This document shows positions 1 to 64,000 of a DNA stretch of 64,000 nucleotides, one piece after another (positions within the stretch are counted from its first letter, which is position 1; each line of letters opens with the position of its first letter). The stretch covers positions 62,001-126,000 of the forward strand of contig CAJWLF010000001.1 in assembly GCA_913043205.1 (NCBI GenBank), read 5' to 3'. A program made the translations under genes and the position numbers. Under the pieces are notes generated by a model, which was not told the origin of the DNA, did no database searches, and worked only from the letters and a program-made list of their open reading frames with translations. The DNA is from an uncultured Chloroflexota bacterium (lineage in GTDB: Bacteria; Chloroflexota; UBA11872; VXNJ01).

Positions 1-507
1 TACAGTGGCGTTGGTACTGTAACTGAAAATGATGTCAATCTGGCTACTGCGGCCAAAGCAGTGATTTTAGGGTTCAACGTCAAGGCACATCCCTCTGCCA
101 GAGCGTTAGCGGATCAAAATGGTGTCGAGATTCGTACCTACTCGATAATTTACGAATTGATTGAGGAAGTTGAAAAGGCCCTTCAAGGTCAGCTAGAACC
201 TGATGTGGTTGAAATAATTGATGGCAGACTAGATGTAAGAGGAATATTTCGCAGTGAACGGGCTAAAAAGATTATTGGTGGGATAGTTACGGAAGGCAAA
301 ATATCTCGCAGTTTGTCTGTGCGAGTAGTTCGTGAAGGAGAAGTGCTCGCGACGGGATCTATTGATACCTTACGACGATTTTCCGATTCTGTGCCGGAAG
401 TCAATGCCGGATATGAGTGTGGCCTTGCGATCACAATAAAGCCTGAAGTGAAAGTCGGTGATGTAGTGGAAGCCTTCCATGAGGAAGAGAGAGTACCCAG
501 CATCTAG
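1..507 (+). CDS. infB: Translation initiation factor IF-2, C-terminal part (5' end outside window)
   Basis: The frame is open from base 1 and ends at TAG 505-507, giving 168 residues of the IF-2 C-terminus. It opens with a GVGxVTENDVNLA-like stretch followed by ILGFNV, characteristic of domain IV, and ends in the C2 domain that binds fMet-tRNA (motifs GxIxRSLSVRVVR, YECGL). IF-2 is the GTPase that brings initiator tRNA to the 30S subunit; the G domain lies upstream of the window. rbfA, truB and ribF follow, the classic nusA-infB operon order. Confidence 0.95.
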   Translation, partial: YSGVGTVTENDVNLATAAKAVILGFNVKAHPSARALADQNGVEIRTYSIIYELIEEVEKALQGQLEPDVVEIIDGRLDVRGIFRSERAKKIIGGIVTEGKISRSLSVRVVREGEVLATGSIDTLRRFSDSVPEVNAGYECGLAITIKPEVKVGDVVEAFHEEERVPSI

Positions 508-538
508 TCTGGGTTCAATTAAGGCTTATATAAGTCTC

Positions 539-919
539 ATGACCATCCGCTCAGAGCGTGCAGCATCTCAAATTCAGCGCGAATTGGCCCCTATTTTGCG
601 CAGTTCTGTACGCGATCCTCAGCTAGCCGATGTAGTAATAACCAGGGTCACCGTGTCGAACGATTTGCGTCACGCGCGTATTTATTATGCATTGGTTAAA
701 GGGGTTGAGTCAGAGGCTGAACATGTTGAATCTACTAAGGGTGTTGAAGCTGCTTTCACCCGAGCTAAGGGATTCATTAAATTTCAACTTGGCAAGTCCC
801 TTGGACTTCGAGTGGTTCCTGAAATTGAATTTGTCCTAGATGTTGGGTATGAAGAAGGGATGCATATTCTGGAGACGATATCTGACATTGTATCTGACAA
901 CGATGGAGCATCTGAGTGA
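539..919 (+). CDS. rbfA: 30S ribosome-binding factor RbfA
   Basis: This 126-residue protein begins MTIRSERAASQI, with the family signature VTRVTVSNDLRHARIYY-like in the first half and VPEIEFVLD near the end. RbfA is a KH-fold factor needed for maturation of the 16S rRNA 5' end and for cold adaptation. An in-frame ATG at 479 would add 20 residues that overlap infB and do not resemble the family, so ATG 539 is chosen. Its TGA (917-919) overlaps the GTG start of truB, so the two are probably translationally coupled. Confidence 0.93.
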   Translation: MTIRSERAASQIQRELAPILRSSVRDPQLADVVITRVTVSNDLRHARIYYALVKGVESEAEHVESTKGVEAAFTRAKGFIKFQLGKSLGLRVVPEIEFVLDVGYEEGMHILETISDIVSDNDGASE

Positions 920-1884
920 CAGATATTCTTGCCGACGGAGGACACTTCATTAATGTATTTAAGCCACGTCATATGACTTCGAGTGCAGTCGTGTCAAAAG
1001 TGCGACGAATCACCGGTGTTAAACGAATTGGCCATGGAGGCACCCTCGATCCACTAGCGAATGGTGTGCTTCCGTTAGCTATAGGACGATGCACACGGCT
1101 TATTTCAGATTTGCACAGATGGCCTAAGAGCTATGTGGCGATAATCATGTTTGGTGTAACAACTTCGACGTCCGACTTAGAAGGCGATGTCGTGGCTACT
1201 AACACAACTTCACCAGCTGCCGACGATTTGCGTCGAGGGGTCCGCACATTTACTGGACGAATCAAGCAAAGGCCATCCGTTTATTCGGCTGTGAAAATCA
1301 ATGGGGTTCGTGCTTATGAACTTGCGCGACAGGGATATGATTTTGATCCACCGGAACGAGAGGTAACGGTTCATTCAGCAGACTTACTAGAGATAACAAA
1401 TTGGAGCGCTGATGATATTCGAGATATTGGCAGATCTGATTTTATCTCAACAACTGGTAATGGTGGTCGGTTGGTAGCGGCCATTAAATATGTATGTTCA
1501 ACAGGGACGTATGTTAGGTCTTTGGCAGAAGAGCTTGGTCAATATTTGCGATGTGGGGCTTGTCTTGTGGGGCTGATTCGTACTGAAGTGGGTCCGTTTA
1601 AGATTTCAGCCGCAATACCAATACATCAATTGGAAGCTACTTTGTCTAATGATGCTTGGAGTAATTCTGGCTATTCGTGTGACGTTGTGGTGAGAGACTT
1701 GCCCGGTATTGTGCTTGGGTTAGAAGATGAACGCATGTTCTGTAATGGAGTTCCTGTTAAATGTACGAAAGAGGGAGATAGAATTCGAGCATACGGTCAA
1801 AATGGCAGTTTTCTAGGGGTTGGTGATAATCATGGGGCTGGTTGTATCCGTCCGAAATTAGTCTTTGCTTCGCCCAAAGGATAG
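916..1884 (+). CDS. truB: tRNA pseudouridine-55 synthase TruB
   Basis: 322 residues. The catalytic motif GHGGTLDPLANG is at about residues 39-50, with the nucleophilic aspartate at D45, followed by a KxYVAIIMFG strand and a GTYVRSLAEELG motif. TruB isomerises U55 in the T-loop of tRNAs and also acts as a tRNA chaperone. Translation starts at GTG 916, overlapping the rbfA stop by four bases. The C-terminal part (about 230-322) fits a PUA-like extension but is weakly conserved by eye. Operon with rbfA upstream and ribF four bases downstream. Confidence 0.95.
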   Translation: MTDILADGGHFINVFKPRHMTSSAVVSKVRRITGVKRIGHGGTLDPLANGVLPLAIGRCTRLISDLHRWPKSYVAIIMFGVTTSTSDLEGDVVATNTTSPAADDLRRGVRTFTGRIKQRPSVYSAVKINGVRAYELARQGYDFDPPEREVTVHSADLLEITNWSADDIRDIGRSDFISTTGNGGRLVAAIKYVCSTGTYVRSLAEELGQYLRCGACLVGLIRTEVGPFKISAAIPIHQLEATLSNDAWSNSGYSCDVVVRDLPGIVLGLEDERMFCNGVPVKCTKEGDRIRAYGQNGSFLGVGDNHGAGCIRPKLVFASPKG

Positions 1885-1888
1885 TTAG

Positions 1889-2851
1889 ATGACTCGGATA
1901 TTGGCAGCGACGGACCCACTTCCTACTAACAAGCCAATTGTAGTAACGGTCGGCAAGTTTGACGGAGTGCATGTCGGGCATCAAGAATTGATTGGCTCGA
2001 CGGTAAGAGTTGCAAAAGAGAGTTCGGCGCTGAGTACGGTCATAACATTTTGGCCTCACCCGCAGCAATTGTTCCAGCCCGACGAGTCCGTAAAGGTCAT
2101 AGATACTCTTGAGGATCGCATAAAATTACTATGTGCAACTGGTGTGGATGTAGTTAAGGTTCAACCTTTCGATCAATGCTTTGCCGGAATGACCGCTGAA
2201 TCGTTTCTTTCCAAGCTAGTCGACGATCACCAAATGATAGCTATGGTTTCCGGTCCTGATGCCAGAATGGGACGAGATCGGCATGCCGGATCTGCTGAGC
2301 TGTCAAGTATTTGTGGTCGACTGGGGGTGAGATTTGAAGTAATTGAGCAAGTAGGCAGTAAAAGCCAGATGGGTACCCGTGCTGTTCGCGAATCCATACA
2401 GGAGGCTGACTTTGCTAGTGCGGTGAAGGCACTTCGGAGATTGCCTGGATTGAGTGGCGAGGTTCTGCATGGCAAGAAACGTGGGCGCGAATTAGGATTT
2501 CCTACATTGAACGTTAGTTTGTCTGAAGATGTAGTGCTACCTCCTGTAGGAACGTATTTTGTGGCTGTGGTGTTTGATTTGAATCCACATAAAATCCACC
2601 TAGGCGCAGCGAATTTAGGTGTTCGCCCAACATTTGATGGTGCAGAGCAATTGTTAGAGGTTCATTTGCTGGATTATGACGAGATGGTTTACGGTCAGAA
2701 AGTACGTGTATTGTTTTGTCGCAAACTGAGAGACGAACGGAAATTCGCGTCGGCTGATGATCTTGTAGAACAACTAAGATGTGACATAGCCTCTGTTCGG
2801 TCAGAGAGTGCGATTGATACGTCGCTGTTGCACCCCTGGTACTGTACTTGA
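1889..2851 (+). CDS. ribF: Bifunctional riboflavin kinase / FAD synthetase
   Basis: 320 residues with the two expected domains. The N-terminal nucleotidyltransferase (FMN adenylyltransferase) has GKFDGVHVGH at 22-31. The C-terminal riboflavin kinase begins near residue 188, with GEVLHGKKRGRELG and GFPTLN at 203-208. The enzyme makes FMN and then FAD from riboflavin and ATP in the cytoplasm. It closes the infB-rbfA-truB-ribF operon; the 157 bases to the convergent gene downstream hold no recognisable gene, only a short GTGC/GCAC hairpin. Confidence 0.95.
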   Translation: MTRILAATDPLPTNKPIVVTVGKFDGVHVGHQELIGSTVRVAKESSALSTVITFWPHPQQLFQPDESVKVIDTLEDRIKLLCATGVDVVKVQPFDQCFAGMTAESFLSKLVDDHQMIAMVSGPDARMGRDRHAGSAELSSICGRLGVRFEVIEQVGSKSQMGTRAVRESIQEADFASAVKALRRLPGLSGEVLHGKKRGRELGFPTLNVSLSEDVVLPPVGTYFVAVVFDLNPHKIHLGAANLGVRPTFDGAEQLLEVHLLDYDEMVYGQKVRVLFCRKLRDERKFASADDLVEQLRCDIASVRSESAIDTSLLHPWYCT

Positions 2852-3008
2852 ATTACATACAGTAGAGAGTTGTTGGTTTTCTAACATCTTGTGGCTGAGT
2901 GAAAAATGGTGCTTAAATGCGGTGCGACGCACTGATAGCGGCAAGGGTTTTCAACAGGATGAAACATTTGTACCCTGGCGGGACATATAAATGAAACGCA
3001 TTATCACG

Positions 3009-3830
3009 TTATCCTACGACGTCTTCGCCGCCATCTACACCGATTATATTTCCTGTAATCCAATAAGAGCGATCATCGACTAACAAGGATATGGCTTCCG
3101 CTACATCTTCGGGCGTTGTGAGGCGGCCGCTGGGATTGTTCTTGCGAGCTATATCAAGTAGGTCTAGGTTGCCCGGTATTTTTTTAAGTGCTGGAGTGTC
3201 GGTAACACCGGCTCGTATTGAGTTTACGGTAATCCCACGGGGTGCTAATTCGTAAGCTAATCTGCGGACATGCGTGTCAAGCGTGGCTTTTACTGCCGAC
3301 ACCGCACCATAATGAGGCCATATCCTATGGCTTCCTGCGCTCGTCATAGCGAAGATACGGCCTCCATCATCCATCAATCCAGCCTCAACCAAGTCACGAG
3401 CCCAATATACTAACGTGTGAGACATTACGGTGAACGTCATGTCCATCTGAGATGGTGATATGGAATCTTCAGTGTCAGTAGCGACGTATGATCTGAGATT
3501 GCCAAACGCTAGTGAATGTAGCATTACTTTAACTTTCCCTGAAAAATCCTCCGCTCCAAGAAAATCAATAATGTCTCGAATTGCCTGTGATCGTACATCG
3601 TCGTCGGCAGCATTGGCATTAAAGAACAAAGCTTGTTGTCCGTGTCCTTCAATAGCACTAATTGTGTCTTCGACCGCATCCATAGTGTTTCGGCGATCGA
3701 GGTGAAATCCAAATATGTTAAACCCGTCTTTCGCCAATCGACGGGCAGTGGCGCCACCGAATCCGCTTGATGCGCCAAGTATCACAGCCCAATCTGATTC
3801 TGGATTACGTTTGGACAAAGTTGTCTCCAT
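3009..3830 (-). CDS. fabI: Enoyl-ACP reductase, SDR type (FabI/FabL-like)
   Basis: 273 residues with a Rossmann nucleotide-binding loop GASSGFGG at 19-26, an NAD(P)-site segment LHSLAFG at 104-110 like the HSxAF of FabI, and a catalytic pair Y174/K181 spaced Y-x6-K. That spacing separates enoyl-ACP reductases from ordinary SDRs, which have Y-x3-K. The C-terminus ends GNIIGVDGGEDVVG. It catalyses the last reduction of the fatty acid elongation cycle; fabZ, the preceding step, is at 9.99 kb. FabI versus FabL cannot be decided by eye. Transcribed divergently from the isomerase gene across an intergenic inverted repeat. Confidence 0.82.
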   Translation of the reverse strand: METTLSKRNPESDWAVILGASSGFGGATARRLAKDGFNIFGFHLDRRNTMDAVEDTISAIEGHGQQALFFNANAADDDVRSQAIRDIIDFLGAEDFSGKVKVMLHSLAFGNLRSYVATDTEDSISPSQMDMTFTVMSHTLVYWARDLVEAGLMDDGGRIFAMTSAGSHRIWPHYGAVSAVKATLDTHVRRLAYELAPRGITVNSIRAGVTDTPALKKIPGNLDLLDIARKNNPSGRLTTPEDVAEAISLLVDDRSYWITGNIIGVDGGEDVVG

Positions 3831-3893
3831 TTCATCAAGTGAACTATTGTCCTGATGGCAGATTCTACTGGATCTTAGCTTTGCTAGCAGGTA

Positions 3894-3930
3894 ATGATAT
3901 TTGTCTGGATCAGAATGCGTGAAATATCAT
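3894..3930. repeat. 9-bp perfect inverted repeat in divergent intergenic region
   Basis: ATGATATTT (3894-3902) and its exact reverse complement AAATATCAT (3922-3930) are separated by 19 bases, between the divergent enoyl reductase and sugar isomerase genes. The position suits an operator. No T-tract follows, so an intrinsic terminator is unlikely. Confidence 0.5.
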
Positions 3931-4043
3931 CATTCGAAGATCGGTTTGGTATAGCATGCTGGCCCGATAGAATTTGATGGTGCCCAAAATGTGATTCGCA
4001 TGGTGTGTTCAGTGAAGTTTTATTGAAATGGATAGTTTATTAA

Positions 4044-4877
4044 ATGGTTAAAGAAATACCTCAAATAGCTGCCCAGCTGTATTGTGTTCAGGATTATTTG
4101 GGTACGATAAAGGAATTTGAGTTTGCTTTAGATCAACTACATCAAATTGGGTACCGAGCTGTTCAGTATGCCAACAGAGGGGTTTTGGCTGGTGATAATC
4201 CTGAATTGTCACTAGTGAGGGCTAGAGAGGCTTTTGAAAGAAAAGGTTTGGTCTGTTCATCGGCCCATCGTCCATGGTCTGCATTAAGGGACAATACAGA
4301 CATAGAAATTGAACGATTACAGACTCTTGGGTGTAGCTATGTTTTCTTAAACTTTTTGGAACAACCATATGACATGCACGAAGCAGACTCTTATCGCAGG
4401 TTCTCTATCGACTCCGTGCCGGTGATCCAGGCATTGGAAGATGCGGGACTGCAAATAGGGTTTCACAATCATTCTCATGAGTTCCAACGCAACGGTCCTG
4501 ATGGAGAAACTTTATTTGAGTTTATGGTCGAATGTTTTGATGAAAGGTTTCTTTTTGAGCCTGATGTGTACTGGATATCTAACGGTGCCATTGACCCTGC
4601 CGAAGTATTGGCGAGGCTGAGGGGAAGGATTCCGTGTGTACATGTAAAAGATGCCCAAGTTATCCCTGTGGAAGGGGCTGGTGCCTTCGAACTAGCTGTG
4701 CAAACCACTTATGCTCCAGTTGGAGAGGGTAATTTGGACTGGGACGCAATACTGTCTGCGGGCCAAAAGTCTGGTGTGAAGCAGTGGATTGTTGAGCAAG
4801 ATGAATTTCGACGCGATGTTTTTGGGTCTATGGAATCAAGCTATTCTTTTTTGAAAGAGAAATTGGCATCTCTGTAA
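4044..4877 (+). CDS. Sugar phosphate isomerase/epimerase family protein (xylose-isomerase-like TIM barrel)
   Basis: 277 residues resembling the AP endonuclease family 2 / IolE-type TIM barrel. It has LDQLHQIGYRAVQYA near residue 30, a metal-site type GFHNHSHEF near 140, FEPDVYWI near 170, and CVHVKDAQ near 195. These place the usual acidic and histidine metal ligands on successive strands. The substrate cannot be told from sequence. The neighbouring lipoprotein remnant, sugar permease, polyol-type dehydrogenase and xylulokinase suggest a role in sugar or polyol breakdown. Confidence 0.8.
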   Translation: MVKEIPQIAAQLYCVQDYLGTIKEFEFALDQLHQIGYRAVQYANRGVLAGDNPELSLVRAREAFERKGLVCSSAHRPWSALRDNTDIEIERLQTLGCSYVFLNFLEQPYDMHEADSYRRFSIDSVPVIQALEDAGLQIGFHNHSHEFQRNGPDGETLFEFMVECFDERFLFEPDVYWISNGAIDPAEVLARLRGRIPCVHVKDAQVIPVEGAGAFELAVQTTYAPVGEGNLDWDAILSAGQKSGVKQWIVEQDEFRRDVFGSMESSYSFLKEKLASL

Positions 4878-4930
4878 AACTATGGATTTATGAGAAACAA
4901 CAGATACGAAATCCCTTGACCCTAATTCGG

Positions 4931-5017
4931 ATGGTTTCATTTTCTATCTTTATGTCGTTAATTATCGGCTGCTGTGGCAATGTCGATACAAAACCTGCTG
5001 CACCGGCACTGGTGTGA
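4931..5017 (+). pseudogene. Lipoprotein signal-peptide remnant, probably of a sugar-binding protein
   Basis: A 28-codon frame begins at ATG 4931 (an in-frame TTG at 4916 would add charged residues) and ends at TGA 5015-5017. It reads as a short hydrophobic stretch ending in a lipobox, LIIGC with Cys14, then a polar Pro/Ala-rich segment typical of mature lipoprotein N-termini. The frame is not open as a binding protein after the stop. Its place directly before a sugar ABC permease suggests it is what remains of the solute-binding protein gene. A genuine small lipoprotein remains possible. Confidence 0.45.
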
Positions 5018-5074
5018 TCGGGAAATTAGCAGCAGTTAATATTTTTGGATATCCGGTTGATATAATGAACATCG

Positions 5075-6037
5075 ATGTGGGTTATTGACCACAAAAACAT
5101 GGGGGGAGAGGTGGCTTTTAGATCGACTTTGCGTAAGCGGATAGGGGCAGGAAACCGGGGTGGTCTAGCCGCGTATGGGTTCGTCGCTCCATCGATCATC
5201 TTTATCCTGATATTCGTCTTATTACCTATTACGGCGACGTTTTATTTTAGCCTTACCAACTACGATCTGATGTCCAAGCCGACTTTCGTCGGAGCAAAGA
5301 ACTACATGACTTTGCTCGGCGACTCACGGTATCCCCACGCGATGACTAATACCCTGTACTTTGCGTTCGGCACGGTACCGACGGGAGTTGTGACCTCGTT
5401 GTTGCTAGCGATCTTGATCAATAGAAGTATTCGCGGTATACATTTCTTCCGCGCCATGTTTTATCTGCCAGTAGTGTCATCTATTGTATCGGTGGCAGTA
5501 ATCTGGATGTGGATGTACGAACCACAATTTGGTCTGCTGAATGAGATTTTCGAGCTTCTCGGATTGCCAAGGCTCATGTGGTTGAAAAGTGCTGACACTT
5601 CCATGTTATCGATCATCATACTTAGCGTGTGGAAAAACATGGGTTTGAACATGGTTATATATCTTGCAGGCCTGCAAGGTATTCCCCCCCATTTGTATGA
5701 GGCTGCTGAAATAGATGGTGCCGGACGCAATTCGGTTTTTCGGCGAATTACGCTTCCACTTCTTGCTCCGACTACCTATTTTGTGGTGATTGTCTACTTC
5801 ATTGGGGCACTGCAGATGTTCGTACAGGTATACGTGATGACCCAATCCACCACTGGAGGGGGTCTTTGGGGTGGGCCACTAGACAGTACCATTACGGTGG
5901 TCGTTCTCATCTTTGCCCATGCTTTCGAGTATCTGAAGATGGGCTATGCCTCAGCCATGTCGTTCATACTATTTATTGTGATCGGGGTAGTTACCCTCAT
6001 TAATGCACGACTACTGCGTTACGACATAGGCTACTGA
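5075..6037 (+). CDS. Sugar ABC transporter permease, CUT1 (MalF/UgpA-like)
   Basis: Up to 320 residues with about six membrane segments. It has the family opening FVAPSIIFILIFVLLPI then FYFSLTNY, and the cytoplasmic EAA loop (EAAEIDGAGRNSVFRRITLP) near residues 210-230 that docks the ATPase. It should import a sugar or glycerol-phosphate-type solute with a binding protein, a second permease and an ATPase, none of which is in the window. The start is uncertain: ATG 5075, ATG 5099 or GTG 5111 are in frame and none has a well-placed ribosome site. By eye it looks richer in G and C than its neighbours, which may hint at transfer. Confidence 0.88.
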   Translation: MWVIDHKNMGGEVAFRSTLRKRIGAGNRGGLAAYGFVAPSIIFILIFVLLPITATFYFSLTNYDLMSKPTFVGAKNYMTLLGDSRYPHAMTNTLYFAFGTVPTGVVTSLLLAILINRSIRGIHFFRAMFYLPVVSSIVSVAVIWMWMYEPQFGLLNEIFELLGLPRLMWLKSADTSMLSIIILSVWKNMGLNMVIYLAGLQGIPPHLYEAAEIDGAGRNSVFRRITLPLLAPTTYFVVIVYFIGALQMFVQVYVMTQSTTGGGLWGGPLDSTITVVVLIFAHAFEYLKMGYASAMSFILFIVIGVVTLINARLLRYDIGY

Positions 6038-6261
6038 CGCTGATGTGCTCAGACGTGCTTTGCCTTAAACAATCCTGGCATCTGTACGAAACCTATTTCC
6101 CTATAGGAACTTCCGGAAACTATTCTCCCGTAGCCAGCTCATTGTGTGTAAACACCTATATTTGATCTGCGTCTCGCATTTGTGACAAATATGCATGGTT
6201 AGTAAATACCGAAGGAGAAATGTGAGCGCGGTGAATGTGGGCAGTCTGAACCTGTCACTAT

Positions 6262-6336
6262 TGGAGCCGACGGTGGGAATCGAACCCACAACCTGAGCTT
6301 TACGAAAGCCCCGCTCTACCATTGAGCCACGTCGGC
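6262..6336 (-). tRNA. tRNA-Thr (anticodon CGU)
   Basis: Read on the minus strand: acceptor GCCGACG (6336-6330), D-arm GCTC..GAGC, anticodon stem GGGCT/AGCTC with loop TTCGTAA (anticodon CGT), T-arm GTGGG-TTCGAAT-CCCAC, acceptor CGTCGGC, discriminator T and an encoded CCA (6264-6262). All stems close. The 224 bases upstream to the permease gene hold no gene I can support. Confidence 0.96.
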
Positions 6337-6390
6337 CTGCAGATTGGTATTCACATTGGATATAGCGGAAGAGACTCCCTTAAGGATAAT

Positions 6391-6448
6391 AGAAACACTA
6401 CCTTTGGCATTGTTTTGTATGTTTTGTGACAGTCCTGATAGTGTTTCT
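6391..6448. repeat. 10-bp perfect inverted repeat upstream of the Zn-dehydrogenase gene
   Basis: AGAAACACTA (6391-6400) and TAGTGTTTCT (6439-6448) are exact reverse complements separated by 38 bases, ending 36 bases before the TTG start at 6485. There is no T-tract. The arms are spaced as two operator half-sites could be, or could form a long-loop stem in the leader. Confidence 0.5.
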
Positions 6449-6484
6449 CCTCATAAATCGTCTAAGTATGGGATGTGAATCGCG

Positions 6485-7501
6485 TTGAAACAAGTTGTTT
6501 TGCCGGGTGATGGTACTGTGGAACTATGTGACCGACCACGACCAAAGTCACATGGGGATTGGGTAGTGATTCGAGTTGAAGTGGCTCCCTTATGTACCGA
6601 GTACAAACGATGGTTGGGTGGGGGCAAGGCGGACTGGATAGGGCACGAGGCTGCCGGAACAGTAGTGGAAATTGATTCGCCTCAACACGAAATAGCAATA
6701 GGTGATCGGGTAGTTGTGTTGCCGTCTTTAGCGTGTGGGGAGTGCGATATTTGCAGTCAAGGATTCTACATGCACTGCAAAGCTTGGCACGACTTTGAGG
6801 CTGAGACTGGATCCTATGCTGGCCGAGGTACGTTGGCCCAATATGTATTACGACCATCGTACTTGCTGTATCCCATCCCTGAAGACATATCTCTTGATCA
6901 TGCTGCTTTATCATGCTGTGGCCTTGGTCCTACGTTTGGGGCTATGCAAAAGGCGCAAAGTCGCGATGTGGATACTGTATTGATATCTGGAGCTGGCCCA
7001 GTCGGTTTAGGTGGTGTAGTAAATGGGATCTGGAGAAATCGGAAGGTTATTGTGAGCGAACCTTCGCCCCAACGAAGGAATATGGCCACCAATTTGGGTG
7101 CACATTTGACTATTGACCCAGGTGATCCAAATGCAACCAAAGATATACAAGAATTGACCGATAATGAGGGCGTACAGCTTGCTGTTGAGTGTTCAGGGAC
7201 GGTGGCAGGTCAGAAATTTGCAATGGAAACCCTATCTCTTTTGGGAAGCTTAATTATCGTAGGCGAATCTAATGATGAAATGCGAATCAAGGCCAGTGAT
7301 GATCTGATTAGAACGGGGATCTCCATTGAAGGAAATTGGCACTTTAACCGGTCTGAGTACGACCTTATGTTCGATATGATTCGCAATGCTTATGGGGTTG
7401 ATGAGCTCATCAGTCATCGAATACCAATAACCGATATTGAAGTCGGGTTTAAAGCTCTAGCTGCTGGTACAGCAAGTAAGGTGCTGTTATACCCGAATTA
7501 G
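6485..7501 (+). CDS. Zinc-dependent alcohol/polyol dehydrogenase (MDR family)
   Basis: 338 residues. The catalytic zinc site is indicated by PLCTEYK (Cys near residue 36) and GHEAAG; the structural zinc site is CGECDICSQGFYMHC. The Rossmann fold has SGAGPVGLGG near 163. Family members oxidise alcohols or polyols such as sorbitol, xylitol or threonine using NAD(P). With xylulokinase and a TIM-barrel isomerase nearby, a polyol dehydrogenase is the best guess. The TTG start at 6485 has only a weak upstream GGGATG. Confidence 0.85.
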   Translation: MKQVVLPGDGTVELCDRPRPKSHGDWVVIRVEVAPLCTEYKRWLGGGKADWIGHEAAGTVVEIDSPQHEIAIGDRVVVLPSLACGECDICSQGFYMHCKAWHDFEAETGSYAGRGTLAQYVLRPSYLLYPIPEDISLDHAALSCCGLGPTFGAMQKAQSRDVDTVLISGAGPVGLGGVVNGIWRNRKVIVSEPSPQRRNMATNLGAHLTIDPGDPNATKDIQELTDNEGVQLAVECSGTVAGQKFAMETLSLLGSLIIVGESNDEMRIKASDDLIRTGISIEGNWHFNRSEYDLMFDMIRNAYGVDELISHRIPITDIEVGFKALAAGTASKVLLYPN

Positions 7502-7514
7502 TTTAGGAGCTATT

Positions 7515-8363
7515 TTACCTAGTGAGCGATTCTAGGTAATTTGCTACGCCTAGGCGTTCTGGAGGAGGAATCAATATGTCGCTAACCTGCCTCAGCTTTG
7601 GTACGCCTGAAGAGATACCAACCCCGAGACCGGCCCAGGCTATCATCTCGACGTCATTTTCAGCATCGCCAATAGCGGCAACAGATTCACGTGGTATGTC
7701 TAGGCTTGTAGCAAGCCATTCTAATGAAGAGCCTTTAGATACGTTGCTGTGAAGAACCTCTAGTACAAGCCCTGAATATTTTGGGCTATTCCAGGAAATG
7801 ACTTTCAGTGTGTTTTTGAAGCGGCTGGCAATAGCCGAACGTAACTGACGCAGTTGCTGAGTATCACCAAAAACAACTATCTCCATAGCGTTTTCTAGAC
7901 CAGTGAATGAAGTTGCTTCTACGAACGCAGTAGGGTTTGGTTGAGAATAAATCTCCAAGGGTCTGTTTCGCTCTATTTTTCCAAATACGAACAACTTTCC
8001 GGATCGGTTAGGAGTGTCATACCACACTGCCGTGGCTTGAAATTTGCGCACGAGTTGAACCAGTTCTTCAGCTACTGTCTTGGGGATAAATTTCTCGTGC
8101 AAAATGCTCTGGTTTGAAATAGATCTGATTACTGCGCCACTACTCTGAATTAGATAAGATCCGGCACCAAGAGGATTTATGACATCCATCGATGTTCGTA
8201 GCCTGCGACCTGTTGCTATCACAACAATCACTCCCTGAGATTCCGCCTTTCTTATGGCGGTCACGATAGATGGTTCTAACAGTTTTGATTCACCGATCAA
8301 CGTGCCGTCGACGTCCAACGCTAGAATACGGAAAGGGTAGTTAACTGGCGTCTGCATTCGCAC
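7515..8363 (-). CDS. HAD-superfamily Cof-type sugar phosphatase
   Basis: 282 residues with the four HAD motifs: LALDVDGTL (nucleophile Asp in DVD), VVIATGRR (motif II Thr), a Lys in SKGSSLEWL (motif III) and AIGDAENDVEMI (motif IV). The Cof/YbiV-type cap domain lies in the middle. These enzymes remove phosphate from sugar phosphates, FMN or PLP; the substrate here is unknown. GTG 8363 and ATG 8357 are both possible starts. It is divergent from xylB over an 89-100 base gap containing an inverted repeat. Confidence 0.87.
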   Translation of the reverse strand: MRMQTPVNYPFRILALDVDGTLIGESKLLEPSIVTAIRKAESQGVIVVIATGRRLRTSMDVINPLGAGSYLIQSSGAVIRSISNQSILHEKFIPKTVAEELVQLVRKFQATAVWYDTPNRSGKLFVFGKIERNRPLEIYSQPNPTAFVEATSFTGLENAMEIVVFGDTQQLRQLRSAIASRFKNTLKVISWNSPKYSGLVLEVLHSNVSKGSSLEWLATSLDIPRESVAAIGDAENDVEMIAWAGLGVGISSGVPKLRQVSDILIPPPERLGVANYLESLTR

Positions 8364-8400
8364 TCAATGTCTGTTCAAAAAGATTGCATTTGTGACGTCA

Positions 8401-8434
8401 GATTGTAGTACTTAGATGAGATCGGAGTACAATC
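8401..8434. repeat. 7-bp inverted repeat between HAD and xylB genes
   Basis: GATTGTA (8401-8407) and TACAATC (8428-8434) form a perfect 7-bp inverted repeat with a 20-base spacer in the divergent promoter region. It may be an operator for the carbohydrate genes; the arms are short, so chance is not excluded. Confidence 0.3.
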
Positions 8435-8464
8435 CGACCTCATGAATAAAAGGTGGAGAAGCAA

Positions 8465-9994
8465 TTGGCAATATATGTTGGAATAGATGTTGGCACTCAG
8501 GGGACTCGAGCTTTAGCCATCTCCGAACAAGGTGAAGTTATTGGAGTAGGCAACGGGTCTCATGAGTTGCATACCCCTCATCCGGGCTGGACGGAGCAAA
8601 ATCCTGAAGAATGGTGGAGGGCAACCTGTGCTGCGATGCAAGAATTGAGCTCTAAGATAGATTCCTCTGCTATACGGGGTATAGGCATGACGGGCCAGAT
8701 GCATGGGTCTGTTTTTTTGGATAAGTCAGTAACTGTGATTCGTCCCGCCTTATTGTGGAATGATCAACGTACCGATAAAGAGACTAATTGGATGGACCAA
8801 GTTGCTAGACAAGAGCTGCTGGACATTGCTTTTAATCCTGCCATTACTGGGTTCCAAGCACCCAAAATTGTATGGTTGCGAAATAATGAGCCGAAACATT
8901 ACGAACGGATTAGATCCGTTTTGTTACCCAAAGATTACATCCGACTTAAGCTCACTGGTGAGATGGCTACCGATGTTGCTGACGCATCCGGCACGTTGCT
9001 ATTGGATGTCTCCGGGAGACAATGGAGTCCTGTGTTGCTCGAGAAATTCGGGATCGATCCCACATGGATGCCTCCGGTGTATGAGGGTCCCCACCTGACG
9101 GGCAAGGTGCTTCCCGACGTCGCTAGGGTTTTGGGCATTCCTAAAGATATTCCTGTGGCGGCTGGGGGTGGTGATAATAGTGCAGCTGCTATCGGAACCG
9201 GAATAATTGAATCTGGAGTTATAAGTTCCAGTATTGGGACTAGCGGGGTTGTTTTTGCCCATACTGAAAACCCAATTCCTGACCCATTTGGCAGACTTCA
9301 CACAATGTGTCATTCCGTACCGAATGCGTATCACTATATGGGGGTTATCCTTTCGGCAGGAATGTCTTTGCAATGGCTAAGAAACTTACTCAATGAGTCT
9401 TCCGGTGAATCCGGTGTGGGGAAAAATCATTCCTACGAGGGGCTCACAGAGTCGGCAGCGAAAGCACCAGTGGGCAGTGAAGGACTCATCTTTTTGCCGT
9501 ATCTGACTGGTGAACGAAGTCCTCATCTCGATCCTGCAATACGAGCCGGGTTTGTCGGATTGAATGTACGTCATGGCTTAAGACATATTTCACGTGCTGT
9601 CATGGAGGGGGTTACATTTGCGATGAGAGATTCTTTGGAATTAATGAAACATCTGGGATTGCCGCTCGATCGTATTGTTGCCACAGGAGGGGGAGCTCGA
9701 AGTCATCTGTGGCGACAAATGCAGGCTGATGTTTACGGTCTTCCAGTTTTTCAAAGTAAATCGGAAGAAGGGCCGGCATATGGGGCGGCATTACTTGGTG
9801 GTGTAGTCGCTGGCGATTTTAAATCGATTACAGAATCTGTTGGCGCCTGTGTTGATCATGTTGACCCTGTATATCCCGAAAGTGCCCAATGTCGTTCGTA
9901 TGAAGAGTACTATCAGGTGTATCGGGATTTGTACAGTGGGTTGCGTGATCCCATGCATACCCTGACGAAAATGGTATTGGAGGAAGAGCATTGA
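8465..9994 (+). CDS. xylB: Xylulokinase (FGGY family)
   Basis: About 509 residues with an FGGY kinase fold. N-terminal ATPase motif GIDVGTQGTRA, MTGQMHGSV (substrate region), LLWNDQRT, and C-terminal ATPGGGARS-like VATGGGARSHLWRQ motif. XylB phosphorylates D-xylulose with ATP, feeding the pentose phosphate pathway. The frame is open from GTG 8453, but the strong ribosome site AAGGTGGAG (about 8450-8458) lies over that codon and is well spaced from TTG 8465, so TTG 8465 is preferred. The fabZ start overlaps the stop. Confidence 0.9.
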   Translation: MAIYVGIDVGTQGTRALAISEQGEVIGVGNGSHELHTPHPGWTEQNPEEWWRATCAAMQELSSKIDSSAIRGIGMTGQMHGSVFLDKSVTVIRPALLWNDQRTDKETNWMDQVARQELLDIAFNPAITGFQAPKIVWLRNNEPKHYERIRSVLLPKDYIRLKLTGEMATDVADASGTLLLDVSGRQWSPVLLEKFGIDPTWMPPVYEGPHLTGKVLPDVARVLGIPKDIPVAAGGGDNSAAAIGTGIIESGVISSSIGTSGVVFAHTENPIPDPFGRLHTMCHSVPNAYHYMGVILSAGMSLQWLRNLLNESSGESGVGKNHSYEGLTESAAKAPVGSEGLIFLPYLTGERSPHLDPAIRAGFVGLNVRHGLRHISRAVMEGVTFAMRDSLELMKHLGLPLDRIVATGGGARSHLWRQMQADVYGLPVFQSKSEEGPAYGAALLGGVVAGDFKSITESVGACVDHVDPVYPESAQCRSYEEYYQVYRDLYSGLRDPMHTLTKMVLEEEH

Positions 9995-10437
9995 GTAGTG
10001 ATCAAGGGCAAATAGGGTCATGGGATCTAAATGCACTCATCCCGCATAGATCTCCATTTTTGCTGATTGATAAGCTTGTTGAACTTGAGCCAGGAGTGAG
10101 GGCGGTAGCGATTAAGAGAATAATCGGTGATGAATATTTTTTTCCTGGGCACTTTCCTGGCAATCCGATTATGCCAGGAGTTCTGATGGTGGAGGCTTTA
10201 GCCCAAACTGGGGCTTGCGCTCTGATGGCGATGGAAGCAAATAAGAACAAACTAGCGATGTTTGCTGGTATCGACAATATTCGTTTCCGACGGCCCGTTA
10301 CTCCCGGTGATTTGTTGAAGTTGGAAGTCAGTATTGACCGTATGAGAGGGCCTATAGGAAAAGGAACGGCTCGTGCCAGCGTAGACAATGAATTAGCAGT
10401 TGACGGTGTCTTGATGTTTGCTATTACAAATGCTTGA
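9991..10437 (+). CDS. fabZ: (3R)-hydroxyacyl-ACP dehydratase FabZ
   Basis: 148 residues with the hot-dog fold signature. IPHRSPFLLID is near 17-27, catalytic His54 in FPGHFPGNPIMPG, and catalytic Glu68 in MVEALAQTG. FabZ removes water from hydroxyacyl-ACP in fatty acid elongation. The TTG start overlaps the xylB stop (TTGA), suggesting read-through expression with xylB, an odd partner. The enoyl reductase for the next step is encoded 6 kb upstream. Confidence 0.95.
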   Translation: MSSDQGQIGSWDLNALIPHRSPFLLIDKLVELEPGVRAVAIKRIIGDEYFFPGHFPGNPIMPGVLMVEALAQTGACALMAMEANKNKLAMFAGIDNIRFRRPVTPGDLLKLEVSIDRMRGPIGKGTARASVDNELAVDGVLMFAITNA

Positions 10438-11536
10438 CAAGTTTGCCGGCGTGTTTGCGGATGTAATAGTGACCAGAGTGTGCCGTATTCTGGGTAGTGT
10501 GGTCAGAACCGATGCTAATCCATGCCATCCAGCAATGTTTTCTCATAAGCGAATACTTGTTGTTAAGCCGTGTTGCTTAGGGGATTCGTTAATGTCTACC
10601 CCAGCGATTGCTGAACTTAAAGGAGCGATTCCTTCAAGCAAAATTACCGTTGCTGTTAGTGATTGGGCCGTACCGGCGGTTAAATCTAATCCAGATATTG
10701 ATGAAATATGGAATATTGGAATGGTTGGAATCCCTCGAAAGTATGGAATATGGTCTTATATCAGGTTTGTGCGGCAGATGAGATCAGCAGGGTACGATGC
10801 TTGCTTTGTTCTGGATCGATCGCCACTAATGGGCTTAGCTTGTTTAATGGGGGGTATACCTATTCGTTTGGGTATTGATAGTGTTGGCAGAGGCTTTGCT
10901 CTTACACATCGGGTGTCTGAAACAAATGGAGTGAATGAAGCAACCCTATACCTCGATGTTGTAAAAGCTGCCGGGGTTCCTGTTACCGGGATGCATGCAA
11001 AATTCCGTCCGTCTCACAAAGATATTCTGACAATACAAAACACTGCATCTGAACTAGGGTTGGACCTCGCAAAATGTATAGCAATTGCTCCGGGTGGAGG
11101 GGTTAATCCTGGCAATTCAGCACTTAGTAAACGCTGGTCCCCATACGCATATGCACAGCTTGTAGACCATATATTCGAAAACACTAGTGTGACTCCGATT
11201 TTGGTAGGGACTCAGAGTGATGCGGGGAACATACAGGTTGTTATGGACAGGAGCGTTGCTCCATGTGTCGATCTGCATGGGACAACCTCTTTCGGTGAAT
11301 TAGGTGCGTTGATAAGTAAATGCCAGGCTTTTGTCGGCAACGATTCGGCGTTGGCCCATTTAGCTGCAGCGGTAGACGTAGCAGGAGTGGCTGTGTTCAC
11401 AGTAACTGACCCGAGGGCTTTCAAACCAAGTGGCCGATTTATACGTACTGTAATTGCAGGCGAGCGGACGAGTACTGTGACCAGTGTGGCACGTAACGTC
11501 TCTGACATGATTAACAAGCGTAGAGATTTGTTCTAA
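10430..11536 (+). CDS. Glycosyltransferase family 9 (ADP-heptose:glycan heptosyltransferase-like)
   Basis: About 368 residues with GT9 features: ILVVKPCCLGDSLMSTPAI at the start of the first Rossmann domain, an AIAPGGGVNPGNS-like donor site near 225, and FVGNDSALAHLAAAV near 305, the classic heptosyltransferase (S/D)SGxxHLA equivalent. It would transfer heptose from an ADP-activated donor to a surface glycan. ADP-heptose enzymes are encoded at 37.4-38.9 kb. The start may be ATG 10430, overlapping the fabZ stop, or a later ATG in MFSHKRIL. It is followed by two serine tRNAs. Confidence 0.85.
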   Translation: MLDKFAGVFADVIVTRVCRILGSVVRTDANPCHPAMFSHKRILVVKPCCLGDSLMSTPAIAELKGAIPSSKITVAVSDWAVPAVKSNPDIDEIWNIGMVGIPRKYGIWSYIRFVRQMRSAGYDACFVLDRSPLMGLACLMGGIPIRLGIDSVGRGFALTHRVSETNGVNEATLYLDVVKAAGVPVTGMHAKFRPSHKDILTIQNTASELGLDLAKCIAIAPGGGVNPGNSALSKRWSPYAYAQLVDHIFENTSVTPILVGTQSDAGNIQVVMDRSVAPCVDLHGTTSFGELGALISKCQAFVGNDSALAHLAAAVDVAGVAVFTVTDPRAFKPSGRFIRTVIAGERTSTVTSVARNVSDMINKRRDLF

Positions 11537-11611
11537 TTGTTGTTTTGTGGAAGATTGTTTCCATAATGTAGATATTTGATGAATAAGTACTCTTACTACA
11601 AGTGAGTGGAT

Positions 11612-11620
11612 TGTTATAAT
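11612..11620 (+). promoter_or_regulatory. Extended -10 promoter for the tRNA-Ser pair
   Basis: TGTTATAAT (TG-n-TATAAT) lies 15 bases before the first tRNA-Ser. No good -35 is seen, as is allowed for extended -10 promoters. Confidence 0.55.
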
Positions 11621-11635
11621 CCCTTAAGACCCTAA

Positions 11636-11718
11636 GGAGGGGTGGCCGAGCGGTTTAAGGCGGTGGTCTTGAAAACCATTAACCGAAAGGTTCGTGGGTT
11701 CGAATCCCACCCCCTCCG
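11636..11718 (+). tRNA. tRNA-Ser (anticodon UGA)
   Basis: Class II tRNA: acceptor GGAGGGG/CCCCTCC, anticodon stem GTGGT/ACCAT with loop CTTGAAA (anticodon TGA), a long variable arm (AACC-GAAA-GGTT), and T-arm GTGGG-TTCGAAT-CCCAC. Discriminator G at 11718; the following bases are CCC, so CCA is not encoded. Confidence 0.95.
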
Positions 11719-11747
11719 CCCACTTGTTCAGAGACAATAATTAGCTT

Positions 11748-11841
11748 GGAGGAGTCGCATAGTTGGTCTAGTGCGGCCGCCTGCTAAGCGGTTACCCGGT
11801 ATTTTCCCGGGTCGAGGGTTCGAATCCCTCCTCCTCCGCCA
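11748..11841 (+). tRNA. tRNA-Ser (anticodon GCU)
   Basis: Class II tRNA: acceptor GGAGGAG/CTCCTCC, anticodon stem GCCGC/GCGGT with loop CTGCTAA (anticodon GCT), long variable arm (ACCCGG..CCGGGT), T-arm GAGGG-TTCGAAT-CCCTC, discriminator G and an encoded CCA (11839-11841). It is tandem with tRNA-Ser(UGA), probably on one transcript. Confidence 0.95.
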
Positions 11842-11936
11842 TTTCGAATGATCAGGTTAAAGATCATCAGGATTAGGCACGTGTGTGGTTTATGTGCGTT
11901 GTCGGGTGACTCTTTACTGATGTTGCTTGTGGGTTG

Positions 11937-13229
11937 CTAGGAGGACGGAATGGTGAATCGATCGAATTCGGTAGCACCAGCATATACAGCATGAGCGCCT
12001 AGCTCCTCCTCGATTCTGAGTAATTGGTTGTATTTTGCTCCGCGTTCAGAACGGGCTATTGAGCCTATCTTTATTTGACCACTTCCGCTTGCTACTGCAA
12101 TGTCAGCGATAGTCGAATCTTCACTCTCACCTGATCTTGCAGAAACGACAGTCAAAAGGTTTGCGGTTTTTGCCAACTTAAGTGCCTGCAAAGCCTCGGA
12201 AAGAGTCCCTATTTGATTAACTTTGATAAGCGCAGCATTTGAAGCACCTTGGTCGATTCCATGCTGGATTCTATCAGGGTTGGTTGTAAACAGGTCGTCT
12301 CCCAGTACTTGAACAGTCTTGCCAATTTCGTTTGTTAGGAGACTCCATCCTTCCCAGTCATCTTCTGCTAGCCCATCTTCGATCGACAGGATTGGGTATC
12401 GGGTTGACATTGTTGATAGCCATTCGACCATTTGTTTGGAATCTAGGGCGCGTTTTTCAGCTGCTATTTGATATTGCCTATCAGTGTAAAAATGCTGTGC
12501 TGCAACGTCGATTGCTAAGTAGACATCATCCCCAGGGATCAAACCGCTTTCATCGATAGCCGAGCATATAATATCGAGGGACTGCTCATTACTTTTTAGT
12601 AGTGGCCCGAATCCTCCCTCGTCTGCTAGCAATGTGGAAAACCCAGATTGTTGTAAGTGAATCATAGTTTTGTCTCGTATAGAACTGACCCATTCCATTG
12701 CCTGGTGGAACGAGGCAGCTCCGACTGGCATGACTAAGTAATCTTGGAAATCCAAATTTCTGTTGGCGTGCAGACCGCCACTTATTATGTTGACCATCGG
12801 CACGGGAATAGTCATCGTCGCGTCGTCGTTCAGATATTGATATAAAGGTTGGTGGGCTGCTGCAGCTGCTGCGTGTGCAACTGCTAGAGAGACCCCCAAA
12901 ATGGCATTTGCCCCTAACCGAACTTTGTTACTAGTACCATCTAAGTTGATTAGGCCTTGATCGATCTCGTCTTGTTCTGCCGCGTCCATGCCAACAATGA
13001 AATCCGATATTTCGGTATTAACGTTGTTTACGGCAGTGGTGACACCGAGTCCTTGATATCGGCCCATGTCAGCATCACGAAGCTCATGCGCCTCGTGAGA
13101 GCCGGTCGATGCTCCGGATGGAACGATTGCTCGCCCGAATCCACCATCACATGCGACGTCCACCTCTACAGTTGGCCGGCCACGCGAATCAAACACTTCT
13201 CGAGCGTGGATTTTACGGATTAATGGCAT
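11937..13229 (-). CDS. Enolase-family protein with altered active site
   Basis: 430 residues, full length, with the enolase framework: DSRGRPT (14-20), PSGASTG (37-43), DEGG (203-206, E204), SIEDGLAEDDW (from 282), GDDL (310-313) and K336 in LIKVNQIG, K387 in QIKIG. Two normally fixed active-site positions differ. The QEFM glutamate (yeast Glu168) is Asp163 in FQDYL, and the His of SHRSGE (yeast His373) is Ala364 in SARSGE. It may still convert 2-phosphoglycerate to phosphoenolpyruvate, or may act on another phosphorylated acid. Its start overlaps the kinase gene by ten bases and it lies at the end of the B12-riboswitch unit. Confidence 0.85.
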   Translation of the reverse strand: MPLIRKIHAREVFDSRGRPTVEVDVACDGGFGRAIVPSGASTGSHEAHELRDADMGRYQGLGVTTAVNNVNTEISDFIVGMDAAEQDEIDQGLINLDGTSNKVRLGANAILGVSLAVAHAAAAAAHQPLYQYLNDDATMTIPVPMVNIISGGLHANRNLDFQDYLVMPVGAASFHQAMEWVSSIRDKTMIHLQQSGFSTLLADEGGFGPLLKSNEQSLDIICSAIDESGLIPGDDVYLAIDVAAQHFYTDRQYQIAAEKRALDSKQMVEWLSTMSTRYPILSIEDGLAEDDWEGWSLLTNEIGKTVQVLGDDLFTTNPDRIQHGIDQGASNAALIKVNQIGTLSEALQALKLAKTANLLTVVSARSGESEDSTIADIAVASGSGQIKIGSIARSERGAKYNQLLRIEEELGAHAVYAGATEFDRFTIPSS

Positions 13230-14254
13230 CTAAGTTGGCTCCCTGTCACTGCAGACTGTGCTAACTCTAACAGCATTTCTAAGTTGTCTATAGGTTCAAG
13301 AAGGATGCTCCCTGAGAGTTTTCGGGCGACCTCTTTTTCGGGAGAGCTGATTATGTATTCAGCCGGAGATTTGCCATCAATTCTTGCTGCAAGTAACGCG
13401 CCAATGATATGACAAGTAGCCCTTTCTTGGTCATAGGGTAGGTTGTTATCGAATGTTGTTAGATAAGTATTCCAGAATATTTGTGCTATGCGAACAAGTT
13501 TTGGGCGCAAATCGGAACGATGAATGTATTTGAGTAGTATATGACTTATAAGGAATCCAGTATCAAATGCAGGATCACCGAAATGGCATATTTCGGCGTC
13601 TATGACGGTGATACTTCGTGTGCTGACGAGAATGTTTTTTGGGCTGAAGTCGCCATGGACCAAGGCTATTTGGTTGTTTGTTAAACGGTGGCGAATTGTT
13701 GCAAGTGCTGAAGATAATTCCGGTCGTGTTTCTTCGAGTGGATCAAAGTAAGGAGAGACTCGTCCTTGTATGAATATGTGGTCATTAGGGAACCTTGCCG
13801 ATAGGCCGGGATTGGAGGACGTCATTTTGTGTATGGTGCCTAATAGTTCCCCAGCGTTTCGAGCGTCTTTGGGATTGACTTGTCCTGAGAAAAGCAATTC
13901 CTTCCAAGTGTTGGTGTTAGGTCCTATGTAAGTCATACCGCAAATAAAATTGTCTTTGTCCACAAAGACAATTCTTGGGATAGCCTCGCCTAGTTTAGGA
14001 CTGAGAACACGCATCCAATCGACTTCTCTCCATATACGGTTGCGGTCAATAAACCATTCCTGTGAGACGAGTAGTTGTTTGTATGGCTGTTTAAGGACGA
14101 ATTGCTTTGATGAAGTGGTAACAAGCAGGACGCAATTAGAGACACTACTGCCGGTTAGCTCTGTAATGCGCAGGGTTTCCTTAGGGGCGACTAGCCCTTG
14201 AGCTTTGCAGTAGTCAGTAGCGTTATCGATTGATAGGGAGAATGATTCCTGCAC
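13220..14254 (-). CDS. Aminoglycoside-phosphotransferase/choline-kinase fold small-molecule kinase
   Basis: 344 residues. ATP-site Lys near 55 (FVLKQP), catalytic loop HGDFSPKNILV at 200-210 with D202 and N207, and metal-binding D219 in VIDAE followed by DPAFDTGFL. The fold is shared by APH enzymes, choline/ethanolamine kinases, methylthioribose kinase and homoserine kinase II; the substrate cannot be assigned. It sits four bases after the B12 transporter ATPase gene and overlaps the enolase-like gene. That suggests a phosphorylated metabolite linked to B12 physiology, or simple co-transcription. Confidence 0.75.
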   Translation of the reverse strand: MQESFSLSIDNATDYCKAQGLVAPKETLRITELTGSSVSNCVLLVTTSSKQFVLKQPYKQLLVSQEWFIDRNRIWREVDWMRVLSPKLGEAIPRIVFVDKDNFICGMTYIGPNTNTWKELLFSGQVNPKDARNAGELLGTIHKMTSSNPGLSARFPNDHIFIQGRVSPYFDPLEETRPELSSALATIRHRLTNNQIALVHGDFSPKNILVSTRSITVIDAEICHFGDPAFDTGFLISHILLKYIHRSDLRPKLVRIAQIFWNTYLTTFDNNLPYDQERATCHIIGALLAARIDGKSPAEYIISSPEKEVARKLSGSILLEPIDNLEMLLELAQSAVTGSQLRCH

Positions 14255-14258
14255 GATA

Positions 14259-15068
14259 TTACTGCCCGGTTCCTAGGTCTGAGTTGTAAGAGCTAAGTAA
14301 AGAAATAGTTGGATACCCATCATGCATGTGCACCTCCGATCTTACTGCGAAGACGTCCCTTAGCATATTGGGGGCAATAACCTCTAAGGCTGTGCCTTGG
14401 TGCAAAATCCTATTTTTATGGAGGACTAGTATGTGGTCGCTATATCGGCTTGCCAGATTGATATCATGCATCACAGAGAGCACTGTCATTCCTTTTGCGT
14501 AACAGAGATCTTTAACCATGTTAAGGATATCGATCTGACTTGATAAATCGAGATGGGTGGTAGGTTCATCCAAGAGTAAAACGTTCGGTTCTTGAGCAAG
14601 AGCTATTGCAAGTGCGACTCGCTGTTTTTCCCCACCACTGAGATGACTTAACGTTTCCCCCTGTAAATCTGACAGATCAGTAAGCTCGATTGCTTGATCT
14701 ATAGCCTCGTTGTCACTCTGAGACAATCGGCCTAAGAAACGTTTATGAGGTATGCGTCCCATTGCAACGATCTCTCGGACGTAGAACGCAAAAGGCATGT
14801 CAAATTGTTGAGGTACCATTGCTAATAGCTGTGCAGTTTCTTTTGGTTGGCGTAGTTGGGAATCTTTTCCGGACAAGATAATTTGACCTGTGTCCGGAGT
14901 TAAATTACCAGCTATGCAGCCTAGCAGGGTTGTTTTGCCAGAGGCATTAGGCCCAATTAGAGAGTTGAATGAACCAGTAGTCAAGGCAAAATTGATCCGG
15001 TCTAAGATCCGATTATTTTCATAAGAAAAGGTAACTTGATTTAAAGCTAATTCGATCCTAGAAGTCAT
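14259..15068 (-). CDS. btuD: Cobalamin ABC transporter ATP-binding protein (BtuD/FecE-like)
   Basis: 269 residues. Walker A GPNASGKT at 39-46, Q-loop in VPQQF, signature LSGGEKQR, Walker B VLLLDEPT, and switch His in VMHDINLA. It resembles the ATPases of iron-siderophore and B12 importers. The cobalamin riboswitch at the head of the unit, together with BtuF- and BtuC-like genes, points to B12 as substrate. It overlaps btuC by 11 bases. Confidence 0.88.
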   Translation of the reverse strand: MTSRIELALNQVTFSYENNRILDRINFALTTGSFNSLIGPNASGKTTLLGCIAGNLTPDTGQIILSGKDSQLRQPKETAQLLAMVPQQFDMPFAFYVREIVAMGRIPHKRFLGRLSQSDNEAIDQAIELTDLSDLQGETLSHLSGGEKQRVALAIALAQEPNVLLLDEPTTHLDLSSQIDILNMVKDLCYAKGMTVLSVMHDINLASRYSDHILVLHKNRILHQGTALEVIAPNMLRDVFAVRSEVHMHDGYPTISLLSSYNSDLGTGQ

Positions 15069-16125
15069 ATTGATGTAGGTTCTTTCTGATCAGAAGAACA
15101 AACACTGGGATTCCAATTAATGAAGTGATTATTCCGACAGGAATTTCGGCTGGCGAGAATGCAGATCTAGCTACCATATCGGTGATGACTACAAAAGTGG
15201 AGCCGACAAGAGCTGATGTTGGAATAAGGATCCTGTGATCAGGCCCTACAAGCATCCGCATAGAGTGTGGAATAACGAGCCCAACTAAGGCTACTATGCC
15301 GCTTAACCATACGGCCAAGCCTGTGAGCATCGATGCTAATAGAATTGCAACGAGGCGAACCTTCTCTACGTCGACTCCTAGACGTCGAGCAGAATTGTTG
15401 CCAAGGCTAAGAGCATTCAAGTGTATTGCTATTAATAGGCTGCAGATGATGGTGATGATAGCTAGGCTGAAGGTGGATATAGTAGTGATCCAGTCATTTG
15501 TACTAACCCCACCTAGAAGCCAAGTGTAAGTTTGCACTAAGCGTAAGCGCATCGAATTGTTAATGAAGATTAATAGTGCGCTAAGTGATCCGGTGAAGGA
15601 TCCTATTGCAAATCCTGCCAACAATAGGGAGCTAATGCGAGTAAAGCCTCTGCTTCTAGAAAGCGAATATGCTAACCACACAGATAATAAAGCTCCGATT
15701 AGGGATAGGGTGGGGGTTATTGCGAATTCTGCTGGTAATATCCTGTTGGCGGCAATCAACATACCAAGTAATGCTCCTAGGGCTGCTCCTCCAGATGCAC
15801 CAATAACAAATGGGTCTGCTAATGGATTTCTCAACACACCCTGATAAAGTACACCGGCACAAGCAAGACACATACCTGTAGTAGCTGCGGCCACAACTCT
15901 AGGAATTCGGATGTCTACTAATATGTGGGCGTGGGATTGTATTGGATTACCTGTTTGAATCCCTACATTGGCGAGAACGATAGCTATGCTATCGCTCAAA
16001 GGTATGTCTACACTGCCGACCATACTTGCTAATAAGGCCGACGCAAATAACGCAAAGGTTGCTATCAGTAGTACGACAAAATGGCTCGGTCGGGTGCTAG
16101 GGTTTGGGTGTTGGCCCGCTGTCAT
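15058..16125 (-). CDS. btuC: Cobalamin ABC transporter permease (BtuC/FecCD family)
   Basis: 355 residues with about ten membrane segments and FecCD motifs. These include RIPRVVAAATTGMCLACAG near 80, NPLADPFVIGASGGAALGAL near 125, and GIVALVGLVIPHSMRMLVGPDHR near 290, the ATPase-docking region. It would form the inner-membrane channel with BtuD. It overlaps both flanking genes (btuF by four bases, btuD by 11), a tight translational unit. Confidence 0.9.
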   Translation of the reverse strand: MTAGQHPNPSTRPSHFVVLLIATFALFASALLASMVGSVDIPLSDSIAIVLANVGIQTGNPIQSHAHILVDIRIPRVVAAATTGMCLACAGVLYQGVLRNPLADPFVIGASGGAALGALLGMLIAANRILPAEFAITPTLSLIGALLSVWLAYSLSRSRGFTRISSLLLAGFAIGSFTGSLSALLIFINNSMRLRLVQTYTWLLGGVSTNDWITTISTFSLAIITIICSLLIAIHLNALSLGNNSARRLGVDVEKVRLVAILLASMLTGLAVWLSGIVALVGLVIPHSMRMLVGPDHRILIPTSALVGSTFVVITDMVARSAFSPAEIPVGIITSLIGIPVFVLLIRKNLHQYDF

Positions 16126-17087
16126 CTAAATGCATCCGGGTGAATAAACCTGGCTATTTCTTCTAACGCAGACCCGACTCTTGGCCCAGGCCTAGACAAT
16201 CGGTCGTTCAGGTTTGCAGCAACCTCAAGGATGCGGTCAGTTCGAACAGCTTCGATGTTTTTCCACCCGGCGCGCTGTCGGATATCTGCTCTGGTAATAC
16301 CGAAAATATAATCATTCAGGACAATTAACTCAGGGTCGCGATAGATAACTTGTTCTAGGCTTACCTGAGGATAAGCTGAAATGGCGTCAGAAAACACATT
16401 CTGTCCGCCTGCTAGGCCGATAAGATCGTGCAAATAATTATTGGGGCCAATGGTGTATGGTTTGGACGCGTCGGTGGCATCTAATTCGACAAATACAGTA
16501 AGCGGTTCTAAATTAGATACACGATTTACGACATCATTGATTTGGGAATCGATTTTGGTTGCTACGGCTTCAGCACGCAGACCAACTCCCAATACTCTAC
16601 CGAGTGAGCGGACCATCTGAGGTATTCCCTTAATTGTTGAACTGTCTGCTATCCAAACAGGAATTCCAGATCGCTCTAGCTGTTGAATAATGCTTGTGGA
16701 AATTATAGAGGCCCCTACAACTAAATCTGGCTCGAGTTCGATTATGCGTTCGATATTGGGCTGGAAACCACCAAGCTTTTCCAGTTGTAATGTTTCTGCA
16801 GGGAAATTGCTTTGATCATCAACAGCTAGAATCAGTTTGCCAAGACCCAGCTCAAACAGTATTTCAGTGGTGCTAGGGGCCAATGAAATTATGCGTTTTG
16901 GGGTTTCATATAAAGCTACTGCACGGTTTGAGGAATCAATGTGAACGACTGCTTGGCGATTGTCGTTGGCGTTAAGGTTTTGACATGACACAAATCCCGA
17001 AATAAGGGCTAAGCAAACTATTGACCGTAACAAGACGACCAGGACCGATCTACTGGGCGGATTGCAAGCTAGTTGCGGAACAAACAT
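16122..17087 (-). CDS. btuF: Cobalamin-binding lipoprotein (BtuF-like)
   Basis: 321 residues. A signal peptide ends in a lipobox, FVSC with Cys35, so it is a membrane-anchored lipoprotein, as expected for a cell without a normal periplasm. The periplasmic-binding domain has RIISLAPSTTEILFELG near 60, KLGGFQPNIERIIELEPDLVV and a C-terminal lobe of the TroA/BtuF type. Ribosome site AGAAGGA precedes ATG 17087. First gene after the cobalamin riboswitch, which supports B12 or another corrinoid as ligand. Confidence 0.88.
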   Translation of the reverse strand: MFVPQLACNPPSRSVLVVLLRSIVCLALISGFVSCQNLNANDNRQAVVHIDSSNRAVALYETPKRIISLAPSTTEILFELGLGKLILAVDDQSNFPAETLQLEKLGGFQPNIERIIELEPDLVVGASIISTSIIQQLERSGIPVWIADSSTIKGIPQMVRSLGRVLGVGLRAEAVATKIDSQINDVVNRVSNLEPLTVFVELDATDASKPYTIGPNNYLHDLIGLAGGQNVFSDAISAYPQVSLEQVIYRDPELIVLNDYIFGITRADIRQRAGWKNIEAVRTDRILEVAANLNDRLSRPGPRVGSALEEIARFIHPDAFR

Positions 17088-17189
17088 TTTCCTTCTGGCA
17101 TCCTATCTTGCGATCGCCATGAAAAGCTAGTTCCACTTGGAAATCCCATAGACAGGGACATCCACCGGGCACTTGCTTTTCCGCGAGCG

Positions 17190-17345
17190 AGCGCACATGT
17201 GCTCTGCAACCCGTCTCCTGGCTTACGACTCAATTGTTCTCCGGCCCTTCCCATCCCTTAGGACAGTGGTTATGCCTGAAAACTTGCCGATTACAGTGGC
17301 GCGCCCGCGTCGGATTTTCACCGATCTTCCGAAAATCAAACTTGT
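17190..17345 (-). promoter_or_regulatory. Cobalamin (AdoCbl) riboswitch
   Basis: Read on the minus strand the region contains, in order, GGTGAAAATCCGACGCGGGC, GCCACTG, GGGATGGGAAGGG and the B12 box AAGCCAGGAGACGGGTTGC, the conserved blocks of the AdoCbl riboswitch. The btuF start is about 100 bases further on. The expression platform is less clear: a TCCC/GGGA hairpin lies at about 17140-17160. High B12 should lower expression of the btuF-btuC-btuD-kinase-enolase unit. It accounts for most of the 346-base gap before the next gene. Confidence 0.95.
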
Positions 17346-17433
17346 GTTTGAATTAGCGTTGCAATGCAATAATATTCATCTGCCCTAGTGTACATTGTCG
17401 ATGGAATCAAATCTTGTTTTGCAAGGTTTTGGT

Positions 17434-18537
17434 TTAAGCGCTGATGCACCATATATGCTCTACTTGATCGTCTCGAATAGCGTATATGCGATCGTGACTT
17501 AGAGAAGTGACAAGATCCCCGTATGCTGGTGCTAATAACAATAGGTCCCCTGGGTTTAGCGAGGCTTTGGGGTTCAGTATCCGTATCCGTGTGTGTTCGG
17601 CATTTAACGCCTCTACCTCGCAATCTGTTCGGCCCATGATCGTTGGCATTCCTTTAACGCCAGTAACTGATTTGATCCCTGCGTTAGCAACGGCCCAATT
17701 GTCAGAAGGTCTACTTATTACAGTTGCTTGAACCAGCTGAGCTTGCTTGAAGGGAAGTCCCAACTTTTCTAGAACTGGATCTCCAAATAGATACATTCCC
17801 GCCTGAACCTCTGTCACCTCCGGATGGCTTGATGCTATATCGTAGCTTTTACTGCTGCTAGTGCTAATTACTGGAGCGTTTAATCCGGACAAACTCATCA
17901 ATTTGCGAGTTTCCACTGCCGCATTGATAGCATCCAAACATATTCGTCGTCGTTCGCCCGGGTCAATGATCGATCCGACATGCCCTTCATAAGCCATTAA
18001 TCCGAGAAGGTGAAGGCCGGGCAAATCCTGGACATATTTTGCTAGTTCTACAGAAGGCCCCATCGGCTCGACCCCACATCTCTGCATGCCCACTTGCATG
18101 TCAATCAATATACCAACTGAAGTATTGGCAGAAGTGGCGATTGTAGAAATCTCCGAAGCGTTGGATCGGGAATCCAAGGCACATTTAACGTCAGCCCCCA
18201 TAGTCGACAACCTTACGAGTAGTTCGACATTTGGCTTACCTACTACTTCGTTGGCAATAAGTATGTCTGTAATGCCACCCTGAAGCATTGCCTCAGCTTC
18301 GCGAACCGTAGCACATGTGACACCCTTTGAGCCATGCTGTATTTGCATGTGAGCTAAATCTACACACTTGTGGTTTTTGACGTGTGCTCGAAGGTTCGCT
18401 CGACTGTTTTGGAACGCCTTCTGCATAGTCTGTAAATTGAATTCAAGGGCTTCCATATCTACAAGTAGTGCTGGGGTAGGTATATCCTGCCGTGTTACTG
18501 GAGATGGTTGGCCCGTAATATGATCTTTGTTAGTCAA
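17434..18537 (-). CDS. D-threonine aldolase / D-serine dehydratase family PLP enzyme (DSD1-like)
   Basis: 367 residues with an alanine-racemase-type barrel. PLP lysine K54 is in RAHVKNHK, preceded by TPALLVDMEALEFN, with GILIDMQVGMQRCG near 150 and SSSKSYD near 225. The C-terminal metal-site motif, normally PxHxC or PxHxD, reads PAYGD here, so the expected His is Tyr and the next ligand is Asp. Family members cleave D-threonine or dehydrate D-serine with a divalent metal. The C-terminus VEHIWCISA is close to full length. The substrate is unassigned. Confidence 0.82.
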   Translation of the reverse strand: MTNKDHITGQPSPVTRQDIPTPALLVDMEALEFNLQTMQKAFQNSRANLRAHVKNHKCVDLAHMQIQHGSKGVTCATVREAEAMLQGGITDILIANEVVGKPNVELLVRLSTMGADVKCALDSRSNASEISTIATSANTSVGILIDMQVGMQRCGVEPMGPSVELAKYVQDLPGLHLLGLMAYEGHVGSIIDPGERRRICLDAINAAVETRKLMSLSGLNAPVISTSSSKSYDIASSHPEVTEVQAGMYLFGDPVLEKLGLPFKQAQLVQATVISRPSDNWAVANAGIKSVTGVKGMPTIMGRTDCEVEALNAEHTRIRILNPKASLNPGDLLLLAPAYGDLVTSLSHDRIYAIRDDQVEHIWCISA

Positions 18538-18613
18538 ATCGATTTGTATCCTGCGCGCTTCAGAACCATGTACCTAGCAACATTACCTTGGATGGCTCTA
18601 TAGTTATAGTTTG

Positions 18614-18643
18614 GACATACTGGATTATCCTTGTCGGTATGTC
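18614..18643. repeat. 7-bp inverted repeat upstream of tRNA-Thr(GGU)
   Basis: GACATAC (18614-18620) pairs with GTATGTC (18637-18643) across 16 bases, in the 146-base gap between the PLP enzyme gene and the tRNA. It may be an operator; evidence is weak. Confidence 0.3.
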
Positions 18644-18683
18644 TGGGTCAAGATAAGGAATAATGATTTTGCGATAGATACTC

Positions 18684-18759
18684 GCCCACGTAGCTCAGGA
18701 GGTAGAGCGCGTTCTTGGTAAGAACGAGGTCTCCGGTTCAACCCCGGACGTGGGCTCCA
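18684..18759 (+). tRNA. tRNA-Thr (anticodon GGU)
   Basis: Acceptor GCCCACG/CGTGGGC, D-arm GCTC..GAGC, anticodon stem CGTTC/GAACG with loop TTGGTAA (anticodon GGT), T-arm TCCGG-TTCAACC-CCGGA, discriminator T and an encoded CCA (18757-18759). Confidence 0.96.
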
Positions 18760-18843
18760 TGAATCGTCAATGATCCAAGTTTACTCGGCATTTGTTAGAG
18801 AAAGCTTTGACTTTTGATTTATTGAATAAAAGGAGGGTTTTAG

Positions 18844-19677
18844 ATGACGTATGTTTTTGATGTAAGTAAGCAGTTTGCAGGGAAGACGGCCGTCGTAACG
18901 GGCGGCACACAGGGAGTTGGAGAGGCTGTTGCTCGTATGTTTGCAGAACGTGGAGCCGCCGCCGTCACGATATGTGGTAGGAATAAGGAAAATGGGAAAC
19001 GTATTGCCTGTGAACTAGAGGGCTTAGGGACTGAGTCACTGTTTGTTTGTGCGGACCTAGGCGATTTGGCGGATGTGAAGTCTGTGATTCCTACTACGTT
19101 AGATCGCTTTGAGGGTGTTGACATTCTAATCAACTGTGCCGCGGTGACCGACCGAGGATCGATTACCACAACGACACCGGAGCTTTTTGAAGAAACAATG
19201 AATGTGAATCTCAGGGCTCCATTTTTCTTAATGCAAGATGCGGCAGATTCAATGAAAAAGCGAGGGACTGGGGGTAGCATTGTATCGATTCTGAGTGTAA
19301 ATGCGTATGGAGGGGCGCCACAATTGGCACCGTATTCTGCATCAAAAGGTGGATTGATGACTCTGACTCGTAATGCTGCGAATGCGCTGTCGTTTGAACA
19401 GATTAGGGTGCATGGAATCGCTTTAGGTTGGACAGACACTCCTAATGAGGATCGAATTCAAAAAAAGTATCATGGCGCCACCGAGCTTTGGCAAGAAGAA
19501 GCTGTCGTCAAGTTGCCGTTTGGTCGCATGGTACAGGTAGGTGATGTTGCTAGGACCGTTGGTTTTTTATGTTCGGACGAGTCAGGTATAGCTACCGGAA
19601 CGGTTTTTGATCTTAATTTTGCCGTATTAGGTACTCACGCGCCTATGTCGGAACGTATTGCTGATAAGGATGATTAA
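18844..19677 (+). CDS. Short-chain dehydrogenase/reductase (SDR)
   Basis: 277 residues of the classical SDR type. TGGTQGVG cofactor loop near 20, NCAA motif (ILINCAAVTD) near 100, a Ser in ILSVNAYGG, and the YxxxK catalytic pair in YSASKGG. The strong ribosome site AAGGAGGG lies six bases before ATG 18844. The substrate is unknown; family members reduce or oxidise sugars, steroids and many small ketones. It ends four bases inside the convergent MDR gene. Confidence 0.88.
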   Translation: MTYVFDVSKQFAGKTAVVTGGTQGVGEAVARMFAERGAAAVTICGRNKENGKRIACELEGLGTESLFVCADLGDLADVKSVIPTTLDRFEGVDILINCAAVTDRGSITTTTPELFEETMNVNLRAPFFLMQDAADSMKKRGTGGSIVSILSVNAYGGAPQLAPYSASKGGLMTLTRNAANALSFEQIRVHGIALGWTDTPNEDRIQKKYHGATELWQEEAVVKLPFGRMVQVGDVARTVGFLCSDESGIATGTVFDLNFAVLGTHAPMSERIADKDD

Positions 19678-20714
19678 ACGTCATTAAACGGGTTGTCGCG
19701 AACTTGAATGATGCGTTTCCCAAAGTTGTCCCCACGCAACAGACCGATGAAAGCTGACGGGGTGTTTTCGATGCCGGTTATTATGTCCTCACGATATTTC
19801 AGTTGTCCTGATGACACCCACTTTGCCATTTGGGCCAATGACTCATCCATGAGTTCCGCAAAATCCGAAACGACAAATCCTTCCATTCGAGCTGAGTGGT
19901 TTAACAATGCACGAGTCGGACGGACGGCAACTTCCGGGTTGGTCAAATTATATTCTGAAATCATTCCGCAAATCACTATGCGAGCACCATCGCGAACATG
20001 ATTCATGACGGTATCTAGAATGGAGCCGCCGACGTTATCGAAATACACGTCTATCCCATCTTGACAGTGTTCTGTGAGTGCCGAGTCGATATCGTCTTTA
20101 CGATGATTTATAGCTGCATTGAAATCCAGGTCATTCACTATGTAATCGCATTTCTCTTCGCTCCCAGCAATCCCTAGGACCCGGCATCCTTTTAACTTGG
20201 CGATTTGGCCAGCTACCGCTCCTACTGCCCCGGAGGCTGCAGATATAACTACGCAATCCCCTGCTCTAGCTTGTCCAATGTCAAGTAATCCATGATAGGC
20301 AGTCAATCCCGGCATGCCTAGTATTCCCAGAGCTGTTGAGATAGGGGCTAATGACGGAGTTATCTTTCTTGCTAAATTTGCCGAAATCGGTGCTAGGGTT
20401 TGCCATCCGAGCTTAGTTTCAACAATATCTCCTGCCTTATAATGGGGATCTTTTGACTCTATTACTTCGCCTACAACTGCTCCCACTATGACATCACCGA
20501 TCTCCAAAGATGGTGCGTAGGATTTACCGAAAATATCAGTGTCTCTCATACGACCTCTCATATATGGGTCAACAGAAAGATATATTGTGCTTACTAGAAT
20601 TTCGCCGTCTTTAGGGATGCAAGCTTCGACGGTTTCGACCATAAAGTGACCCAGTTCAGGTTCTGTTACAGGGCGCTCTTTGAGCAAGATTCGGATGTTA
20701 TCCATAACAATCAT
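19674..20714 (-). CDS. NADP-dependent MDR oxidoreductase (CurA / prostaglandin-reductase-like)
   Basis: 346 residues. SVDPYMRGRM near 50 and TAYHGLLDIGQARAGDCVVISAASGAVG near 140-170 are typical of the zinc-free leukotriene B4 12-hydroxydehydrogenase / curcumin-reductase branch. VYFDNVGG near 225 is also characteristic. These enzymes reduce the double bond of enones with NADPH. Starts at ATG 20714 or ATG 20705 are both possible. It is flanked by two SDR genes, suggesting a small set of oxidoreductases acting on related substrates. Confidence 0.88.
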   Translation of the reverse strand: MIVMDNIRILLKERPVTEPELGHFMVETVEACIPKDGEILVSTIYLSVDPYMRGRMRDTDIFGKSYAPSLEIGDVIVGAVVGEVIESKDPHYKAGDIVETKLGWQTLAPISANLARKITPSLAPISTALGILGMPGLTAYHGLLDIGQARAGDCVVISAASGAVGAVAGQIAKLKGCRVLGIAGSEEKCDYIVNDLDFNAAINHRKDDIDSALTEHCQDGIDVYFDNVGGSILDTVMNHVRDGARIVICGMISEYNLTNPEVAVRPTRALLNHSARMEGFVVSDFAELMDESLAQMAKWVSSGQLKYREDIITGIENTPSAFIGLLRGDNFGKRIIQVRDNPFNDV

Positions 20715-20841
20715 TTCTTCAAGTATTCTGTGTGCGGTCTAACATGTCGTAAAATCGACGTGTTGAGATCCATGAGGTTCTACCGTGACATCATAAATGG
20801 TAATTGTTTTAAATTAAATCTCTGCATGAAGCTAAGGGGCG

Positions 20842-21627
20842 TTGAAAAGTAGTATGAGTGTTCTCGATAAATTTAACCTGAGTGGTAAATATGCACTTGT
20901 CACTGGCGGTGGCACGGGTATTGGCAAGGCAATAGCTAATGGATTAGCGGAGGCAGGGGCTGATGTCGCAGTGACTGGACGTACTCTCAGTACCATTGAG
21001 GATACGGCGCAAGGGATTAGAGACATTGGAAGGGAATCGATAGCCGTACAGATGGATGTTACTAACAAAAAATCTGTTGATGAAGGCGTCGATAGAGTTA
21101 TTGATACATGGGGAAAGCTCGATATTGCGATAAATAATTCTGGTCAGTTTGGTTGGATAGACGGCGTAGAGGTGGATGAACAGGATTGGGATCGGATAAT
21201 GGATACTAATGTTAAAGGTGTGTTGTTCTGCATGCAGGCCGAGGCCCGTGTGATGATCCCGTGCCGGAGTGGAAAGATAGTAAACAATGCATCGATGTCT
21301 GCTCGCATTGTTAATCATCCGCAAAACCAGTCTACCTATAACACATCGAAAGCTGCAGTCGCTCACTTGACCAGGTCGTTGGCTGCTGAATGGGCGCCTT
21401 TAGGAGTAAAAGTTAATTCTATAAGCCCTGGATACACTGTCACTGAGCGCACGAGGAATGCTTCTCACGTGGCTCCCTATAGGGATAACTGGAATCGTGA
21501 TACTCCCGTTCAGCGTCCAGCGGAAACAAGTGAGATGGTTGGAGCAGTTATTTTCTTGTGCTCAGGGGCTTCTGACTTTGTTGTTGGGCATGATTTGGTT
21601 ATAGACGGTGGCTTCTCGCTCTGGTAA
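20842..21627 (+). CDS. Short-chain dehydrogenase/reductase (SDR)
   Basis: 261 residues, classical SDR. TGGGTGIGKAIA cofactor loop near 24, AINNSGQFG near 97 (the NAG position reads NSG), a Ser in NNASMSAR and the catalytic YxxxK in YNTSKAA, ending DLVIDGGFSLW. It resembles gluconate 5-dehydrogenase/FabG-type enzymes, but the substrate is not determined. The start may be TTG 20842, close behind AAGGGG, or ATG 20854. A terminator-like hairpin lies about 100 bases downstream. Confidence 0.87.
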   Translation: MKSSMSVLDKFNLSGKYALVTGGGTGIGKAIANGLAEAGADVAVTGRTLSTIEDTAQGIRDIGRESIAVQMDVTNKKSVDEGVDRVIDTWGKLDIAINNSGQFGWIDGVEVDEQDWDRIMDTNVKGVLFCMQAEARVMIPCRSGKIVNNASMSARIVNHPQNQSTYNTSKAAVAHLTRSLAAEWAPLGVKVNSISPGYTVTERTRNASHVAPYRDNWNRDTPVQRPAETSEMVGAVIFLCSGASDFVVGHDLVIDGGFSLW

Positions 21628-21707
21628 CGATCCCGTATAGTTTTCTGCCAAATTGCAACATACGGATATAACATCTAATATTCTTGTGCCTAATAACCAC
21701 AAAGATG

Positions 21708-21716
21708 TGCCATAAT
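21708..21716 (+). promoter_or_regulatory. Probable extended -10 promoter of rpmG-secE-nusG
   Basis: TGCCATAAT (TG-n-CATAAT) lies 56 bases before the rpmG start. No clear -35 at normal spacing. The transcript would begin at about 21722, just before the hairpin. Confidence 0.4.
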
Positions 21717-21723
21717 AGGGGTC

Positions 21724-21750
21724 GCGGCCTGTTGTGGGCCGCTTTGTTTT
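21724..21750 (+). terminator. Terminator-like hairpin before rpmG
   Basis: GCGGCC (21724-21729) and GGCCGC (21737-21742) form a 6-bp GC stem with a 7-base loop, directly followed by TTTGTTTT. It could end transcripts from the upstream SDR gene or act as an early attenuator of the rpmG operon. Confidence 0.6.
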
Positions 21751-21771
21751 AGTGTTTTAAGGAATCCGGCA

Positions 21772-21936
21772 GTGCCTAAGCGTGATGACCGAGCAGTTGT
21801 TCACTTAGTGTGTGTTGAGTGCAATTCGGGAGGATACGCAACTTCCAAGAATCGGCGCACTGTGACGGATAGACTTGAACTGAAAAAGTATTGTCGTAAT
21901 TGCCGCACTCATCAAGTTCACCGTGAAAGAAGATAG
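21772..21936 (+). CDS. rpmG: Ribosomal protein bL33
   Basis: 54 residues starting at GTG 21772. Motifs HLVCVECNSGGYATSKNR and LELKKYCRNCRTHQVHRE show the full bL33 pattern with two CxxC zinc ribbons (Cys14/17 and Cys41/44), so this is the zinc-binding form of L33. It heads the usual rpmG-secE-nusG order. Confidence 0.95.
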   Translation: MPKRDDRAVVHLVCVECNSGGYATSKNRRTVTDRLELKKYCRNCRTHQVHRERR

Positions 21937-21973
21937 ATCTGTTTGGCGATTATTTTTTGTTTTGGAGTGACAA

Positions 21974-22201
21974 GTGGCCAGAAGGCGCAGTCGTGCTCGT
22001 CGCAATAAAAAGCGTAATGGATGGGGGCCGACCAGGTTTGCGACTGACACTGTCGGAGAGCTTCGTAGGGCTCACTGGCCATCTCGCCCAGAAACAATAA
22101 GGCTTACAGGGATTGTTATAGGAGTAATGGCAGTGTTGGCTGCATTTATAGGTTTGTTTGATTATGGGGTTTCGAAATTAAGTGATGCAATTTTCGGATA
22201 A
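21974..22201 (+). CDS. secE: Preprotein translocase subunit SecE
   Basis: 75 residues, GTG start. A very basic N-terminus (about 20 residues rich in Arg/Lys) is followed by the amphipathic SecE motif (ELRRAHWPSRPETIRLTG) and one membrane segment (about 47-67), the single-span SecE layout. It clamps SecY in the membrane. It overlaps nusG by 20 bases. Confidence 0.93.
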   Translation: MARRRSRARRNKKRNGWGPTRFATDTVGELRRAHWPSRPETIRLTGIVIGVMAVLAAFIGLFDYGVSKLSDAIFG

Positions 22202-22760
22202 AAATTTGAAAACTACTAAGAGTGCAGCGCAATCAGGCCAATGGTTTGTTCTTAACACCTACTCGGGTTATGAAAACAAGGTTCGTGAAAATCTTGTCCG
22301 GCGTATTGCCACGATGGCTGCGGATGAGAAGATTCATGAGATTGTTGTTCCAACTGAGGAGATTGAGGAAGTTCGGCATGGGGAACGGCGTACTGTCGAA
22401 CGTAAAATGTTCCAAGGTTATGTGTTGGTTCGAATGGAAATGGATGATGAGGCCTGGTATGTGGTTCGGAACACGCCCGGAGTCGTGAATTTTGTGGGGG
22501 CTGATCGCCCAACTCCTCTTCCTGCAGCGGAAGTAGAACGAATATTTAAGCAGATGCAAGGTGAGGCCCCACGCGTACAAGTAAGTCTGACGGTAGGCGA
22601 AACTGTAAAAATTATTGATGGACCGTTCTCCGAATTTCTCGGCTCAGTTGACGAGGTTAATCAGGAGCGAGGTCGAGTACGAGTGATGGTTTCATTTTTC
22701 GGCAGGGATACTCCCGTTGAACTTGATTTTTTACAGGTTGAACGGGTTGCATCTCAATAG
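22182..22760 (+). CDS. nusG: Transcription termination/antitermination factor NusG
   Basis: 192 residues. The NGN domain begins WFVLNTYSGYENKVRENL near 23 and ends with the NTPGVVNFVGA motif. The C-terminal KOW domain has GETVKIIDGPFSEFLGSVDEV and VELDFLQVE. NusG binds RNA polymerase and couples it to Rho or to the ribosome. The first two codons are GTG ATG; either could serve as start. It overlaps secE and precedes rplK. Confidence 0.96.
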   Translation: MMQFSDKNLKTTKSAAQSGQWFVLNTYSGYENKVRENLVRRIATMAADEKIHEIVVPTEEIEEVRHGERRTVERKMFQGYVLVRMEMDDEAWYVVRNTPGVVNFVGADRPTPLPAAEVERIFKQMQGEAPRVQVSLTVGETVKIIDGPFSEFLGSVDEVNQERGRVRVMVSFFGRDTPVELDFLQVERVASQ

Positions 22761-22815
22761 GGATACAGAAAATTACGTATGAATCGGTTAGTCTCTGGGA
22801 TAGGAATTATGAGGT

Positions 22816-23241
22816 TTGGCTAAGAAAATACTTGCGGTAGTAAAAATGCAGTTGCCGGCAGGGGCAGCTACGGCAGCCCCGCCAGTGGGAACTAGTTTGG
22901 GTCCACACGGCGTTAATAGTGTTCAGTTTGTTAAGGATTATAACGAGCAGACTAAGGCGCAAGCCGGTAGTATCATTCCGGCCGAGGTTACTATTTATGC
23001 TGATCGCTCCTATTCGTTTGTTACCAAGACTCCTCCTACAAGCGATCTCCTTAGGAAAGCTGCGGGGGTTGAGGCTGGCAGTTCATCTCCTAGGGAAGAA
23101 AAAGTCGGTAGTGTCTCAACTCAGCAAATTGATGAGATTGCTGCAATCAAGATGCCGGATTTGAATGCTAATGATGTAGAGGCGGCTAGAAAAATAGTTG
23201 CTGGAACTGCTCGGAGTATGGGCATAGAGGTCGAGGGATGA
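22816..23241 (+). CDS. rplK: Ribosomal protein uL11
   Basis: 141 residues, TTG start. [34 protein letters not shown] is the canonical L11 opening, and the C-terminal rRNA-binding domain carries the [14 protein letters not shown] motif. It forms the GTPase-associated centre with L10/L12. No in-frame ATG or GTG fits the conserved N-terminus, so TTG is used. Confidence 0.97.
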
Positions 23242-23278
23242 TAATGTTTTATTTAGCTTGTGGATGGGTTATAGATTG

Positions 23279-23992
23279 ATGGCTGGGCAAGGAAAAAGGT
23301 TTCGAGGATTCAGGGATATGGTTCAGGTCGGTCATGCATATTCCGTGGAAGAAGCAGTGGGTCTCGCTAAAGAAACTGGTCGTGCTGGATTTGATTCTAC
23401 GGTGGAGCTGCACTTAAACCTTGGTATAGACCCAGCTCACCAGGACCAACAAGTGAGAGGGACGGTTGCGCTGCCCCATGGAACTGGGAAGACAGTGAGA
23501 GTTATAGCTTTTGCTTCAGGAGATTCTGCTGCTGGTGCAAAAGCTGCCGGTGCGGACGAAGTTGGTGCGGAGGATCTTGCTCAAAAAGTGCAATCTGGAT
23601 GGTTGGATTTTGATGCAACAGTTGCTACACCGGATATGATGCGTATTGTTAGTCCACTAGGGAGAATATTAGGGCCCAGAGGGTTGATGCCGAATGCGCG
23701 GGCTGGGACTGTTACGTCAGATCTGGCCCAAGCTGTTCAAGCTATTAAAGCTGGTCAAGTTGAGTATAGGGCCGATCAGGGGGGTAATATTCATTTTGCA
23801 ATAGGGAAAGTATCGTTTAGCGAAGAGCAGTTGCTGGCAAATCTGTTGGCCGCGCTCGATGCGATAATTCGAGCGAGGCCCGATGGAGCCAAGGGTACAT
23901 ATATCAATTCTGTCACACTATCTACAACAATGGGTCCTGGAATACTTGTGGATCTCAACGAAGCTGTTAACATGGCTCGGACGGTGGCATAG
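23279..23992 (+). CDS. rplA: Ribosomal protein uL1
   Basis: 237 residues from ATG 23279 (MAGQGKRFRG). An upstream ATG at 23258 would add seven residues not seen in the family. Motifs: FDSTVELHLNLGIDP, LPHGTGKTVRV, ILGPRGLMPNARAGTV and GTYINSVTLSTTMGPG, all typical of L1 of the stalk. In many bacteria L1 represses its own mRNA. A perfect hairpin overlaps its stop codon. Confidence 0.96.
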   Translation: MAGQGKRFRGFRDMVQVGHAYSVEEAVGLAKETGRAGFDSTVELHLNLGIDPAHQDQQVRGTVALPHGTGKTVRVIAFASGDSAAGAKAAGADEVGAEDLAQKVQSGWLDFDATVATPDMMRIVSPLGRILGPRGLMPNARAGTVTSDLAQAVQAIKAGQVEYRADQGGNIHFAIGKVSFSEEQLLANLLAALDAIIRARPDGAKGTYINSVTLSTTMGPGILVDLNEAVNMARTVA

Positions 23993-24007
23993 GCAAAGGG
24001 CTATGCC
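23986..24007 (+). repeat. Hairpin across the rplA stop codon
   Basis: GGCATAG (23986-23992) and CTATGCC (24001-24007) form a perfect 7-bp stem with an 8-base loop that includes the rplA TAG. No T-tract follows, so it may be a pause, processing or stability element rather than a terminator. Confidence 0.5.
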
Positions 24008-24042
24008 GATGGTAGCCAGGAGATGTAAATAATTTAATATAT

Positions 24043-24081
24043 AACGGATATCCGTTGACGGTCGGTGCTGTAAGGCATAAT
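24043..24081 (+). promoter_or_regulatory. rplJ-rplL promoter with overlapping 14-bp palindrome
   Basis: A perfect palindrome AACGGATATCCGTT (24043-24056) overlaps a -35-like TTGACG (24055-24060); CATAAT (24076-24081) is a -10 candidate at 15-base spacing, slightly short. The palindrome looks like a repressor operator, unusual for ribosomal stalk genes. Confidence 0.55.
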
Positions 24082-24084
24082 GTC

Positions 24085-24162
24085 CAACTGGGGACGCCCA
24101 CCTAGGTGTCGGTTGGAGATTGCCAACTTAACCGCGCGGATAATGTCGCGCGGTTTTTATTT
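24085..24162 (+). ncRNA. L10-type leader with attenuator hairpin
   Basis: Between the promoter and rplJ lies a structured GC-rich leader (CAACTGGGGACGCCCACCTA onwards). It ends in a 9-bp stem AACCGCGCG/CGCGCGGTT (24130-24138 with 24147-24155) followed by T residues: a strong intrinsic terminator placed before the gene. Its position suits the ribosomal protein L10 leader family, in which L10(L12)4 binding controls rplJL. Assignment rests on position and architecture. Confidence 0.72.
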
Positions 24163-24209
24163 TTGGATTAAATAGTTGTTATTGCGGATTGATTAAGGAG
24201 ATGTAGGAA

Positions 24210-24746
24210 TTGCCGCTAAGTCGCGAAAAAAAAGAGGCGGTTGTTGATGAGATTAAGACGCAGTTTGAAGACGCTTCTAACTGGTATGCGAGCAATTATC
24301 GGGGTTTGACTGTAACTCAAATTGGAGAATTACGTCGCCAATTACGATCGGTTGGAGCTGATCTTAGGGTAGTCAAGAATTCATTGGGTCGAATTGCTAT
24401 TGAAAAGGCCGGTATTGGGGACGCTGTGCAATTACTGGATGGTCCCACAGCTTTAACATTTTGTGGTGACGATCCTGTAGGTCCGGCTAAGGCCTTATGG
24501 AACTTGTTCACTGATGACGAGACGAGGGTTATTTATGGTGGATATGTTGATGGAGAAGTTGTAGGGGTTGATGTTGTTAATAGATTGGCTCATATTCCCT
24601 CTCGTGATGAATTGTTAGTTGAAATAGTTGGGAGTATTAATGGGCCCGTATGGGGATTGGTTTCATCTCTGGAGTCGATGATTTTCAGCCTCGTGTTTAC
24701 ATTGGAATCGGTCCAACATAAATTGGGGTCCGAACAAACGAATTAG
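24210..24746 (+). CDS. rplJ: Ribosomal protein uL10
   Basis: 178 residues, TTG start with AAGGAGAT upstream. Motifs: REKKEAVVDEI, YRGLTVTQIGELRRQLRSVGADLRVVKNSLGRIA (rRNA-binding region), and DGPTALTF. The C-terminal helix (about 145-178) binds L7/L12 dimers. Expression is probably controlled by the attenuator-bearing leader just upstream. Confidence 0.96.
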   Translation: MPLSREKKEAVVDEIKTQFEDASNWYASNYRGLTVTQIGELRRQLRSVGADLRVVKNSLGRIAIEKAGIGDAVQLLDGPTALTFCGDDPVGPAKALWNLFTDDETRVIYGGYVDGEVVGVDVVNRLAHIPSRDELLVEIVGSINGPVWGLVSSLESMIFSLVFTLESVQHKLGSEQTN

Positions 24747-24832
24747 AATTAATCATATAACTGTATGGATATTTGTTTGGTAGCTAATGTGGCTGTTAGA
24801 CAAGGCAACAATAAACAGAAAGGTAACAGGAT

Positions 24833-25219
24833 ATGGCTAGTAAAACAGTAGATGAAATAATGAGTTCTATAGAGTCGATGTCAGTCTTGGAATTGGCAGA
24901 ACTTGTAGAAGGTTTGAAGGAGAAATTTGGCGTCAGTGCTATGCCTGCTGCTGTAGCGGCACCTGCTGCTGGTGGTGGTGATGGAGCCGCGGCGGCTCCT
25001 GCTGAAAAGGATACGTTTGATGTTGTTTTGGCTGAAGTAGGACCCAATAAGATTCCCGTCATCAAGGTGGTGCGCCAGGTGACTGGATTAGGCCTGAAAG
25101 AAGCTAAAGCCTTAGTCGACGAGGCCCCGGGAAGTGTCAAGGATGGTGTCAGTAAAGATGAAGCAGAAGAAGTCAGAGCTAAACTGGAAGCCGAAGGTGC
25201 CAAGGTAGAGATTAAATAA
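24833..25219 (+). CDS. rplL: Ribosomal protein bL12 (L7/L12)
   Basis: 128 residues. N-terminal dimerisation domain ([15 protein letters not shown]), an Ala/Gly-rich hinge (about 41-60), and the C-terminal factor-binding domain with [34 protein letters not shown]. It recruits translation GTPases. The usual next genes rpoB and rpoC are absent; glycosyltransferases follow. Confidence 0.97.
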
Positions 25220-25232
25220 CATCAAGTTGAGA

Positions 25233-25262
25233 GATATGGTTGTCTTTTATGGCAGACATATC
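25233..25262 (+). terminator. Hairpin downstream of rplL
   Basis: GATATGGTTGTC pairs with GGCAGACATATC (one G/A mismatch, two G-U pairs) around a TTTTAT loop, 14 bases after the rplL stop. No T-tract follows, so it may be a weak terminator or a processing site ending the ribosomal protein operon. Confidence 0.45.
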
Positions 25263-25291
25263 GCTTGACAGTGTTTGGGGCAGGTGACAAT

Positions 25292-26200
25292 TTGAGTAGT
25301 GAAGTGCAAGTTGTCGTGGTTCATTATCGGACGCCGGACCTGCTACGACAGTGCCTTAAATCTCTGTTTTCCGGGAGTATGATACCGGGCAAGATAGTGG
25401 TTGTTGATAGCGCTTCTGAAGACGATTCTTTTAGAGCTGTGATGAAGAATTATCCGGCTACTGAGACGATCTCTCTTTCAGAGAATCTGGGATTTGGGGC
25501 TGCGGCCAACACCGGTGTGTCTATGTGTGTTGGGGATAATGTGGCAATACTCAATGCAGACGTGTTTGTGGAAGAGCGATGTTTAGAGGAATTGACGAAG
25601 GCTTTAATAGATAACGAGGATTGGGCTATTGCTGCGCCTTCATTGGTGTCAACTGATGGTACTGTTCAGCCTTCGGGATACGACTTTCCAGATATCGCTG
25701 ATGCGTTTAAGGATCTGGCTCCCGATTTCGCGGCCTACTGGGCGCGAAATCAGTCACAAAATGATGCCGCTGAATCTGTGGGCAAGACTATAGGGTATCC
25801 ACTCGGAGCAATTATGCTTGTTAAAAAAAGCATCTTTGATCAAGCCGGAGGATTCGACGAGCGATATTTCTTGTACTCTGAAGAAATAGATTTATGTCGC
25901 CGAATATCTAATTTGGGACACGGAGTAGGTCATGTCCCATATGCTCGTGCTGTTCATATTGGTGGGGCAAGCACAAGTCAGAACCGACTTTCGTCCATAA
26001 GCCATCTATATTTAAGTAAACTGACCTATTTCTACAGACATCATCCTAGGCTATATGCGATAGCGGCACATGTGAGTATTTTGATAGGGTTGAGTATTAA
26101 TCCTTTGAGAGCCATTCTTCCACGCCAGGATAGTTTAGGGTTGACACCTGTAGGTTATTGGAATTTGTTCCGTGACATAGTTAGATACAGACCGCGATGA
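25292..26200 (+). CDS. Glycosyltransferase family 2
   Basis: About 302 residues with a GT-A fold: VVVVHYRTPDLLRQCLKSL, IVVVDSASEDDS, a donor/metal segment NADVFV, and GGFDERYFLYSEEIDLCRR near 195, typical of rhamnosyl- and other GT2 enzymes building surface polysaccharides. A frame open from TTG 25265 would begin on a TTGACA sequence; TTG 25292 after GGCAGG is preferred, but the start is uncertain. First of five glycosyltransferase genes on this strand. Confidence 0.87.
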   Translation: MSSEVQVVVVHYRTPDLLRQCLKSLFSGSMIPGKIVVVDSASEDDSFRAVMKNYPATETISLSENLGFGAAANTGVSMCVGDNVAILNADVFVEERCLEELTKALIDNEDWAIAAPSLVSTDGTVQPSGYDFPDIADAFKDLAPDFAAYWARNQSQNDAAESVGKTIGYPLGAIMLVKKSIFDQAGGFDERYFLYSEEIDLCRRISNLGHGVGHVPYARAVHIGGASTSQNRLSSISHLYLSKLTYFYRHHPRLYAIAAHVSILIGLSINPLRAILPRQDSLGLTPVGYWNLFRDIVRYRPR

Positions 26201-26206
26201 TCCAGA

Positions 26207-26974
26207 TTGAATAAGTCTAAATCTAGTGTGGCGGCTGTAGTTATTGTTATGAATGAGGGTCATCGGATTGCGAGGTGTTTAGAGAGACTTCAATGGGCTG
26301 ATCGGCTGGTGGTTGTGGATGCGTTTAGTACGGATGATACTGTATTAGTGGCCGAAGAATCGGGGGCTGAGGTTCTCCAAAGGAGATGGGTGAATTTTGC
26401 TGACCAACGCAATTTTGTGTTGCAAAATGTTGAAGCAGATTGGGTCGTATTTGTGGATGCTGATGAAATTATGCCTAGTAATTTAGCTGATGAAATATGC
26501 GAGGCTATAATTAGCGATTCTGGGTTTTCAGCTTACTGGATACCGCGGAGAAACAATATTTTCGGCCATGAAATGTTTGGCGCAGGTTGGTATCCAGACT
26601 ATCAATTGAGAGTGATTAAGCGCGGATGTGCCAATTTTGATACAACTCGTCCTGTTCATGAAATAGCGATTGTAGATGGTCAATGCGGACACCTAAGGGC
26701 ACACTTGATTCATCATGGTCCTAAATCTATAAGAGAGTTTAGAGCACGCCAAGATTCGTATGTTGAGTTGCAGGCTGAAGGACTCAATATGCGTGGGGTG
26801 CGGGCCCGTATGCATAGCCCTATTAGTCAGGCGATTAGGGAATGGTTTCGTAGAATGATTGTTTTAAAAGGTTATAGGGATGGACAATACGGGTTATTGG
26901 CAGCCTGCTTAATGGCTGAACATGAGTTCAAGGTTTATAGGAATCTGGTTCATATACAGGGTCATACTGATTGA
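26207..26974 (+). CDS. Glycosyltransferase family 2 (WaaE/KdtX-like)
   Basis: 255 residues: AAVVIVMNEGHRIARCLERLQWADRLVVVDAFSTDDT, an ADQRNFVLQNVEADWVVFVDADEIMP metal-site region (DAD), and YPDYQLRVIKRG near 130. This is the WaaE-type branch, members of which add glucose to lipopolysaccharide core or other glycans. Start TTG 26207, six bases after the previous gene; its TGA overlaps the next ATG. Confidence 0.88.
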   Translation: MNKSKSSVAAVVIVMNEGHRIARCLERLQWADRLVVVDAFSTDDTVLVAEESGAEVLQRRWVNFADQRNFVLQNVEADWVVFVDADEIMPSNLADEICEAIISDSGFSAYWIPRRNNIFGHEMFGAGWYPDYQLRVIKRGCANFDTTRPVHEIAIVDGQCGHLRAHLIHHGPKSIREFRARQDSYVELQAEGLNMRGVRARMHSPISQAIREWFRRMIVLKGYRDGQYGLLAACLMAEHEFKVYRNLVHIQGHTD

Positions 26975-27906
26975 TGGATATCACGATAGGTGTGGTCAGT
27001 TTTGAAGCATCGGCATTGCTTCGCAAATGTTTGCTAGCGGCAATGAGAGAATTGGATGAGAGCGAATTAATTGGAGAAGTGATGGTTGTGGACAACGCCT
27101 CTAAAGAGCCTGAGGTTAGACAGGCTATCGATGACTGTGGGATATCGAATGTGATGTACAACTCGACAAATGTTGGGTTTGGTAGTGCTTGCAATCAAAT
27201 AATGGAGCGCTCTAACGCTGAAATAGTCGTCTTGTTGAATCCTGATGTTGAAATGCTTAACGGCAGTTTGCAAGTGCTAATAGATGCTTTGATTGCCAAC
27301 GAAAAGACCTTAATGGTGGGTCCTACTTTGCTTCGTGCTGATGGGCAGGTACAACGACAAAAGCATGTTTTTCCGGGAGTAATCGACTGGTTGCTGGATG
27401 GAACTATATGGGAGAGGTCTTTGTTGGGGGCGTGGTATTTAGGACAGTCTTACAATCGTTATGATCATATCTCTACAAGCAATGTGGATTGGATTGAGGG
27501 AGCGTGTATGGCCGTCAAGCGTGTGGAATTGATTCGACATGGTGGATTTGACGAGTCGTTTTTTATGTACTGTGAGGAACTAGATTTATGTCATCGATTG
27601 TCCAAATCTTCTCAGTATAAGGTCCAATGTGTTAAAGAAGCACGTGCGATTCATCATGGGGGAGGAAGCACGATTGGAGTGCTTGGGCCAATGAGGAGGG
27701 AATTTTTCAGGAGTAAAGTGCTCTATGCAAATAGATGCTGGGGTAGGGTGGCTGCGCTTTGTTTTCGCGGATGGTATTTGGCAAGTCTACTGATGGAGCT
27801 AGCTGTACAGTGTGTTAAGACACTGTTGCCTATTGGCGATACTATAGGGAAAAGGCGATCCGTTGGCATATTAATTAAGACGATTCTTGGACTTATAGGG
27901 AATTGA
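26974..27906 (+). CDS. Glycosyltransferase family 2
   Basis: 310 residues, similar in layout to the GT2 gene at 25.3 kb, so the two are probably paralogs. ITIGVVSFEASALLRKCL, VMVVDNASKEP, NVGFGSACNQIM, LLNPDVEM (metal/donor site), WIEGACMAVKR and GGFDESFFMYCEELDLCHRL. The C-terminal 50 residues contain a hydrophobic stretch that may associate with the membrane. ATG 26974 overlaps the previous stop (ATGA-type coupling). Confidence 0.88.
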   Translation: MDITIGVVSFEASALLRKCLLAAMRELDESELIGEVMVVDNASKEPEVRQAIDDCGISNVMYNSTNVGFGSACNQIMERSNAEIVVLLNPDVEMLNGSLQVLIDALIANEKTLMVGPTLLRADGQVQRQKHVFPGVIDWLLDGTIWERSLLGAWYLGQSYNRYDHISTSNVDWIEGACMAVKRVELIRHGGFDESFFMYCEELDLCHRLSKSSQYKVQCVKEARAIHHGGGSTIGVLGPMRREFFRSKVLYANRCWGRVAALCFRGWYLASLLMELAVQCVKTLLPIGDTIGKRRSVGILIKTILGLIGN

Positions 27907-27922
27907 ATGGAATTGTTCTTGC

Positions 27923-29113
27923 ATGTATAACGAGAGACTTGGGAATGTGCTGTACGTATCTGGAGAGTATCCTCCAACGATAGGCGGTGTTGGTGATCAT
28001 GCCCGGTTGCTGCGCGAACATATAGAACTAGCTGGCGTTTCAACATATTTGATGACGAGCACCAAATCGTTTCGTAAGCACCCAGAAAATGTTCTAGCTA
28101 TCGCAAAAAACTGGGGCTACCGAGAAGTGTACAAAGTAGCTGCGATCGCCAAAAACACCAACGCTACGATAATCCACATACATTATCAATCCGGAGCTTT
28201 TGATTTGCATCCAGCTATAAATATTTTACCCCGCATACTGCGTATGAGTGGTAGGCATTTTAGAATAGTGACAACATTTCATGACTTAAGCTTGCCGTAC
28301 ATTTTCCCTAAAGCAGGAAAGTTGCGGGAATTGTCTGTCAATAGGATGCTGACGGATAGTCATGGAGTAATTTTTGTGAGTCCTGAAGACGCATCTAAAG
28401 CGGGAAGGGATGTATGCCTGTCGGTAAATATGCCAAATGAGGATCCACGTGGCTTTTCCAGTTTGATCCCGGTGGGCCCCACAGTAAACAATGTGCACCG
28501 TTTGCTTGACAAAAGAACCGTAAAGAAACGTTTTGGGATTGCAGAACACTCTTTTGTCATAGGTTATGTTGGCTTCCAGCAAAGAAACAAAGGCATTGAT
28601 GTGTTCAATCGATCTTTGCAGCTAGTTCGGGATTTACCGGGTGAGAATGTAGTGATGCTGATAGGTGCGTCGTCTCCTCGATCTAAAGGCAGTAGCGTTG
28701 ACGACTTTCAGGGTGTTTTCCCTCCCTCTAACTGGAGTGTTGTTGAGACTGGGCAAGCCTCCCATAATGAAATGTCTCTTGCTCTGGCTGCGTGTGACGT
28801 ATGCGTCTTGCCGTTTTCAGAAGGACTCTCCTTACGTAGAGGAAGTTTTATGAATGCCATATCTCATGGTTTGCCAGTTATAACCACGCAACCTTCCTCT
28901 GATTTGCCTAGTGTAACTAATGGGGTGAATGTCGTATTTGTGCCTCGTGATGCGGCGGATCCTATAGCCAGATCAATTATGGAGTTACATGGTGATATCA
29001 ATAAGCGCGCAAATATAGGAGTAGGGGCTTTTCAATTAAGTGAAGTGTATAGCTGGAAGAACAACGCGAAGCGCACATTGCAGTTGTACGAAAAAGTCGT
29101 TGAATGTTCTTAG
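27923..29113 (+). CDS. Glycosyltransferase family 4 (GT-B)
   Basis: 396 residues. The N-terminal domain has YVSGEYPPTIGGVGDHARLL (acceptor side) and the C-terminal domain has IGYVGFQQRNKGIDVFNRSLQL and a CVLPFSEGLSLRRGSFMNAISHGLPVITT region with the conserved donor-site glutamate. These retaining enzymes use nucleotide sugars such as GDP-mannose. Fourth in the glycan cluster, 16 bases after the GT2 gene. Confidence 0.87.
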   Translation: MYNERLGNVLYVSGEYPPTIGGVGDHARLLREHIELAGVSTYLMTSTKSFRKHPENVLAIAKNWGYREVYKVAAIAKNTNATIIHIHYQSGAFDLHPAINILPRILRMSGRHFRIVTTFHDLSLPYIFPKAGKLRELSVNRMLTDSHGVIFVSPEDASKAGRDVCLSVNMPNEDPRGFSSLIPVGPTVNNVHRLLDKRTVKKRFGIAEHSFVIGYVGFQQRNKGIDVFNRSLQLVRDLPGENVVMLIGASSPRSKGSSVDDFQGVFPPSNWSVVETGQASHNEMSLALAACDVCVLPFSEGLSLRRGSFMNAISHGLPVITTQPSSDLPSVTNGVNVVFVPRDAADPIARSIMELHGDINKRANIGVGAFQLSEVYSWKNNAKRTLQLYEKVVECS

Positions 29114-29126
29114 TGTGCATCCATTT

Positions 29127-31169
29127 ATGAAGTCGGCAATGCAATTCGTTAAGACCTCAGACGCATTGTCTTGGGTATCCGAAAACCGAATGATTACATG
29201 TGCCACATTGCTGGCGCTAGTTTTAAGAGTTTGGCGAATAGATCAGTTAGGGCAATTCGATTTCGATGAGGTGGCTAGTGTTTGGTATGCGAAAATGAAT
29301 CTAGCGGACACCATCTCCGCCATTGCTGCTGCCCCATTTGAACATCCTCCAGGGTATTACATAGCTTTGGGATATTGGATAAAGATATTCGGAGAATCCG
29401 AAGAAATGGTTAGGCTGTTTTCAGTTCCGGCAGGAGTCTTCCTGGTACCGTTAACTTTCCTGATTGGAAGACGTGTGTTCGGTCGGTCTTCAGCGATTAT
29501 TGCTTCATATATTGTGGCAGCATCACCGGTTTTGATCTTTTATAGCCGCGAGGCCAGGATGTACGCGTATGCCACTCTCTTCGGTGTCTTATGCTTGTAT
29601 TTATTCATGCATGCTATTGAAGGCAAGCGTAATCGTTACTGGATGGCCCTTGGATTAGTTGTAGTTGTTGGCATTTTTGTGGATTATTCAGTTCTCTATG
29701 CTCTATTAGCAATGAATTTGCTGTTAATTGTGGAGCGTAAGACAAGACCTGGATTGTTGCCTAAGTTCATCCTGTTTCAGATTGTGCCCGTCGTTTGTCT
29801 AGGGGCCTGGCTATTTGCTTCAAAAGGTGTTGCTCAAAGCTTGCCAGCATGGAATACCGGCAACATAACGTATGGCCTAATTTCTCACACTCTGCATGTT
29901 GCGTGGCTTGACATGACGGCTGGGATCGAGAGTATTAGGGGAGGTAGGGCGGCGATTGCGGTAGGGGTTCTCCTCGGATCTGCAGGATTAATGGGGTGGG
30001 CTGGAGGTTTATTATATGAGAAAGCTAGGATACTACATTTCTATTCCGCGGCAGTGTTGTTGGGTTTGATTGTGCTATTGCTGTTTGACAAGGAATATCA
30101 GCCTCGATATCTAATGATGAGCGTTATCCCTTTGGCGCTGTTTGCGGGAAGTTTTATCGGTCGTATTCGATTAAATGACAGAGTTATGTTGGGGATCGCT
30201 TTGATGTTGTTCGTTGCCGGCCCATTGTATGCCTCACGGCATTATTACTACGGCTATGAGCGTGGTGACTATGGTGCTATAACAGGAGCGGTTCGGTCAT
30301 TGGCTTTGCCAGCTCCTAAACAACTGGATCCGCTCAAATATAGGGATGCGGTAGTCCTTGCTGGGCCATGGCAAGGTTGGTTTTGGAGGCATTACTTTCC
30401 GGGTTTTGAGAAAGAAATTGATGTGTGGTTTATACCTGATGAAGTGCCCCCCGCTGTTGGTTGGGAGGAAGTGAAAGATAAATTAGGTAGAGCATCGAAT
30501 AATCATAATCGAGTGTGGGTAGTACTGAGTGCACTGAGACAATCTGATCCTAATGGCTATGTAGAACGATGGCTAAACGTTAACCTGTGGCGGGCCCGGG
30601 ATTCGGTGTATCGGAATGGGGTGTTGCAATTATATCTAACCAATAAGGCCAACATGGTGTCTCGTAATTCAGGATCGCTGATTGCGGACAATGGATTTCG
30701 AATACAGGCTATCGAATTTGAAGGTAAAAGGTCTGACCAGCCAGCACAACCATTAGGTAATGGCATAAGATTTACGTTTCGAATTGAGAACGGTCTACGT
30801 TTGGATTACGACATGCTAATTAAAGTCCGGCTGCAGAATCGGATCACTGGAAATAATTATGGCCGTGACTTTTACCCATTAAATGTGCATGGTAGGCGAA
30901 GCTCTCAATGGGATGCTGGGGAGCGGATAGTGGGAAAAATTGCCGTCTGGATTCCCGCGGCAGCTGGTCCAGGTGATTATGATGCTTATGTGAGCCTAAT
31001 CGATGCGCGAGGTCAACCTATGATGTTAGACGGGGACATAGTAGGTATTAGTCGAACTGAAACGAACGAGTTGTATTTGGGGTCTAGTGTGCTGGCTGAA
31101 GCCCGTGATCACATGTTGGATGATAGAGAGATCTTCGACCTTTATGGAGCTCCTATTTACGATCGCTGA
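29127..31169 (+). CDS. Membrane glycosyltransferase of the PMT/ArnT (GT-C) type
   Basis: About 680 residues from ATG 29127; a longer frame from 29040 would overlap the previous gene. An acidic motif FDFDEV in the first luminal loop, HPPGYYIALGYW and about ten membrane spans up to residue 390 match polyprenol-phosphate-sugar-dependent GT-C enzymes. A soluble C-terminal domain of about 290 residues, beta-rich by eye, resembles accessory carbohydrate-binding modules. It would act on the outer face of the membrane. The stop overlaps the convergent flippase gene by 13 bases. Confidence 0.82.
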   Translation: MKSAMQFVKTSDALSWVSENRMITCATLLALVLRVWRIDQLGQFDFDEVASVWYAKMNLADTISAIAAAPFEHPPGYYIALGYWIKIFGESEEMVRLFSVPAGVFLVPLTFLIGRRVFGRSSAIIASYIVAASPVLIFYSREARMYAYATLFGVLCLYLFMHAIEGKRNRYWMALGLVVVVGIFVDYSVLYALLAMNLLLIVERKTRPGLLPKFILFQIVPVVCLGAWLFASKGVAQSLPAWNTGNITYGLISHTLHVAWLDMTAGIESIRGGRAAIAVGVLLGSAGLMGWAGGLLYEKARILHFYSAAVLLGLIVLLLFDKEYQPRYLMMSVIPLALFAGSFIGRIRLNDRVMLGIALMLFVAGPLYASRHYYYGYERGDYGAITGAVRSLALPAPKQLDPLKYRDAVVLAGPWQGWFWRHYFPGFEKEIDVWFIPDEVPPAVGWEEVKDKLGRASNNHNRVWVVLSALRQSDPNGYVERWLNVNLWRARDSVYRNGVLQLYLTNKANMVSRNSGSLIADNGFRIQAIEFEGKRSDQPAQPLGNGIRFTFRIENGLRLDYDMLIKVRLQNRITGNNYGRDFYPLNVHGRRSSQWDAGERIVGKIAVWIPAAAGPGDYDAYVSLIDARGQPMMLDGDIVGISRTETNELYLGSSVLAEARDHMLDDREIFDLYGAPIYDR

Positions 31170-32746
31170 TCGGTGAGTAATAAAGCGCGTTTGAGCTCTA
31201 GTAGTTCCCGTATAGATATCGCTTTAAGTAATAACAACATGATTAGATAGATCAGTAGCGAGGTTATTAGCGCCACCAACCAGGGGCTGCTAGCAAGTAA
31301 AAGTAGATACACTGTCATGACAGTAGCAGCGATGAGGGGCTTCACGGTTAATTCTGCAATTATTTGAACCAAAGCTCTATCTGCCAACAGTATTAAATAG
31401 ATTATAAGTAATAATATTTCTGCGATGATTGTGGTATATGCTGCTGCTAATAGGCCAATAATTGGCAGTAATATTAGGTTTAGAGTGATGTTGGTAAGGC
31501 TGGCGATTGCAAAGGCGACTGTTATTTCTCGGAGTCGGTCAACTGAAATAAGTATGTATTGAAGTAAGCCATTCAGGTAGGAAAACGGTAGAAACCACAT
31601 CAATATGGTCAACGCGTCACCCCCTTCGGGTAAGAATTGGTCTCCCCAAAATGTTTCTATAATGTTAGATCCAAACACGGTAAATATAACGCAGGTGGGA
31701 GCTGCAATTATTACTAGAGCTTTCCAAGCGCGGCTGAACCATTTATGTAGCTCATGTGTATCTTCTGAAAGCCGTGCAAATACTGGGAACAATGGCAATA
31801 CGATAGCGGAGGGTATGATGGCTGCTGCGTTTACGAATTTGTATGCAGCATTGTATTTGCCGACGGCTTCCGTACCACGTATTGGCTGGATAAACATAAT
31901 GTCAATTTGGAAGAAAATAGTAGCGAGTAGTTCGTTGAGCATTAGTGGGAATCCTTGCTTGATCAATGAAATGCTATCGTTGATGTTTGCCAGCCTTAAA
32001 TTTGCAGTAAGACCAAAAGATAGCGGTCTGGCTAGGGTGAACGAAGTTAACATTCCGGCTAATACAGCGACAATGCCTAGGCCTATAACTCCGGTCCCAT
32101 TTGTGAGCGTGAGTACGCCTCCGCCGATTGTCACGAGAGCTGTTCCGATTGAGGTTTTTGCTCTGAATTGCATGTCTTCATAAGCCGAATATATTGCCGC
32201 ATATGATTGGTTAAATAAATTAGGGACCAGTGAGAGCGAAAGCAAAACTGTAACGATAAATGTGTCTAAGGAAATTGTTTCTGCTTGAAAAAAAATCCAA
32301 GCTAGTGCCATCATGGCAGGGCAGCATATTAAGCACAGTAGCATTCGTATTGCCAACGCATTGCCAAATAGGATTTCTAGTCGCATAGGGTCGCGTGCGA
32401 GTTCTCTTGTAACGAGTGTGGATAATCCGAAGTTCGTTGCTGCTGCGAAGTATACGAACATGGTGGTAGCAAAAGCGTATTCTCCGTTTCCCGAAGGGCC
32501 CAATATCCGAAGTGCAATTATCCAGAATATCCAAAACAAGATCCTGTCCACTAAACCATTAAATAACAATGCTACGGTGTTTCTCGTGGCTCTTCTTGCA
32601 ACGTTAGCAAAATCGGTGGAGGTAGGTGGGGTAGTTGAGTGTCGGGATAAATTGATTAGGTAGGCCAGTCCGGATGTCAGGCTGGCAACGGACAGGACGG
32701 TAATAATAGTCTGGTTAGATTCGGCTGCCGCATCCAACATAATCAA
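31157..32746 (-). CDS. Polysaccharide flippase, Wzx/MOP superfamily
   Basis: 529 residues, with about 14 hydrophobic segments after an extra N-terminal span. DRILFWIFWIIALRILGPSGNGEYAF near 65 and GFPLMLNELLATIFFQIDIMFI near 265 follow the oligosaccharide-flippase pattern. It would move lipid-linked glycans made by the adjacent glycosyltransferases across the membrane. ATG 32740 is an alternative start. Convergent with the GT-C gene. Confidence 0.87.
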   Translation of the reverse strand: MIMLDAAAESNQTIITVLSVASLTSGLAYLINLSRHSTTPPTSTDFANVARRATRNTVALLFNGLVDRILFWIFWIIALRILGPSGNGEYAFATTMFVYFAAATNFGLSTLVTRELARDPMRLEILFGNALAIRMLLCLICCPAMMALAWIFFQAETISLDTFIVTVLLSLSLVPNLFNQSYAAIYSAYEDMQFRAKTSIGTALVTIGGGVLTLTNGTGVIGLGIVAVLAGMLTSFTLARPLSFGLTANLRLANINDSISLIKQGFPLMLNELLATIFFQIDIMFIQPIRGTEAVGKYNAAYKFVNAAAIIPSAIVLPLFPVFARLSEDTHELHKWFSRAWKALVIIAAPTCVIFTVFGSNIIETFWGDQFLPEGGDALTILMWFLPFSYLNGLLQYILISVDRLREITVAFAIASLTNITLNLILLPIIGLLAAAYTTIIAEILLLIIYLILLADRALVQIIAELTVKPLIAATVMTVYLLLLASSPWLVALITSLLIYLIMLLLLKAISIRELLELKRALLLTDQRS

Positions 32747-32780
32747 ACTCTCATTAATCCTTCAGCTTGGGAAAATATTG

Positions 32781-33776
32781 TCAGCTGTCGGACCAAGGTG
32801 TTGCCACTTCGGCAGCATGTACTACTGATTCAAAGGCTGGGTGCGATAAATATCGTTCTCCCGTGTCACAAAGTATGCAAACTATGACTTTGTCTTTGCT
32901 CTCCGGTTGCCTTGCAACTTTCAATGCTGCGGCGACTGATGCACCAGCTGAAACCCCGACGAAAATACCATCTTTTAAGGCCAATTCCCGAGCCGTCTTT
33001 TCCGCTTCCTCATCATCGATTTGTACTATTGTGTCTAATAAATGTGTGTCCAGCGTGTCTGGTACAAATCCAGCCCCAATCCCTTGGATTCGATGTGGTC
33101 CTGGTGGGCCGCCTGATAACACGGGGCTTCTAGATGGCTCTACTCCAATAACTTGAAGTGTTGGCTTTTTGGGTTTCAAGGCGCGAGCACAACCTGTGGC
33201 CGTTCCACCGGTTCCAACCGGGGAAATCAAAATGTCAATTTTGCCAGCGGTGTCTCTCCAAATCTCCTCGGCGGTAGTGCCTTCGTGTATGGAGGGATTA
33301 GCAGGGTTCTCGAACTGTTGCGGAATCCAACCGCCCGGTGTCATGTCCCGAATCTCTTCTGCTTTCGATATTGCTCCATTCATTCCATTAGGACCTGGCG
33401 TCAGAACTACCTTTGCTCCTAAAAGCATGAGTAGTTGCCTACGTTCGATACTCATTGTTTCTGGCATCGTTATTATGCATCTATAACCGCGAGCCGCTGC
33501 AATCATGGCTAATGAAATACCAGTGTTACCACTGGTGGGTTCGATAATGACGGATTTCTGTGGATTAATGACACCATCCGCTTCAGCCGTATTAATCATT
33601 GATAACGCTGTGCGATCTTTTACGCTACCTCCTGGGTTCTTTATTTCAAACTTTCCTAGGACAATAGCGCTTTTGTCATCGTTGATTCCCTTAATTTGTA
33701 CCAAAGGGGTGTTTCCAATTAACTCAGTGATGTCTGAGGCCACACCTGGCATGTGTACTCCACCTATGTTTGCCAT
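32781..33776 (-). CDS. cysK: Cysteine synthase (O-acetylserine sulfhydrylase)
   Basis: 331 residues, PLP fold type II. PLP lysine K53 in NPGGSVKDR, substrate loop EPTSGNTGISLAM, phosphate-binding GTGGTATG and a C-terminal Ser-type site CDTGERYLS. It makes cysteine from O-acetylserine and sulfide; cystathionine beta-synthase-type activity cannot be excluded. An upstream extension of about ten residues before MPGVASDITELIGNTPLV makes ATG at residue 9 an alternative start. Divergent from a TauE/SafE-type transporter. Confidence 0.93.
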   Translation of the reverse strand: MANIGGVHMPGVASDITELIGNTPLVQIKGINDDKSAIVLGKFEIKNPGGSVKDRTALSMINTAEADGVINPQKSVIIEPTSGNTGISLAMIAAARGYRCIITMPETMSIERRQLLMLLGAKVVLTPGPNGMNGAISKAEEIRDMTPGGWIPQQFENPANPSIHEGTTAEEIWRDTAGKIDILISPVGTGGTATGCARALKPKKPTLQVIGVEPSRSPVLSGGPPGPHRIQGIGAGFVPDTLDTHLLDTIVQIDDEEAEKTARELALKDGIFVGVSAGASVAAALKVARQPESKDKVIVCILCDTGERYLSHPAFESVVHAAEVATPWSDS

Positions 33777-34052
33777 ATATATGCTCGTCTCACATGGATT
33801 CGGAATTATTGACTCTAGCGGGTCATTATGAACACTAAACGGTTTACCTATGTTTGATAATACTATCCGAGGTAGCGACTTCGGAGGCTCTGGTCAATCT
33901 GCCGTTATATGAATCAGGTTAATATTACCCGACCTTGAATCAGAAGTATTCTTGTTGCCGACAGAGCGTGGTTTATAGACGATTGCCTTTGAAGGTAGTG
34001 TGGTTTGACTAATGAATCAGCTAACCACAGTGGTGAAAGGAATTAGTATCCA

Positions 34053-34838
34053 GTGCGCAGAATATCAATAATCAACTTTTTAAATCATCGCACTAAACTT
34101 ATGATCGGTGTCGTCGGTGGAGTGTTTAGTGGATTGGCCGGTATTGGCGGTGGTACTGTCATGGTGCCACTGATGGTTCAATACATAGGTATGCGTCAAG
34201 TCACAGCGCACGGGACTTCTCTAGCTATTGTCGTATTAACAGCTTTGGCAAGTGCGAGTGGCTACAGTAGATCTATGAGCATTGATTGGGCATTGGTCAT
34301 TTCCATAGCTATACCGTCCCTCCTTCTAGCTCCTAGTGGTGCCAAGGTGGCCAGCAAGCTTGATAACCTGGCATTGCGACGGTGTTTTGCGGCCTTTCTG
34401 TTGGTAGTAGCAGTACTCCTGTTTTTGGTAGCTAACCCTGAATCACTTTTGATAATGCCATGGAATGGCAAGCTATTGATAGCCATTCTAATAGGCCTTT
34501 TGGGAGGATTTTTGAGTGGGTTGCTTGGTATCGGTGGTGGTGTATTTGTCGTTCCCGCAGCTGTATTCTTGTTGTCGCAGACCCAACGTGATGCACAAGT
34601 TATTGCCCTGACTGTAATGATTCCAACTTCTATTTCTGGAACAATTGCTCACTGGCGGCTAGGTAATGTTGAATGGCATTCAGCCCTATGGATAGCAGTA
34701 CTATCAGTACCTGCAGGATTTATTTCTGGATATGTTGCTGGTGCTGTGGTTCCTGATCAATATTTACGATACGGTTTTATCGTTGTATTGGTATATTTTT
34801 CTTCGAGAATGTTTGGGTTCAGTACGCGAAAGCGATAG
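34053..34838 (+). CDS. TauE/SafE-family sulfite/sulfonate exporter-like membrane protein
   Basis: 261 residues, GTG start. Two inverted repeats each begin with a glycine-rich motif (SGLAGIGGG near 27, SGLLGIGGG near 158), with about eight membrane segments: the TauE/SafE (DUF81) layout. Members export sulfite, sulfoacetate or other anions. Lying back-to-back with cysK, a link to sulfur metabolism is reasonable but not proven. The 276-base divergent gap holds a GTGGTT/AACCAC inverted repeat (about 33999-34027). Confidence 0.85.
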   Translation: MRRISIINFLNHRTKLMIGVVGGVFSGLAGIGGGTVMVPLMVQYIGMRQVTAHGTSLAIVVLTALASASGYSRSMSIDWALVISIAIPSLLLAPSGAKVASKLDNLALRRCFAAFLLVVAVLLFLVANPESLLIMPWNGKLLIAILIGLLGGFLSGLLGIGGGVFVVPAAVFLLSQTQRDAQVIALTVMIPTSISGTIAHWRLGNVEWHSALWIAVLSVPAGFISGYVAGAVVPDQYLRYGFIVVLVYFSSRMFGFSTRKR

Positions 34839-34962
34839 CAGAAATTAATGGATCCGCTTTACATAATACTTTAAGCTCATTATGCAGTCTGTTAGGAGAT
34901 ACCATGATTTACCGGAGTAGGGATTGTCTGCAAACGGTTTTGAGTGATGGCGAGGATTTAGT

Positions 34963-35805
34963 TTGAACGAAGTTTTGTCTGCTAATTGGAACCTTGATAT
35001 TCCTCTTTGCTTGCAATTAGTCGCGGTGTTGGCCGGTTATGTGTACGCAATTGGCCCTTTTCGATTCGATCAAAAAATCAAAGAAGCCGCCAGTGCAACT
35101 CAAATATCGGCATTTGTTGCAGGGATCACGATATTTGCTGTTGCGGTTATGTCGCCTATCGACAGCATAGGAGAAAAGTACTTCTTTTGGATGCATATGG
35201 TGCAACATTTGATACTGGTATTTTTAGTTCCCGCTCTGTTGATAGTCGGCACACCTGGTTGGATAATTGATTGGGCTATGAGACTCCCTGGCATCAAATC
35301 GGTGCTTAGATATGTGCTTGTGCCTCTAACAACTTTCCTCATCTCTCAGTTGGTACTTGTTGTATGGCATGTTCCCGTTTTGTATCAGGCGGCCTTGCGA
35401 AATTCGGTTGTGCACGACGTTGAACATCTCATGTTTATTGCGGCAGGCATCCTTATATGGTGGCCGGTATTAAGCAGGTCTAAATTGTTGCCACGCGCTG
35501 CGGACCATGTGTTATTGATCTATCTGTTTTTGTTACCCGTTCCCACGTCCATTCTCGGGGCTATGATTGCCTTTTCCGAAGATGTCCTGTATCCGTTATA
35601 TGCTATTGCCCCTAGGTATTGGGACATAGCAGCCCGATCGGACCAGGAGTTAGCCGGACTATTAATGTGGGTCCCCGGTAAATTGGTTTTCTGGTTAGCT
35701 ATAGGAATAGTCTTTTTTCGTTGGTTTCGCAAAGAAAAAACTCTTGTTGCATCTGACTGGATAAGCCATCGAGCGATTAATAGATCTCCGCCTAATCGTG
35801 ACTAG
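34963..35805 (+). CDS. ctaG: Cytochrome c oxidase assembly factor CtaG (caa3 type)
   Basis: 280 residues with about seven membrane spans. Motifs: SPIDSIGEKYFFWMHMVQHLILVFLVPALL (conserved His pair near 78-82), VVWHVPVLYQAAL and VHDVEHLMFIAAGILIWWPVL with further histidines. This family is needed for copper-dependent maturation of caa3-type oxidase, implying aerobic respiration. GAGGA six bases before TTG 34963 supports that start. It overlaps convergent murJ by 14 bases. Confidence 0.9.
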   Translation: MNEVLSANWNLDIPLCLQLVAVLAGYVYAIGPFRFDQKIKEAASATQISAFVAGITIFAVAVMSPIDSIGEKYFFWMHMVQHLILVFLVPALLIVGTPGWIIDWAMRLPGIKSVLRYVLVPLTTFLISQLVLVVWHVPVLYQAALRNSVVHDVEHLMFIAAGILIWWPVLSRSKLLPRAADHVLLIYLFLLPVPTSILGAMIAFSEDVLYPLYAIAPRYWDIAARSDQELAGLLMWVPGKLVFWLAIGIVFFRWFRKEKTLVASDWISHRAINRSPPNRD

Positions 35806-37375
35806 GATGGCCGTTTCTTAATAATGCTGTTATAGCGGTTGCAATTTCTACTATTTCTCTGACCCGTAGTAAACGTAATGTGGCTATGTACGAGATGAGA
35901 GAGGTGATAGCAGAAAGGACGATCGTTGTTATTGATGATGCAATGCTGTTTGTTGCGTTGTCTATTGCATTTCTGCATAACAGTAGAACTACGGCACAGA
36001 TTACGGTGGCGATTGTCAACTTCGCACAATCCCGTAAGAAGCTAACGCTATAGCTGGCTTTTAAAGTTCGAAACATTAGATACGACAGAATTATGCCATG
36101 AAAAATGTTTTGGGCTGTATTTGCCCAGACCAATCCCAAAAATCCGACCCGATCAACTGATGTTAAGGCTACTAACAGATATACGATCCCTCCTACTCCG
36201 CCTAACACTGCCGGGGTTATGGTATTTCGTATCGAATAATAGGCAAAAATGACAAGTTGATCTATAGCTATAAAGGGGAGTTGTAGCCCGTATATGGATA
36301 AGGCGTGTGCGGTTGGTCGAACGGATTCCATCCCGAACATTCCTCTGACATACACTAAATGGATGATTGGGTCTGCTAATCCGATGATTAGAACCGAAAT
36401 AGGCATCATGATTACCATCATGTACCGTGCCAGCTTGTACAGAAGGTCCCGAAAATCTTTAGAGGAATCCAGAGTTGACGAATTTGTAGGAGCTAATTTT
36501 GACAATGTAGGGAGCGAAGCGATTGATACAGCGGCGACTATTAGGCCTAAAGGGAGTTGTTGTAGCCGGGTAGCGTAGCGCATCATGGCCAGGCTACCTT
36601 CTCCAGTTCGTGTAGCCAAATAGGTATCCACTAATGTTATGGATTGAGCAAATAGTAATCCAAGCAATATTGGAGCGTAGAGAATGAGCGCGGACCGTAA
36701 GGTGGGATTGTTTCTGACCTGAGGCATGACGGGCCTCATACCGGTTTTTATCAAGCCAGGAATCTGAATTGATAGATGTGCTATTGATCCCAATAGGTAA
36801 CCGATTGCAACACCCGTAGGGCCGACAATTGGGGTCAAAGCCAAAGCGAATACAATAAGAGTCCCGTTTAAAGCTGAAACACTCAATGAAGGATAAGTGA
36901 ACTTTTCCAACGAAAATAGTCGGCCTGCCGCTAGTGCGGAAATTGACAGGATGAGTGCTGCGGGCAAAGTGATCCTCAGCATTACGATGGCAATATTGCG
37001 GGTTTCTGGAGTAAAGCTTGGCGCTAAAATATCGACGACTAACTCTGCGCTCAGCATCAGGATAATCACCACTACTGATACTGTTGCTCCGATGATAGCG
37101 GCGATGCTAAAGAACAATACGGGAGCTTCTCGTGTGGATAGGTTTCGACTAGAAAAAAGTGGTATTAATACTGCTGATATTGCCCCGCCTATGGCGACGT
37201 CGAAGATCATAGTAGGTAAACGGGTGGATAATTCAAATGCGTCTGCATATCCTGTCGTTCCAAACAAGGATGCAATTACAGGCTCTCTGAAAAAGCCGAT
37301 TATTCTGCTTAGTAAATTGCCCGAAGCTAACAAAATAGCTCCAAAGGCTATTCGGCGACCCAGCGAGTTAATCAA
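35792..37375 (-). CDS. murJ: Lipid II flippase MurJ (MviN)
   Basis: 527 residues with about 14 membrane segments. GNLLSRIIGFFREPVIASLFGTTGYADAFELSTRLP near 19-55 is the MurJ signature, and RYATRLQQLPLGL near 270 is also typical. MurJ flips the peptidoglycan precursor lipid II, so the organism probably makes a cell wall; SAR202-type placement would need to accommodate that. Alternatively it exports a glycan lipid for S-layer or capsule. It overlaps hldE2 by eight bases in one operon with the heptose enzymes. Confidence 0.85.
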   Translation of the reverse strand: MINSLGRRIAFGAILLASGNLLSRIIGFFREPVIASLFGTTGYADAFELSTRLPTMIFDVAIGGAISAVLIPLFSSRNLSTREAPVLFFSIAAIIGATVSVVVIILMLSAELVVDILAPSFTPETRNIAIVMLRITLPAALILSISALAAGRLFSLEKFTYPSLSVSALNGTLIVFALALTPIVGPTGVAIGYLLGSIAHLSIQIPGLIKTGMRPVMPQVRNNPTLRSALILYAPILLGLLFAQSITLVDTYLATRTGEGSLAMMRYATRLQQLPLGLIVAAVSIASLPTLSKLAPTNSSTLDSSKDFRDLLYKLARYMMVIMMPISVLIIGLADPIIHLVYVRGMFGMESVRPTAHALSIYGLQLPFIAIDQLVIFAYYSIRNTITPAVLGGVGGIVYLLVALTSVDRVGFLGLVWANTAQNIFHGIILSYLMFRTLKASYSVSFLRDCAKLTIATVICAVVLLLCRNAIDNATNSIASSITTIVLSAITSLISYIATLRLLRVREIVEIATAITALLRNGHPSHD

Positions 37376-37865
37376 GATCTTGTTGTAACCGGCTGTTAAT
37401 GATCGAAGTAGTAGAATACCCCGGTGTTAGGTCCACAAAATGAACGCTTATACCTAAACGTTGGGCGGTTTTCCATTCAGGGAGGCCCTTACCCGACGAG
37501 CCGAGGGAATATTCAGATCCTTTGACATAAACGGTTGGGCGAACACGCTGCAGCAACTGATTAGCAGTGTCCTGGGGATAGCCTACCACTGCGTCCACCC
37601 ATCTCATCGAAGCTACGACGGAGGCTCTAGCTAAAAAACTATTTAGTGGTCTATCAGGGCCCTTTAATCTGCGTACTGATTGATCCTGATTTATGCCGAC
37701 GATCAGATAATCTCCTTTTTCGGAACATTTGCTCAAGAAATCTGAATGGCCACGATGAAATATGTCGAAGACCCCGTTCGTAAGTACCACCTGTTGTTTG
37801 TCGATATCGTGCATGAATTCATCTAGCTCTGACATGACAACAATCGGAGCTAACGGTAGTTTCAA
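37368..37865 (-). CDS. rfaE2: D-glycero-beta-D-manno-heptose 1-phosphate adenylyltransferase
   Basis: Up to 165 residues: nucleotidyltransferase motif TNGVFDIFHRGHSDFL, SVRRLKGPDRPLN and VRPTVYVKGSEYSL, all matching the C-terminal half of E. coli HldE. It forms ADP-heptose from heptose-1-phosphate and ATP. TTG 37865 overlaps the kinase stop; ATG at 37835 gives a family-like length and may be the real start. Kinase and adenylyltransferase are separate genes here, in the same order as the fused protein. Confidence 0.88.
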   Translation of the reverse strand: MKLPLAPIVVMSELDEFMHDIDKQQVVLTNGVFDIFHRGHSDFLSKCSEKGDYLIVGINQDQSVRRLKGPDRPLNSFLARASVVASMRWVDAVVGYPQDTANQLLQRVRPTVYVKGSEYSLGSSGKGLPEWKTAQRLGISVHFVDLTPGYSTTSIINSRLQQDLD

Positions 37866-38878
37866 GTGGCCGATCCATTCTTTAGGAGAGACAGTATCTC
37901 GTCGCGGCTAACCGTTGCTGCACCAAGTTTTGTTACCACTATTGAGCCTGCAATATTTGCTAGTTGAGCTGCATGTAGCGGTTTTGCGTCAGTCAGTAAA
38001 GCAAGAACAAAGGTAGCTGCTACAGTATCACCAGCACCTGTTGTATCTGCTACGGAGTTGGCCGTCCTTGCTGGGATAAGTACTGGCGCATAATTGTCAC
38101 TTACGAGTGCCATGCCACGTGCGCCCAATGTGATGAGTAGGTGTTTGCATTGCAACTTACGTTGTAACACTAAGCCCCGGTTAAGAACATCGGTATCGCT
38201 AGACAATGAGTCCCCCAATTCGTCCTCTGCCTCTGGTTGATTAGGGGTGATCGCATCTATGCCAGAGAATCGGCTAAGAAGTCCATGGGAGTCGGCAGCG
38301 ATTAAGGCTCCGTTAGCAGCTGCTAACGGAATCAATTGAGTGAGAATATGATCGTCAACAACCCCATTTTCGTAGTCGGAAATCATGATGCAGTCAAATG
38401 TTGGTACGGCATCTGCAAGGTATTTCAGTAGTTCTTGCTGGTAGTCTTCCTTGATAGGGGTTCTATCTACGATGTCTATCCTGGCAACTTGTTGATGCTC
38501 GTCCTGTCTGTCACCACTTGCCCAAACACGCAACTTGACTGGCGTCGCGCGGCTTGGATCTTTTATTAACCCCGCTGTCTGAATATTGGATGCAGTCATC
38601 ATTTCGTGCAGGCGGCAACTAGATGGGTCATCTCCAACGATTCCAGCTACTGCTACGGTGGCACCTAAACTGTGTAAATTGTAAGCTAGGTTTGCACCAC
38701 CTCCTGGCATAAACAAGTGTTCATTTTGTTCTATTACAGAGACAGGAGCTTCCCGTGACAACCGTGTTGCTTGTCCTAGTCGATGTTCGTCCACGACCAT
38801 ATCACCCACAACCAGGACTCGGCATCCGTGGATTCTATCGAGTATTTTAGCTGCCATTGGCTCTGTGAGAGGAAGCAT
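37862..38878 (-). CDS. rfaE1: D-glycero-beta-D-manno-heptose-7-phosphate kinase (PfkB family)
   Basis: 338 residues from ATG 38878, which has a well-placed AAAGG. The frame extends to 38959, but the added residues are not family-like. VLVVGDMVVDEHRLGQATRLSREAPVSVIE, a GGGANLAYNLHSLGA substrate motif and the PfkB signature DTTGAGDTVAATFVLAL (catalytic Asp in GAGD). It phosphorylates heptose-7-phosphate at C1. GmhA and GmhB, the other pathway steps, are not in the window; a GT9 heptosyltransferase candidate is at 10.4 kb. Confidence 0.87.
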   Translation of the reverse strand: MLPLTEPMAAKILDRIHGCRVLVVGDMVVDEHRLGQATRLSREAPVSVIEQNEHLFMPGGGANLAYNLHSLGATVAVAGIVGDDPSSCRLHEMMTASNIQTAGLIKDPSRATPVKLRVWASGDRQDEHQQVARIDIVDRTPIKEDYQQELLKYLADAVPTFDCIMISDYENGVVDDHILTQLIPLAAANGALIAADSHGLLSRFSGIDAITPNQPEAEDELGDSLSSDTDVLNRGLVLQRKLQCKHLLITLGARGMALVSDNYAPVLIPARTANSVADTTGAGDTVAATFVLALLTDAKPLHAAQLANIAGSIVVTKLGAATVSRDEILSLLKNGSAT

Positions 38879-39040
38879 TTGACCTTTACCAGTAAATATC
38901 CTTTTATTGGACAGTACATAGTTTAGAGAGATAAGACTGCCTTCGCTTGCTAATGTCATTAGCTTGGCTCTTGTATTATTGTCTATTGATGTGCATTAAT
39001 TCAGTATATTGAGGGTTACACTACTGCTTTGTGATGTGTT

Positions 39041-40336
39041 TTGAACATAAGTCGCTTTGAATTAGATAACGGATTAAGGACGGTTGTTGCCTCCTACGAG
39101 GGTACCAAGGCGGTAACGATCGAAGTTGCTGTCGCCACTGGGTTCGGTTACGAAACTGGGTCGAACCGAGGTGTGTCCCATCTTGTTGAGCACATGATCT
39201 TCAGAGGGTCTAAATCTAGAGATAGTATTGTAGATATTTCTGCCTATGTGGAAAGCTTGGGGGGGTATGTTAACGCCTCTACAGACAGAGATGTGACAAC
39301 TTATTTCACTTATACTCCTGTTGAGGGCTTTGCCCAAGCTTGTGAAGTACTAGGAGACATTCTTCAGAACCCTAAATTTGCCGAGGCTGACTGCAACTTG
39401 GAGAAGCAAATAATAGTAGATGAGTTGAGGATTGCTAGAGACACCCCGGAGGACTGGGCTTCTCAAAACTTAGACTATCTTCTATGGCCGAATCATGGGC
39501 TAGGAGTTCCAGTGTCTACCGATATAGAGAATATAGAGGGGTTATTGCCACTACATCTTCGTCGGCATATGAATGATGTCTATGTGGCATCCAACATGGT
39601 TGTCGGGATCGCTGGGGACATTGACACATCGCATGCCCGCTCTGTGGTGCAGAAGGCGTTTGGAGGGATTCCGTCGGGAGCGCCGACGGTTTGGCCAGCC
39701 GTAGACAGGAATATCGGATCCAATTTGTTTTGTGAAGATAGAAATGTGATGCAAACTAGCTTTGTAATAGGAGCTGGGACTTTGGGAAATGAGGATCCGG
39801 ATAAGTACGTATTGGAGATTTTGAATGCTGTGCTTGGGGACGGGATGGGATCAAGATTATTTACGAATATTCGGGAAAAGCGTGGGCTTGCCTATGACAT
39901 ATATTCTGGGCTCTACCAGTATCGTGACACTGGGGCATTGACTATATCGGCTACCGTGTCACCCGAAGTAGCTCTGGAGACGATTGATGCGACTATAGAA
40001 CAATGCCATGCACTGAGTATGGACCCACCTACAGATCACGAATTACGTCGTGCTTTTGAGTATGTGAAAGGTGGATTAGTGTTAAGTATGGAACACAGTA
40101 GCAATGTTGCCTCGTGGCACACACGGGAGGAGCTATTAGAGAATTACAAGATGACGGTTGATGAGGTTGTACATAAATTGGCCGAGGTGGGAAAACGAGA
40201 CGTTGCTCTCGCTGCTGACAAACTGTTCAGATCTGAAAAATTGTGTTTGTCTGTGGTAGGTCCTAACCCTCCTGAAGCTCAATTATCGAATCTTCTTTCT
40301 AGGCGTACCAAAGGAGCTATGAATGCTTCCATCTGA
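39041..40336 (+). CDS. M16-family zinc protease (processing-peptidase-like)
   Basis: 431 residues. The inverted zinc motif HLVEH at 47-51 (zinc His47 and His51, catalytic Glu50) and the third ligand Glu128, 77 residues later, are complete. The C-terminal half has the non-catalytic M16 repeat (RLFTNIREKRGLAYDIYSG). Full catalytic subunit, similar to bacterial YmxG/PqqL-type peptidases; substrate unknown. Start TTG 39041. It overlaps the TPR gene by 14 bases. Confidence 0.9.
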   Translation: MNISRFELDNGLRTVVASYEGTKAVTIEVAVATGFGYETGSNRGVSHLVEHMIFRGSKSRDSIVDISAYVESLGGYVNASTDRDVTTYFTYTPVEGFAQACEVLGDILQNPKFAEADCNLEKQIIVDELRIARDTPEDWASQNLDYLLWPNHGLGVPVSTDIENIEGLLPLHLRRHMNDVYVASNMVVGIAGDIDTSHARSVVQKAFGGIPSGAPTVWPAVDRNIGSNLFCEDRNVMQTSFVIGAGTLGNEDPDKYVLEILNAVLGDGMGSRLFTNIREKRGLAYDIYSGLYQYRDTGALTISATVSPEVALETIDATIEQCHALSMDPPTDHELRRAFEYVKGGLVLSMEHSSNVASWHTREELLENYKMTVDEVVHKLAEVGKRDVALAADKLFRSEKLCLSVVGPNPPEAQLSNLLSRRTKGAMNASI

Positions 40337-41714
40337 CATGCTCAATAAGGCCCGTTTGATGATGAATGGGAAGCACTATGCCGATGCTAAGGAATGTGTT
40401 GGCTTTGTGCTGTTGCATTTTCCTCGGTTAAGCAAAGCCAGGTTGATGAGGGCGGAAATCGATTTTGAAATAGGATCGAGAGATCTAATTGATGATGACA
40501 TAGCACAATGTTTGTCGACTAATCCGGGTTGTGCCGAAGCAATGTTGCTGAAAGCAAAGAGGTTAGGCGAATCTGACGACTCGCCTGAATCTGTAGCAGG
40601 ATTGATTGCACGAGCTATTGCATTGGAACCGTACAATACCCGTGCGGTTGAAATGATGCATGATCACGGTCTTATGCCTACTATAGATGCTGGCACTTTA
40701 GGATTTAGCTATTTGCGCAGTGGGTGGACCGAGTTAGCGACCAAAAGCTTTCGGCAGCATCTGAATGAGGGCAATCTGTATTTAGAGATCAGGCAGGCTT
40801 ATGCAGAATCTTTATGGTTAGAGAGCGAATATGAAGAATCCATTAAGCAATGTAGGTTGGTGCTTGATCATTTGCCATCAGCCCTGAAACCTACGCTGCT
40901 GATTGCTCACATCCTTGCTGAGACTGGCCGAGTATCTGAAGGAGAGGAGTTGCTTCAGCGAACGTTTGAGGTGGACCCTGAGTATCTGCAGGCCATAGAA
41001 ACGTTTAGGCGATCTGAGGTGACCAGGCTGCAAGTGCCTGTTGCGGCAATGTTGCCAGCCGGAGGGGATTTGCTTCTGAAAAAGATGCAAAGTAGTACTC
41101 AAAAGACAGTGGTGGTTACGGTAGATGATCATAAGGATGCGTTGTCAGACGACGGAATCCACAACCAAAGCCAAGAAGCCCCTATCGCTATTGAAGATAT
41201 TCCGGATGACACACTGCTTTTTGAGCCAGTAGTCGAACCCAGGGTTGATGATGGTGAAGGATTAAACCTACCTGATGGCGACGATGTTGACGTGGGGTTA
41301 GACCGCATAATGCATTCCCCGAACGAGCTAGTTAGCGGTGACATTGAATCAGGAATAGATCTGGATAATACATCTATTGAGGAAGGTCATACTCTTGAGG
41401 AACACCATGAGCTGGCGACTGGGGAGGTGAGAAAAGAGGCAGGTCAATCGATGGGAAATAATGAGGTTTTGGCCGATGAACATTTGATTGAGTTCATGGC
41501 TGCGGTAAATCATGATCAACTTGATGAAGCACGAAGAATACTCAGTAAACAGGGAACAGATGATATTCAACTAGTAGATTCTGTGTTTGGTGAGTTGCTG
41601 GCAACCGACAGGGGCGTCTCGCCTGAAATGTGGCAATTATTTGGTGATCACTATATGAGAAGGAGTCAGCCTGATTTGGCATACCAAGCCTATGGGAAAG
41701 TAATAAATGACTGA
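40323..41714 (+). CDS. TPR-repeat protein with acidic linker, function unknown
   Basis: 463 residues. Residues 1-240 are helical repeats of TPR type (for example YADAKECVGFVLLHFPRLSKARL, SEYEESIKQCRLVLDHLPSALKPTLL, EGEELLQRTFEVDPEYLQA). Residues about 260-375 are a strongly acidic, low-complexity linker rich in Asp/Glu. The last 80 residues return to helical repeats (QLDEARRILSKQG..). No signal peptide. It overlaps the Roadblock-like gene by eight bases, suggesting the two proteins work together as a scaffold. Confidence 0.75.
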   Translation: MLPSDMLNKARLMMNGKHYADAKECVGFVLLHFPRLSKARLMRAEIDFEIGSRDLIDDDIAQCLSTNPGCAEAMLLKAKRLGESDDSPESVAGLIARAIALEPYNTRAVEMMHDHGLMPTIDAGTLGFSYLRSGWTELATKSFRQHLNEGNLYLEIRQAYAESLWLESEYEESIKQCRLVLDHLPSALKPTLLIAHILAETGRVSEGEELLQRTFEVDPEYLQAIETFRRSEVTRLQVPVAAMLPAGGDLLLKKMQSSTQKTVVVTVDDHKDALSDDGIHNQSQEAPIAIEDIPDDTLLFEPVVEPRVDDGEGLNLPDGDDVDVGLDRIMHSPNELVSGDIESGIDLDNTSIEEGHTLEEHHELATGEVRKEAGQSMGNNEVLADEHLIEFMAAVNHDQLDEARRILSKQGTDDIQLVDSVFGELLATDRGVSPEMWQLFGDHYMRRSQPDLAYQAYGKVIND

Positions 41715-42072
41715 GGAAAATGGCGGCTCCGCTTTGGTAGAGGAGTTGACAAACATTGATTCGGTTGAAGGGGTGGTGGTCTGGAGGCTTGGCAAACTTC
41801 CTGTCAGTAGCTGGAAGAAGGATAATTATTCTCACGTGTGTTCTGGCATGCTTTCAGCACTGACCGGTAATTTGGAAAAAGGGATAGAAGATTTGGGATT
41901 GGGAAACATAGACCAGCTTTGGTGGCAGTCCGATTTGTTCCAATGTGTAGGGTTTAGGGTGTCAGAATTTCAAATCCTTGTTGTCGCGTCTAGAGCAGCA
42001 ACTGTGGCAGAATTACGGACCCAAGTGGCTTCAAAAGTGGACTCTATGTGGTCGCTTTTACATAACGACTAA
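41707..42072 (+). CDS. Roadblock/LC7-like small protein
   Basis: 121 residues. ALVEELTNIDSVEGVVVWRLGKLPVSS, followed by a long helix (SGMLSALTGNLEKGIEDLG) and strands ending QILVVASRAATVAELRTQV, follows the Roadblock/LC7 alpha-beta pattern of MglB-type regulators of small GTPases. No GTPase gene is adjacent. It is coupled to the upstream TPR gene and 23 bases before ndk. Assignment rests on pattern recognition. Confidence 0.62.
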   Translation: MTEENGGSALVEELTNIDSVEGVVVWRLGKLPVSSWKKDNYSHVCSGMLSALTGNLEKGIEDLGLGNIDQLWWQSDLFQCVGFRVSEFQILVVASRAATVAELRTQVASKVDSMWSLLHND

Positions 42073-42095
42073 CTGAGAAAGGATACTGGAACACT

Positions 42096-42551
42096 TTGGA
42101 ACGAACATTTGTATTACTTAAGCCGGATGCCATACAAAGAGGTTTAGTTGGTCGGATCGTAGAAAGGTTTGACAGGCGTGGATATAGGATACTTGCGATG
42201 AAGATGCTTGTGCCGTCACGTGACCAGGCAGAACAGCATTATGCCGTGCATCGGGAAAAATTCTTTTTTTCTGAGCTAGTTGACCATTTGACCTCTGGTC
42301 CCGTAGTCGCACTGGTGCTAGAGGCTCCAGATGCAATAGTATCCATTCGCAACTTGCTGGGTGCTACTCGTCCCTCAGAAGCTACGGGTGGAACTATTCG
42401 AGGTGATTTCGGCCAAACGCCGATGCGTAATTTAGTACATGCAGCCGATTCTGTGGAATCCTACGAGCATGAACATTCGGTTTACTTTGTGGAAAGTGAA
42501 ATAATGGATTATCAGCGTCCGATAGATCATTGGGTGTTTGAGCCCGAATAG
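42096..42551 (+). CDS. ndk: Nucleoside-diphosphate kinase
   Basis: 151 residues, TTG start. ERTFVLLKPDAIQRGLVGRI opening, TRPSEATGGTIRGDFG and the phosphorylated His115 in RNLVHAADSVES. It equilibrates NTP pools. Length matches the family. A stem-loop follows 34 bases downstream, between ndk and convergent metE. Confidence 0.96.
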   Translation: MERTFVLLKPDAIQRGLVGRIVERFDRRGYRILAMKMLVPSRDQAEQHYAVHREKFFFSELVDHLTSGPVVALVLEAPDAIVSIRNLLGATRPSEATGGTIRGDFGQTPMRNLVHAADSVESYEHEHSVYFVESEIMDYQRPIDHWVFEPE

Positions 42552-42585
42552 TGACAGAATCATCATTTGAAGTTGCGGGATAGTT

Positions 42586-42610
42586 GCGATTCAGGTGCGC
42601 CCTGATTCGC
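42586..42610. terminator. Hairpin between convergent ndk and metE
   Basis: GCGATTCAGG (42586-42595) pairs with CCTGATTCGC (42601-42610), nine of ten positions, with a 5-base loop. No T-tract on either strand, so termination efficiency is uncertain, but the position suits a bidirectional terminator. Confidence 0.5.
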
Positions 42611-42712
42611 TGCCCTGACCATTTCGCAAGGAATGTTACTGGCTGAGCCCGTAATAATCATTATTCACTATGGAAACTGATTGATCACGATACAAACTAG
42701 AACGCGATTTTC

Positions 42713-45043
42713 TCAGCAATCGTTAGTACGTAGTTTGCGAGCAGCGGCAACCATGTGCCTCAGTGCTGGTTTCACTTCTTCCCAATTTCTTGTTTTGAGC
42801 CCGCAGTCCGGGTTAACCCACAGCTGATTAGGTGGTATAACCTTTAGTGCCCTAGCGAGCAGGTCAGACATCTCGGCAGTTTCCGGGATTCTTGGAGAGT
42901 GTATGTCCCAAACTCCTGGACCTATTGCGTTCGGGTAGTTGAACTCGAGAAATGCGTCCAGTAATTCCATTCGTGAGCGGGAGCTTTCTATACTGATGAC
43001 ATCAGCGTCCATGGCTGCTATTGCGTTAATGATGTCATTAAATTCGGCATAGCACATATGCGTATGTATTTGGGTTTCGTCAGCTACAGCAGAGGCTGCT
43101 AAACGGAAACTACCTACTGCCCACTCCAGGTAGGAATTCCAATCGGATTCACGAAGTGGCAATCCCTCTCTAATGGCAGGCTCATCAATTTGTATTATCC
43201 CAATACCGGCTTTTTCAAGATCCGATACCTCGTCCCGTATAGCCATTGCGATTTGATAGCACGTGTCTGACCTGGGTTGGTCGTCACGAACGAATGACCA
43301 CTGTAAAATGGTCACTGGACCAGTCAGCATGCCCTTCACTGGTTTGTCAGACAATGATTGGGCGTAGACAGTCCAATCCACAGTCATCGGCTCCGGCCTG
43401 CTTACATCGCCGAATATTACCGGAGGTCGTACGCAACGAGAACCGTAGCTTTGCACCCATCCATTTGAAGTGAAGGCTATCCCTTCCATTTGTTCGCCAA
43501 AGTATTCGACCATGTCGGTGCGTTCGGATTCTCCATGAACCAGGACGTCAAGCCCTAAGTCATTCTGAATAGCGATCGTGTTACGTATTTCTTCACGTAA
43601 GAATGACTGGTATTCCTCGGTAGTGCTATTGCCACGCTTGAAAGCTGATCGAGCCTTACGTACGGCACTAGTCTGAGGGAAGGACCCAATGGTAGTAGTA
43701 GGGAAATCTGGCAATTCAAGCTTTTGTTGCTGCGCTTCGGCTCGCAAATGGTAAGGGCTTTTTCTATCGAGCATTGACTCTTCTACGGCTGCTAATCGCT
43801 TTTTGACATCTGGATTGTGAATCCGTGTGGATGATGACCGAGTGGATAACGATAAGGTGTTTTGCGCCAAGTAATCGGCTACGGAATCTCGCCCACTATT
43901 TATTGCCTGGCAAACTATTTTGATTTCATCCAATTTCTGCGCAGCAAAACTCAACCAATCTTTCAATTCAGGCTCCATCGAAGTTTCCAGTTCTAGGTCT
44001 ACTGGGCTGTGAAGTAGTGAGCAAGACGGTCCGATAAAAAGACGTTCATTACCTCGATGGGTGGCAATACTCTCAGCCGTAGCGATAGCTCGAGTCAAAT
44101 CGGTCTTCCATATGTTTCGTCCGTCTATTAGCCCAAGTGATAGCCAGCGATTGTGAGACACTTCAGTTGCTACCTGGGTGGCTTGGTCTGGAGATCTGAC
44201 GAGGTCTATGTGCAAACCTTCGACTGACAACTCATTCGTCAATGACAAGTTTTCTCTAAGGTCGCCAAAATAGCTGGTCAGCAACTTGTTGACTTGAGTA
44301 GAAGCACCAATATAGTCATAGGCTGTTTTATAGGCGTGTTGTGTTCTCTCGTCCAAGTCCATGACTAAATATGGTTCGTCAATTTGTATCCAAGCTGCTC
44401 CGGCTTGTTCTAACTGCTTGATCACTTGTACGTATTCAGGAAGTAGCCGTTCTAATAGGTCTAGAGGGCTGAAATTTGGCTGCATTGGCTTTCCGGCCAT
44501 CAGAAAAGTGATAGGGCCTAACAGGACAGGCCTGGTAGCGATGCCAAGTTGTTCCGCTTCTAGAAATTGTGACAATGGTTTTTTGGGATTGGCTTCGAAC
44601 CTAGTGTTTTCATCAAATTCGGGAACTATGTAATGATAGTTCGTATCGAACCACTTGGTCATTTCCATCGCCGGTATACCCGAAGTCTCTGTTCCATATT
44701 GATAGCCACGGGCCATAGCAAAATACTTATCTAACGGGTTTCCGGCTAGTGCTTGGAATCTATCTGGTATAGCACCAAGCATACTGGCCATGTCTAGTAC
44801 CTGATCATAAAACGAGAAGTCGTTGCTAGGGATATGGTCCAGGCCAGCATCTTTCTGTAATAGCCAGTTGTTTGAACGAAGACTAGCTGCGGTTGCAATT
44901 AGATCTGACTCCGGGTTTCTGCCAGACCAATAACGTTCCAATGCCCGTTTTAATTCTCGATTGGGACCTATCCTAGGGTAACCAAGGTTGGATGAGAGAG
45001 CCATGCGAATACTGCTTTCGTGTTTTTGTGGGATAGTCCTCAT
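42713..45043 (-). CDS. metE: Cobalamin-independent methionine synthase MetE
   Basis: 776 residues, or 763 from ATG 45004, where LGYPRIGPNRELKRALERYW begins as in the family. It has the duplicated barrel of MetE and the zinc site in the C-terminal half (HMCYAEF, Glu in ISIESSRSR, NPDCGLKTR). It transfers a methyl group from methyltetrahydrofolate polyglutamate to homocysteine without B12. A B12 importer is also encoded here, but no cobalamin riboswitch precedes metE. The 216-base upstream gap has a CATATA/TATATG repeat (45086-45106) and a 10-base tandem GGGTTACTGA (45221-45240). Confidence 0.94.
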   Translation of the reverse strand: MRTIPQKHESSIRMALSSNLGYPRIGPNRELKRALERYWSGRNPESDLIATAASLRSNNWLLQKDAGLDHIPSNDFSFYDQVLDMASMLGAIPDRFQALAGNPLDKYFAMARGYQYGTETSGIPAMEMTKWFDTNYHYIVPEFDENTRFEANPKKPLSQFLEAEQLGIATRPVLLGPITFLMAGKPMQPNFSPLDLLERLLPEYVQVIKQLEQAGAAWIQIDEPYLVMDLDERTQHAYKTAYDYIGASTQVNKLLTSYFGDLRENLSLTNELSVEGLHIDLVRSPDQATQVATEVSHNRWLSLGLIDGRNIWKTDLTRAIATAESIATHRGNERLFIGPSCSLLHSPVDLELETSMEPELKDWLSFAAQKLDEIKIVCQAINSGRDSVADYLAQNTLSLSTRSSSTRIHNPDVKKRLAAVEESMLDRKSPYHLRAEAQQQKLELPDFPTTTIGSFPQTSAVRKARSAFKRGNSTTEEYQSFLREEIRNTIAIQNDLGLDVLVHGESERTDMVEYFGEQMEGIAFTSNGWVQSYGSRCVRPPVIFGDVSRPEPMTVDWTVYAQSLSDKPVKGMLTGPVTILQWSFVRDDQPRSDTCYQIAMAIRDEVSDLEKAGIGIIQIDEPAIREGLPLRESDWNSYLEWAVGSFRLAASAVADETQIHTHMCYAEFNDIINAIAAMDADVISIESSRSRMELLDAFLEFNYPNAIGPGVWDIHSPRIPETAEMSDLLARALKVIPPNQLWVNPDCGLKTRNWEEVKPALRHMVAAARKLRTNDC

Positions 45044-45259
45044 AACCTGAGGCTATAACATGTAGGGTTTGTACGTGGTAGTTCACATATATTTGCATAA
45101 TATATGAGCCTAATAATAACGTAGAAGACAATACTAGTGAGTTGACAGTGTTGTACATTTATAATTCGAGCGTTTTGATACTCTCTAGCCTCATTCATTT
45201 ACATGCTTGCTTTAGGCGATGGGTTACTGAGGGTTACTGAACAAGCAGTGTTAATTTGG

Positions 45260-46222
45260 CTATTTTAACCAGGAGTCAATCCAATCTGGTGGTGGGTAAT
45301 ATTCTGGAGGGGTAATAGGATGCTTTTTGGCAATCGCAGATGATTGGATGCCGTGAAGATGTGTGGGCGGTGAAATTGTAGGTTTTGCCTTCTGCAAATC
45401 GTCGTACACGATCTTTGTAATATCCACTATGGTGGACTCAGCCATTACTCGGCTATGAATGTCGTTGGACAGAATGACCAGGCTGATTGGCCCCTGGGGT
45501 AAGAAAACTATTCCTGCATCGTTGACAACATCCACTAGGTCGCCAGTCTTATGAGCTATAGGTACATCACTTGGAATTGCCGCAGCAATCCGTTGGTTCG
45601 GCTTAGCTCTAATAAGTAATGAGCACATCTCTCGGTGGTGACGATCGATGATTCTCTTATTCGAACTGTCTGTTTTGTATCCTGCTATGAATGTTAAGAG
45701 CCTACGAATTTCGCCTACGGTTGAAATCGTGTATCGGAGATTTACTTTCGATTGTGTGAGACCAATTTTCTGCATGTTATCATCCATTTGCTGCCAACCG
45801 AGCCGGTCTCCTAAAGCAATGGCTGATAGGTTGTTACTAGTGATAATCATCCATTGTATTGCCTGCGCAACGGTAATAATGTCGCCAAAGCCGAATTGAT
45901 CAGGGCTTACAGATCGTTCAAAAACTGATTTTGTGATTACGATTGGTTCGTCGAATGCTAATTCCAGATTAGCCCGTCTTGTGTATGCATCTAGCAAAGG
46001 GGTAAGTTTCCACAAACTAGCGCTTTTCATAATCTGGTTTGGGTTGACTTGAGCTATTGGCTTATCTTCTCCTAACCACCCAACCTCTACCGACCATGAT
46101 CCCTGCTCATTCTCTAACCGGTCTAATAGTTTGTCTTGGAGGAGTTTTGGTCTGTGTTGATTGCTAGTATATGAATCTGCAATACGCATCAAAGACCAGG
46201 GAGAGACAATGCCTACAGTCAA
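45260..46222 (-). CDS. Beta-lactamase-fold serine hydrolase with probable Tat export signal
   Basis: 320 residues from TTG 46222. Class A beta-lactamase motifs: SLWK (S69..K72), SNN (129-131) and KTG (225-227). The frame stays open upstream to 46294 and encodes IKRRQLFKFAASSAIGLTVG, a textbook twin-arginine signal with RR codons at 46264-46259. No ATG, GTG or TTG precedes it before the TAA at 46297-46295. Initiation at ATA 46279 or ATC 46282 after AGGGG, or a base change, is implied. Real beta-lactam hydrolysis is unproven; a peptidase role is as likely. Confidence 0.8.
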   Translation of the reverse strand: MTVGIVSPWSLMRIADSYTSNQHRPKLLQDKLLDRLENEQGSWSVEVGWLGEDKPIAQVNPNQIMKSASLWKLTPLLDAYTRRANLELAFDEPIVITKSVFERSVSPDQFGFGDIITVAQAIQWMIITSNNLSAIALGDRLGWQQMDDNMQKIGLTQSKVNLRYTISTVGEIRRLLTFIAGYKTDSSNKRIIDRHHREMCSLLIRAKPNQRIAAAIPSDVPIAHKTGDLVDVVNDAGIVFLPQGPISLVILSNDIHSRVMAESTIVDITKIVYDDLQKAKPTISPPTHLHGIQSSAIAKKHPITPPEYYPPPDWIDSWLK

Positions 46223-46302
46223 GCCTATAGCTGACGAGGCAGCAAACTTGAATAATTGTCTTCGCTTGATTCCGACTATGATGCCCCTAACAAGTTAATG
46301 AA

Positions 46303-46647
46303 CTATTCTAATTCTTCAAACAGCTCTTGTTTGAACCCGATTAGTAAATTCTTGCCTTGCTTCGTTATTGGCCGTTTGATCAAAGTTGGATGTTTCAACA
46401 TCAATTCTAATAATGCATCTTCAGAAAGCGTCAAGTTAGCTAACCCAAGGTCCTTGAATGCTTTGGAACGCTTACTAAGTAAGTCATTGATTCCACTAGG
46501 CGGGATTAGGGATTCAAGTTCGACTCGACTAAGCGGATATTTAAATATTTCGACCGCTTTATAATCGATGCCTTTTCTGTCCAGAATGGCTTTGCCTTTT
46601 CGGCATGAAGTTCAAGTGCTTTTGTGATAAAAGTATGTTTTTGGCAT
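46303..46647 (-). CDS. ArsC/Spx-like thioredoxin-fold protein with in-frame TGA at the CxxC motif (candidate selenoprotein)
   Basis: From ATG 46647 to TAG 46303, 114 codons, the normal length of the ArsC/Spx/YffB family. The N-terminus reads YHKST-TGA-TSCRK, so TGA (46614-46612, codon 12) occupies the first Cys of the CxxC redox motif (compare SCTSCRK in Spx). The rest is intact: LDRKGIDYKAVEIFKYPLS, SGINDLLSKRSKAFKDLG and the family-specific LIKRPITKQG, LLIGFK near the end. AAGGTG lies six bases before the ATG. The frame has no later start that would save the protein. Selenocysteine is the favoured reading; a broken gene or a base error is the alternative. Confidence 0.78.
46570..46590 (-). 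promoter_or_regulatory. Candidate bacterial SECIS hairpin after the TGA codon
   Basis: In the mRNA, GCC-A-TTCT-GGAC-AGAA-AA-GGC folds as a two-part stem (3 bp, 1x2 internal loop, 4 bp) with a 4-base loop beginning GG. The first loop G is 30 bases after the TGA, within the range usually given for bacterial SECIS elements. A longer closure by ATGCC/GGCAT is possible. The stem is modest. Confidence 0.5.
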
Positions 46648-46840
46648 ATTGAACACCTTAAAGTCTCAATTTCCACAGATTCGTGGATCCTCTCGGCTAT
46701 TGTCTCCTACTAGTGGGTGGGTTGGCAATCTACCTGGTTGTATGGGAGGCTTCTTTCTGTAACGACCTGATAATACGTAGTGTTTAACAAGATATTAGTA
46801 GTTTGTTGAGTGAGTTCTCGTATACTGGTTGGTGAAATTC

Positions 46841-46854
46841 GATACATTCGTATC
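46841..46854. promoter_or_regulatory. Palindrome upstream of the DtxR-type regulator
   Basis: GATAC-ATTC-GTATC, 23 bases before the regulator's ATG, may be an autoregulatory operator. TATACT (46821-46826) is a possible -10. The 229-base gap before it holds nothing else I can support. Confidence 0.45.
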
Positions 46855-46876
46855 CGAGCAATGACTGGTAGTCCTT

Positions 46877-47536
46877 ATGCCTACGCCAACTGTTGAAGAC
46901 TATATGTTAGCTATATATAGTTTCGAATATGAGAAGACAGAAGTTATAGCAGCTCGACTCGCGGAACGTTTGGATGTGTCACCTCCGACAGTGTCTGCCA
47001 CAATTGACAGGATGGTTAGGGACGGTTACGTACAAGTGGACCCAAATCATGCGATTCGACTGACTGCAAGTGGAAGCGAAATGTCGGAAAAGATTGCTCG
47101 TCGACATAGACTTATCGAACGATGGTTGGCGGACGCTTTGGGTCTTGAATGGTCTGCGATTCACGAGGAAGCTGATCGGCTAGAGCACGCCATTTCTGAT
47201 GTTTTAGAGGATCGTATTTCTGAATCACTAGGCCATCCTGAAACATGCCCTCACGGTAATCCAATTCCGGGAAATGTCAGAACCTGGTCTCGTGAAGGAC
47301 TCGTAGAGCTTAGTGAACTGGCTTTGATGCAAAATGCGGAGATTATTCGTATTTCAGAGCTGATAGAAGAAGAGCTTGACTTGCTTGAATACCTTCAAAG
47401 TCATCAATTGGTTCCCGGAATTATGTTGCTAACTCGGGACCGGACTCCTAACGGCACAGTGGTTGTTGAGATAGACGGACAGATAGTCCCTGTAGACAAC
47501 TCTGTGTCATCCTACATATGGGTTAGGCCCACGTAA
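46877..47536 (+). CDS. DtxR/MntR-family metal-dependent transcriptional regulator
   Basis: 219 residues. Winged-helix DNA-binding domain (ARLDVSPPTVSATIDRMVRDGYV), a dimerisation/metal domain with RRHRLIERWL, DRLEHAISD and CPHGNPIPG, and a C-terminal SH3-like FeoA-type domain. Asp8 aligns with the MntR metal ligand; the next MntR ligand (Glu11) is Leu. It likely senses manganese or iron. An ABC exporter follows 40 bases downstream, suggesting control of that operon. Confidence 0.9.
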   Translation: MPTPTVEDYMLAIYSFEYEKTEVIAARLAERLDVSPPTVSATIDRMVRDGYVQVDPNHAIRLTASGSEMSEKIARRHRLIERWLADALGLEWSAIHEEADRLEHAISDVLEDRISESLGHPETCPHGNPIPGNVRTWSREGLVELSELALMQNAEIIRISELIEEELDLLEYLQSHQLVPGIMLLTRDRTPNGTVVVEIDGQIVPVDNSVSSYIWVRPT

Positions 47537-47575
47537 GCGTGAGCTTTGTAATCTTGTATTTTGCGAGAACCATAA

Positions 47576-48496
47576 ATGCCAGTGGTTGAAGTTAACAAGC
47601 TATCTAAGTCCTATGGCGATTTGCGGGCAGTGGCTGAAATATCTTTCAATGTTGAAGAGGGTGAGATTTTTGGCATGCTTGGTCCCAATGGGGCGGGAAA
47701 GAGCACTACAGTTGAAATTATGGAAGGGGTTCGGCAGGCGGATTCTGGTCTTGTTCGAGTAGCCGGGCTTGACCCCCAAAAGGATCGAAATAGTTTAAGA
47801 CAGATTATCGGTATTCAACTCCAATCATCATCACTATTTCCAAAATTGAATGTTGATGAACACCTAAAGGCATATGGATCGTTCTACACGCACACTCGCA
47901 AACTTGACGACGTTGTTGATTTGGTCGGGCTAACGGAAAGACGAAGGGGCCGCGCGGGAGAATTGTCTGGAGGACAGCAACAGCGTCTTGCTATCGCATT
48001 GGCGTTGATTAATGATCCTCAGATCGTATTTTTAGATGAGCCTACTACGGGACTGGATCCTCAGGCGCGTAGACGGTTGTGGGAGATAATTACCGAATTA
48101 AGAAACGGTGGTACGACCGTGATACTTACGACGCATTATATGGAGGAAGCTGAAGCCTTATGTGACCGATTGATTGTTATGGATCATGGCTCGATAATTG
48201 AATCAGGCACACCATCTAGTCTTATTAATAAGCATTTTTCTGAATCGGCTATAGGGTTTTCTCTCAAAGATGGGGCTCTTATAGATGCTGACGCCATACA
48301 ATCATCACAATATGTGACAGAAATTAGAAATGTAGGGTCCACGATAGAGGTATTTGCTGCAAATGTGCCCGGTGCCATATCAGACGTACTTGGGTTGGCC
48401 GGTGGAGGTAAGGAAACTATAGAAGATATTCATGTTCGGAAAGCATCGCTTGAAGACGTATTTCTTAAACTGACTGGACGGACGATAAGAGATTGA
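47576..48496 (+). CDS. ABC transporter ATP-binding protein (DrrA/CcmA-like)
   Basis: 306 residues. Walker A GPNGAGKST, Q-loop IQLQ, signature LSGGQQQR, Walker B IVFLDEPT, switch His in TTHYMEEAE, and a DrrA-type C-terminal extension. It powers an ABC-2 exporter, whose gene overlaps by four bases. Substrate unknown; it lies behind a metal-dependent regulator. Confidence 0.92.
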   Translation: MPVVEVNKLSKSYGDLRAVAEISFNVEEGEIFGMLGPNGAGKSTTVEIMEGVRQADSGLVRVAGLDPQKDRNSLRQIIGIQLQSSSLFPKLNVDEHLKAYGSFYTHTRKLDDVVDLVGLTERRRGRAGELSGGQQQRLAIALALINDPQIVFLDEPTTGLDPQARRRLWEIITELRNGGTTVILTTHYMEEAEALCDRLIVMDHGSIIESGTPSSLINKHFSESAIGFSLKDGALIDADAIQSSQYVTEIRNVGSTIEVFAANVPGAISDVLGLAGGGKETIEDIHVRKASLEDVFLKLTGRTIRD

Positions 48497-49575
48497 GAGC
48501 GTTAGTCGGGCTATTTGTTGCGTTGTTGTACGAATTTTTACGGGATAAGACCGCAATATTTTTCACTTTTGTCTTTCCTGTGTTATTTACCGTGATATTT
48601 GGGGTTTTGTTTACTTCTTTTGATAAACCTACAACGTTTGATGTTGGGATCATCGACAATGATCAATCAGAATCCAGCACAGCGGCTATCGAAGCTTTGC
48701 GGCTAAACCCTGTGTTGAATGTGAATGAGACCGAGGCGGTCATGGAAATGGAGGCGCTGCGCAGTGATGATAGGGCAGCAGTGATTGAATTTATGAAAGG
48801 ATATGAGACTGCTTTACGTATGAATACAAAAGTAACGATACGAGTATTCTACGAGCCTAGAAATCAGGATGCCAGACAAATAGTAATCCCAGCAGTGACT
48901 CAGTCAATAGATACAGCTGATAGGATGCAGACTGGCTCTATGCCACGAATTATCGTCAATCCCATAGCTACCGAAACGGTGGATTTGGATCCGATAGACT
49001 TCTTCGGGCCTGGGATAATGGCGTTTAGCATTATGCAAATAGGTGTTTTTGGATCTATTAATCTCGTTGTGCGACGCGAGAAGGGTATTCTCAAAAGACT
49101 TGGCGCAACTACTATCGGTCAGGCCACTGTATTGGGTTCTGAGGTCATTCTTCGAACGTTCATTGCGTCGGTGCAACTTGTTTTGCAGCTAGCTGTGTTG
49201 GTGTTTGTGTTTGGTTTGACTATTTTAAATGTTGGTCCAGCTCTTGCACTGCTGTTGTTCGGGCTACTTGTGTTTATAGGAATTGGTCTGGTAGCGTCGT
49301 CTTTTGCTAAAACCGAAGAGGCCGTATTACCAATTGTCCAATCGATATCATTGCCCATGTTTTTGTTGTCGGGAGTGTTTTTTCCGATCGACATATTTCC
49401 TCCGGTGCTCCAGGTTATATCGAACGCACTACCTTTAACATTCCTTTCCGACGCTGCCCGACAACTCCTTATAGAGGGTCCTCCCCGATTTGATATGTGG
49501 GTTAATTTGACTGTTTTATCGGCTTGGCTATTAGTGACATGGGTGGTTTCCATTCGCCTATTTAAATGGGAATGA
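48493..49575 (+). CDS. ABC-2 type exporter permease
   Basis: 360 residues, probably TTG or similar start overlapping the ATPase stop (the annotated frame begins at 48493). One N-terminal membrane segment, a soluble extracytoplasmic loop (about 50-165), then five spans with the family motif LVVRREKGILKRLGATTI and a C-terminal PLTFLSDAARQLL. It matches DrrB/YhgE-like drug or lipid exporters. Confidence 0.88.
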   Translation: MRALVGLFVALLYEFLRDKTAIFFTFVFPVLFTVIFGVLFTSFDKPTTFDVGIIDNDQSESSTAAIEALRLNPVLNVNETEAVMEMEALRSDDRAAVIEFMKGYETALRMNTKVTIRVFYEPRNQDARQIVIPAVTQSIDTADRMQTGSMPRIIVNPIATETVDLDPIDFFGPGIMAFSIMQIGVFGSINLVVRREKGILKRLGATTIGQATVLGSEVILRTFIASVQLVLQLAVLVFVFGLTILNVGPALALLLFGLLVFIGIGLVASSFAKTEEAVLPIVQSISLPMFLLSGVFFPIDIFPPVLQVISNALPLTFLSDAARQLLIEGPPRFDMWVNLTVLSAWLLVTWVVSIRLFKWE

Positions 49576-49605
49576 TCCTTATATTAATATGGTCGAGTTT
49601 CTTCT

Positions 49606-51180
49606 TTAATCGGTACTGGCGTAACTTAGGATCATTTGATGTACAACTTGTTCTATGGGAGCCAAGTCGTCAGTAAATGCCCCTTTGGCGGATGTGACAT
49701 CTTCGAATAGCATATCGCGCTTGGCTAGCATGTTGATAGTGGAGTTAGGGGAGCTGATCAACTGGTTTTTTACTGCATCAATGTTGATAGGAGTTTTCAT
49801 ACCGTAGATGAGATTGTTCCCTGAATCGGCAGGCTTGATGACAATAACCGAAGGAAAAACTGCTCGCATTGTTTGGCTCAGGGCGGTCACCAATCTAAAG
49901 TCGCGATTGGGTCCGCCCCCTGCGTTTAGTGCCACTACTCCATCGGCTGACATTTGGTCACTAAGTTCCTTGAAAAATTCCACAGTCGTCAATTGAAATG
50001 GGATGTAAGGAGGCCTATAAGCATCTACACCGATGACATCATATTTCGTGTCAACCTTCCGCACGAATAGGCGACCGTCCTCAGCAAAGGCCTTTAAATT
50101 TGGCTCGTTCATATCGAAAAATTTATGGCCTACATCAATTATTCCCGGGTCTATCTCTACCCCATCGATTGCTACTTCCTCACCGTAAGTCTGCGTGTAT
50201 AACTTTGGGACGGTACCAGCACCGAGTCCAATCATGAGCATGGTGTTTACTGAACCATTGTTTATGGCGCGGAATTGTGGGGCCAAAAGGAAATAGTCCC
50301 ATGGTCCTCCGGTAAGTGGTTGCTTTTCTTCGTTCGGAAAATATACAGAGTGTGTTGCAAGACGTTCTTCGTTGTTAAGGATTAGTCGTCGCATTCCTAT
50401 ATTGGTGTCTTGCACTTGTATAAAGTTATATATCGACTCACTTTCATGGATTAAGCTGCCGGTGGTGGCTTCCTTAATTGGGTCGGTGGACACATTTGAA
50501 TACACACTGAGTCCTATAATGATTACTAGTGGTATGAGGTATATCGTCTTCCGTAGAGCCAGCGCGCATAAAATCATTAAAGCTATTGAAAACACCATGA
50601 ATGTGTTTCGGGTGCCGATGTTTGGTATTAGCAACAAGACTGGCAAGAAAGCTCCCAACAAACTGCCGACGGTGCCGATTGCATATACCCGACCGGCAAT
50701 GGCACCAGTTTGCCTAACATCTCCTGTCGCGAGTCGGATAGCGAACGGAGATACGAAGCCCAGCAAAGTTATGGGGACTGCCATCAGGACTAGTACCCCG
50801 AATAAGGATCCCCAGAATACTCCTAGCGAGGTGTCACTAATACCTTGAATTGACAGATCGAGGATTGGTTTAGCAGCAAAAGGGATAATCCCTACTAAAA
50901 ATGCAGCGAAAGTGACTAATTTGGCGAGTAATCGGTCATCTGGTCTACGATCGGCAAGTCTCCCTCCCAAAAAATACCCTACAGACAAATAGAGTAAGGT
51001 GAGCCCAATGACGTTGGCCCACACAAATAAATTGTTGCCAAAATAAGGGGCTAACAATCGAGATGCGGTCAATTCGACTCCGAGAGTAGTCATACCGCCG
51101 AAAAAGACGATAGCCAACAGTAGAGCATCACCGTATGTTCGTTTAGTAGGTTCCGATAACGAGCTTGATTTTGTTGTCAT
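49606..51180 (-). CDS. Membrane-anchored spermidine-synthase-like protein (fused MFS/SpeE)
   Basis: 524 residues. Residues 1-230 form about seven membrane spans (GGMTTLGVELTASRLLAPYFGNNLFVWANVIGL). The C-terminal domain has a Rossmann methyltransferase-like fold: GLGAGTVPKLY near 305, DGVEIDPGIIDVGHKFF, and VIGVDAYRPPYIP. Such proteins resemble spermidine synthases, but polyamine activity is often unproven, and the catalytic Asp of SpeE corresponds here to the VDAY region. Confidence 0.82.
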   Translation of the reverse strand: MTTKSSSLSEPTKRTYGDALLLAIVFFGGMTTLGVELTASRLLAPYFGNNLFVWANVIGLTLLYLSVGYFLGGRLADRRPDDRLLAKLVTFAAFLVGIIPFAAKPILDLSIQGISDTSLGVFWGSLFGVLVLMAVPITLLGFVSPFAIRLATGDVRQTGAIAGRVYAIGTVGSLLGAFLPVLLLIPNIGTRNTFMVFSIALMILCALALRKTIYLIPLVIIIGLSVYSNVSTDPIKEATTGSLIHESESIYNFIQVQDTNIGMRRLILNNEERLATHSVYFPNEEKQPLTGGPWDYFLLAPQFRAINNGSVNTMLMIGLGAGTVPKLYTQTYGEEVAIDGVEIDPGIIDVGHKFFDMNEPNLKAFAEDGRLFVRKVDTKYDVIGVDAYRPPYIPFQLTTVEFFKELSDQMSADGVVALNAGGGPNRDFRLVTALSQTMRAVFPSVIVIKPADSGNNLIYGMKTPINIDAVKNQLISSPNSTINMLAKRDMLFEDVTSAKGAFTDDLAPIEQVVHQMILSYASTD

Positions 51181-51261
51181 AAGATTAATTTCCCCGCAGG
51201 CAATCCTTTCCCTTGTGATTCGTCGCTGTGTTCGGCTGGCATACGGTATAAATAAGGCCTG

Positions 51262-52851
51262 TCAAGAGCCTAGGGCAATTCCATGCCATCTGGGATCAGT
51301 TCCCCCTAGTAGCACGTGGTTACCTGTATCTACAGCAATTCCCTGTGTGCATGACGGGTTTCCCCACGATCCAGCGCAATGTATATCGTGGCCTCTCGAC
51401 TTAAGATCGTCAAATGATTGAAGGGAGAAGCGGTTTTCCAGCAAAACTCGACCGTCGGTCTCATCGTGGCTCCAGCGAGGTGCTTCCATGGCTTCTTGGA
51501 TATTCATCCCATGATCGACAATGTTAGAAATTATCTGAAAGTTAGTTTGCACCTGAAAATGAGCCCCACGAGTTGCTCCAATCAAAATCGGCATTCCATC
51601 AGATGCGAGCATGTAAGTGTTGAGGGTATGAATTGGCCGCTTATTCGCTTCGATCTTGTTAGGGCTGTTCGGATCGATTGAAAACCCACACATTCGGTTG
51701 TTCATAATCACACCTGTATCTCTAATAACTTGTCCACAACCGAACGCATGAAACAGGCTCTGTATGTAAGTAACCATGTTTCCTTCTTTGTCAGCAGCTG
51801 ATAAGCAGGTGGTGTCAGTACCTTCATCTATGACCGGATCAAAATTGCGATGACGTGCGTGCGCATTATCAAAAATGGCTGTGCGGTTTTTAGCAAATTC
51901 CTTGTCAAGGAGTGTGTCCATATAAATGCTTACAAATTCTGGATCCCCCAGATATCTGTGTCGGTCTTTATACGCAAGCTTCTTGCACTCGAGCATTATA
52001 TGCAGGTTTGTTGGGTCACCGAAGTCGTATTCATGCAAATTCAGGGCCTCCGCCATGTTTAACTGACTTAGTAGTACGTAGCCTTGACTGACGGGTGGCT
52101 GACCATAAATGTCATAATTGTTATAGGTTGTATATATCGGGCTCGTGAATTCGCAGCGATAGTTTTTGAGGTCTGATGACCTTATTAGTCCTCCTACCCG
52201 TTTTGAGTGAGCGTCTAATTTTTCAGCAAAAGAACCTTGGTAGAAGGCCTCTGCTCCACCGGTGGCTACTTCTGCCAGTATGTTGGCCAAATCTGGCTGT
52301 TTAAGCACCTCCCCGGGTTGAAGTGGTTTTCCGAACGGTGCGAACAAATCAACCCAGTCTTTTTCACGCTGGAGGGAATGATGATTTTCGACTATTGATT
52401 GATGAAGTGATTCTGTTACTGGAATGCCCTGTTTAGCCATTTCTATGGCTGGTTCTAACAATTGGCCTATGGGAAGTCGGCCGTGCGTTTTTGCTATTAA
52501 GTCCCATGCGGCTACGGCTCCAGGAACGGTAGCTGACCTTAAACCATGAATTGGTATACCATCCTTGAATAGGGTGGGCTCTACAAGGCTAGGTGCCGGA
52601 CCACTGGCATTTAGGGCCAATATGTCACCATTGGCGGCATTGCGAATTAAAGCAAAGGCGTCACCTCCAAGATGATTCTGAGCGGGTTCTGCTACCGCTA
52701 TGGCTGCTGCCATTGCTACTGCTGCATCGAAAGCGTTTCCGCCGGCATTAAACATTTGCAGCCCTACTGAAGTAGCCAAAGGGTGCCCAGAGGAGGCCAT
52801 AAAATTAGTTCCTACAGCAGGTCCTCGCATTGAATAGTCGAACTTTGCCAT
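51262..52851 (-). CDS. ggt: Gamma-glutamyltransferase family protein (Ntn hydrolase)
   Basis: 529 residues. NAGGNAFDAAVAMAAAIAVAEPAQNHLGGDAF near 36-66, and the autoprocessing site DTTCLSAADKEGN with nucleophile Thr347, where the precursor is cut into two subunits. No signal peptide, so it is probably cytoplasmic like YwrD-type enzymes. It would hydrolyse or transfer gamma-glutamyl groups of glutathione-like or cephalosporin-type amides; the physiological substrate is unknown. Confidence 0.9.
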   Translation of the reverse strand: MAKFDYSMRGPAVGTNFMASSGHPLATSVGLQMFNAGGNAFDAAVAMAAAIAVAEPAQNHLGGDAFALIRNAANGDILALNASGPAPSLVEPTLFKDGIPIHGLRSATVPGAVAAWDLIAKTHGRLPIGQLLEPAIEMAKQGIPVTESLHQSIVENHHSLQREKDWVDLFAPFGKPLQPGEVLKQPDLANILAEVATGGAEAFYQGSFAEKLDAHSKRVGGLIRSSDLKNYRCEFTSPIYTTYNNYDIYGQPPVSQGYVLLSQLNMAEALNLHEYDFGDPTNLHIMLECKKLAYKDRHRYLGDPEFVSIYMDTLLDKEFAKNRTAIFDNAHARHRNFDPVIDEGTDTTCLSAADKEGNMVTYIQSLFHAFGCGQVIRDTGVIMNNRMCGFSIDPNSPNKIEANKRPIHTLNTYMLASDGMPILIGATRGAHFQVQTNFQIISNIVDHGMNIQEAMEAPRWSHDETDGRVLLENRFSLQSFDDLKSRGHDIHCAGSWGNPSCTQGIAVDTGNHVLLGGTDPRWHGIALGS

Positions 52852-52936
52852 TGAATGTCCTCAAGGTGAACTGATCAGCTATGCGGGTTACTATAAGGGC
52901 CTTGGTGGATATTTCGAAATTAAGGCGTTTAATTAC

Positions 52937-53818
52937 ATGGCTGATCGCGTAAAACTAATTATTGATACGGATCTAGGCGATGATGTAGATGATGTGTTTG
53001 CTTTGGCAATGGCGGCTCTATCAGAAGATCTTGATCTAATAGCAGTGACGACCGTTCACGGTGACACCCAGTACCGTGCTTGCTTGGCCCGCATGGTACT
53101 CGATGCTTGCGGAGCCGATGATGTTCCCATATATACGGGTTCAATAGGGCCAAACATGACAGGGCAAATGGTGGAGACGTCCATGGCAGCAGGGTTACCA
53201 TGTGTGTCCCTCCCGGATATGCAACAATGCCACGCCATTGAGTTTTTGGTTGAGCATGCAGACAGTAATCCAGGGGAAACTACTCTTTGTGCAATTGGCC
53301 CATTAACTAATGTTGGCATGGCGGTTGAGAGAGATGAGGATTTTGTCTCTAATCTCAAGAAATTGGTGATAATGGGAGGGCAGTTAAATCCATCTGATGA
53401 TGGCCGTGTTGGTGAGTATAATTTTGATAGTGATGCGACAGCTGCGGTTAGGGTAATCGAGTCCGGGGCAGACATGCTGATCGGTCTTGTGGAGTCCACA
53501 TGGCATGCTCGATTCGATCAAGAACATAGGGAGCAACTTGATGCTCAACAAAGTCATCTCTCAAGCTTATTGTTGAAAATGTTCGATCAATATGTGGAAT
53601 CGAGAAATAGATTGTGGACGCCACTATACGACCCAATTACTTTGGCTGCCGTGTACAGGCCTGATCTAGTCACCATCCAGAATGAAGGGTTGCGAGCATG
53701 GGTACAGGATGGCAAAGTGAAACTAGACAAAGGTAGTAACCCAGCCCAGCTGGTAACAAAGGTAGACGGGGTTAGATTCGTTGAATACATGATCGATCTA
53801 CTAAGTTTGGCACCATAA
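52937..53818 (+). CDS. Inosine/uridine-preferring nucleoside hydrolase
   Basis: 293 residues. The calcium-binding N-terminal motif IIDTDLGDDVDDVFAL (D10, D12, D18, D19), AIGPLTNVGMAV near 122, VIMGGQL and a C-terminal LYDPITLAAVYRPDL with the last metal-site Asp. It hydrolyses the N-glycosidic bond of nucleosides to base and ribose. A paralog follows 38 bases downstream. Confidence 0.9.
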   Translation: MADRVKLIIDTDLGDDVDDVFALAMAALSEDLDLIAVTTVHGDTQYRACLARMVLDACGADDVPIYTGSIGPNMTGQMVETSMAAGLPCVSLPDMQQCHAIEFLVEHADSNPGETTLCAIGPLTNVGMAVERDEDFVSNLKKLVIMGGQLNPSDDGRVGEYNFDSDATAAVRVIESGADMLIGLVESTWHARFDQEHREQLDAQQSHLSSLLLKMFDQYVESRNRLWTPLYDPITLAAVYRPDLVTIQNEGLRAWVQDGKVKLDKGSNPAQLVTKVDGVRFVEYMIDLLSLAP

Positions 53819-53856
53819 TTCAAGTGGTCAGGATATCTAAGGCTGATGTCTGAAAA

Positions 53857-54747
53857 ATGGAGTCCTGTAGTATCGAAAACTTAATTATTGACACGGATAT
53901 TGGTGATGGGATTGACGATTCGTTTGGAATAGTTGGCGCTCAGCTAAGTACCGGCTTGACAATCAGGGCGGTGGTGACATGCTGGGGGAATGTAGTGAAG
54001 CGCGCTCGATTGGCGCGGATGTTATTAGATAGTTGCGGAGGGTCAGAAATACCGGTTTTTGCCGGTGAAGGTCGATCTATGAGTTCGAACCAGGAAATAA
54101 AGACTTCTTTCGATTCAGGTCATGGAGTACTGAATCCGAGCACTGAAATCGATTCTCGGCCGGGCGTTAAATTTATGCTTGATTCAGTGTTGACTAACCC
54201 TCAACAATTGTCGATTGTAGCGATTGGCCCTTTGACAAACATTGCTTGTTGTATCCAGGCCGATCCTGCTTTTTCTTCAAATCTGAAGCAACTGATAGTG
54301 ATGGGAGGCAGATTGCCACAGTCTATGCATCTTGAAGAGAGAAACTTTGATGATGATCCCGTTGCAACTGAAATTGTTTTGAATTCAAGTGCCGATTTGT
54401 TGATAGTTCCGTTTGAGCCATCATCTACAGTGTTAATTGGTGATCGTGAATTGCACAAATTACAGAGTTCTGACACAAAATGTTGTCGGTTGCTGGCAGT
54501 AATGCTTAGACAATATCTGGCTGTTCGACATCGAAAAAATACTCCTCTTTTTGATCTTGCTACTATTGGTTGTCTCGACTCTCCAGAGCTGGCTAGGATT
54601 GAGCGGAGTCACTTGTCGATGACAAAGATGGGTGATAGGGTGCGATTAGTCGAAGGGAGACAACTAACGGCACGCTTAACCACTCAATTTGATGGGGCGA
54701 GATATATGACGACTTTTATGGATAGAGTTCTGGATTACAATTTGTGA
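53857..54747 (+). CDS. Nucleoside hydrolase paralog
   Basis: 296 residues, similar to the preceding gene: IIDTDIGDGIDDSFGI with metal Asps, AIGPLTNIACCI, LIVMGGRLP and LFDLATIGCL with the C-terminal Asp. Divergence from its neighbour in several substrate-loop regions suggests a different nucleoside preference. The two are probably an old tandem duplication in one transcript. Confidence 0.88.
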   Translation: MESCSIENLIIDTDIGDGIDDSFGIVGAQLSTGLTIRAVVTCWGNVVKRARLARMLLDSCGGSEIPVFAGEGRSMSSNQEIKTSFDSGHGVLNPSTEIDSRPGVKFMLDSVLTNPQQLSIVAIGPLTNIACCIQADPAFSSNLKQLIVMGGRLPQSMHLEERNFDDDPVATEIVLNSSADLLIVPFEPSSTVLIGDRELHKLQSSDTKCCRLLAVMLRQYLAVRHRKNTPLFDLATIGCLDSPELARIERSHLSMTKMGDRVRLVEGRQLTARLTTQFDGARYMTTFMDRVLDYNL

Positions 54748-54820
54748 TTCGGACGGAATATGTACTCCCTATGTGTTGTCGGTAAAATAAAACATCCCCA
54801 GGAATATCGAAGGACAATAC

Positions 54821-55729
54821 TTGAAAATGGCAGGCCCTTCCGTATTAGAGATAAGCGGGCTGACGAAGGCTTATGGATCTAACAGAGGCATAAATGATGT
54901 CTCATTAACTGTTGGCAAGGGGGAGATTTTTGGATTTCTTGGGCCTAATGGTGCTGGGAAATCCACGACGATCAGGATACTTCTCGATCTAATTCGACCA
55001 ACTTCTGGTAGTGCACGGCTGTTAGGGATGGATGTTCAGAAGGAATCTGCATCCGTGCGGCATCAAATCGGGTATTTACCCGGAGAAGTAAGTCTTTATG
55101 AGTGGATGAAAGGTCATCAATTACTAAGTCTTTTAGAGAAAGTATCAGGACGTAAGGCTATTCTTCGCGATGAATTGGTTGATCGATTGCGTTTAGATTC
55201 GTCCCGCAAAATTTCTCGATTTTCGTCTGGGATGAAGCAGAAACTAGCTATTGTTGCCGCCTTGCAGCATGACCCTCCGGTGCTTGTTCTCGACGAACCC
55301 ACGGGAAGTTTGGATCCATTAATTCAGCAGGAAGTTTATCAAATACTGAGAGAGTTTCAATCTCGTGGTCGAACAATATTCTTTTCGTCCCACGTCCTTT
55401 CTGAAGTTGAACAGTTATGCGATCGCGTTGCGATTATTCGTGAAGGGGCTATCGTTGCGATTGAAAGTGTTTTTGACTTGCGAAGTAAGCTTGCAAGGCC
55501 GCTGACGATAGAGTTCGATGGGCCTATTCCTGTTGAAGAACTGAAGGCTATTGGAGTCTCAAAGTTAATAGTTACGGGAAATCAAGCTAGCATGGTTGTT
55601 CCTGGCAACATAGGCCCGTTAATAAAAACATTAGCTAAATATGATGTTGTGGACTTGGATTATGGTAAACCCACCCTGGAAAAATTGTTTTTAGGGTTTT
55701 ATCGTGATGATGAAGATGATTCAGGTTAG
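54821..55729 (+). CDS. ABC transporter ATP-binding protein
   Basis: 302 residues. Walker A GPNGAGKST near 42, Walker B VLVLDEPT, switch His in SSHVLSEVEQ. The ABC signature reads FSSGMKQK rather than LSGGQ, as in some ABC-2 exporter ATPases. TTG 54821, six bases after AAGGA, or ATG 54827 may be the start. Permease gene follows. Confidence 0.9.
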   Translation: MKMAGPSVLEISGLTKAYGSNRGINDVSLTVGKGEIFGFLGPNGAGKSTTIRILLDLIRPTSGSARLLGMDVQKESASVRHQIGYLPGEVSLYEWMKGHQLLSLLEKVSGRKAILRDELVDRLRLDSSRKISRFSSGMKQKLAIVAALQHDPPVLVLDEPTGSLDPLIQQEVYQILREFQSRGRTIFFSSHVLSEVEQLCDRVAIIREGAIVAIESVFDLRSKLARPLTIEFDGPIPVEELKAIGVSKLIVTGNQASMVVPGNIGPLIKTLAKYDVVDLDYGKPTLEKLFLGFYRDDEDDSG

Positions 55730-55759
55730 TGGTATGCGAAGAATGAGAAGTGAGGGGCT

Positions 55760-56584
55760 GTGCTGGTAAATTCAAATAGAACGGGCACTTTGTCTCTTGC
55801 GAAGGCTGCTTTTGTTGAGCGTAGACGAGCTATGATGTGGTTTGCCTTGGTAGGATTGGCCTATGGGATGTATGCAGGGTGGGCTTATGAGTTGGTGGAT
55901 GAGAATAGTCAGCAACTTGAGGAGCTGTTGCAAAGCTTTGGTGAAGACTTTTTGACGGTAATCGGGGTTGGCGAGTTGTCCTTAAGATCATTTGAAGATT
56001 ACGTTGCTCTTGAATTCTTTCCTTGGTATATGTTGGCCATTGTTGTTTACGCTACTGTTGCTGGTGCAGGGCAAATCGCTAGTGAAGCTGAAAATCATAC
56101 ATTAGATATGATGTTGGCTTTGCCTATAGCGAGATCTTCGTTAATAGTTTCCAGATTTTTGTCTATTGCGTCTGTACTGACTTTGATAAGTCTGTCTGGC
56201 TTTGTGGGCCTAGTGTTTGGAGCGTCGCTGAGTGCTACCCATTTTGATGGAGGGAAATTGTTGTTCGCCAGCTTACAGATGGTTCCAATTAGTCTGGCAT
56301 GGTCCATGATTGGAATGGGTGTGTCGATAATCACGTTGTCATCGAGAGTGTCTCAAATGAGCATGATTGGCGTGCTGGTTATACAGCTAATAATTGGTCG
56401 GGTAGCCAAAGTTTTGGATTCGTGGGAAATAGTAGGCCGCTTCAGCCTATTTAATTATTATGATGTGCAGTATTTGAACAGCGGGGACCTTCCTTGGTTA
56501 GATGTTGGGGTTCTGTTTTGTGTTGCAATATCGGGACTAGTGTTTGCGATATTGGCTTTTAGTCGACGCGATATAGCGACGTAA
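55760..56584 (+). CDS. ABC-2 type transporter permease
   Basis: 274 residues with about six membrane spans. A first span at 28-45, then AGAGQIASEAENHTLDMMLALPIARSSLIVSRF, the typical ABC-2 coupling region near 95-125, and further spans to the C-terminus. Partner of the ATPase gene 30 bases upstream. The exported substrate is unknown. Confidence 0.82.
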   Translation: MLVNSNRTGTLSLAKAAFVERRRAMMWFALVGLAYGMYAGWAYELVDENSQQLEELLQSFGEDFLTVIGVGELSLRSFEDYVALEFFPWYMLAIVVYATVAGAGQIASEAENHTLDMMLALPIARSSLIVSRFLSIASVLTLISLSGFVGLVFGASLSATHFDGGKLLFASLQMVPISLAWSMIGMGVSIITLSSRVSQMSMIGVLVIQLIIGRVAKVLDSWEIVGRFSLFNYYDVQYLNSGDLPWLDVGVLFCVAISGLVFAILAFSRRDIAT

Positions 56585-56592
56585 AAGTCATG

Positions 56593-57717
56593 TTATCGTG
56601 CCATATGCATTGGCATAATGACATGGGTATAAGATGAGTCTGAGGTTCCTCTGATGAGACCGGGACTCGTGGGCCCTGACAATTGAATTTCGAGTTGCTC
56701 GGAGTCGATTACGCCAATGCAGTCACTCAAGAATCTTGCATTAAAAGCTATGTTGGTAGGATCACCTTCTATTTCAGCTGACATTTCACCGGAATTTTCA
56801 CCAAGGTCCGCTGACTTTGCAGATACCGTGATTGTTTCTGCTTTGTTGTCAGGGACGTCTAGTCTGATTACGTTGGAACCACCACGCGCGAATATTGAGG
56901 ATATCCTTGCTGACTGGGCCATTTCTTCCCGATTGATCACAATTCGTGTTGTGAACTCGGCAGGGATGAGTTGATCAAAGTTTGGGAACTGTCCCTCTAT
57001 CAAATGAGACGTCAATTCTACTTGGCCTATTTTAAACACTACGTGAGTATGTTGTGGAGTGATTACCATTTCTACGTTCTCCTGGTTGTCGCCAAGTATC
57101 CGAGACAATTCAACCATACTAGGACGAGGTACAATTACTTGTAATTCGCGATCAACGCCGGTGTCGGCTTCTAGACGCTTAATGGCTAGCCTGTAACCAT
57201 CAGCCGCAGCTAGAACAAGTTCATCTGGTCTCAAAACAATGCATACGCCAGCCAATACTGGGCGGCTGTCATCGGTTGCTGTCGCGAGCACGGTGGCGTC
57301 AATCATACCTTTTAAAAAAATAGGATCAATATCGAGAGTGGGGCCTCTTTCGGCTGCGGGTAACGGAGGGAAATCTGTTGCCGCGATCCCTTTTATCGTT
57401 GCATGATACCTACCGGAAGAGACGTTCAGATCGAGTGAGTCTTCGTTCAAATCAAGAGTTACTGGGTCAGCGTCCAACTGAGAAATGAAATCTGTAAGGA
57501 GCCTGGCAGGCACTGTTATTTCGCCTTCAGATTCTACTTTGCACCCTACATTCACAGTAGTTGCTAACTCCATGTTTGTTGCTGATAGTTTTAGCATGGC
57601 CCGGTCTGCGGACAGCAAAACATTAGACAGCACAGGCAATGTGCTACGTGTAGCGACAGCCCTATTTACCGTAGCCAACGCGCGACTAAGGTTCTCTTGA
57701 ACGCATACAACCTTCAA
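56593..57717 (-). CDS. dnaN: DNA polymerase III beta subunit (sliding clamp)
   Basis: 374 residues from TTG 57717, with AGAGGG upstream. The three-domain clamp pattern includes SRALATVNRAVATRSTLPVLSNVLL near 10-35, LAAADGYRLA near 175 and the C-terminal YTHVIMPMHMAR. It encircles DNA and tethers the replicase. dnaA, recF and gyrB are not next to it, so the replication origin is probably elsewhere. Confidence 0.95.
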   Translation of the reverse strand: MKVVCVQENLSRALATVNRAVATRSTLPVLSNVLLSADRAMLKLSATNMELATTVNVGCKVESEGEITVPARLLTDFISQLDADPVTLDLNEDSLDLNVSSGRYHATIKGIAATDFPPLPAAERGPTLDIDPIFLKGMIDATVLATATDDSRPVLAGVCIVLRPDELVLAAADGYRLAIKRLEADTGVDRELQVIVPRPSMVELSRILGDNQENVEMVITPQHTHVVFKIGQVELTSHLIEGQFPNFDQLIPAEFTTRIVINREEMAQSARISSIFARGGSNVIRLDVPDNKAETITVSAKSADLGENSGEMSAEIEGDPTNIAFNARFLSDCIGVIDSEQLEIQLSGPTSPGLIRGTSDSSYTHVIMPMHMAR

Positions 57718-57744
57718 TATTCGCCCTCTCTATCTACAGTAAAA

Positions 57745-57761
57745 CAACAACCTTGTTGTTG
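57745..57761. repeat. Inverted repeat upstream of dnaN
   Basis: CAACAAC-CTT-GTTGTTG is a perfect 7-bp inverted repeat with a 3-base loop, about 28 bases before the dnaN start, so in its leader or promoter. The rest of the 241-base gap to the response regulator shows no gene. Confidence 0.45.
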
Positions 57762-57958
57762 CATAAACTGTCGTATCCATTGAGACTATGGTACAGATGT
57801 TGGTTGCGTTTTGTCTTGTGCCTCTGGCAGAAACTCACTGTTAATTGGTCATGCGTGTATGTATGTGTGAAATGGAAGTGTTGTGTTTTATATATTGTAG
57901 GACCTGTTAAATTGGATGCTAATTACTCAGGAAAGTTACCAAAGGGATATCGGAAATA

Positions 57959-58537
57959 ATGTCTTTGCGCATAGTTTTGGCCGAAGATGAGACAATCATA
58001 CGCATGGATCTTCGAGAGCAACTCGAAAGTTTGGGATATCAAGTAGTTGCGGACGTTGCCGACGGTGAGACGGCTGTAAAGGTTTCTAGAGAGTCGCGTC
58101 CTGATGTTGTAGTCATGGACATAAAAATGCCTGGCATGGATGGGATATCGGCTGCACAAAAACTTACTGGTGAAACGATATGTCCAGTCGTACTGGTAAC
58201 AGCCTTCTCAGATGCCGAACTGATTGAAAAGGCTAATGAGGCCGGTGTTATGGCCTATGTGATGAAGCCAATCCGACAAGGTGATTTGAGACCAGCCATA
58301 GAATTAGCTGTGTCGCGCTTCTTAGAGTATCGCCTGCTTGTCGATGAAGTTAAGGATTTGGCACAACGACTTGAGACAAGAAAGTTGCTCGAGCGCGCTA
58401 AAGGTATCCTGATGGATAGCCACAAACTTACTGAAACTCAAGCTTTCCAGCGTATTCAAAAAATTAGTATGGACCGGCGGAAATCGATGAAGGAAATAGC
58501 TGAAGCCATATTGCTAGCTGACGATTTGAATGCTTAG
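57959..58537 (+). CDS. Response regulator with REC and ANTAR domains
   Basis: 192 residues. REC domain with acidic pair Glu9-Asp10 region, phosphoacceptor Asp54 in VVMDIKMPGMDG, Thr in VTAFSD and Lys in VMKPI. C-terminal ANTAR domain (about 127-188: RKLLERAKGILMDSHKLTETQAFQRIQKISM). ANTAR regulators bind paired hairpins in mRNA leaders and prevent termination. No histidine kinase gene is adjacent. Confidence 0.92.
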   Translation: MSLRIVLAEDETIIRMDLREQLESLGYQVVADVADGETAVKVSRESRPDVVVMDIKMPGMDGISAAQKLTGETICPVVLVTAFSDAELIEKANEAGVMAYVMKPIRQGDLRPAIELAVSRFLEYRLLVDEVKDLAQRLETRKLLERAKGILMDSHKLTETQAFQRIQKISMDRRKSMKEIAEAILLADDLNA

Positions 58538-58545
58538 CTCATAGA

Positions 58546-61239
58546 TTGAGGATGTACAGTCATTTGGCTTTATGGGTAAAAGTATTGAGCCTCAAATTTA
58601 TGCGATGCAGTCCCCAAGCTACGTCCACATTAATCATTTGTCTGTGCGGTATTATCTATTTTAATCAGTACATATTCCGCGGGCTTTTGCCTTCCGGATA
58701 TGACATGCAGACATACTTCTTCCCTTTACGGGCTGTGGTACAAGAATCTTTACTGCAAGGGGATGTGCCCTTGTGGGATCCTTACAGATTTATGGGGGCG
58801 CCTCTTTTAGCAAATCCTCAAGCATCTGTGTTTTATCCGCTGAGCTTGATGCTTTTGTTCATCGGTGCTGATCGGTTCTTTGTAGTTACAAATCTGATCC
58901 ACGTACTGGTTTCAGGTATTGGCATGGTGGCCTATATGAGAACGATATATGGCATCTCATGGAAGGGTTGTGTCGTAGCGGCAATAACATTTGCATTCTC
59001 AGGTTACATGGCTGCTCATTTCAGTCATCCCAATCAACTTGCTGTTATTGCGTGGATGCCGTTTCTGTTGGTAGCTACTGAACGCCTTGTATCTTCATCT
59101 AGATGGATGGCAATGTTGTGTATTTCTATTCTTGCAGCCTTGCAGATACTAGCTGGTCATCCACAGCAGACCTATGTAGCGTGGTGCTTAGCTGCGCTGC
59201 ATCTAGGCATGATGGTGATTCGCACATACAGGACAGATGGGTATAAGGTGTTGTTGGTTTGCCGAATCGTTGCTATGTGGTCTGCTGGGATTTTGTTTGG
59301 TGCGGCTATTGCTGCTGTTAATTTGCTTCCTACTATGGGGCTTGTGCAAGATTCCGTTCGCTCCAATGGAATGACTCTAGGGCAATCAGGGTCTTTTTCG
59401 TTAACTCCCGATTACCTTGCAGGAGCTCTATTGCCGTCCTTCACCGCAGTTCCTGTTACACAGGAATTTTTATCGTTCGTTGGGTTTACAGGAATATGGT
59501 TGGCTTCCATAGCCCTTGTTTGTAACCAGCACCGAGGACGAGTGGCTTTTATGTTGGTATTGGCCGTTATAGGATGGTCTTTAGCGACGGGACCGACCCT
59601 ACCATTATTTCGTATTTTATTTGAATATTTCCCAGGGTTTGATTTGTTCCGTGTGCCCGCCCGTTGGTTGTTGTTTTCCACTTTCGCACTTAGTGTTTTG
59701 GCAGGAGTCGGGGTTGATGGGGTTTTAGGGATGCGAAATGGAATTTTCAGAAAATCCGCATGCAATTGGTTCCTAGTGTTAGCTGTATCGTTCGTTGCTG
59801 TACTTATCGCTGTTAGTAGTTACAGTAATCAGGAGATATCTGTATCCCAAGTGCTTGTTTGGTCTGCTGTCGGATTTTCGACTCTGGCATTAATCATTGT
59901 ATCCATACATTGGAAAAGCATACCTTGGCTTATCATCCCATTAATGTTATTTGCTGAATTGTTTGCTGCTTCTCGTCCTCTTGAGTTAGGTAATCCCATA
60001 GCGGCTGAAGCATATGAAGAAAATGAGTATCTGTCGTCTCTGATACCGGCGGAAATGTCTGGTCCACGTGTATTGAGTCTGGCTGACACAGTATTTGAAA
60101 TTAATGATGAAGATCGTGCAGAGTATGCGTCCCTCTATAGGGAAGACTTAGGTTTTGAATCATTTGAACAGTTTTTGATAGCTATCAAATATAGGGACGT
60201 TCTATCTCCAAACTTGTCAGGTGCGTATAGCATTCCGTCTGCGGATGGATACGACGGTGGACTCCTCCCTCTTCGATCATTTGTTGACTATAAATCTCGC
60301 TGGATAAACGATGCGAAGGACAACCCAGATGCATTAATCCGACACCAGCAAAATGGCTTTCCGTCTGTAGACATGTTGCGAGGCTTAGGGGTTGGGTATG
60401 TTATTGCTGATCGTATCAATGATGTTGAAGTGGAGGGTGTATTTTTGGACAAGGAAGCTGAACGAGAACTGAGAGGGCCAATTCGGTTGAAGTTTGTTCT
60501 ACCTTCTGAAGTAATAGTTGATAAGGTGTTCGCGTTGGGACAGATTGAGGTTTCAAATCCTGCACTTAATTTAAAGGTGTCTTTTGGTCAATGGACCGGG
60601 TCATTCATGAAGAGTGACAGTGGGTATTTTGTAACTGATGGGTTAATGCCTATGTCAAAAACAAATCAGATAACTGTTTCTGTTCCTGAAGGAATGACCG
60701 TAAATCTAAAGGCGCTCACTGTGATGTCAGATGATAAGCAGTACCCTATTCCTTTGATGAACTTGGATGAGTCGTCTGACGGGACCCTTTTGACAGGTCC
60801 CTATGCTTGGCTTGATGCTTGGCATCACGTAAAAATCTATCGCTTGCGTGAAATGCCACAAAGGGCTGAGCTACGATTTGATAAGTATGCAGGTCAAGAT
60901 ACCGCCGCATCTGGGCTGGCTCGTATATTGGACTATCGTCGGGACTATATGAAAATAGGATATGCCTCCCCATCTTCTGCCACCCTAGTTATATACGATG
61001 CAAATTATCCTGGGTGGTCTGCAAATGTTAACGGTGTTCCTGTACAGGTGACTACAATTGATGGATTTTTGCGTGGAATTGAAGTCCCTGCTGGTAGTGG
61101 TGTTGTGGACCTGCAGTTTGACTCGCCATTTTTTCGCTATGGCAGTGTCATATCTATTGTGGCCTGCTTTTGTTGGTTGACCGGTCTATTAGCCATCTTA
61201 CGTAGGAAATTTTCTACTGAAAGGCAAAATGTACTTTGA
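58546..61239 (+). CDS. Large membrane protein of YfhO type
   Basis: 897 residues; ATG 58552 is an alternative start. About 12 membrane spans in the first half, with GYDMQTYFFPLRAVVQESLLQGDVPLWDPYRFMGAPLLANPQASVFYPL, the YfhO signature, and a large extracytoplasmic region (about 490-860), then a last span near the C-terminus. YfhO-type proteins are implicated in glycosylation of lipoteichoic acid or other glycans, likely GT-C enzymes. It overlaps the GT4 gene by four bases. Confidence 0.85.
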   Translation: MRMYSHLALWVKVLSLKFMRCSPQATSTLIICLCGIIYFNQYIFRGLLPSGYDMQTYFFPLRAVVQESLLQGDVPLWDPYRFMGAPLLANPQASVFYPLSLMLLFIGADRFFVVTNLIHVLVSGIGMVAYMRTIYGISWKGCVVAAITFAFSGYMAAHFSHPNQLAVIAWMPFLLVATERLVSSSRWMAMLCISILAALQILAGHPQQTYVAWCLAALHLGMMVIRTYRTDGYKVLLVCRIVAMWSAGILFGAAIAAVNLLPTMGLVQDSVRSNGMTLGQSGSFSLTPDYLAGALLPSFTAVPVTQEFLSFVGFTGIWLASIALVCNQHRGRVAFMLVLAVIGWSLATGPTLPLFRILFEYFPGFDLFRVPARWLLFSTFALSVLAGVGVDGVLGMRNGIFRKSACNWFLVLAVSFVAVLIAVSSYSNQEISVSQVLVWSAVGFSTLALIIVSIHWKSIPWLIIPLMLFAELFAASRPLELGNPIAAEAYEENEYLSSLIPAEMSGPRVLSLADTVFEINDEDRAEYASLYREDLGFESFEQFLIAIKYRDVLSPNLSGAYSIPSADGYDGGLLPLRSFVDYKSRWINDAKDNPDALIRHQQNGFPSVDMLRGLGVGYVIADRINDVEVEGVFLDKEAERELRGPIRLKFVLPSEVIVDKVFALGQIEVSNPALNLKVSFGQWTGSFMKSDSGYFVTDGLMPMSKTNQITVSVPEGMTVNLKALTVMSDDKQYPIPLMNLDESSDGTLLTGPYAWLDAWHHVKIYRLREMPQRAELRFDKYAGQDTAASGLARILDYRRDYMKIGYASPSSATLVIYDANYPGWSANVNGVPVQVTTIDGFLRGIEVPAGSGVVDLQFDSPFFRYGSVISIVACFCWLTGLLAILRRKFSTERQNVL

Positions 61240-62465
61240 GGGTGGTTATGATTGCTCCATTTGCGATGAGCCCCAAAGGGACAACGTCTGCGCGGGTTAT
61301 TCCAATGGCAAGATCCATGGCTGACGCTGGAAATGAAGTATTGGTGTTGATACCGCCGTACGATAATCATTCCGAGTCTTCAAAAAAAATTGTGGGAATT
61401 CCGGAAAATGGGCTCGCTATCCAATGGCTGAATATCCCACGGTTTAGTAACCTGCCAATTATAGGGCCATTAATTCTGTTTTTTGTATTAGCACTGGCTG
61501 GCAGACGACAGGCATTGTTGTTCAATCCTGACGTGATTCATATTTTTAAGCCCAAAGCTGTTTCGGGAATGATTCACCATCTACTTTGGTTTTTGGGGTG
61601 CGATAGCGCAATAGTTTTGGACTGTGACGATTGGGAAGGGAGCCGTGGATGGTCTGAATTAGAGCGTTACCCATTACCACTCAAGTGGGTGTTTGATTTC
61701 CAGGAGCGTGTTTTAATTAAGAATAATCATGCAGTAACCACTGCTAGTGCGTTTTTACTAGAACGAGTAAAAAATATATGTGGGAACCATCCTATCGTAC
61801 ATATTCCGAACTTTATCGATTCAGTCCGGCATAATTGCTGGGACAGAGAATCGCTCAGACGGCAAGGTAGAGAGGCCCTTGGCATTGGCCCAAACCGGTC
61901 TATCGGATTGATCTACACCCGGTTTTTTGAATATTCTATTGATGGATATGCGGAGTGTATATGCTCCTTTTTATCCACTGATCCTGATGCATTAGTACTA
62001 GTGGTAGGGAAAGGGAAATTTGGACAAGAAAAAAGTCTAGCGGCGGTACTTAAAGACAAGGGGTATCTTGATAGAGTGAGTATGCTGGGTTGGATTGACC
62101 ATAATTCTGTGCCGGCAGTGTTAGCTGCCTCCGATGTGGCAATGTTTCCATCTACTGACAATATTGCAAACAAGTCCAAATGTCCTGCAAGGCTAGTAGA
62201 TTTGTTAATGATTAGTACTCCTATTGCCGCGCACGATGTGGGCGAGGCTAAGACCTATATAACGTCTGGTCGTAACGGCCGATTGTTAGCATCCGGGGGT
62301 GGTGATGCGGTTGGTCGAGCTGCTGCGACACTGCTGGCGTCGGATGTTCAAAAAGCTACTCAAGAATTTCGGGAGTCACGGGTTCGAGGAGATTTATCAC
62401 CTGGTCACATAGCCGATCAATTGTCAGATCTATATGAATTGGCTATAGCCGAAAAACAAGGTTAA
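61236..62465 (+). CDS. Glycosyltransferase family 4 (GT-B)
   Basis: 409 residues. APFAMSPKGTTSARVIPMARSMADAGNEVLVLIPP opening, DCDDWEGSRGW near 130, and a C-terminal SMLGWIDHNSVPAVLAASDVAMFPSTDN region with a donor-site motif. It starts at TTG 61236 inside the YfhO stop and ends four bases inside convergent cdaR. Presumably works with the YfhO-like protein in surface glycan assembly. Confidence 0.86.
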   Translation: MRVVMIAPFAMSPKGTTSARVIPMARSMADAGNEVLVLIPPYDNHSESSKKIVGIPENGLAIQWLNIPRFSNLPIIGPLILFFVLALAGRRQALLFNPDVIHIFKPKAVSGMIHHLLWFLGCDSAIVLDCDDWEGSRGWSELERYPLPLKWVFDFQERVLIKNNHAVTTASAFLLERVKNICGNHPIVHIPNFIDSVRHNCWDRESLRRQGREALGIGPNRSIGLIYTRFFEYSIDGYAECICSFLSTDPDALVLVVGKGKFGQEKSLAAVLKDKGYLDRVSMLGWIDHNSVPAVLAASDVAMFPSTDNIANKSKCPARLVDLLMISTPIAAHDVGEAKTYITSGRNGRLLASGGGDAVGRAAATLLASDVQKATQEFRESRVRGDLSPGHIADQLSDLYELAIAEKQG

Positions 62466-63808
62466 TCGTCTTCAGGTATCAAGGTGGGTGTCTTTGTTGG
62501 TTTTGTGGTTGGCGCGGGAGTGGCGCCTGAGTTAAGGGTGGAAGCAGTCAGAGTGGTTCTGATAGAAGCGGGCGTTACTTTGACGATCCTTAATTTGTCC
62601 TTGGCTTCGTCTCGAAGATTGATTATTGGGGTTAAATCAAATTCACCAACCCCTTTATTTGACAGGTCTACAGTGGCTGTGATGTCTCTTGGGCCCAATT
62701 GTTGGAGGGTGTCAGCTGGTCCACTCAATACCACCTGCACACTAGTCAAATCAAATTTTGGAGTTAAACCCGGATTCGGTTTTGTGAATTCAACTGCAAC
62801 AATGTAGCCTGCACTGATAGGTATTGCAGCTATATCGACTACTACCCGAACCTCATTGAGGCCGCGCAATAACTGGACGTCGCTTGGAACAATTAAGGGA
62901 ATGTCTACAGCAACGTCTGCATCGAAATCAGAAATAGTTATCGGTTGTGTAAGCAGATGGTCTACAAGCTCTACGTCTTCTGGTGCTCCCAGTATGTCTA
63001 CACTTGAGGGTACCACGGAAAACCTGTCTGCAATGAATCCTGACGCCGGAGCACCAGTTACCTGGGCGCGAACAGGAACTGTTCGTCTTAATTGTTGCGC
63101 TACAACCGGAACACTAATATCTACTAGCCTGGACTCGATCACGACACCGGCTATTTCAACCCCATTTGCATCTACCGGAACAGCCGATACTTGCCTCGAT
63201 ATTGAATCTGTGGATCCGAACACCTCAAGTTCAGCCTGCATGGCGGCCACCTGATTTACGGCCGAAGCTGGCCCTGTGACCACGATGCTGTCTGGCGCAA
63301 AGGCAATTCGATCTTCTACTAATCGGAATCCAGCACCGACTTCTCCTGTGAGAATCAATCGCACTTGGATCGGAACTTGAATTGTGCGGTCAATTTGTAC
63401 CGTGGTTTGTGGAGGAGTAACCCCCAATATTTCGATGGTGTTGTCCGGTGTTTCTACTTCTATAGGAACTTGAAAAAGACCTTCTGAGTATTCCGACAGA
63501 TCTATCCGTGCAACAAAACTTCTTTGTGTTAAGAGATCTATGTTTGTCCGCGGGCCCTTCACGGCGACTCTAACTGGCGGAATAGAATCTGCTACGACTA
63601 GCCCTGAACCAAGTCCGGTGATATCAACTGGTATATTGCCTTGTACTATGGCTTGTGCTGATGGGTTTTCGTCCAGGGTTATTGCCGACCAGATAACGAC
63701 AGCCAAAATGAATGCTAATGTGAGACGAACGTTCATAAGCAGCGACAATGTTCTTTGCATTTGCCTAAACACTTTGTGTCGTTGTCCGGATCTAGTGCGG
63801 TTTAACAT
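62462..63808 (-). CDS. cdaR: CdaR/YbbR-domain regulator of diadenylate cyclase
   Basis: 448 residues. One N-terminal membrane anchor (about 27-45), then about four YbbR repeats outside the membrane (for example LVVADSIPPVRVAVKGP, FRLVEDRIAFAPDSIVVTGP, FIADRFSVVPSSVDILGAP), and a Pro/Thr-rich tail. It regulates CdaA, whose stop codon directly abuts the ATG here. Confidence 0.9.
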   Translation of the reverse strand: MLNRTRSGQRHKVFRQMQRTLSLLMNVRLTLAFILAVVIWSAITLDENPSAQAIVQGNIPVDITGLGSGLVVADSIPPVRVAVKGPRTNIDLLTQRSFVARIDLSEYSEGLFQVPIEVETPDNTIEILGVTPPQTTVQIDRTIQVPIQVRLILTGEVGAGFRLVEDRIAFAPDSIVVTGPASAVNQVAAMQAELEVFGSTDSISRQVSAVPVDANGVEIAGVVIESRLVDISVPVVAQQLRRTVPVRAQVTGAPASGFIADRFSVVPSSVDILGAPEDVELVDHLLTQPITISDFDADVAVDIPLIVPSDVQLLRGLNEVRVVVDIAAIPISAGYIVAVEFTKPNPGLTPKFDLTSVQVVLSGPADTLQQLGPRDITATVDLSNKGVGEFDLTPIINLRDEAKDKLRIVKVTPASIRTTLTASTLNSGATPAPTTKPTKTPTLIPEDD

Positions 63809-64000
63809 CTAACGTCTGTTCATCCATGTAGGCATGCGAACTGGAAGTGATCTGGTCCCATCTATACGGGGTCGAAATATTGCGTGGAGCCGTCTGCGCA
63901 GTTGTTCCTCTGTTAGATGGCGTGCAAGTTTTCCATTGGCGGACAACGAAATCGCACCAGTTTCCTCCGATATAGCTATAGCTATAGCGTCGGTTTGCTC
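63809..64000 (-). CDS. cdaA: Diadenylate cyclase CdaA, C-terminal part (5' end outside window)
   Basis: The last 63 residues and TAG (63811-63809) of CdaA: TDAIAIAISEETGAISLSANG matches the end of the DisA_N/DAC domain, which makes c-di-AMP from two ATP. The catalytic DGA and RHR motifs lie outside. It sits directly upstream of cdaR, the standard cdaA-cdaR pair controlling osmolyte and cell-wall homeostasis. Confidence 0.9.
   Translation of the reverse strand, partial: EQTDAIAIAISEETGAISLSANGKLARHLTEEQLRRRLHAIFRPRIDGTRSLPVRMPTWMNRR

Follow-up and report, generated by a model that had tools for sequence, protein, structure and literature searches.

Can a bacterial gene be intact when a stop codon lies in its active site? 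The question is raised by a minus-strand locus within a 64,000-nucleotide (nt) stretch of DNA from an uncultured Chloroflexota bacterium, referred to here as the window, in which a TGA triplet falls exactly on the first cysteine of a CxxC motif. When TGA is translated as selenocysteine (Sec, U), the locus encodes a protein of 114 residues (MPKTYFYHKSTUTSCRKGKAIL...FKQELFEELE), in which codon 12 is the sole TGA, TAG is the stop and the active-site motif reads UTSC (Table 1). The first-pass annotation, made from the letters alone, had described a 114-codon frame with a single TGA on the first cysteine of CxxC, and both the translation and the match to the ArsC family bear this out. Its description of the ribosome site as good is fair, yet the AAGGTG of the window is just a moderate site; many relatives carry the canonical AAGGAGG. 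The gene, apparently broken by a stop, is almost certainly intact and encodes a redox protein with an active-site selenocysteine. Gene callers that take TGA as a stop will miss or truncate it.

Table 1. Positions of the gene, its recoding features and the Sec machinery genes.
Feature	Position	Strand	Details and basis
Selenoprotein gene, Spx/ArsC-like	46303..46647	-	ATG, 114 codons plus TAG, TGA read as Sec; family matches, homologues, AlphaFold
In-frame TGA, codon 12, Sec codon, first position of CxxC	46612..46614	-	TGA in 19/24 order genomes (window's included) and 41/45 matching phylum genomes
Codon 15 TGC, predicted resolving Cys of UxxC	46603..46605	-	Invariant in alignments A1 and A3
Shine-Dalgarno-like AAGGTG	46654..46659	-	Ends 6 nt 5′ of ATG; sequence
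Candidate SECIS hairpin GCC-A-UUCU-GGAC-AGAA-AA-GGC, loop GGAC at +29	46570..46590	-	Pair probabilities 0.77-0.95; tentative
Second predicted hairpin UGCC-GAAAA-GGCA, loop 10 nt past UGA	46593..46605	-	Nearer than the published SECIS model allows
selA	C3:76785-78116		518.8 bits (cut-off 267.9)
selB	C15:9598-11460		352 bits (cut-off 242)
selD (L037)	G000:C5:28462-29379		400.9 bits
tRNA-Sec, anticodon TCA	C14:17795-17887		70.4 bits

The read-through frame matches Pfam ArsC over residues 7-112 with an E-value of 7.5e-23 (81.1 bits, cut-off 24), and the best-fitting family model is NCBIfam TIGR01617 (arsC_related, the Spx/MgsR subfamily), the cut-off of which it exceeds (85.1 bits against 75.05). 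Judged by sequence, family matches that run through the TGA in this way are far beyond chance. The AlphaFold model of the protein has a mean pLDDT of 92.4, and its best structural match in the PDB is Bacillus subtilis Spx (1z3e_A; E-value of 5.9e-10, TM score of 0.85), followed by ArsC-like and YffB proteins; a sequence search of the PDB also returned Spx at the top. The encoded protein consists of one thioredoxin-fold domain, which belongs to the ArsC/Spx superfamily, and no second ArsC-family gene was found in the window's genome (1.87 Mb in 32 contigs, 93.6% complete).

Within this superfamily, the protein could be an ArsC, the arsenate reductase linked to glutaredoxin, in which Sec has replaced the catalytic cysteine. 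The Pfam match favours such an enzyme, as do R60 and R92, which we take to be the equivalents of ArsC R60 and R94: both are invariant in alignment A1, and R92 is also invariant in alignment A3. However, the protein scores 60.9 bits with the arsC equivalog TIGR00014, well under its cut-off of 106, its alignment to Escherichia coli ArsC ends at residue 95 and leaves R107, presumably the third arginine of that enzyme, unmatched, and a scan of the immediate neighbours revealed no ars genes. Moreover, the ArsC selenoproteins found in the Sargasso Sea, which belong to the same superfamily and also have Sec at the catalytic cysteine, are characterized by UxxS (PMC1088965), whereas the window protein has UxxC. 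An identity as an arsenate reductase is not supported at the sequence level and we consider it unlikely, and the equivalog score agrees with the caution of the first-pass annotation that the product is not necessarily an arsenate reductase.

The structural matches raise another candidate, slightly less probable still: a selenocysteine Spx, that is, a redox-sensing regulator that would bind the α-CTD of RNA polymerase and use a Sec–Cys bond as its switch. The likeness to Spx extends over the fold, the sequence, the position of the CxxC motif and the subfamily model, and G52, R60, K62 and R92 of the window protein align with residues that are important in B. subtilis Spx (PMC2801614). However, Sec stands in place of the first cysteine, and the protein remains far below the cut-offs of the Spx-specific models (70.3 against 123, 63.6 against 159 and 46.3 against 152 bits). 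Furthermore, the α-CTD contact G52, although present in the window protein, is not kept in its TGA-containing relatives, K62 is gone in most of them, and R60 and R92 are common to ArsC-type members too. On the side of the polymerase, the α-CTD Tyr263 site is required for Spx binding in B. subtilis (PMC2801614), and the host α-CTD has a leucine at this site. Membership in the functional, RNA polymerase-binding Spx group is thus not supported by these comparisons, and a selenium-based Spx-type switch, in which an oxidant-responsive Sec–Cys bond would tune transcription, appears more doubtful again.

The function suggested by the sequence is instead probably that of a small selenol/thiol oxidoreductase. 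The neighbours of the gene are a DtxR-type regulator and accompanying ABC transporter genes, which lie on the opposite strand, and a class A β-lactamase-like protein downstream; no conserved neighbour that would name a substrate was found, and the flanking genes differ between groups of relatives. In family f48 (L066 and L070), for instance, an endonuclease-IV-like gene comes next after the TGA gene, and in family f2 (L017 and L031), a zinc alcohol-dehydrogenase-like gene lies directly 5′ and an RraA-like gene 3′ of the TGA gene, all of these neighbours being named by reading the sequence.

The TGA codon is conserved well beyond the window. Protein-level matches were found in 18 of the 24 genomes of the order, the window's own included, and every one has a single TGA, at codon 12; in a 19th genome (G001), the match is cut by unread bases but TGA stands at codon 12 nonetheless. 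The order members keep it at protein identities to the window as low as 32-41%. In the class, TGA is also found in two genomes of a third family, and cysteine in two genomes of a fourth. A draw of 400 genomes from the phylum yielded 45 matches at an E-value of 1e-15, comprising 41 with TGA, three with cysteine (G026, G030 and G204) and one in G266, and the 41:3 ratio may lean towards Sec because the search profile was made from Sec members. In the G266 locus (L086, contig C10), the first third, including the active site, is unalignable, and this copy is possibly frameshifted, decayed or misassembled. A cysteine homologue also occurs in Litchfieldella (L005). Whole-genome searches guided by kinship were far more productive than a contig search with the window protein alone, which returned one distant cysteine relative, from a halomonad. 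In a tree built from the 114 amino acids, good support is confined to 13 of the 40 inner branches, too few to tell whether Sec or cysteine is ancestral.

A homologue search had been proposed with the original prediction, and it shows that the relatives retain both the TGA and the frame downstream of it. In ten close members, the codons 3′ of the TGA have Ka/Ks values of 0.065-0.23, indicating that the region past the TGA is translated and constrained in those relatives. Since 18 further genomes of the order share the TGA at this codon, neither a sequencing error nor a nonsense mutation of recent date can explain it in the window. A pseudogene or an error in the sequence would account for a single TGA that breaks an otherwise full-length frame, but this very improbable reading is refuted by the recurrence of TGA at that codon in 41 genomes from many families and by the purifying selection on the downstream frame, and it is also at odds with the Sec machinery in the genome.

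The selenocysteine reading further calls for a host that can insert Sec, and selA, selB, selD and the tRNA-Sec gene, the four genes named for a check in the first-pass annotation, are all present in the window's genome (Table 1). The selD gene is itself a selenoprotein gene, with an in-frame TGA in AGUGCK followed by the hairpin GCUCAG-GUU-CUGAGC. TGA terminates 18 of the 47 long open reading frames in the window and is therefore a normal stop, so that the code is not reassigned and recoding is site-specific. A reassignment of UGA to an ordinary amino acid such as tryptophan or glycine, to which we assign next to no probability, could explain an in-frame TGA inside an intact gene, but it is refuted by this use of TGA as a stop, and the TGA-containing genes that we recognized, the present gene and selD, both carry it at Sec-type sites; the remaining TGA-interrupted frames in the window do not have a recognizable selenoprotein look. 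Across the class, tRNA-Sec was detected in 20 of the 21 genomes with the TGA gene, the exception being G017, which is 86% complete and split into about 210 contigs, and in 14 of the 20 genomes without it. In G022 and G023, which belong to the same family as the window's genome, we found neither tRNA-Sec nor a homologue of the gene, which suggests that the Sec trait was lost in part of this family.

Bacterial Sec insertion is assisted by a SECIS hairpin, for which a published model places the loop 16-37 nt past the UGA, with a G within the first two loop bases and an energy of −7.5 kcal/mol or lower (PMC13188914). We treated covariation as the decisive test of a hairpin, above folding energy. 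In 21 TGA members from the class and the phylum, an 8-base pair stem with a three-base loop starting with G lies 23 nt past the UGA, with 86.9% of its positions paired. This hairpin shows 23 double-sided compensations, compared with 8.6 ± 1.9 in shuffled alignments, a value reached by none of 500 shuffles, and its pairing becomes far worse in all versions slid by one to three columns. The sister family f2 has a different hairpin, AAGGCC-CGUGC-GGCCUU, 18 nt past the UGA, and its member L031 has AAAGCC-CGUGC-GGCUUU, a compensatory change. By contrast, no comparable hairpin was found in the four cysteine relatives.

For the window itself, the candidate hairpin has the geometry of the published model, which in most TGA relatives is found together with covariation, but its isolated energy is −3.8 kcal/mol and thus weaker than the published threshold. 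L015, a member of the window's own family, has a stronger hairpin at +29 (CCCUGCU-GGAU-AGCAGGG), and a comparison of the two sequences by eye reveals one compensatory pair at the same offset, from G-C to U-A. Folding energies are modestly informative: relative to synonymous recoding, the region 3′ of the TGA has a z-score of only −1.2 in the window, and the mean is −1.17 for the 41 TGA rows and −0.25 for the four cysteine rows. The hairpins thus occur at three offsets past the UGA in homologous coding sequence, at about 29 nt (L015 and the window), 18 nt (L016-L031) and 23 nt (L061-L087), and the SECIS-type element appears to have been moved or re-made inside one protein family. The 41 Sec members provide a compact natural experiment, in which the recoding hairpin shifts and the protein is conserved.

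Together, the frame, the conserved catalytic TGA, the Sec machinery genes, the selection downstream and the covarying hairpins in most TGA homologues support a real selenoprotein. We put the probability at roughly 0.93 that UGA codon 12 is read by SelB and Sec-tRNA(Sec) with the aid of a hairpin, yielding a selenol/thiol oxidoreductase of the ArsC/Spx fold. In the proposed mechanism, SelB with Sec-tRNA(Sec) would decode UGA codon 12 as selenocysteine, and the hairpin just 3′ of the UGA would assist this decoding. Sec12 may then attack a disulfide, a peroxide or a similar oxidized substrate, Cys15 would resolve the resulting selenenyl-sulfide, and recharging of the protein would fall to the thioredoxin or glutathione system. 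The Sec genes, together with the TGA and the frame kept in the relatives, support the earlier claim of a Sec-containing redox protein; Sec insertion itself, the redox activity and the substrate are what we infer.

UxxC-type ArsC-like selenoproteins have been predicted earlier, and the window gene is a further example. The GOS study of marine metagenomes described an 'arsenate reductase 2' selenoprotein family (cd03032) with UxxC, represented by 42 Sec and 238 cysteine sequences (PMC2398784). The window protein resembles it in its superfamily, its UxxC motif (UTSC) and its predicted Sec and, likened by description, may be the same form. The balance differs, the GOS family being mostly of the cysteine type, whereas the phylum searched here, with the Sec-built profile, gave 41 TGA and three cysteine members. 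ArsC-like selenoproteins in marine data sets, mentioned in the first-pass annotation, are thus on record (PMC1088965; PMC2398784). An arsenate-reductase-like selenoprotein with UxxC is also listed in a review (PMC9312934), and the NCBI family NF041106 ('ArsC family (seleno)protein', ArsC_rel_Se_1) is listed as an 'arsenate reductase-like protein' with the same motif (PMC13188914). NF041106 is likewise an ArsC-like family with Sec and cysteine members, but the window protein scores 43.4 bits against its cut-off of 85, and the best of 28 relatives reaches an E-value of 8.1e-15, presumably also below the cut-off. On these scores, the group of the window protein is a branch separate from NF041106, and automatic annotation may overlook it, since the window protein does not reach the threshold of that model. 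As far as the literature searched shows, what is new is the support for the hairpins from covariation, the three offsets at which they lie and how prevalent Sec is in the phylum.

Elsewhere in the window, a strong cobalamin riboswitch (17191-17378, minus strand, 85.7 bits) lies 5′ of a minus-strand gene cluster, and the same window encodes a cobalamin-independent methionine synthase (42713-45043). ARAGORN predicts a tRNA-Thr(GGT) at 18684-18759 on the plus strand, which has no Rfam call at the gathering score.
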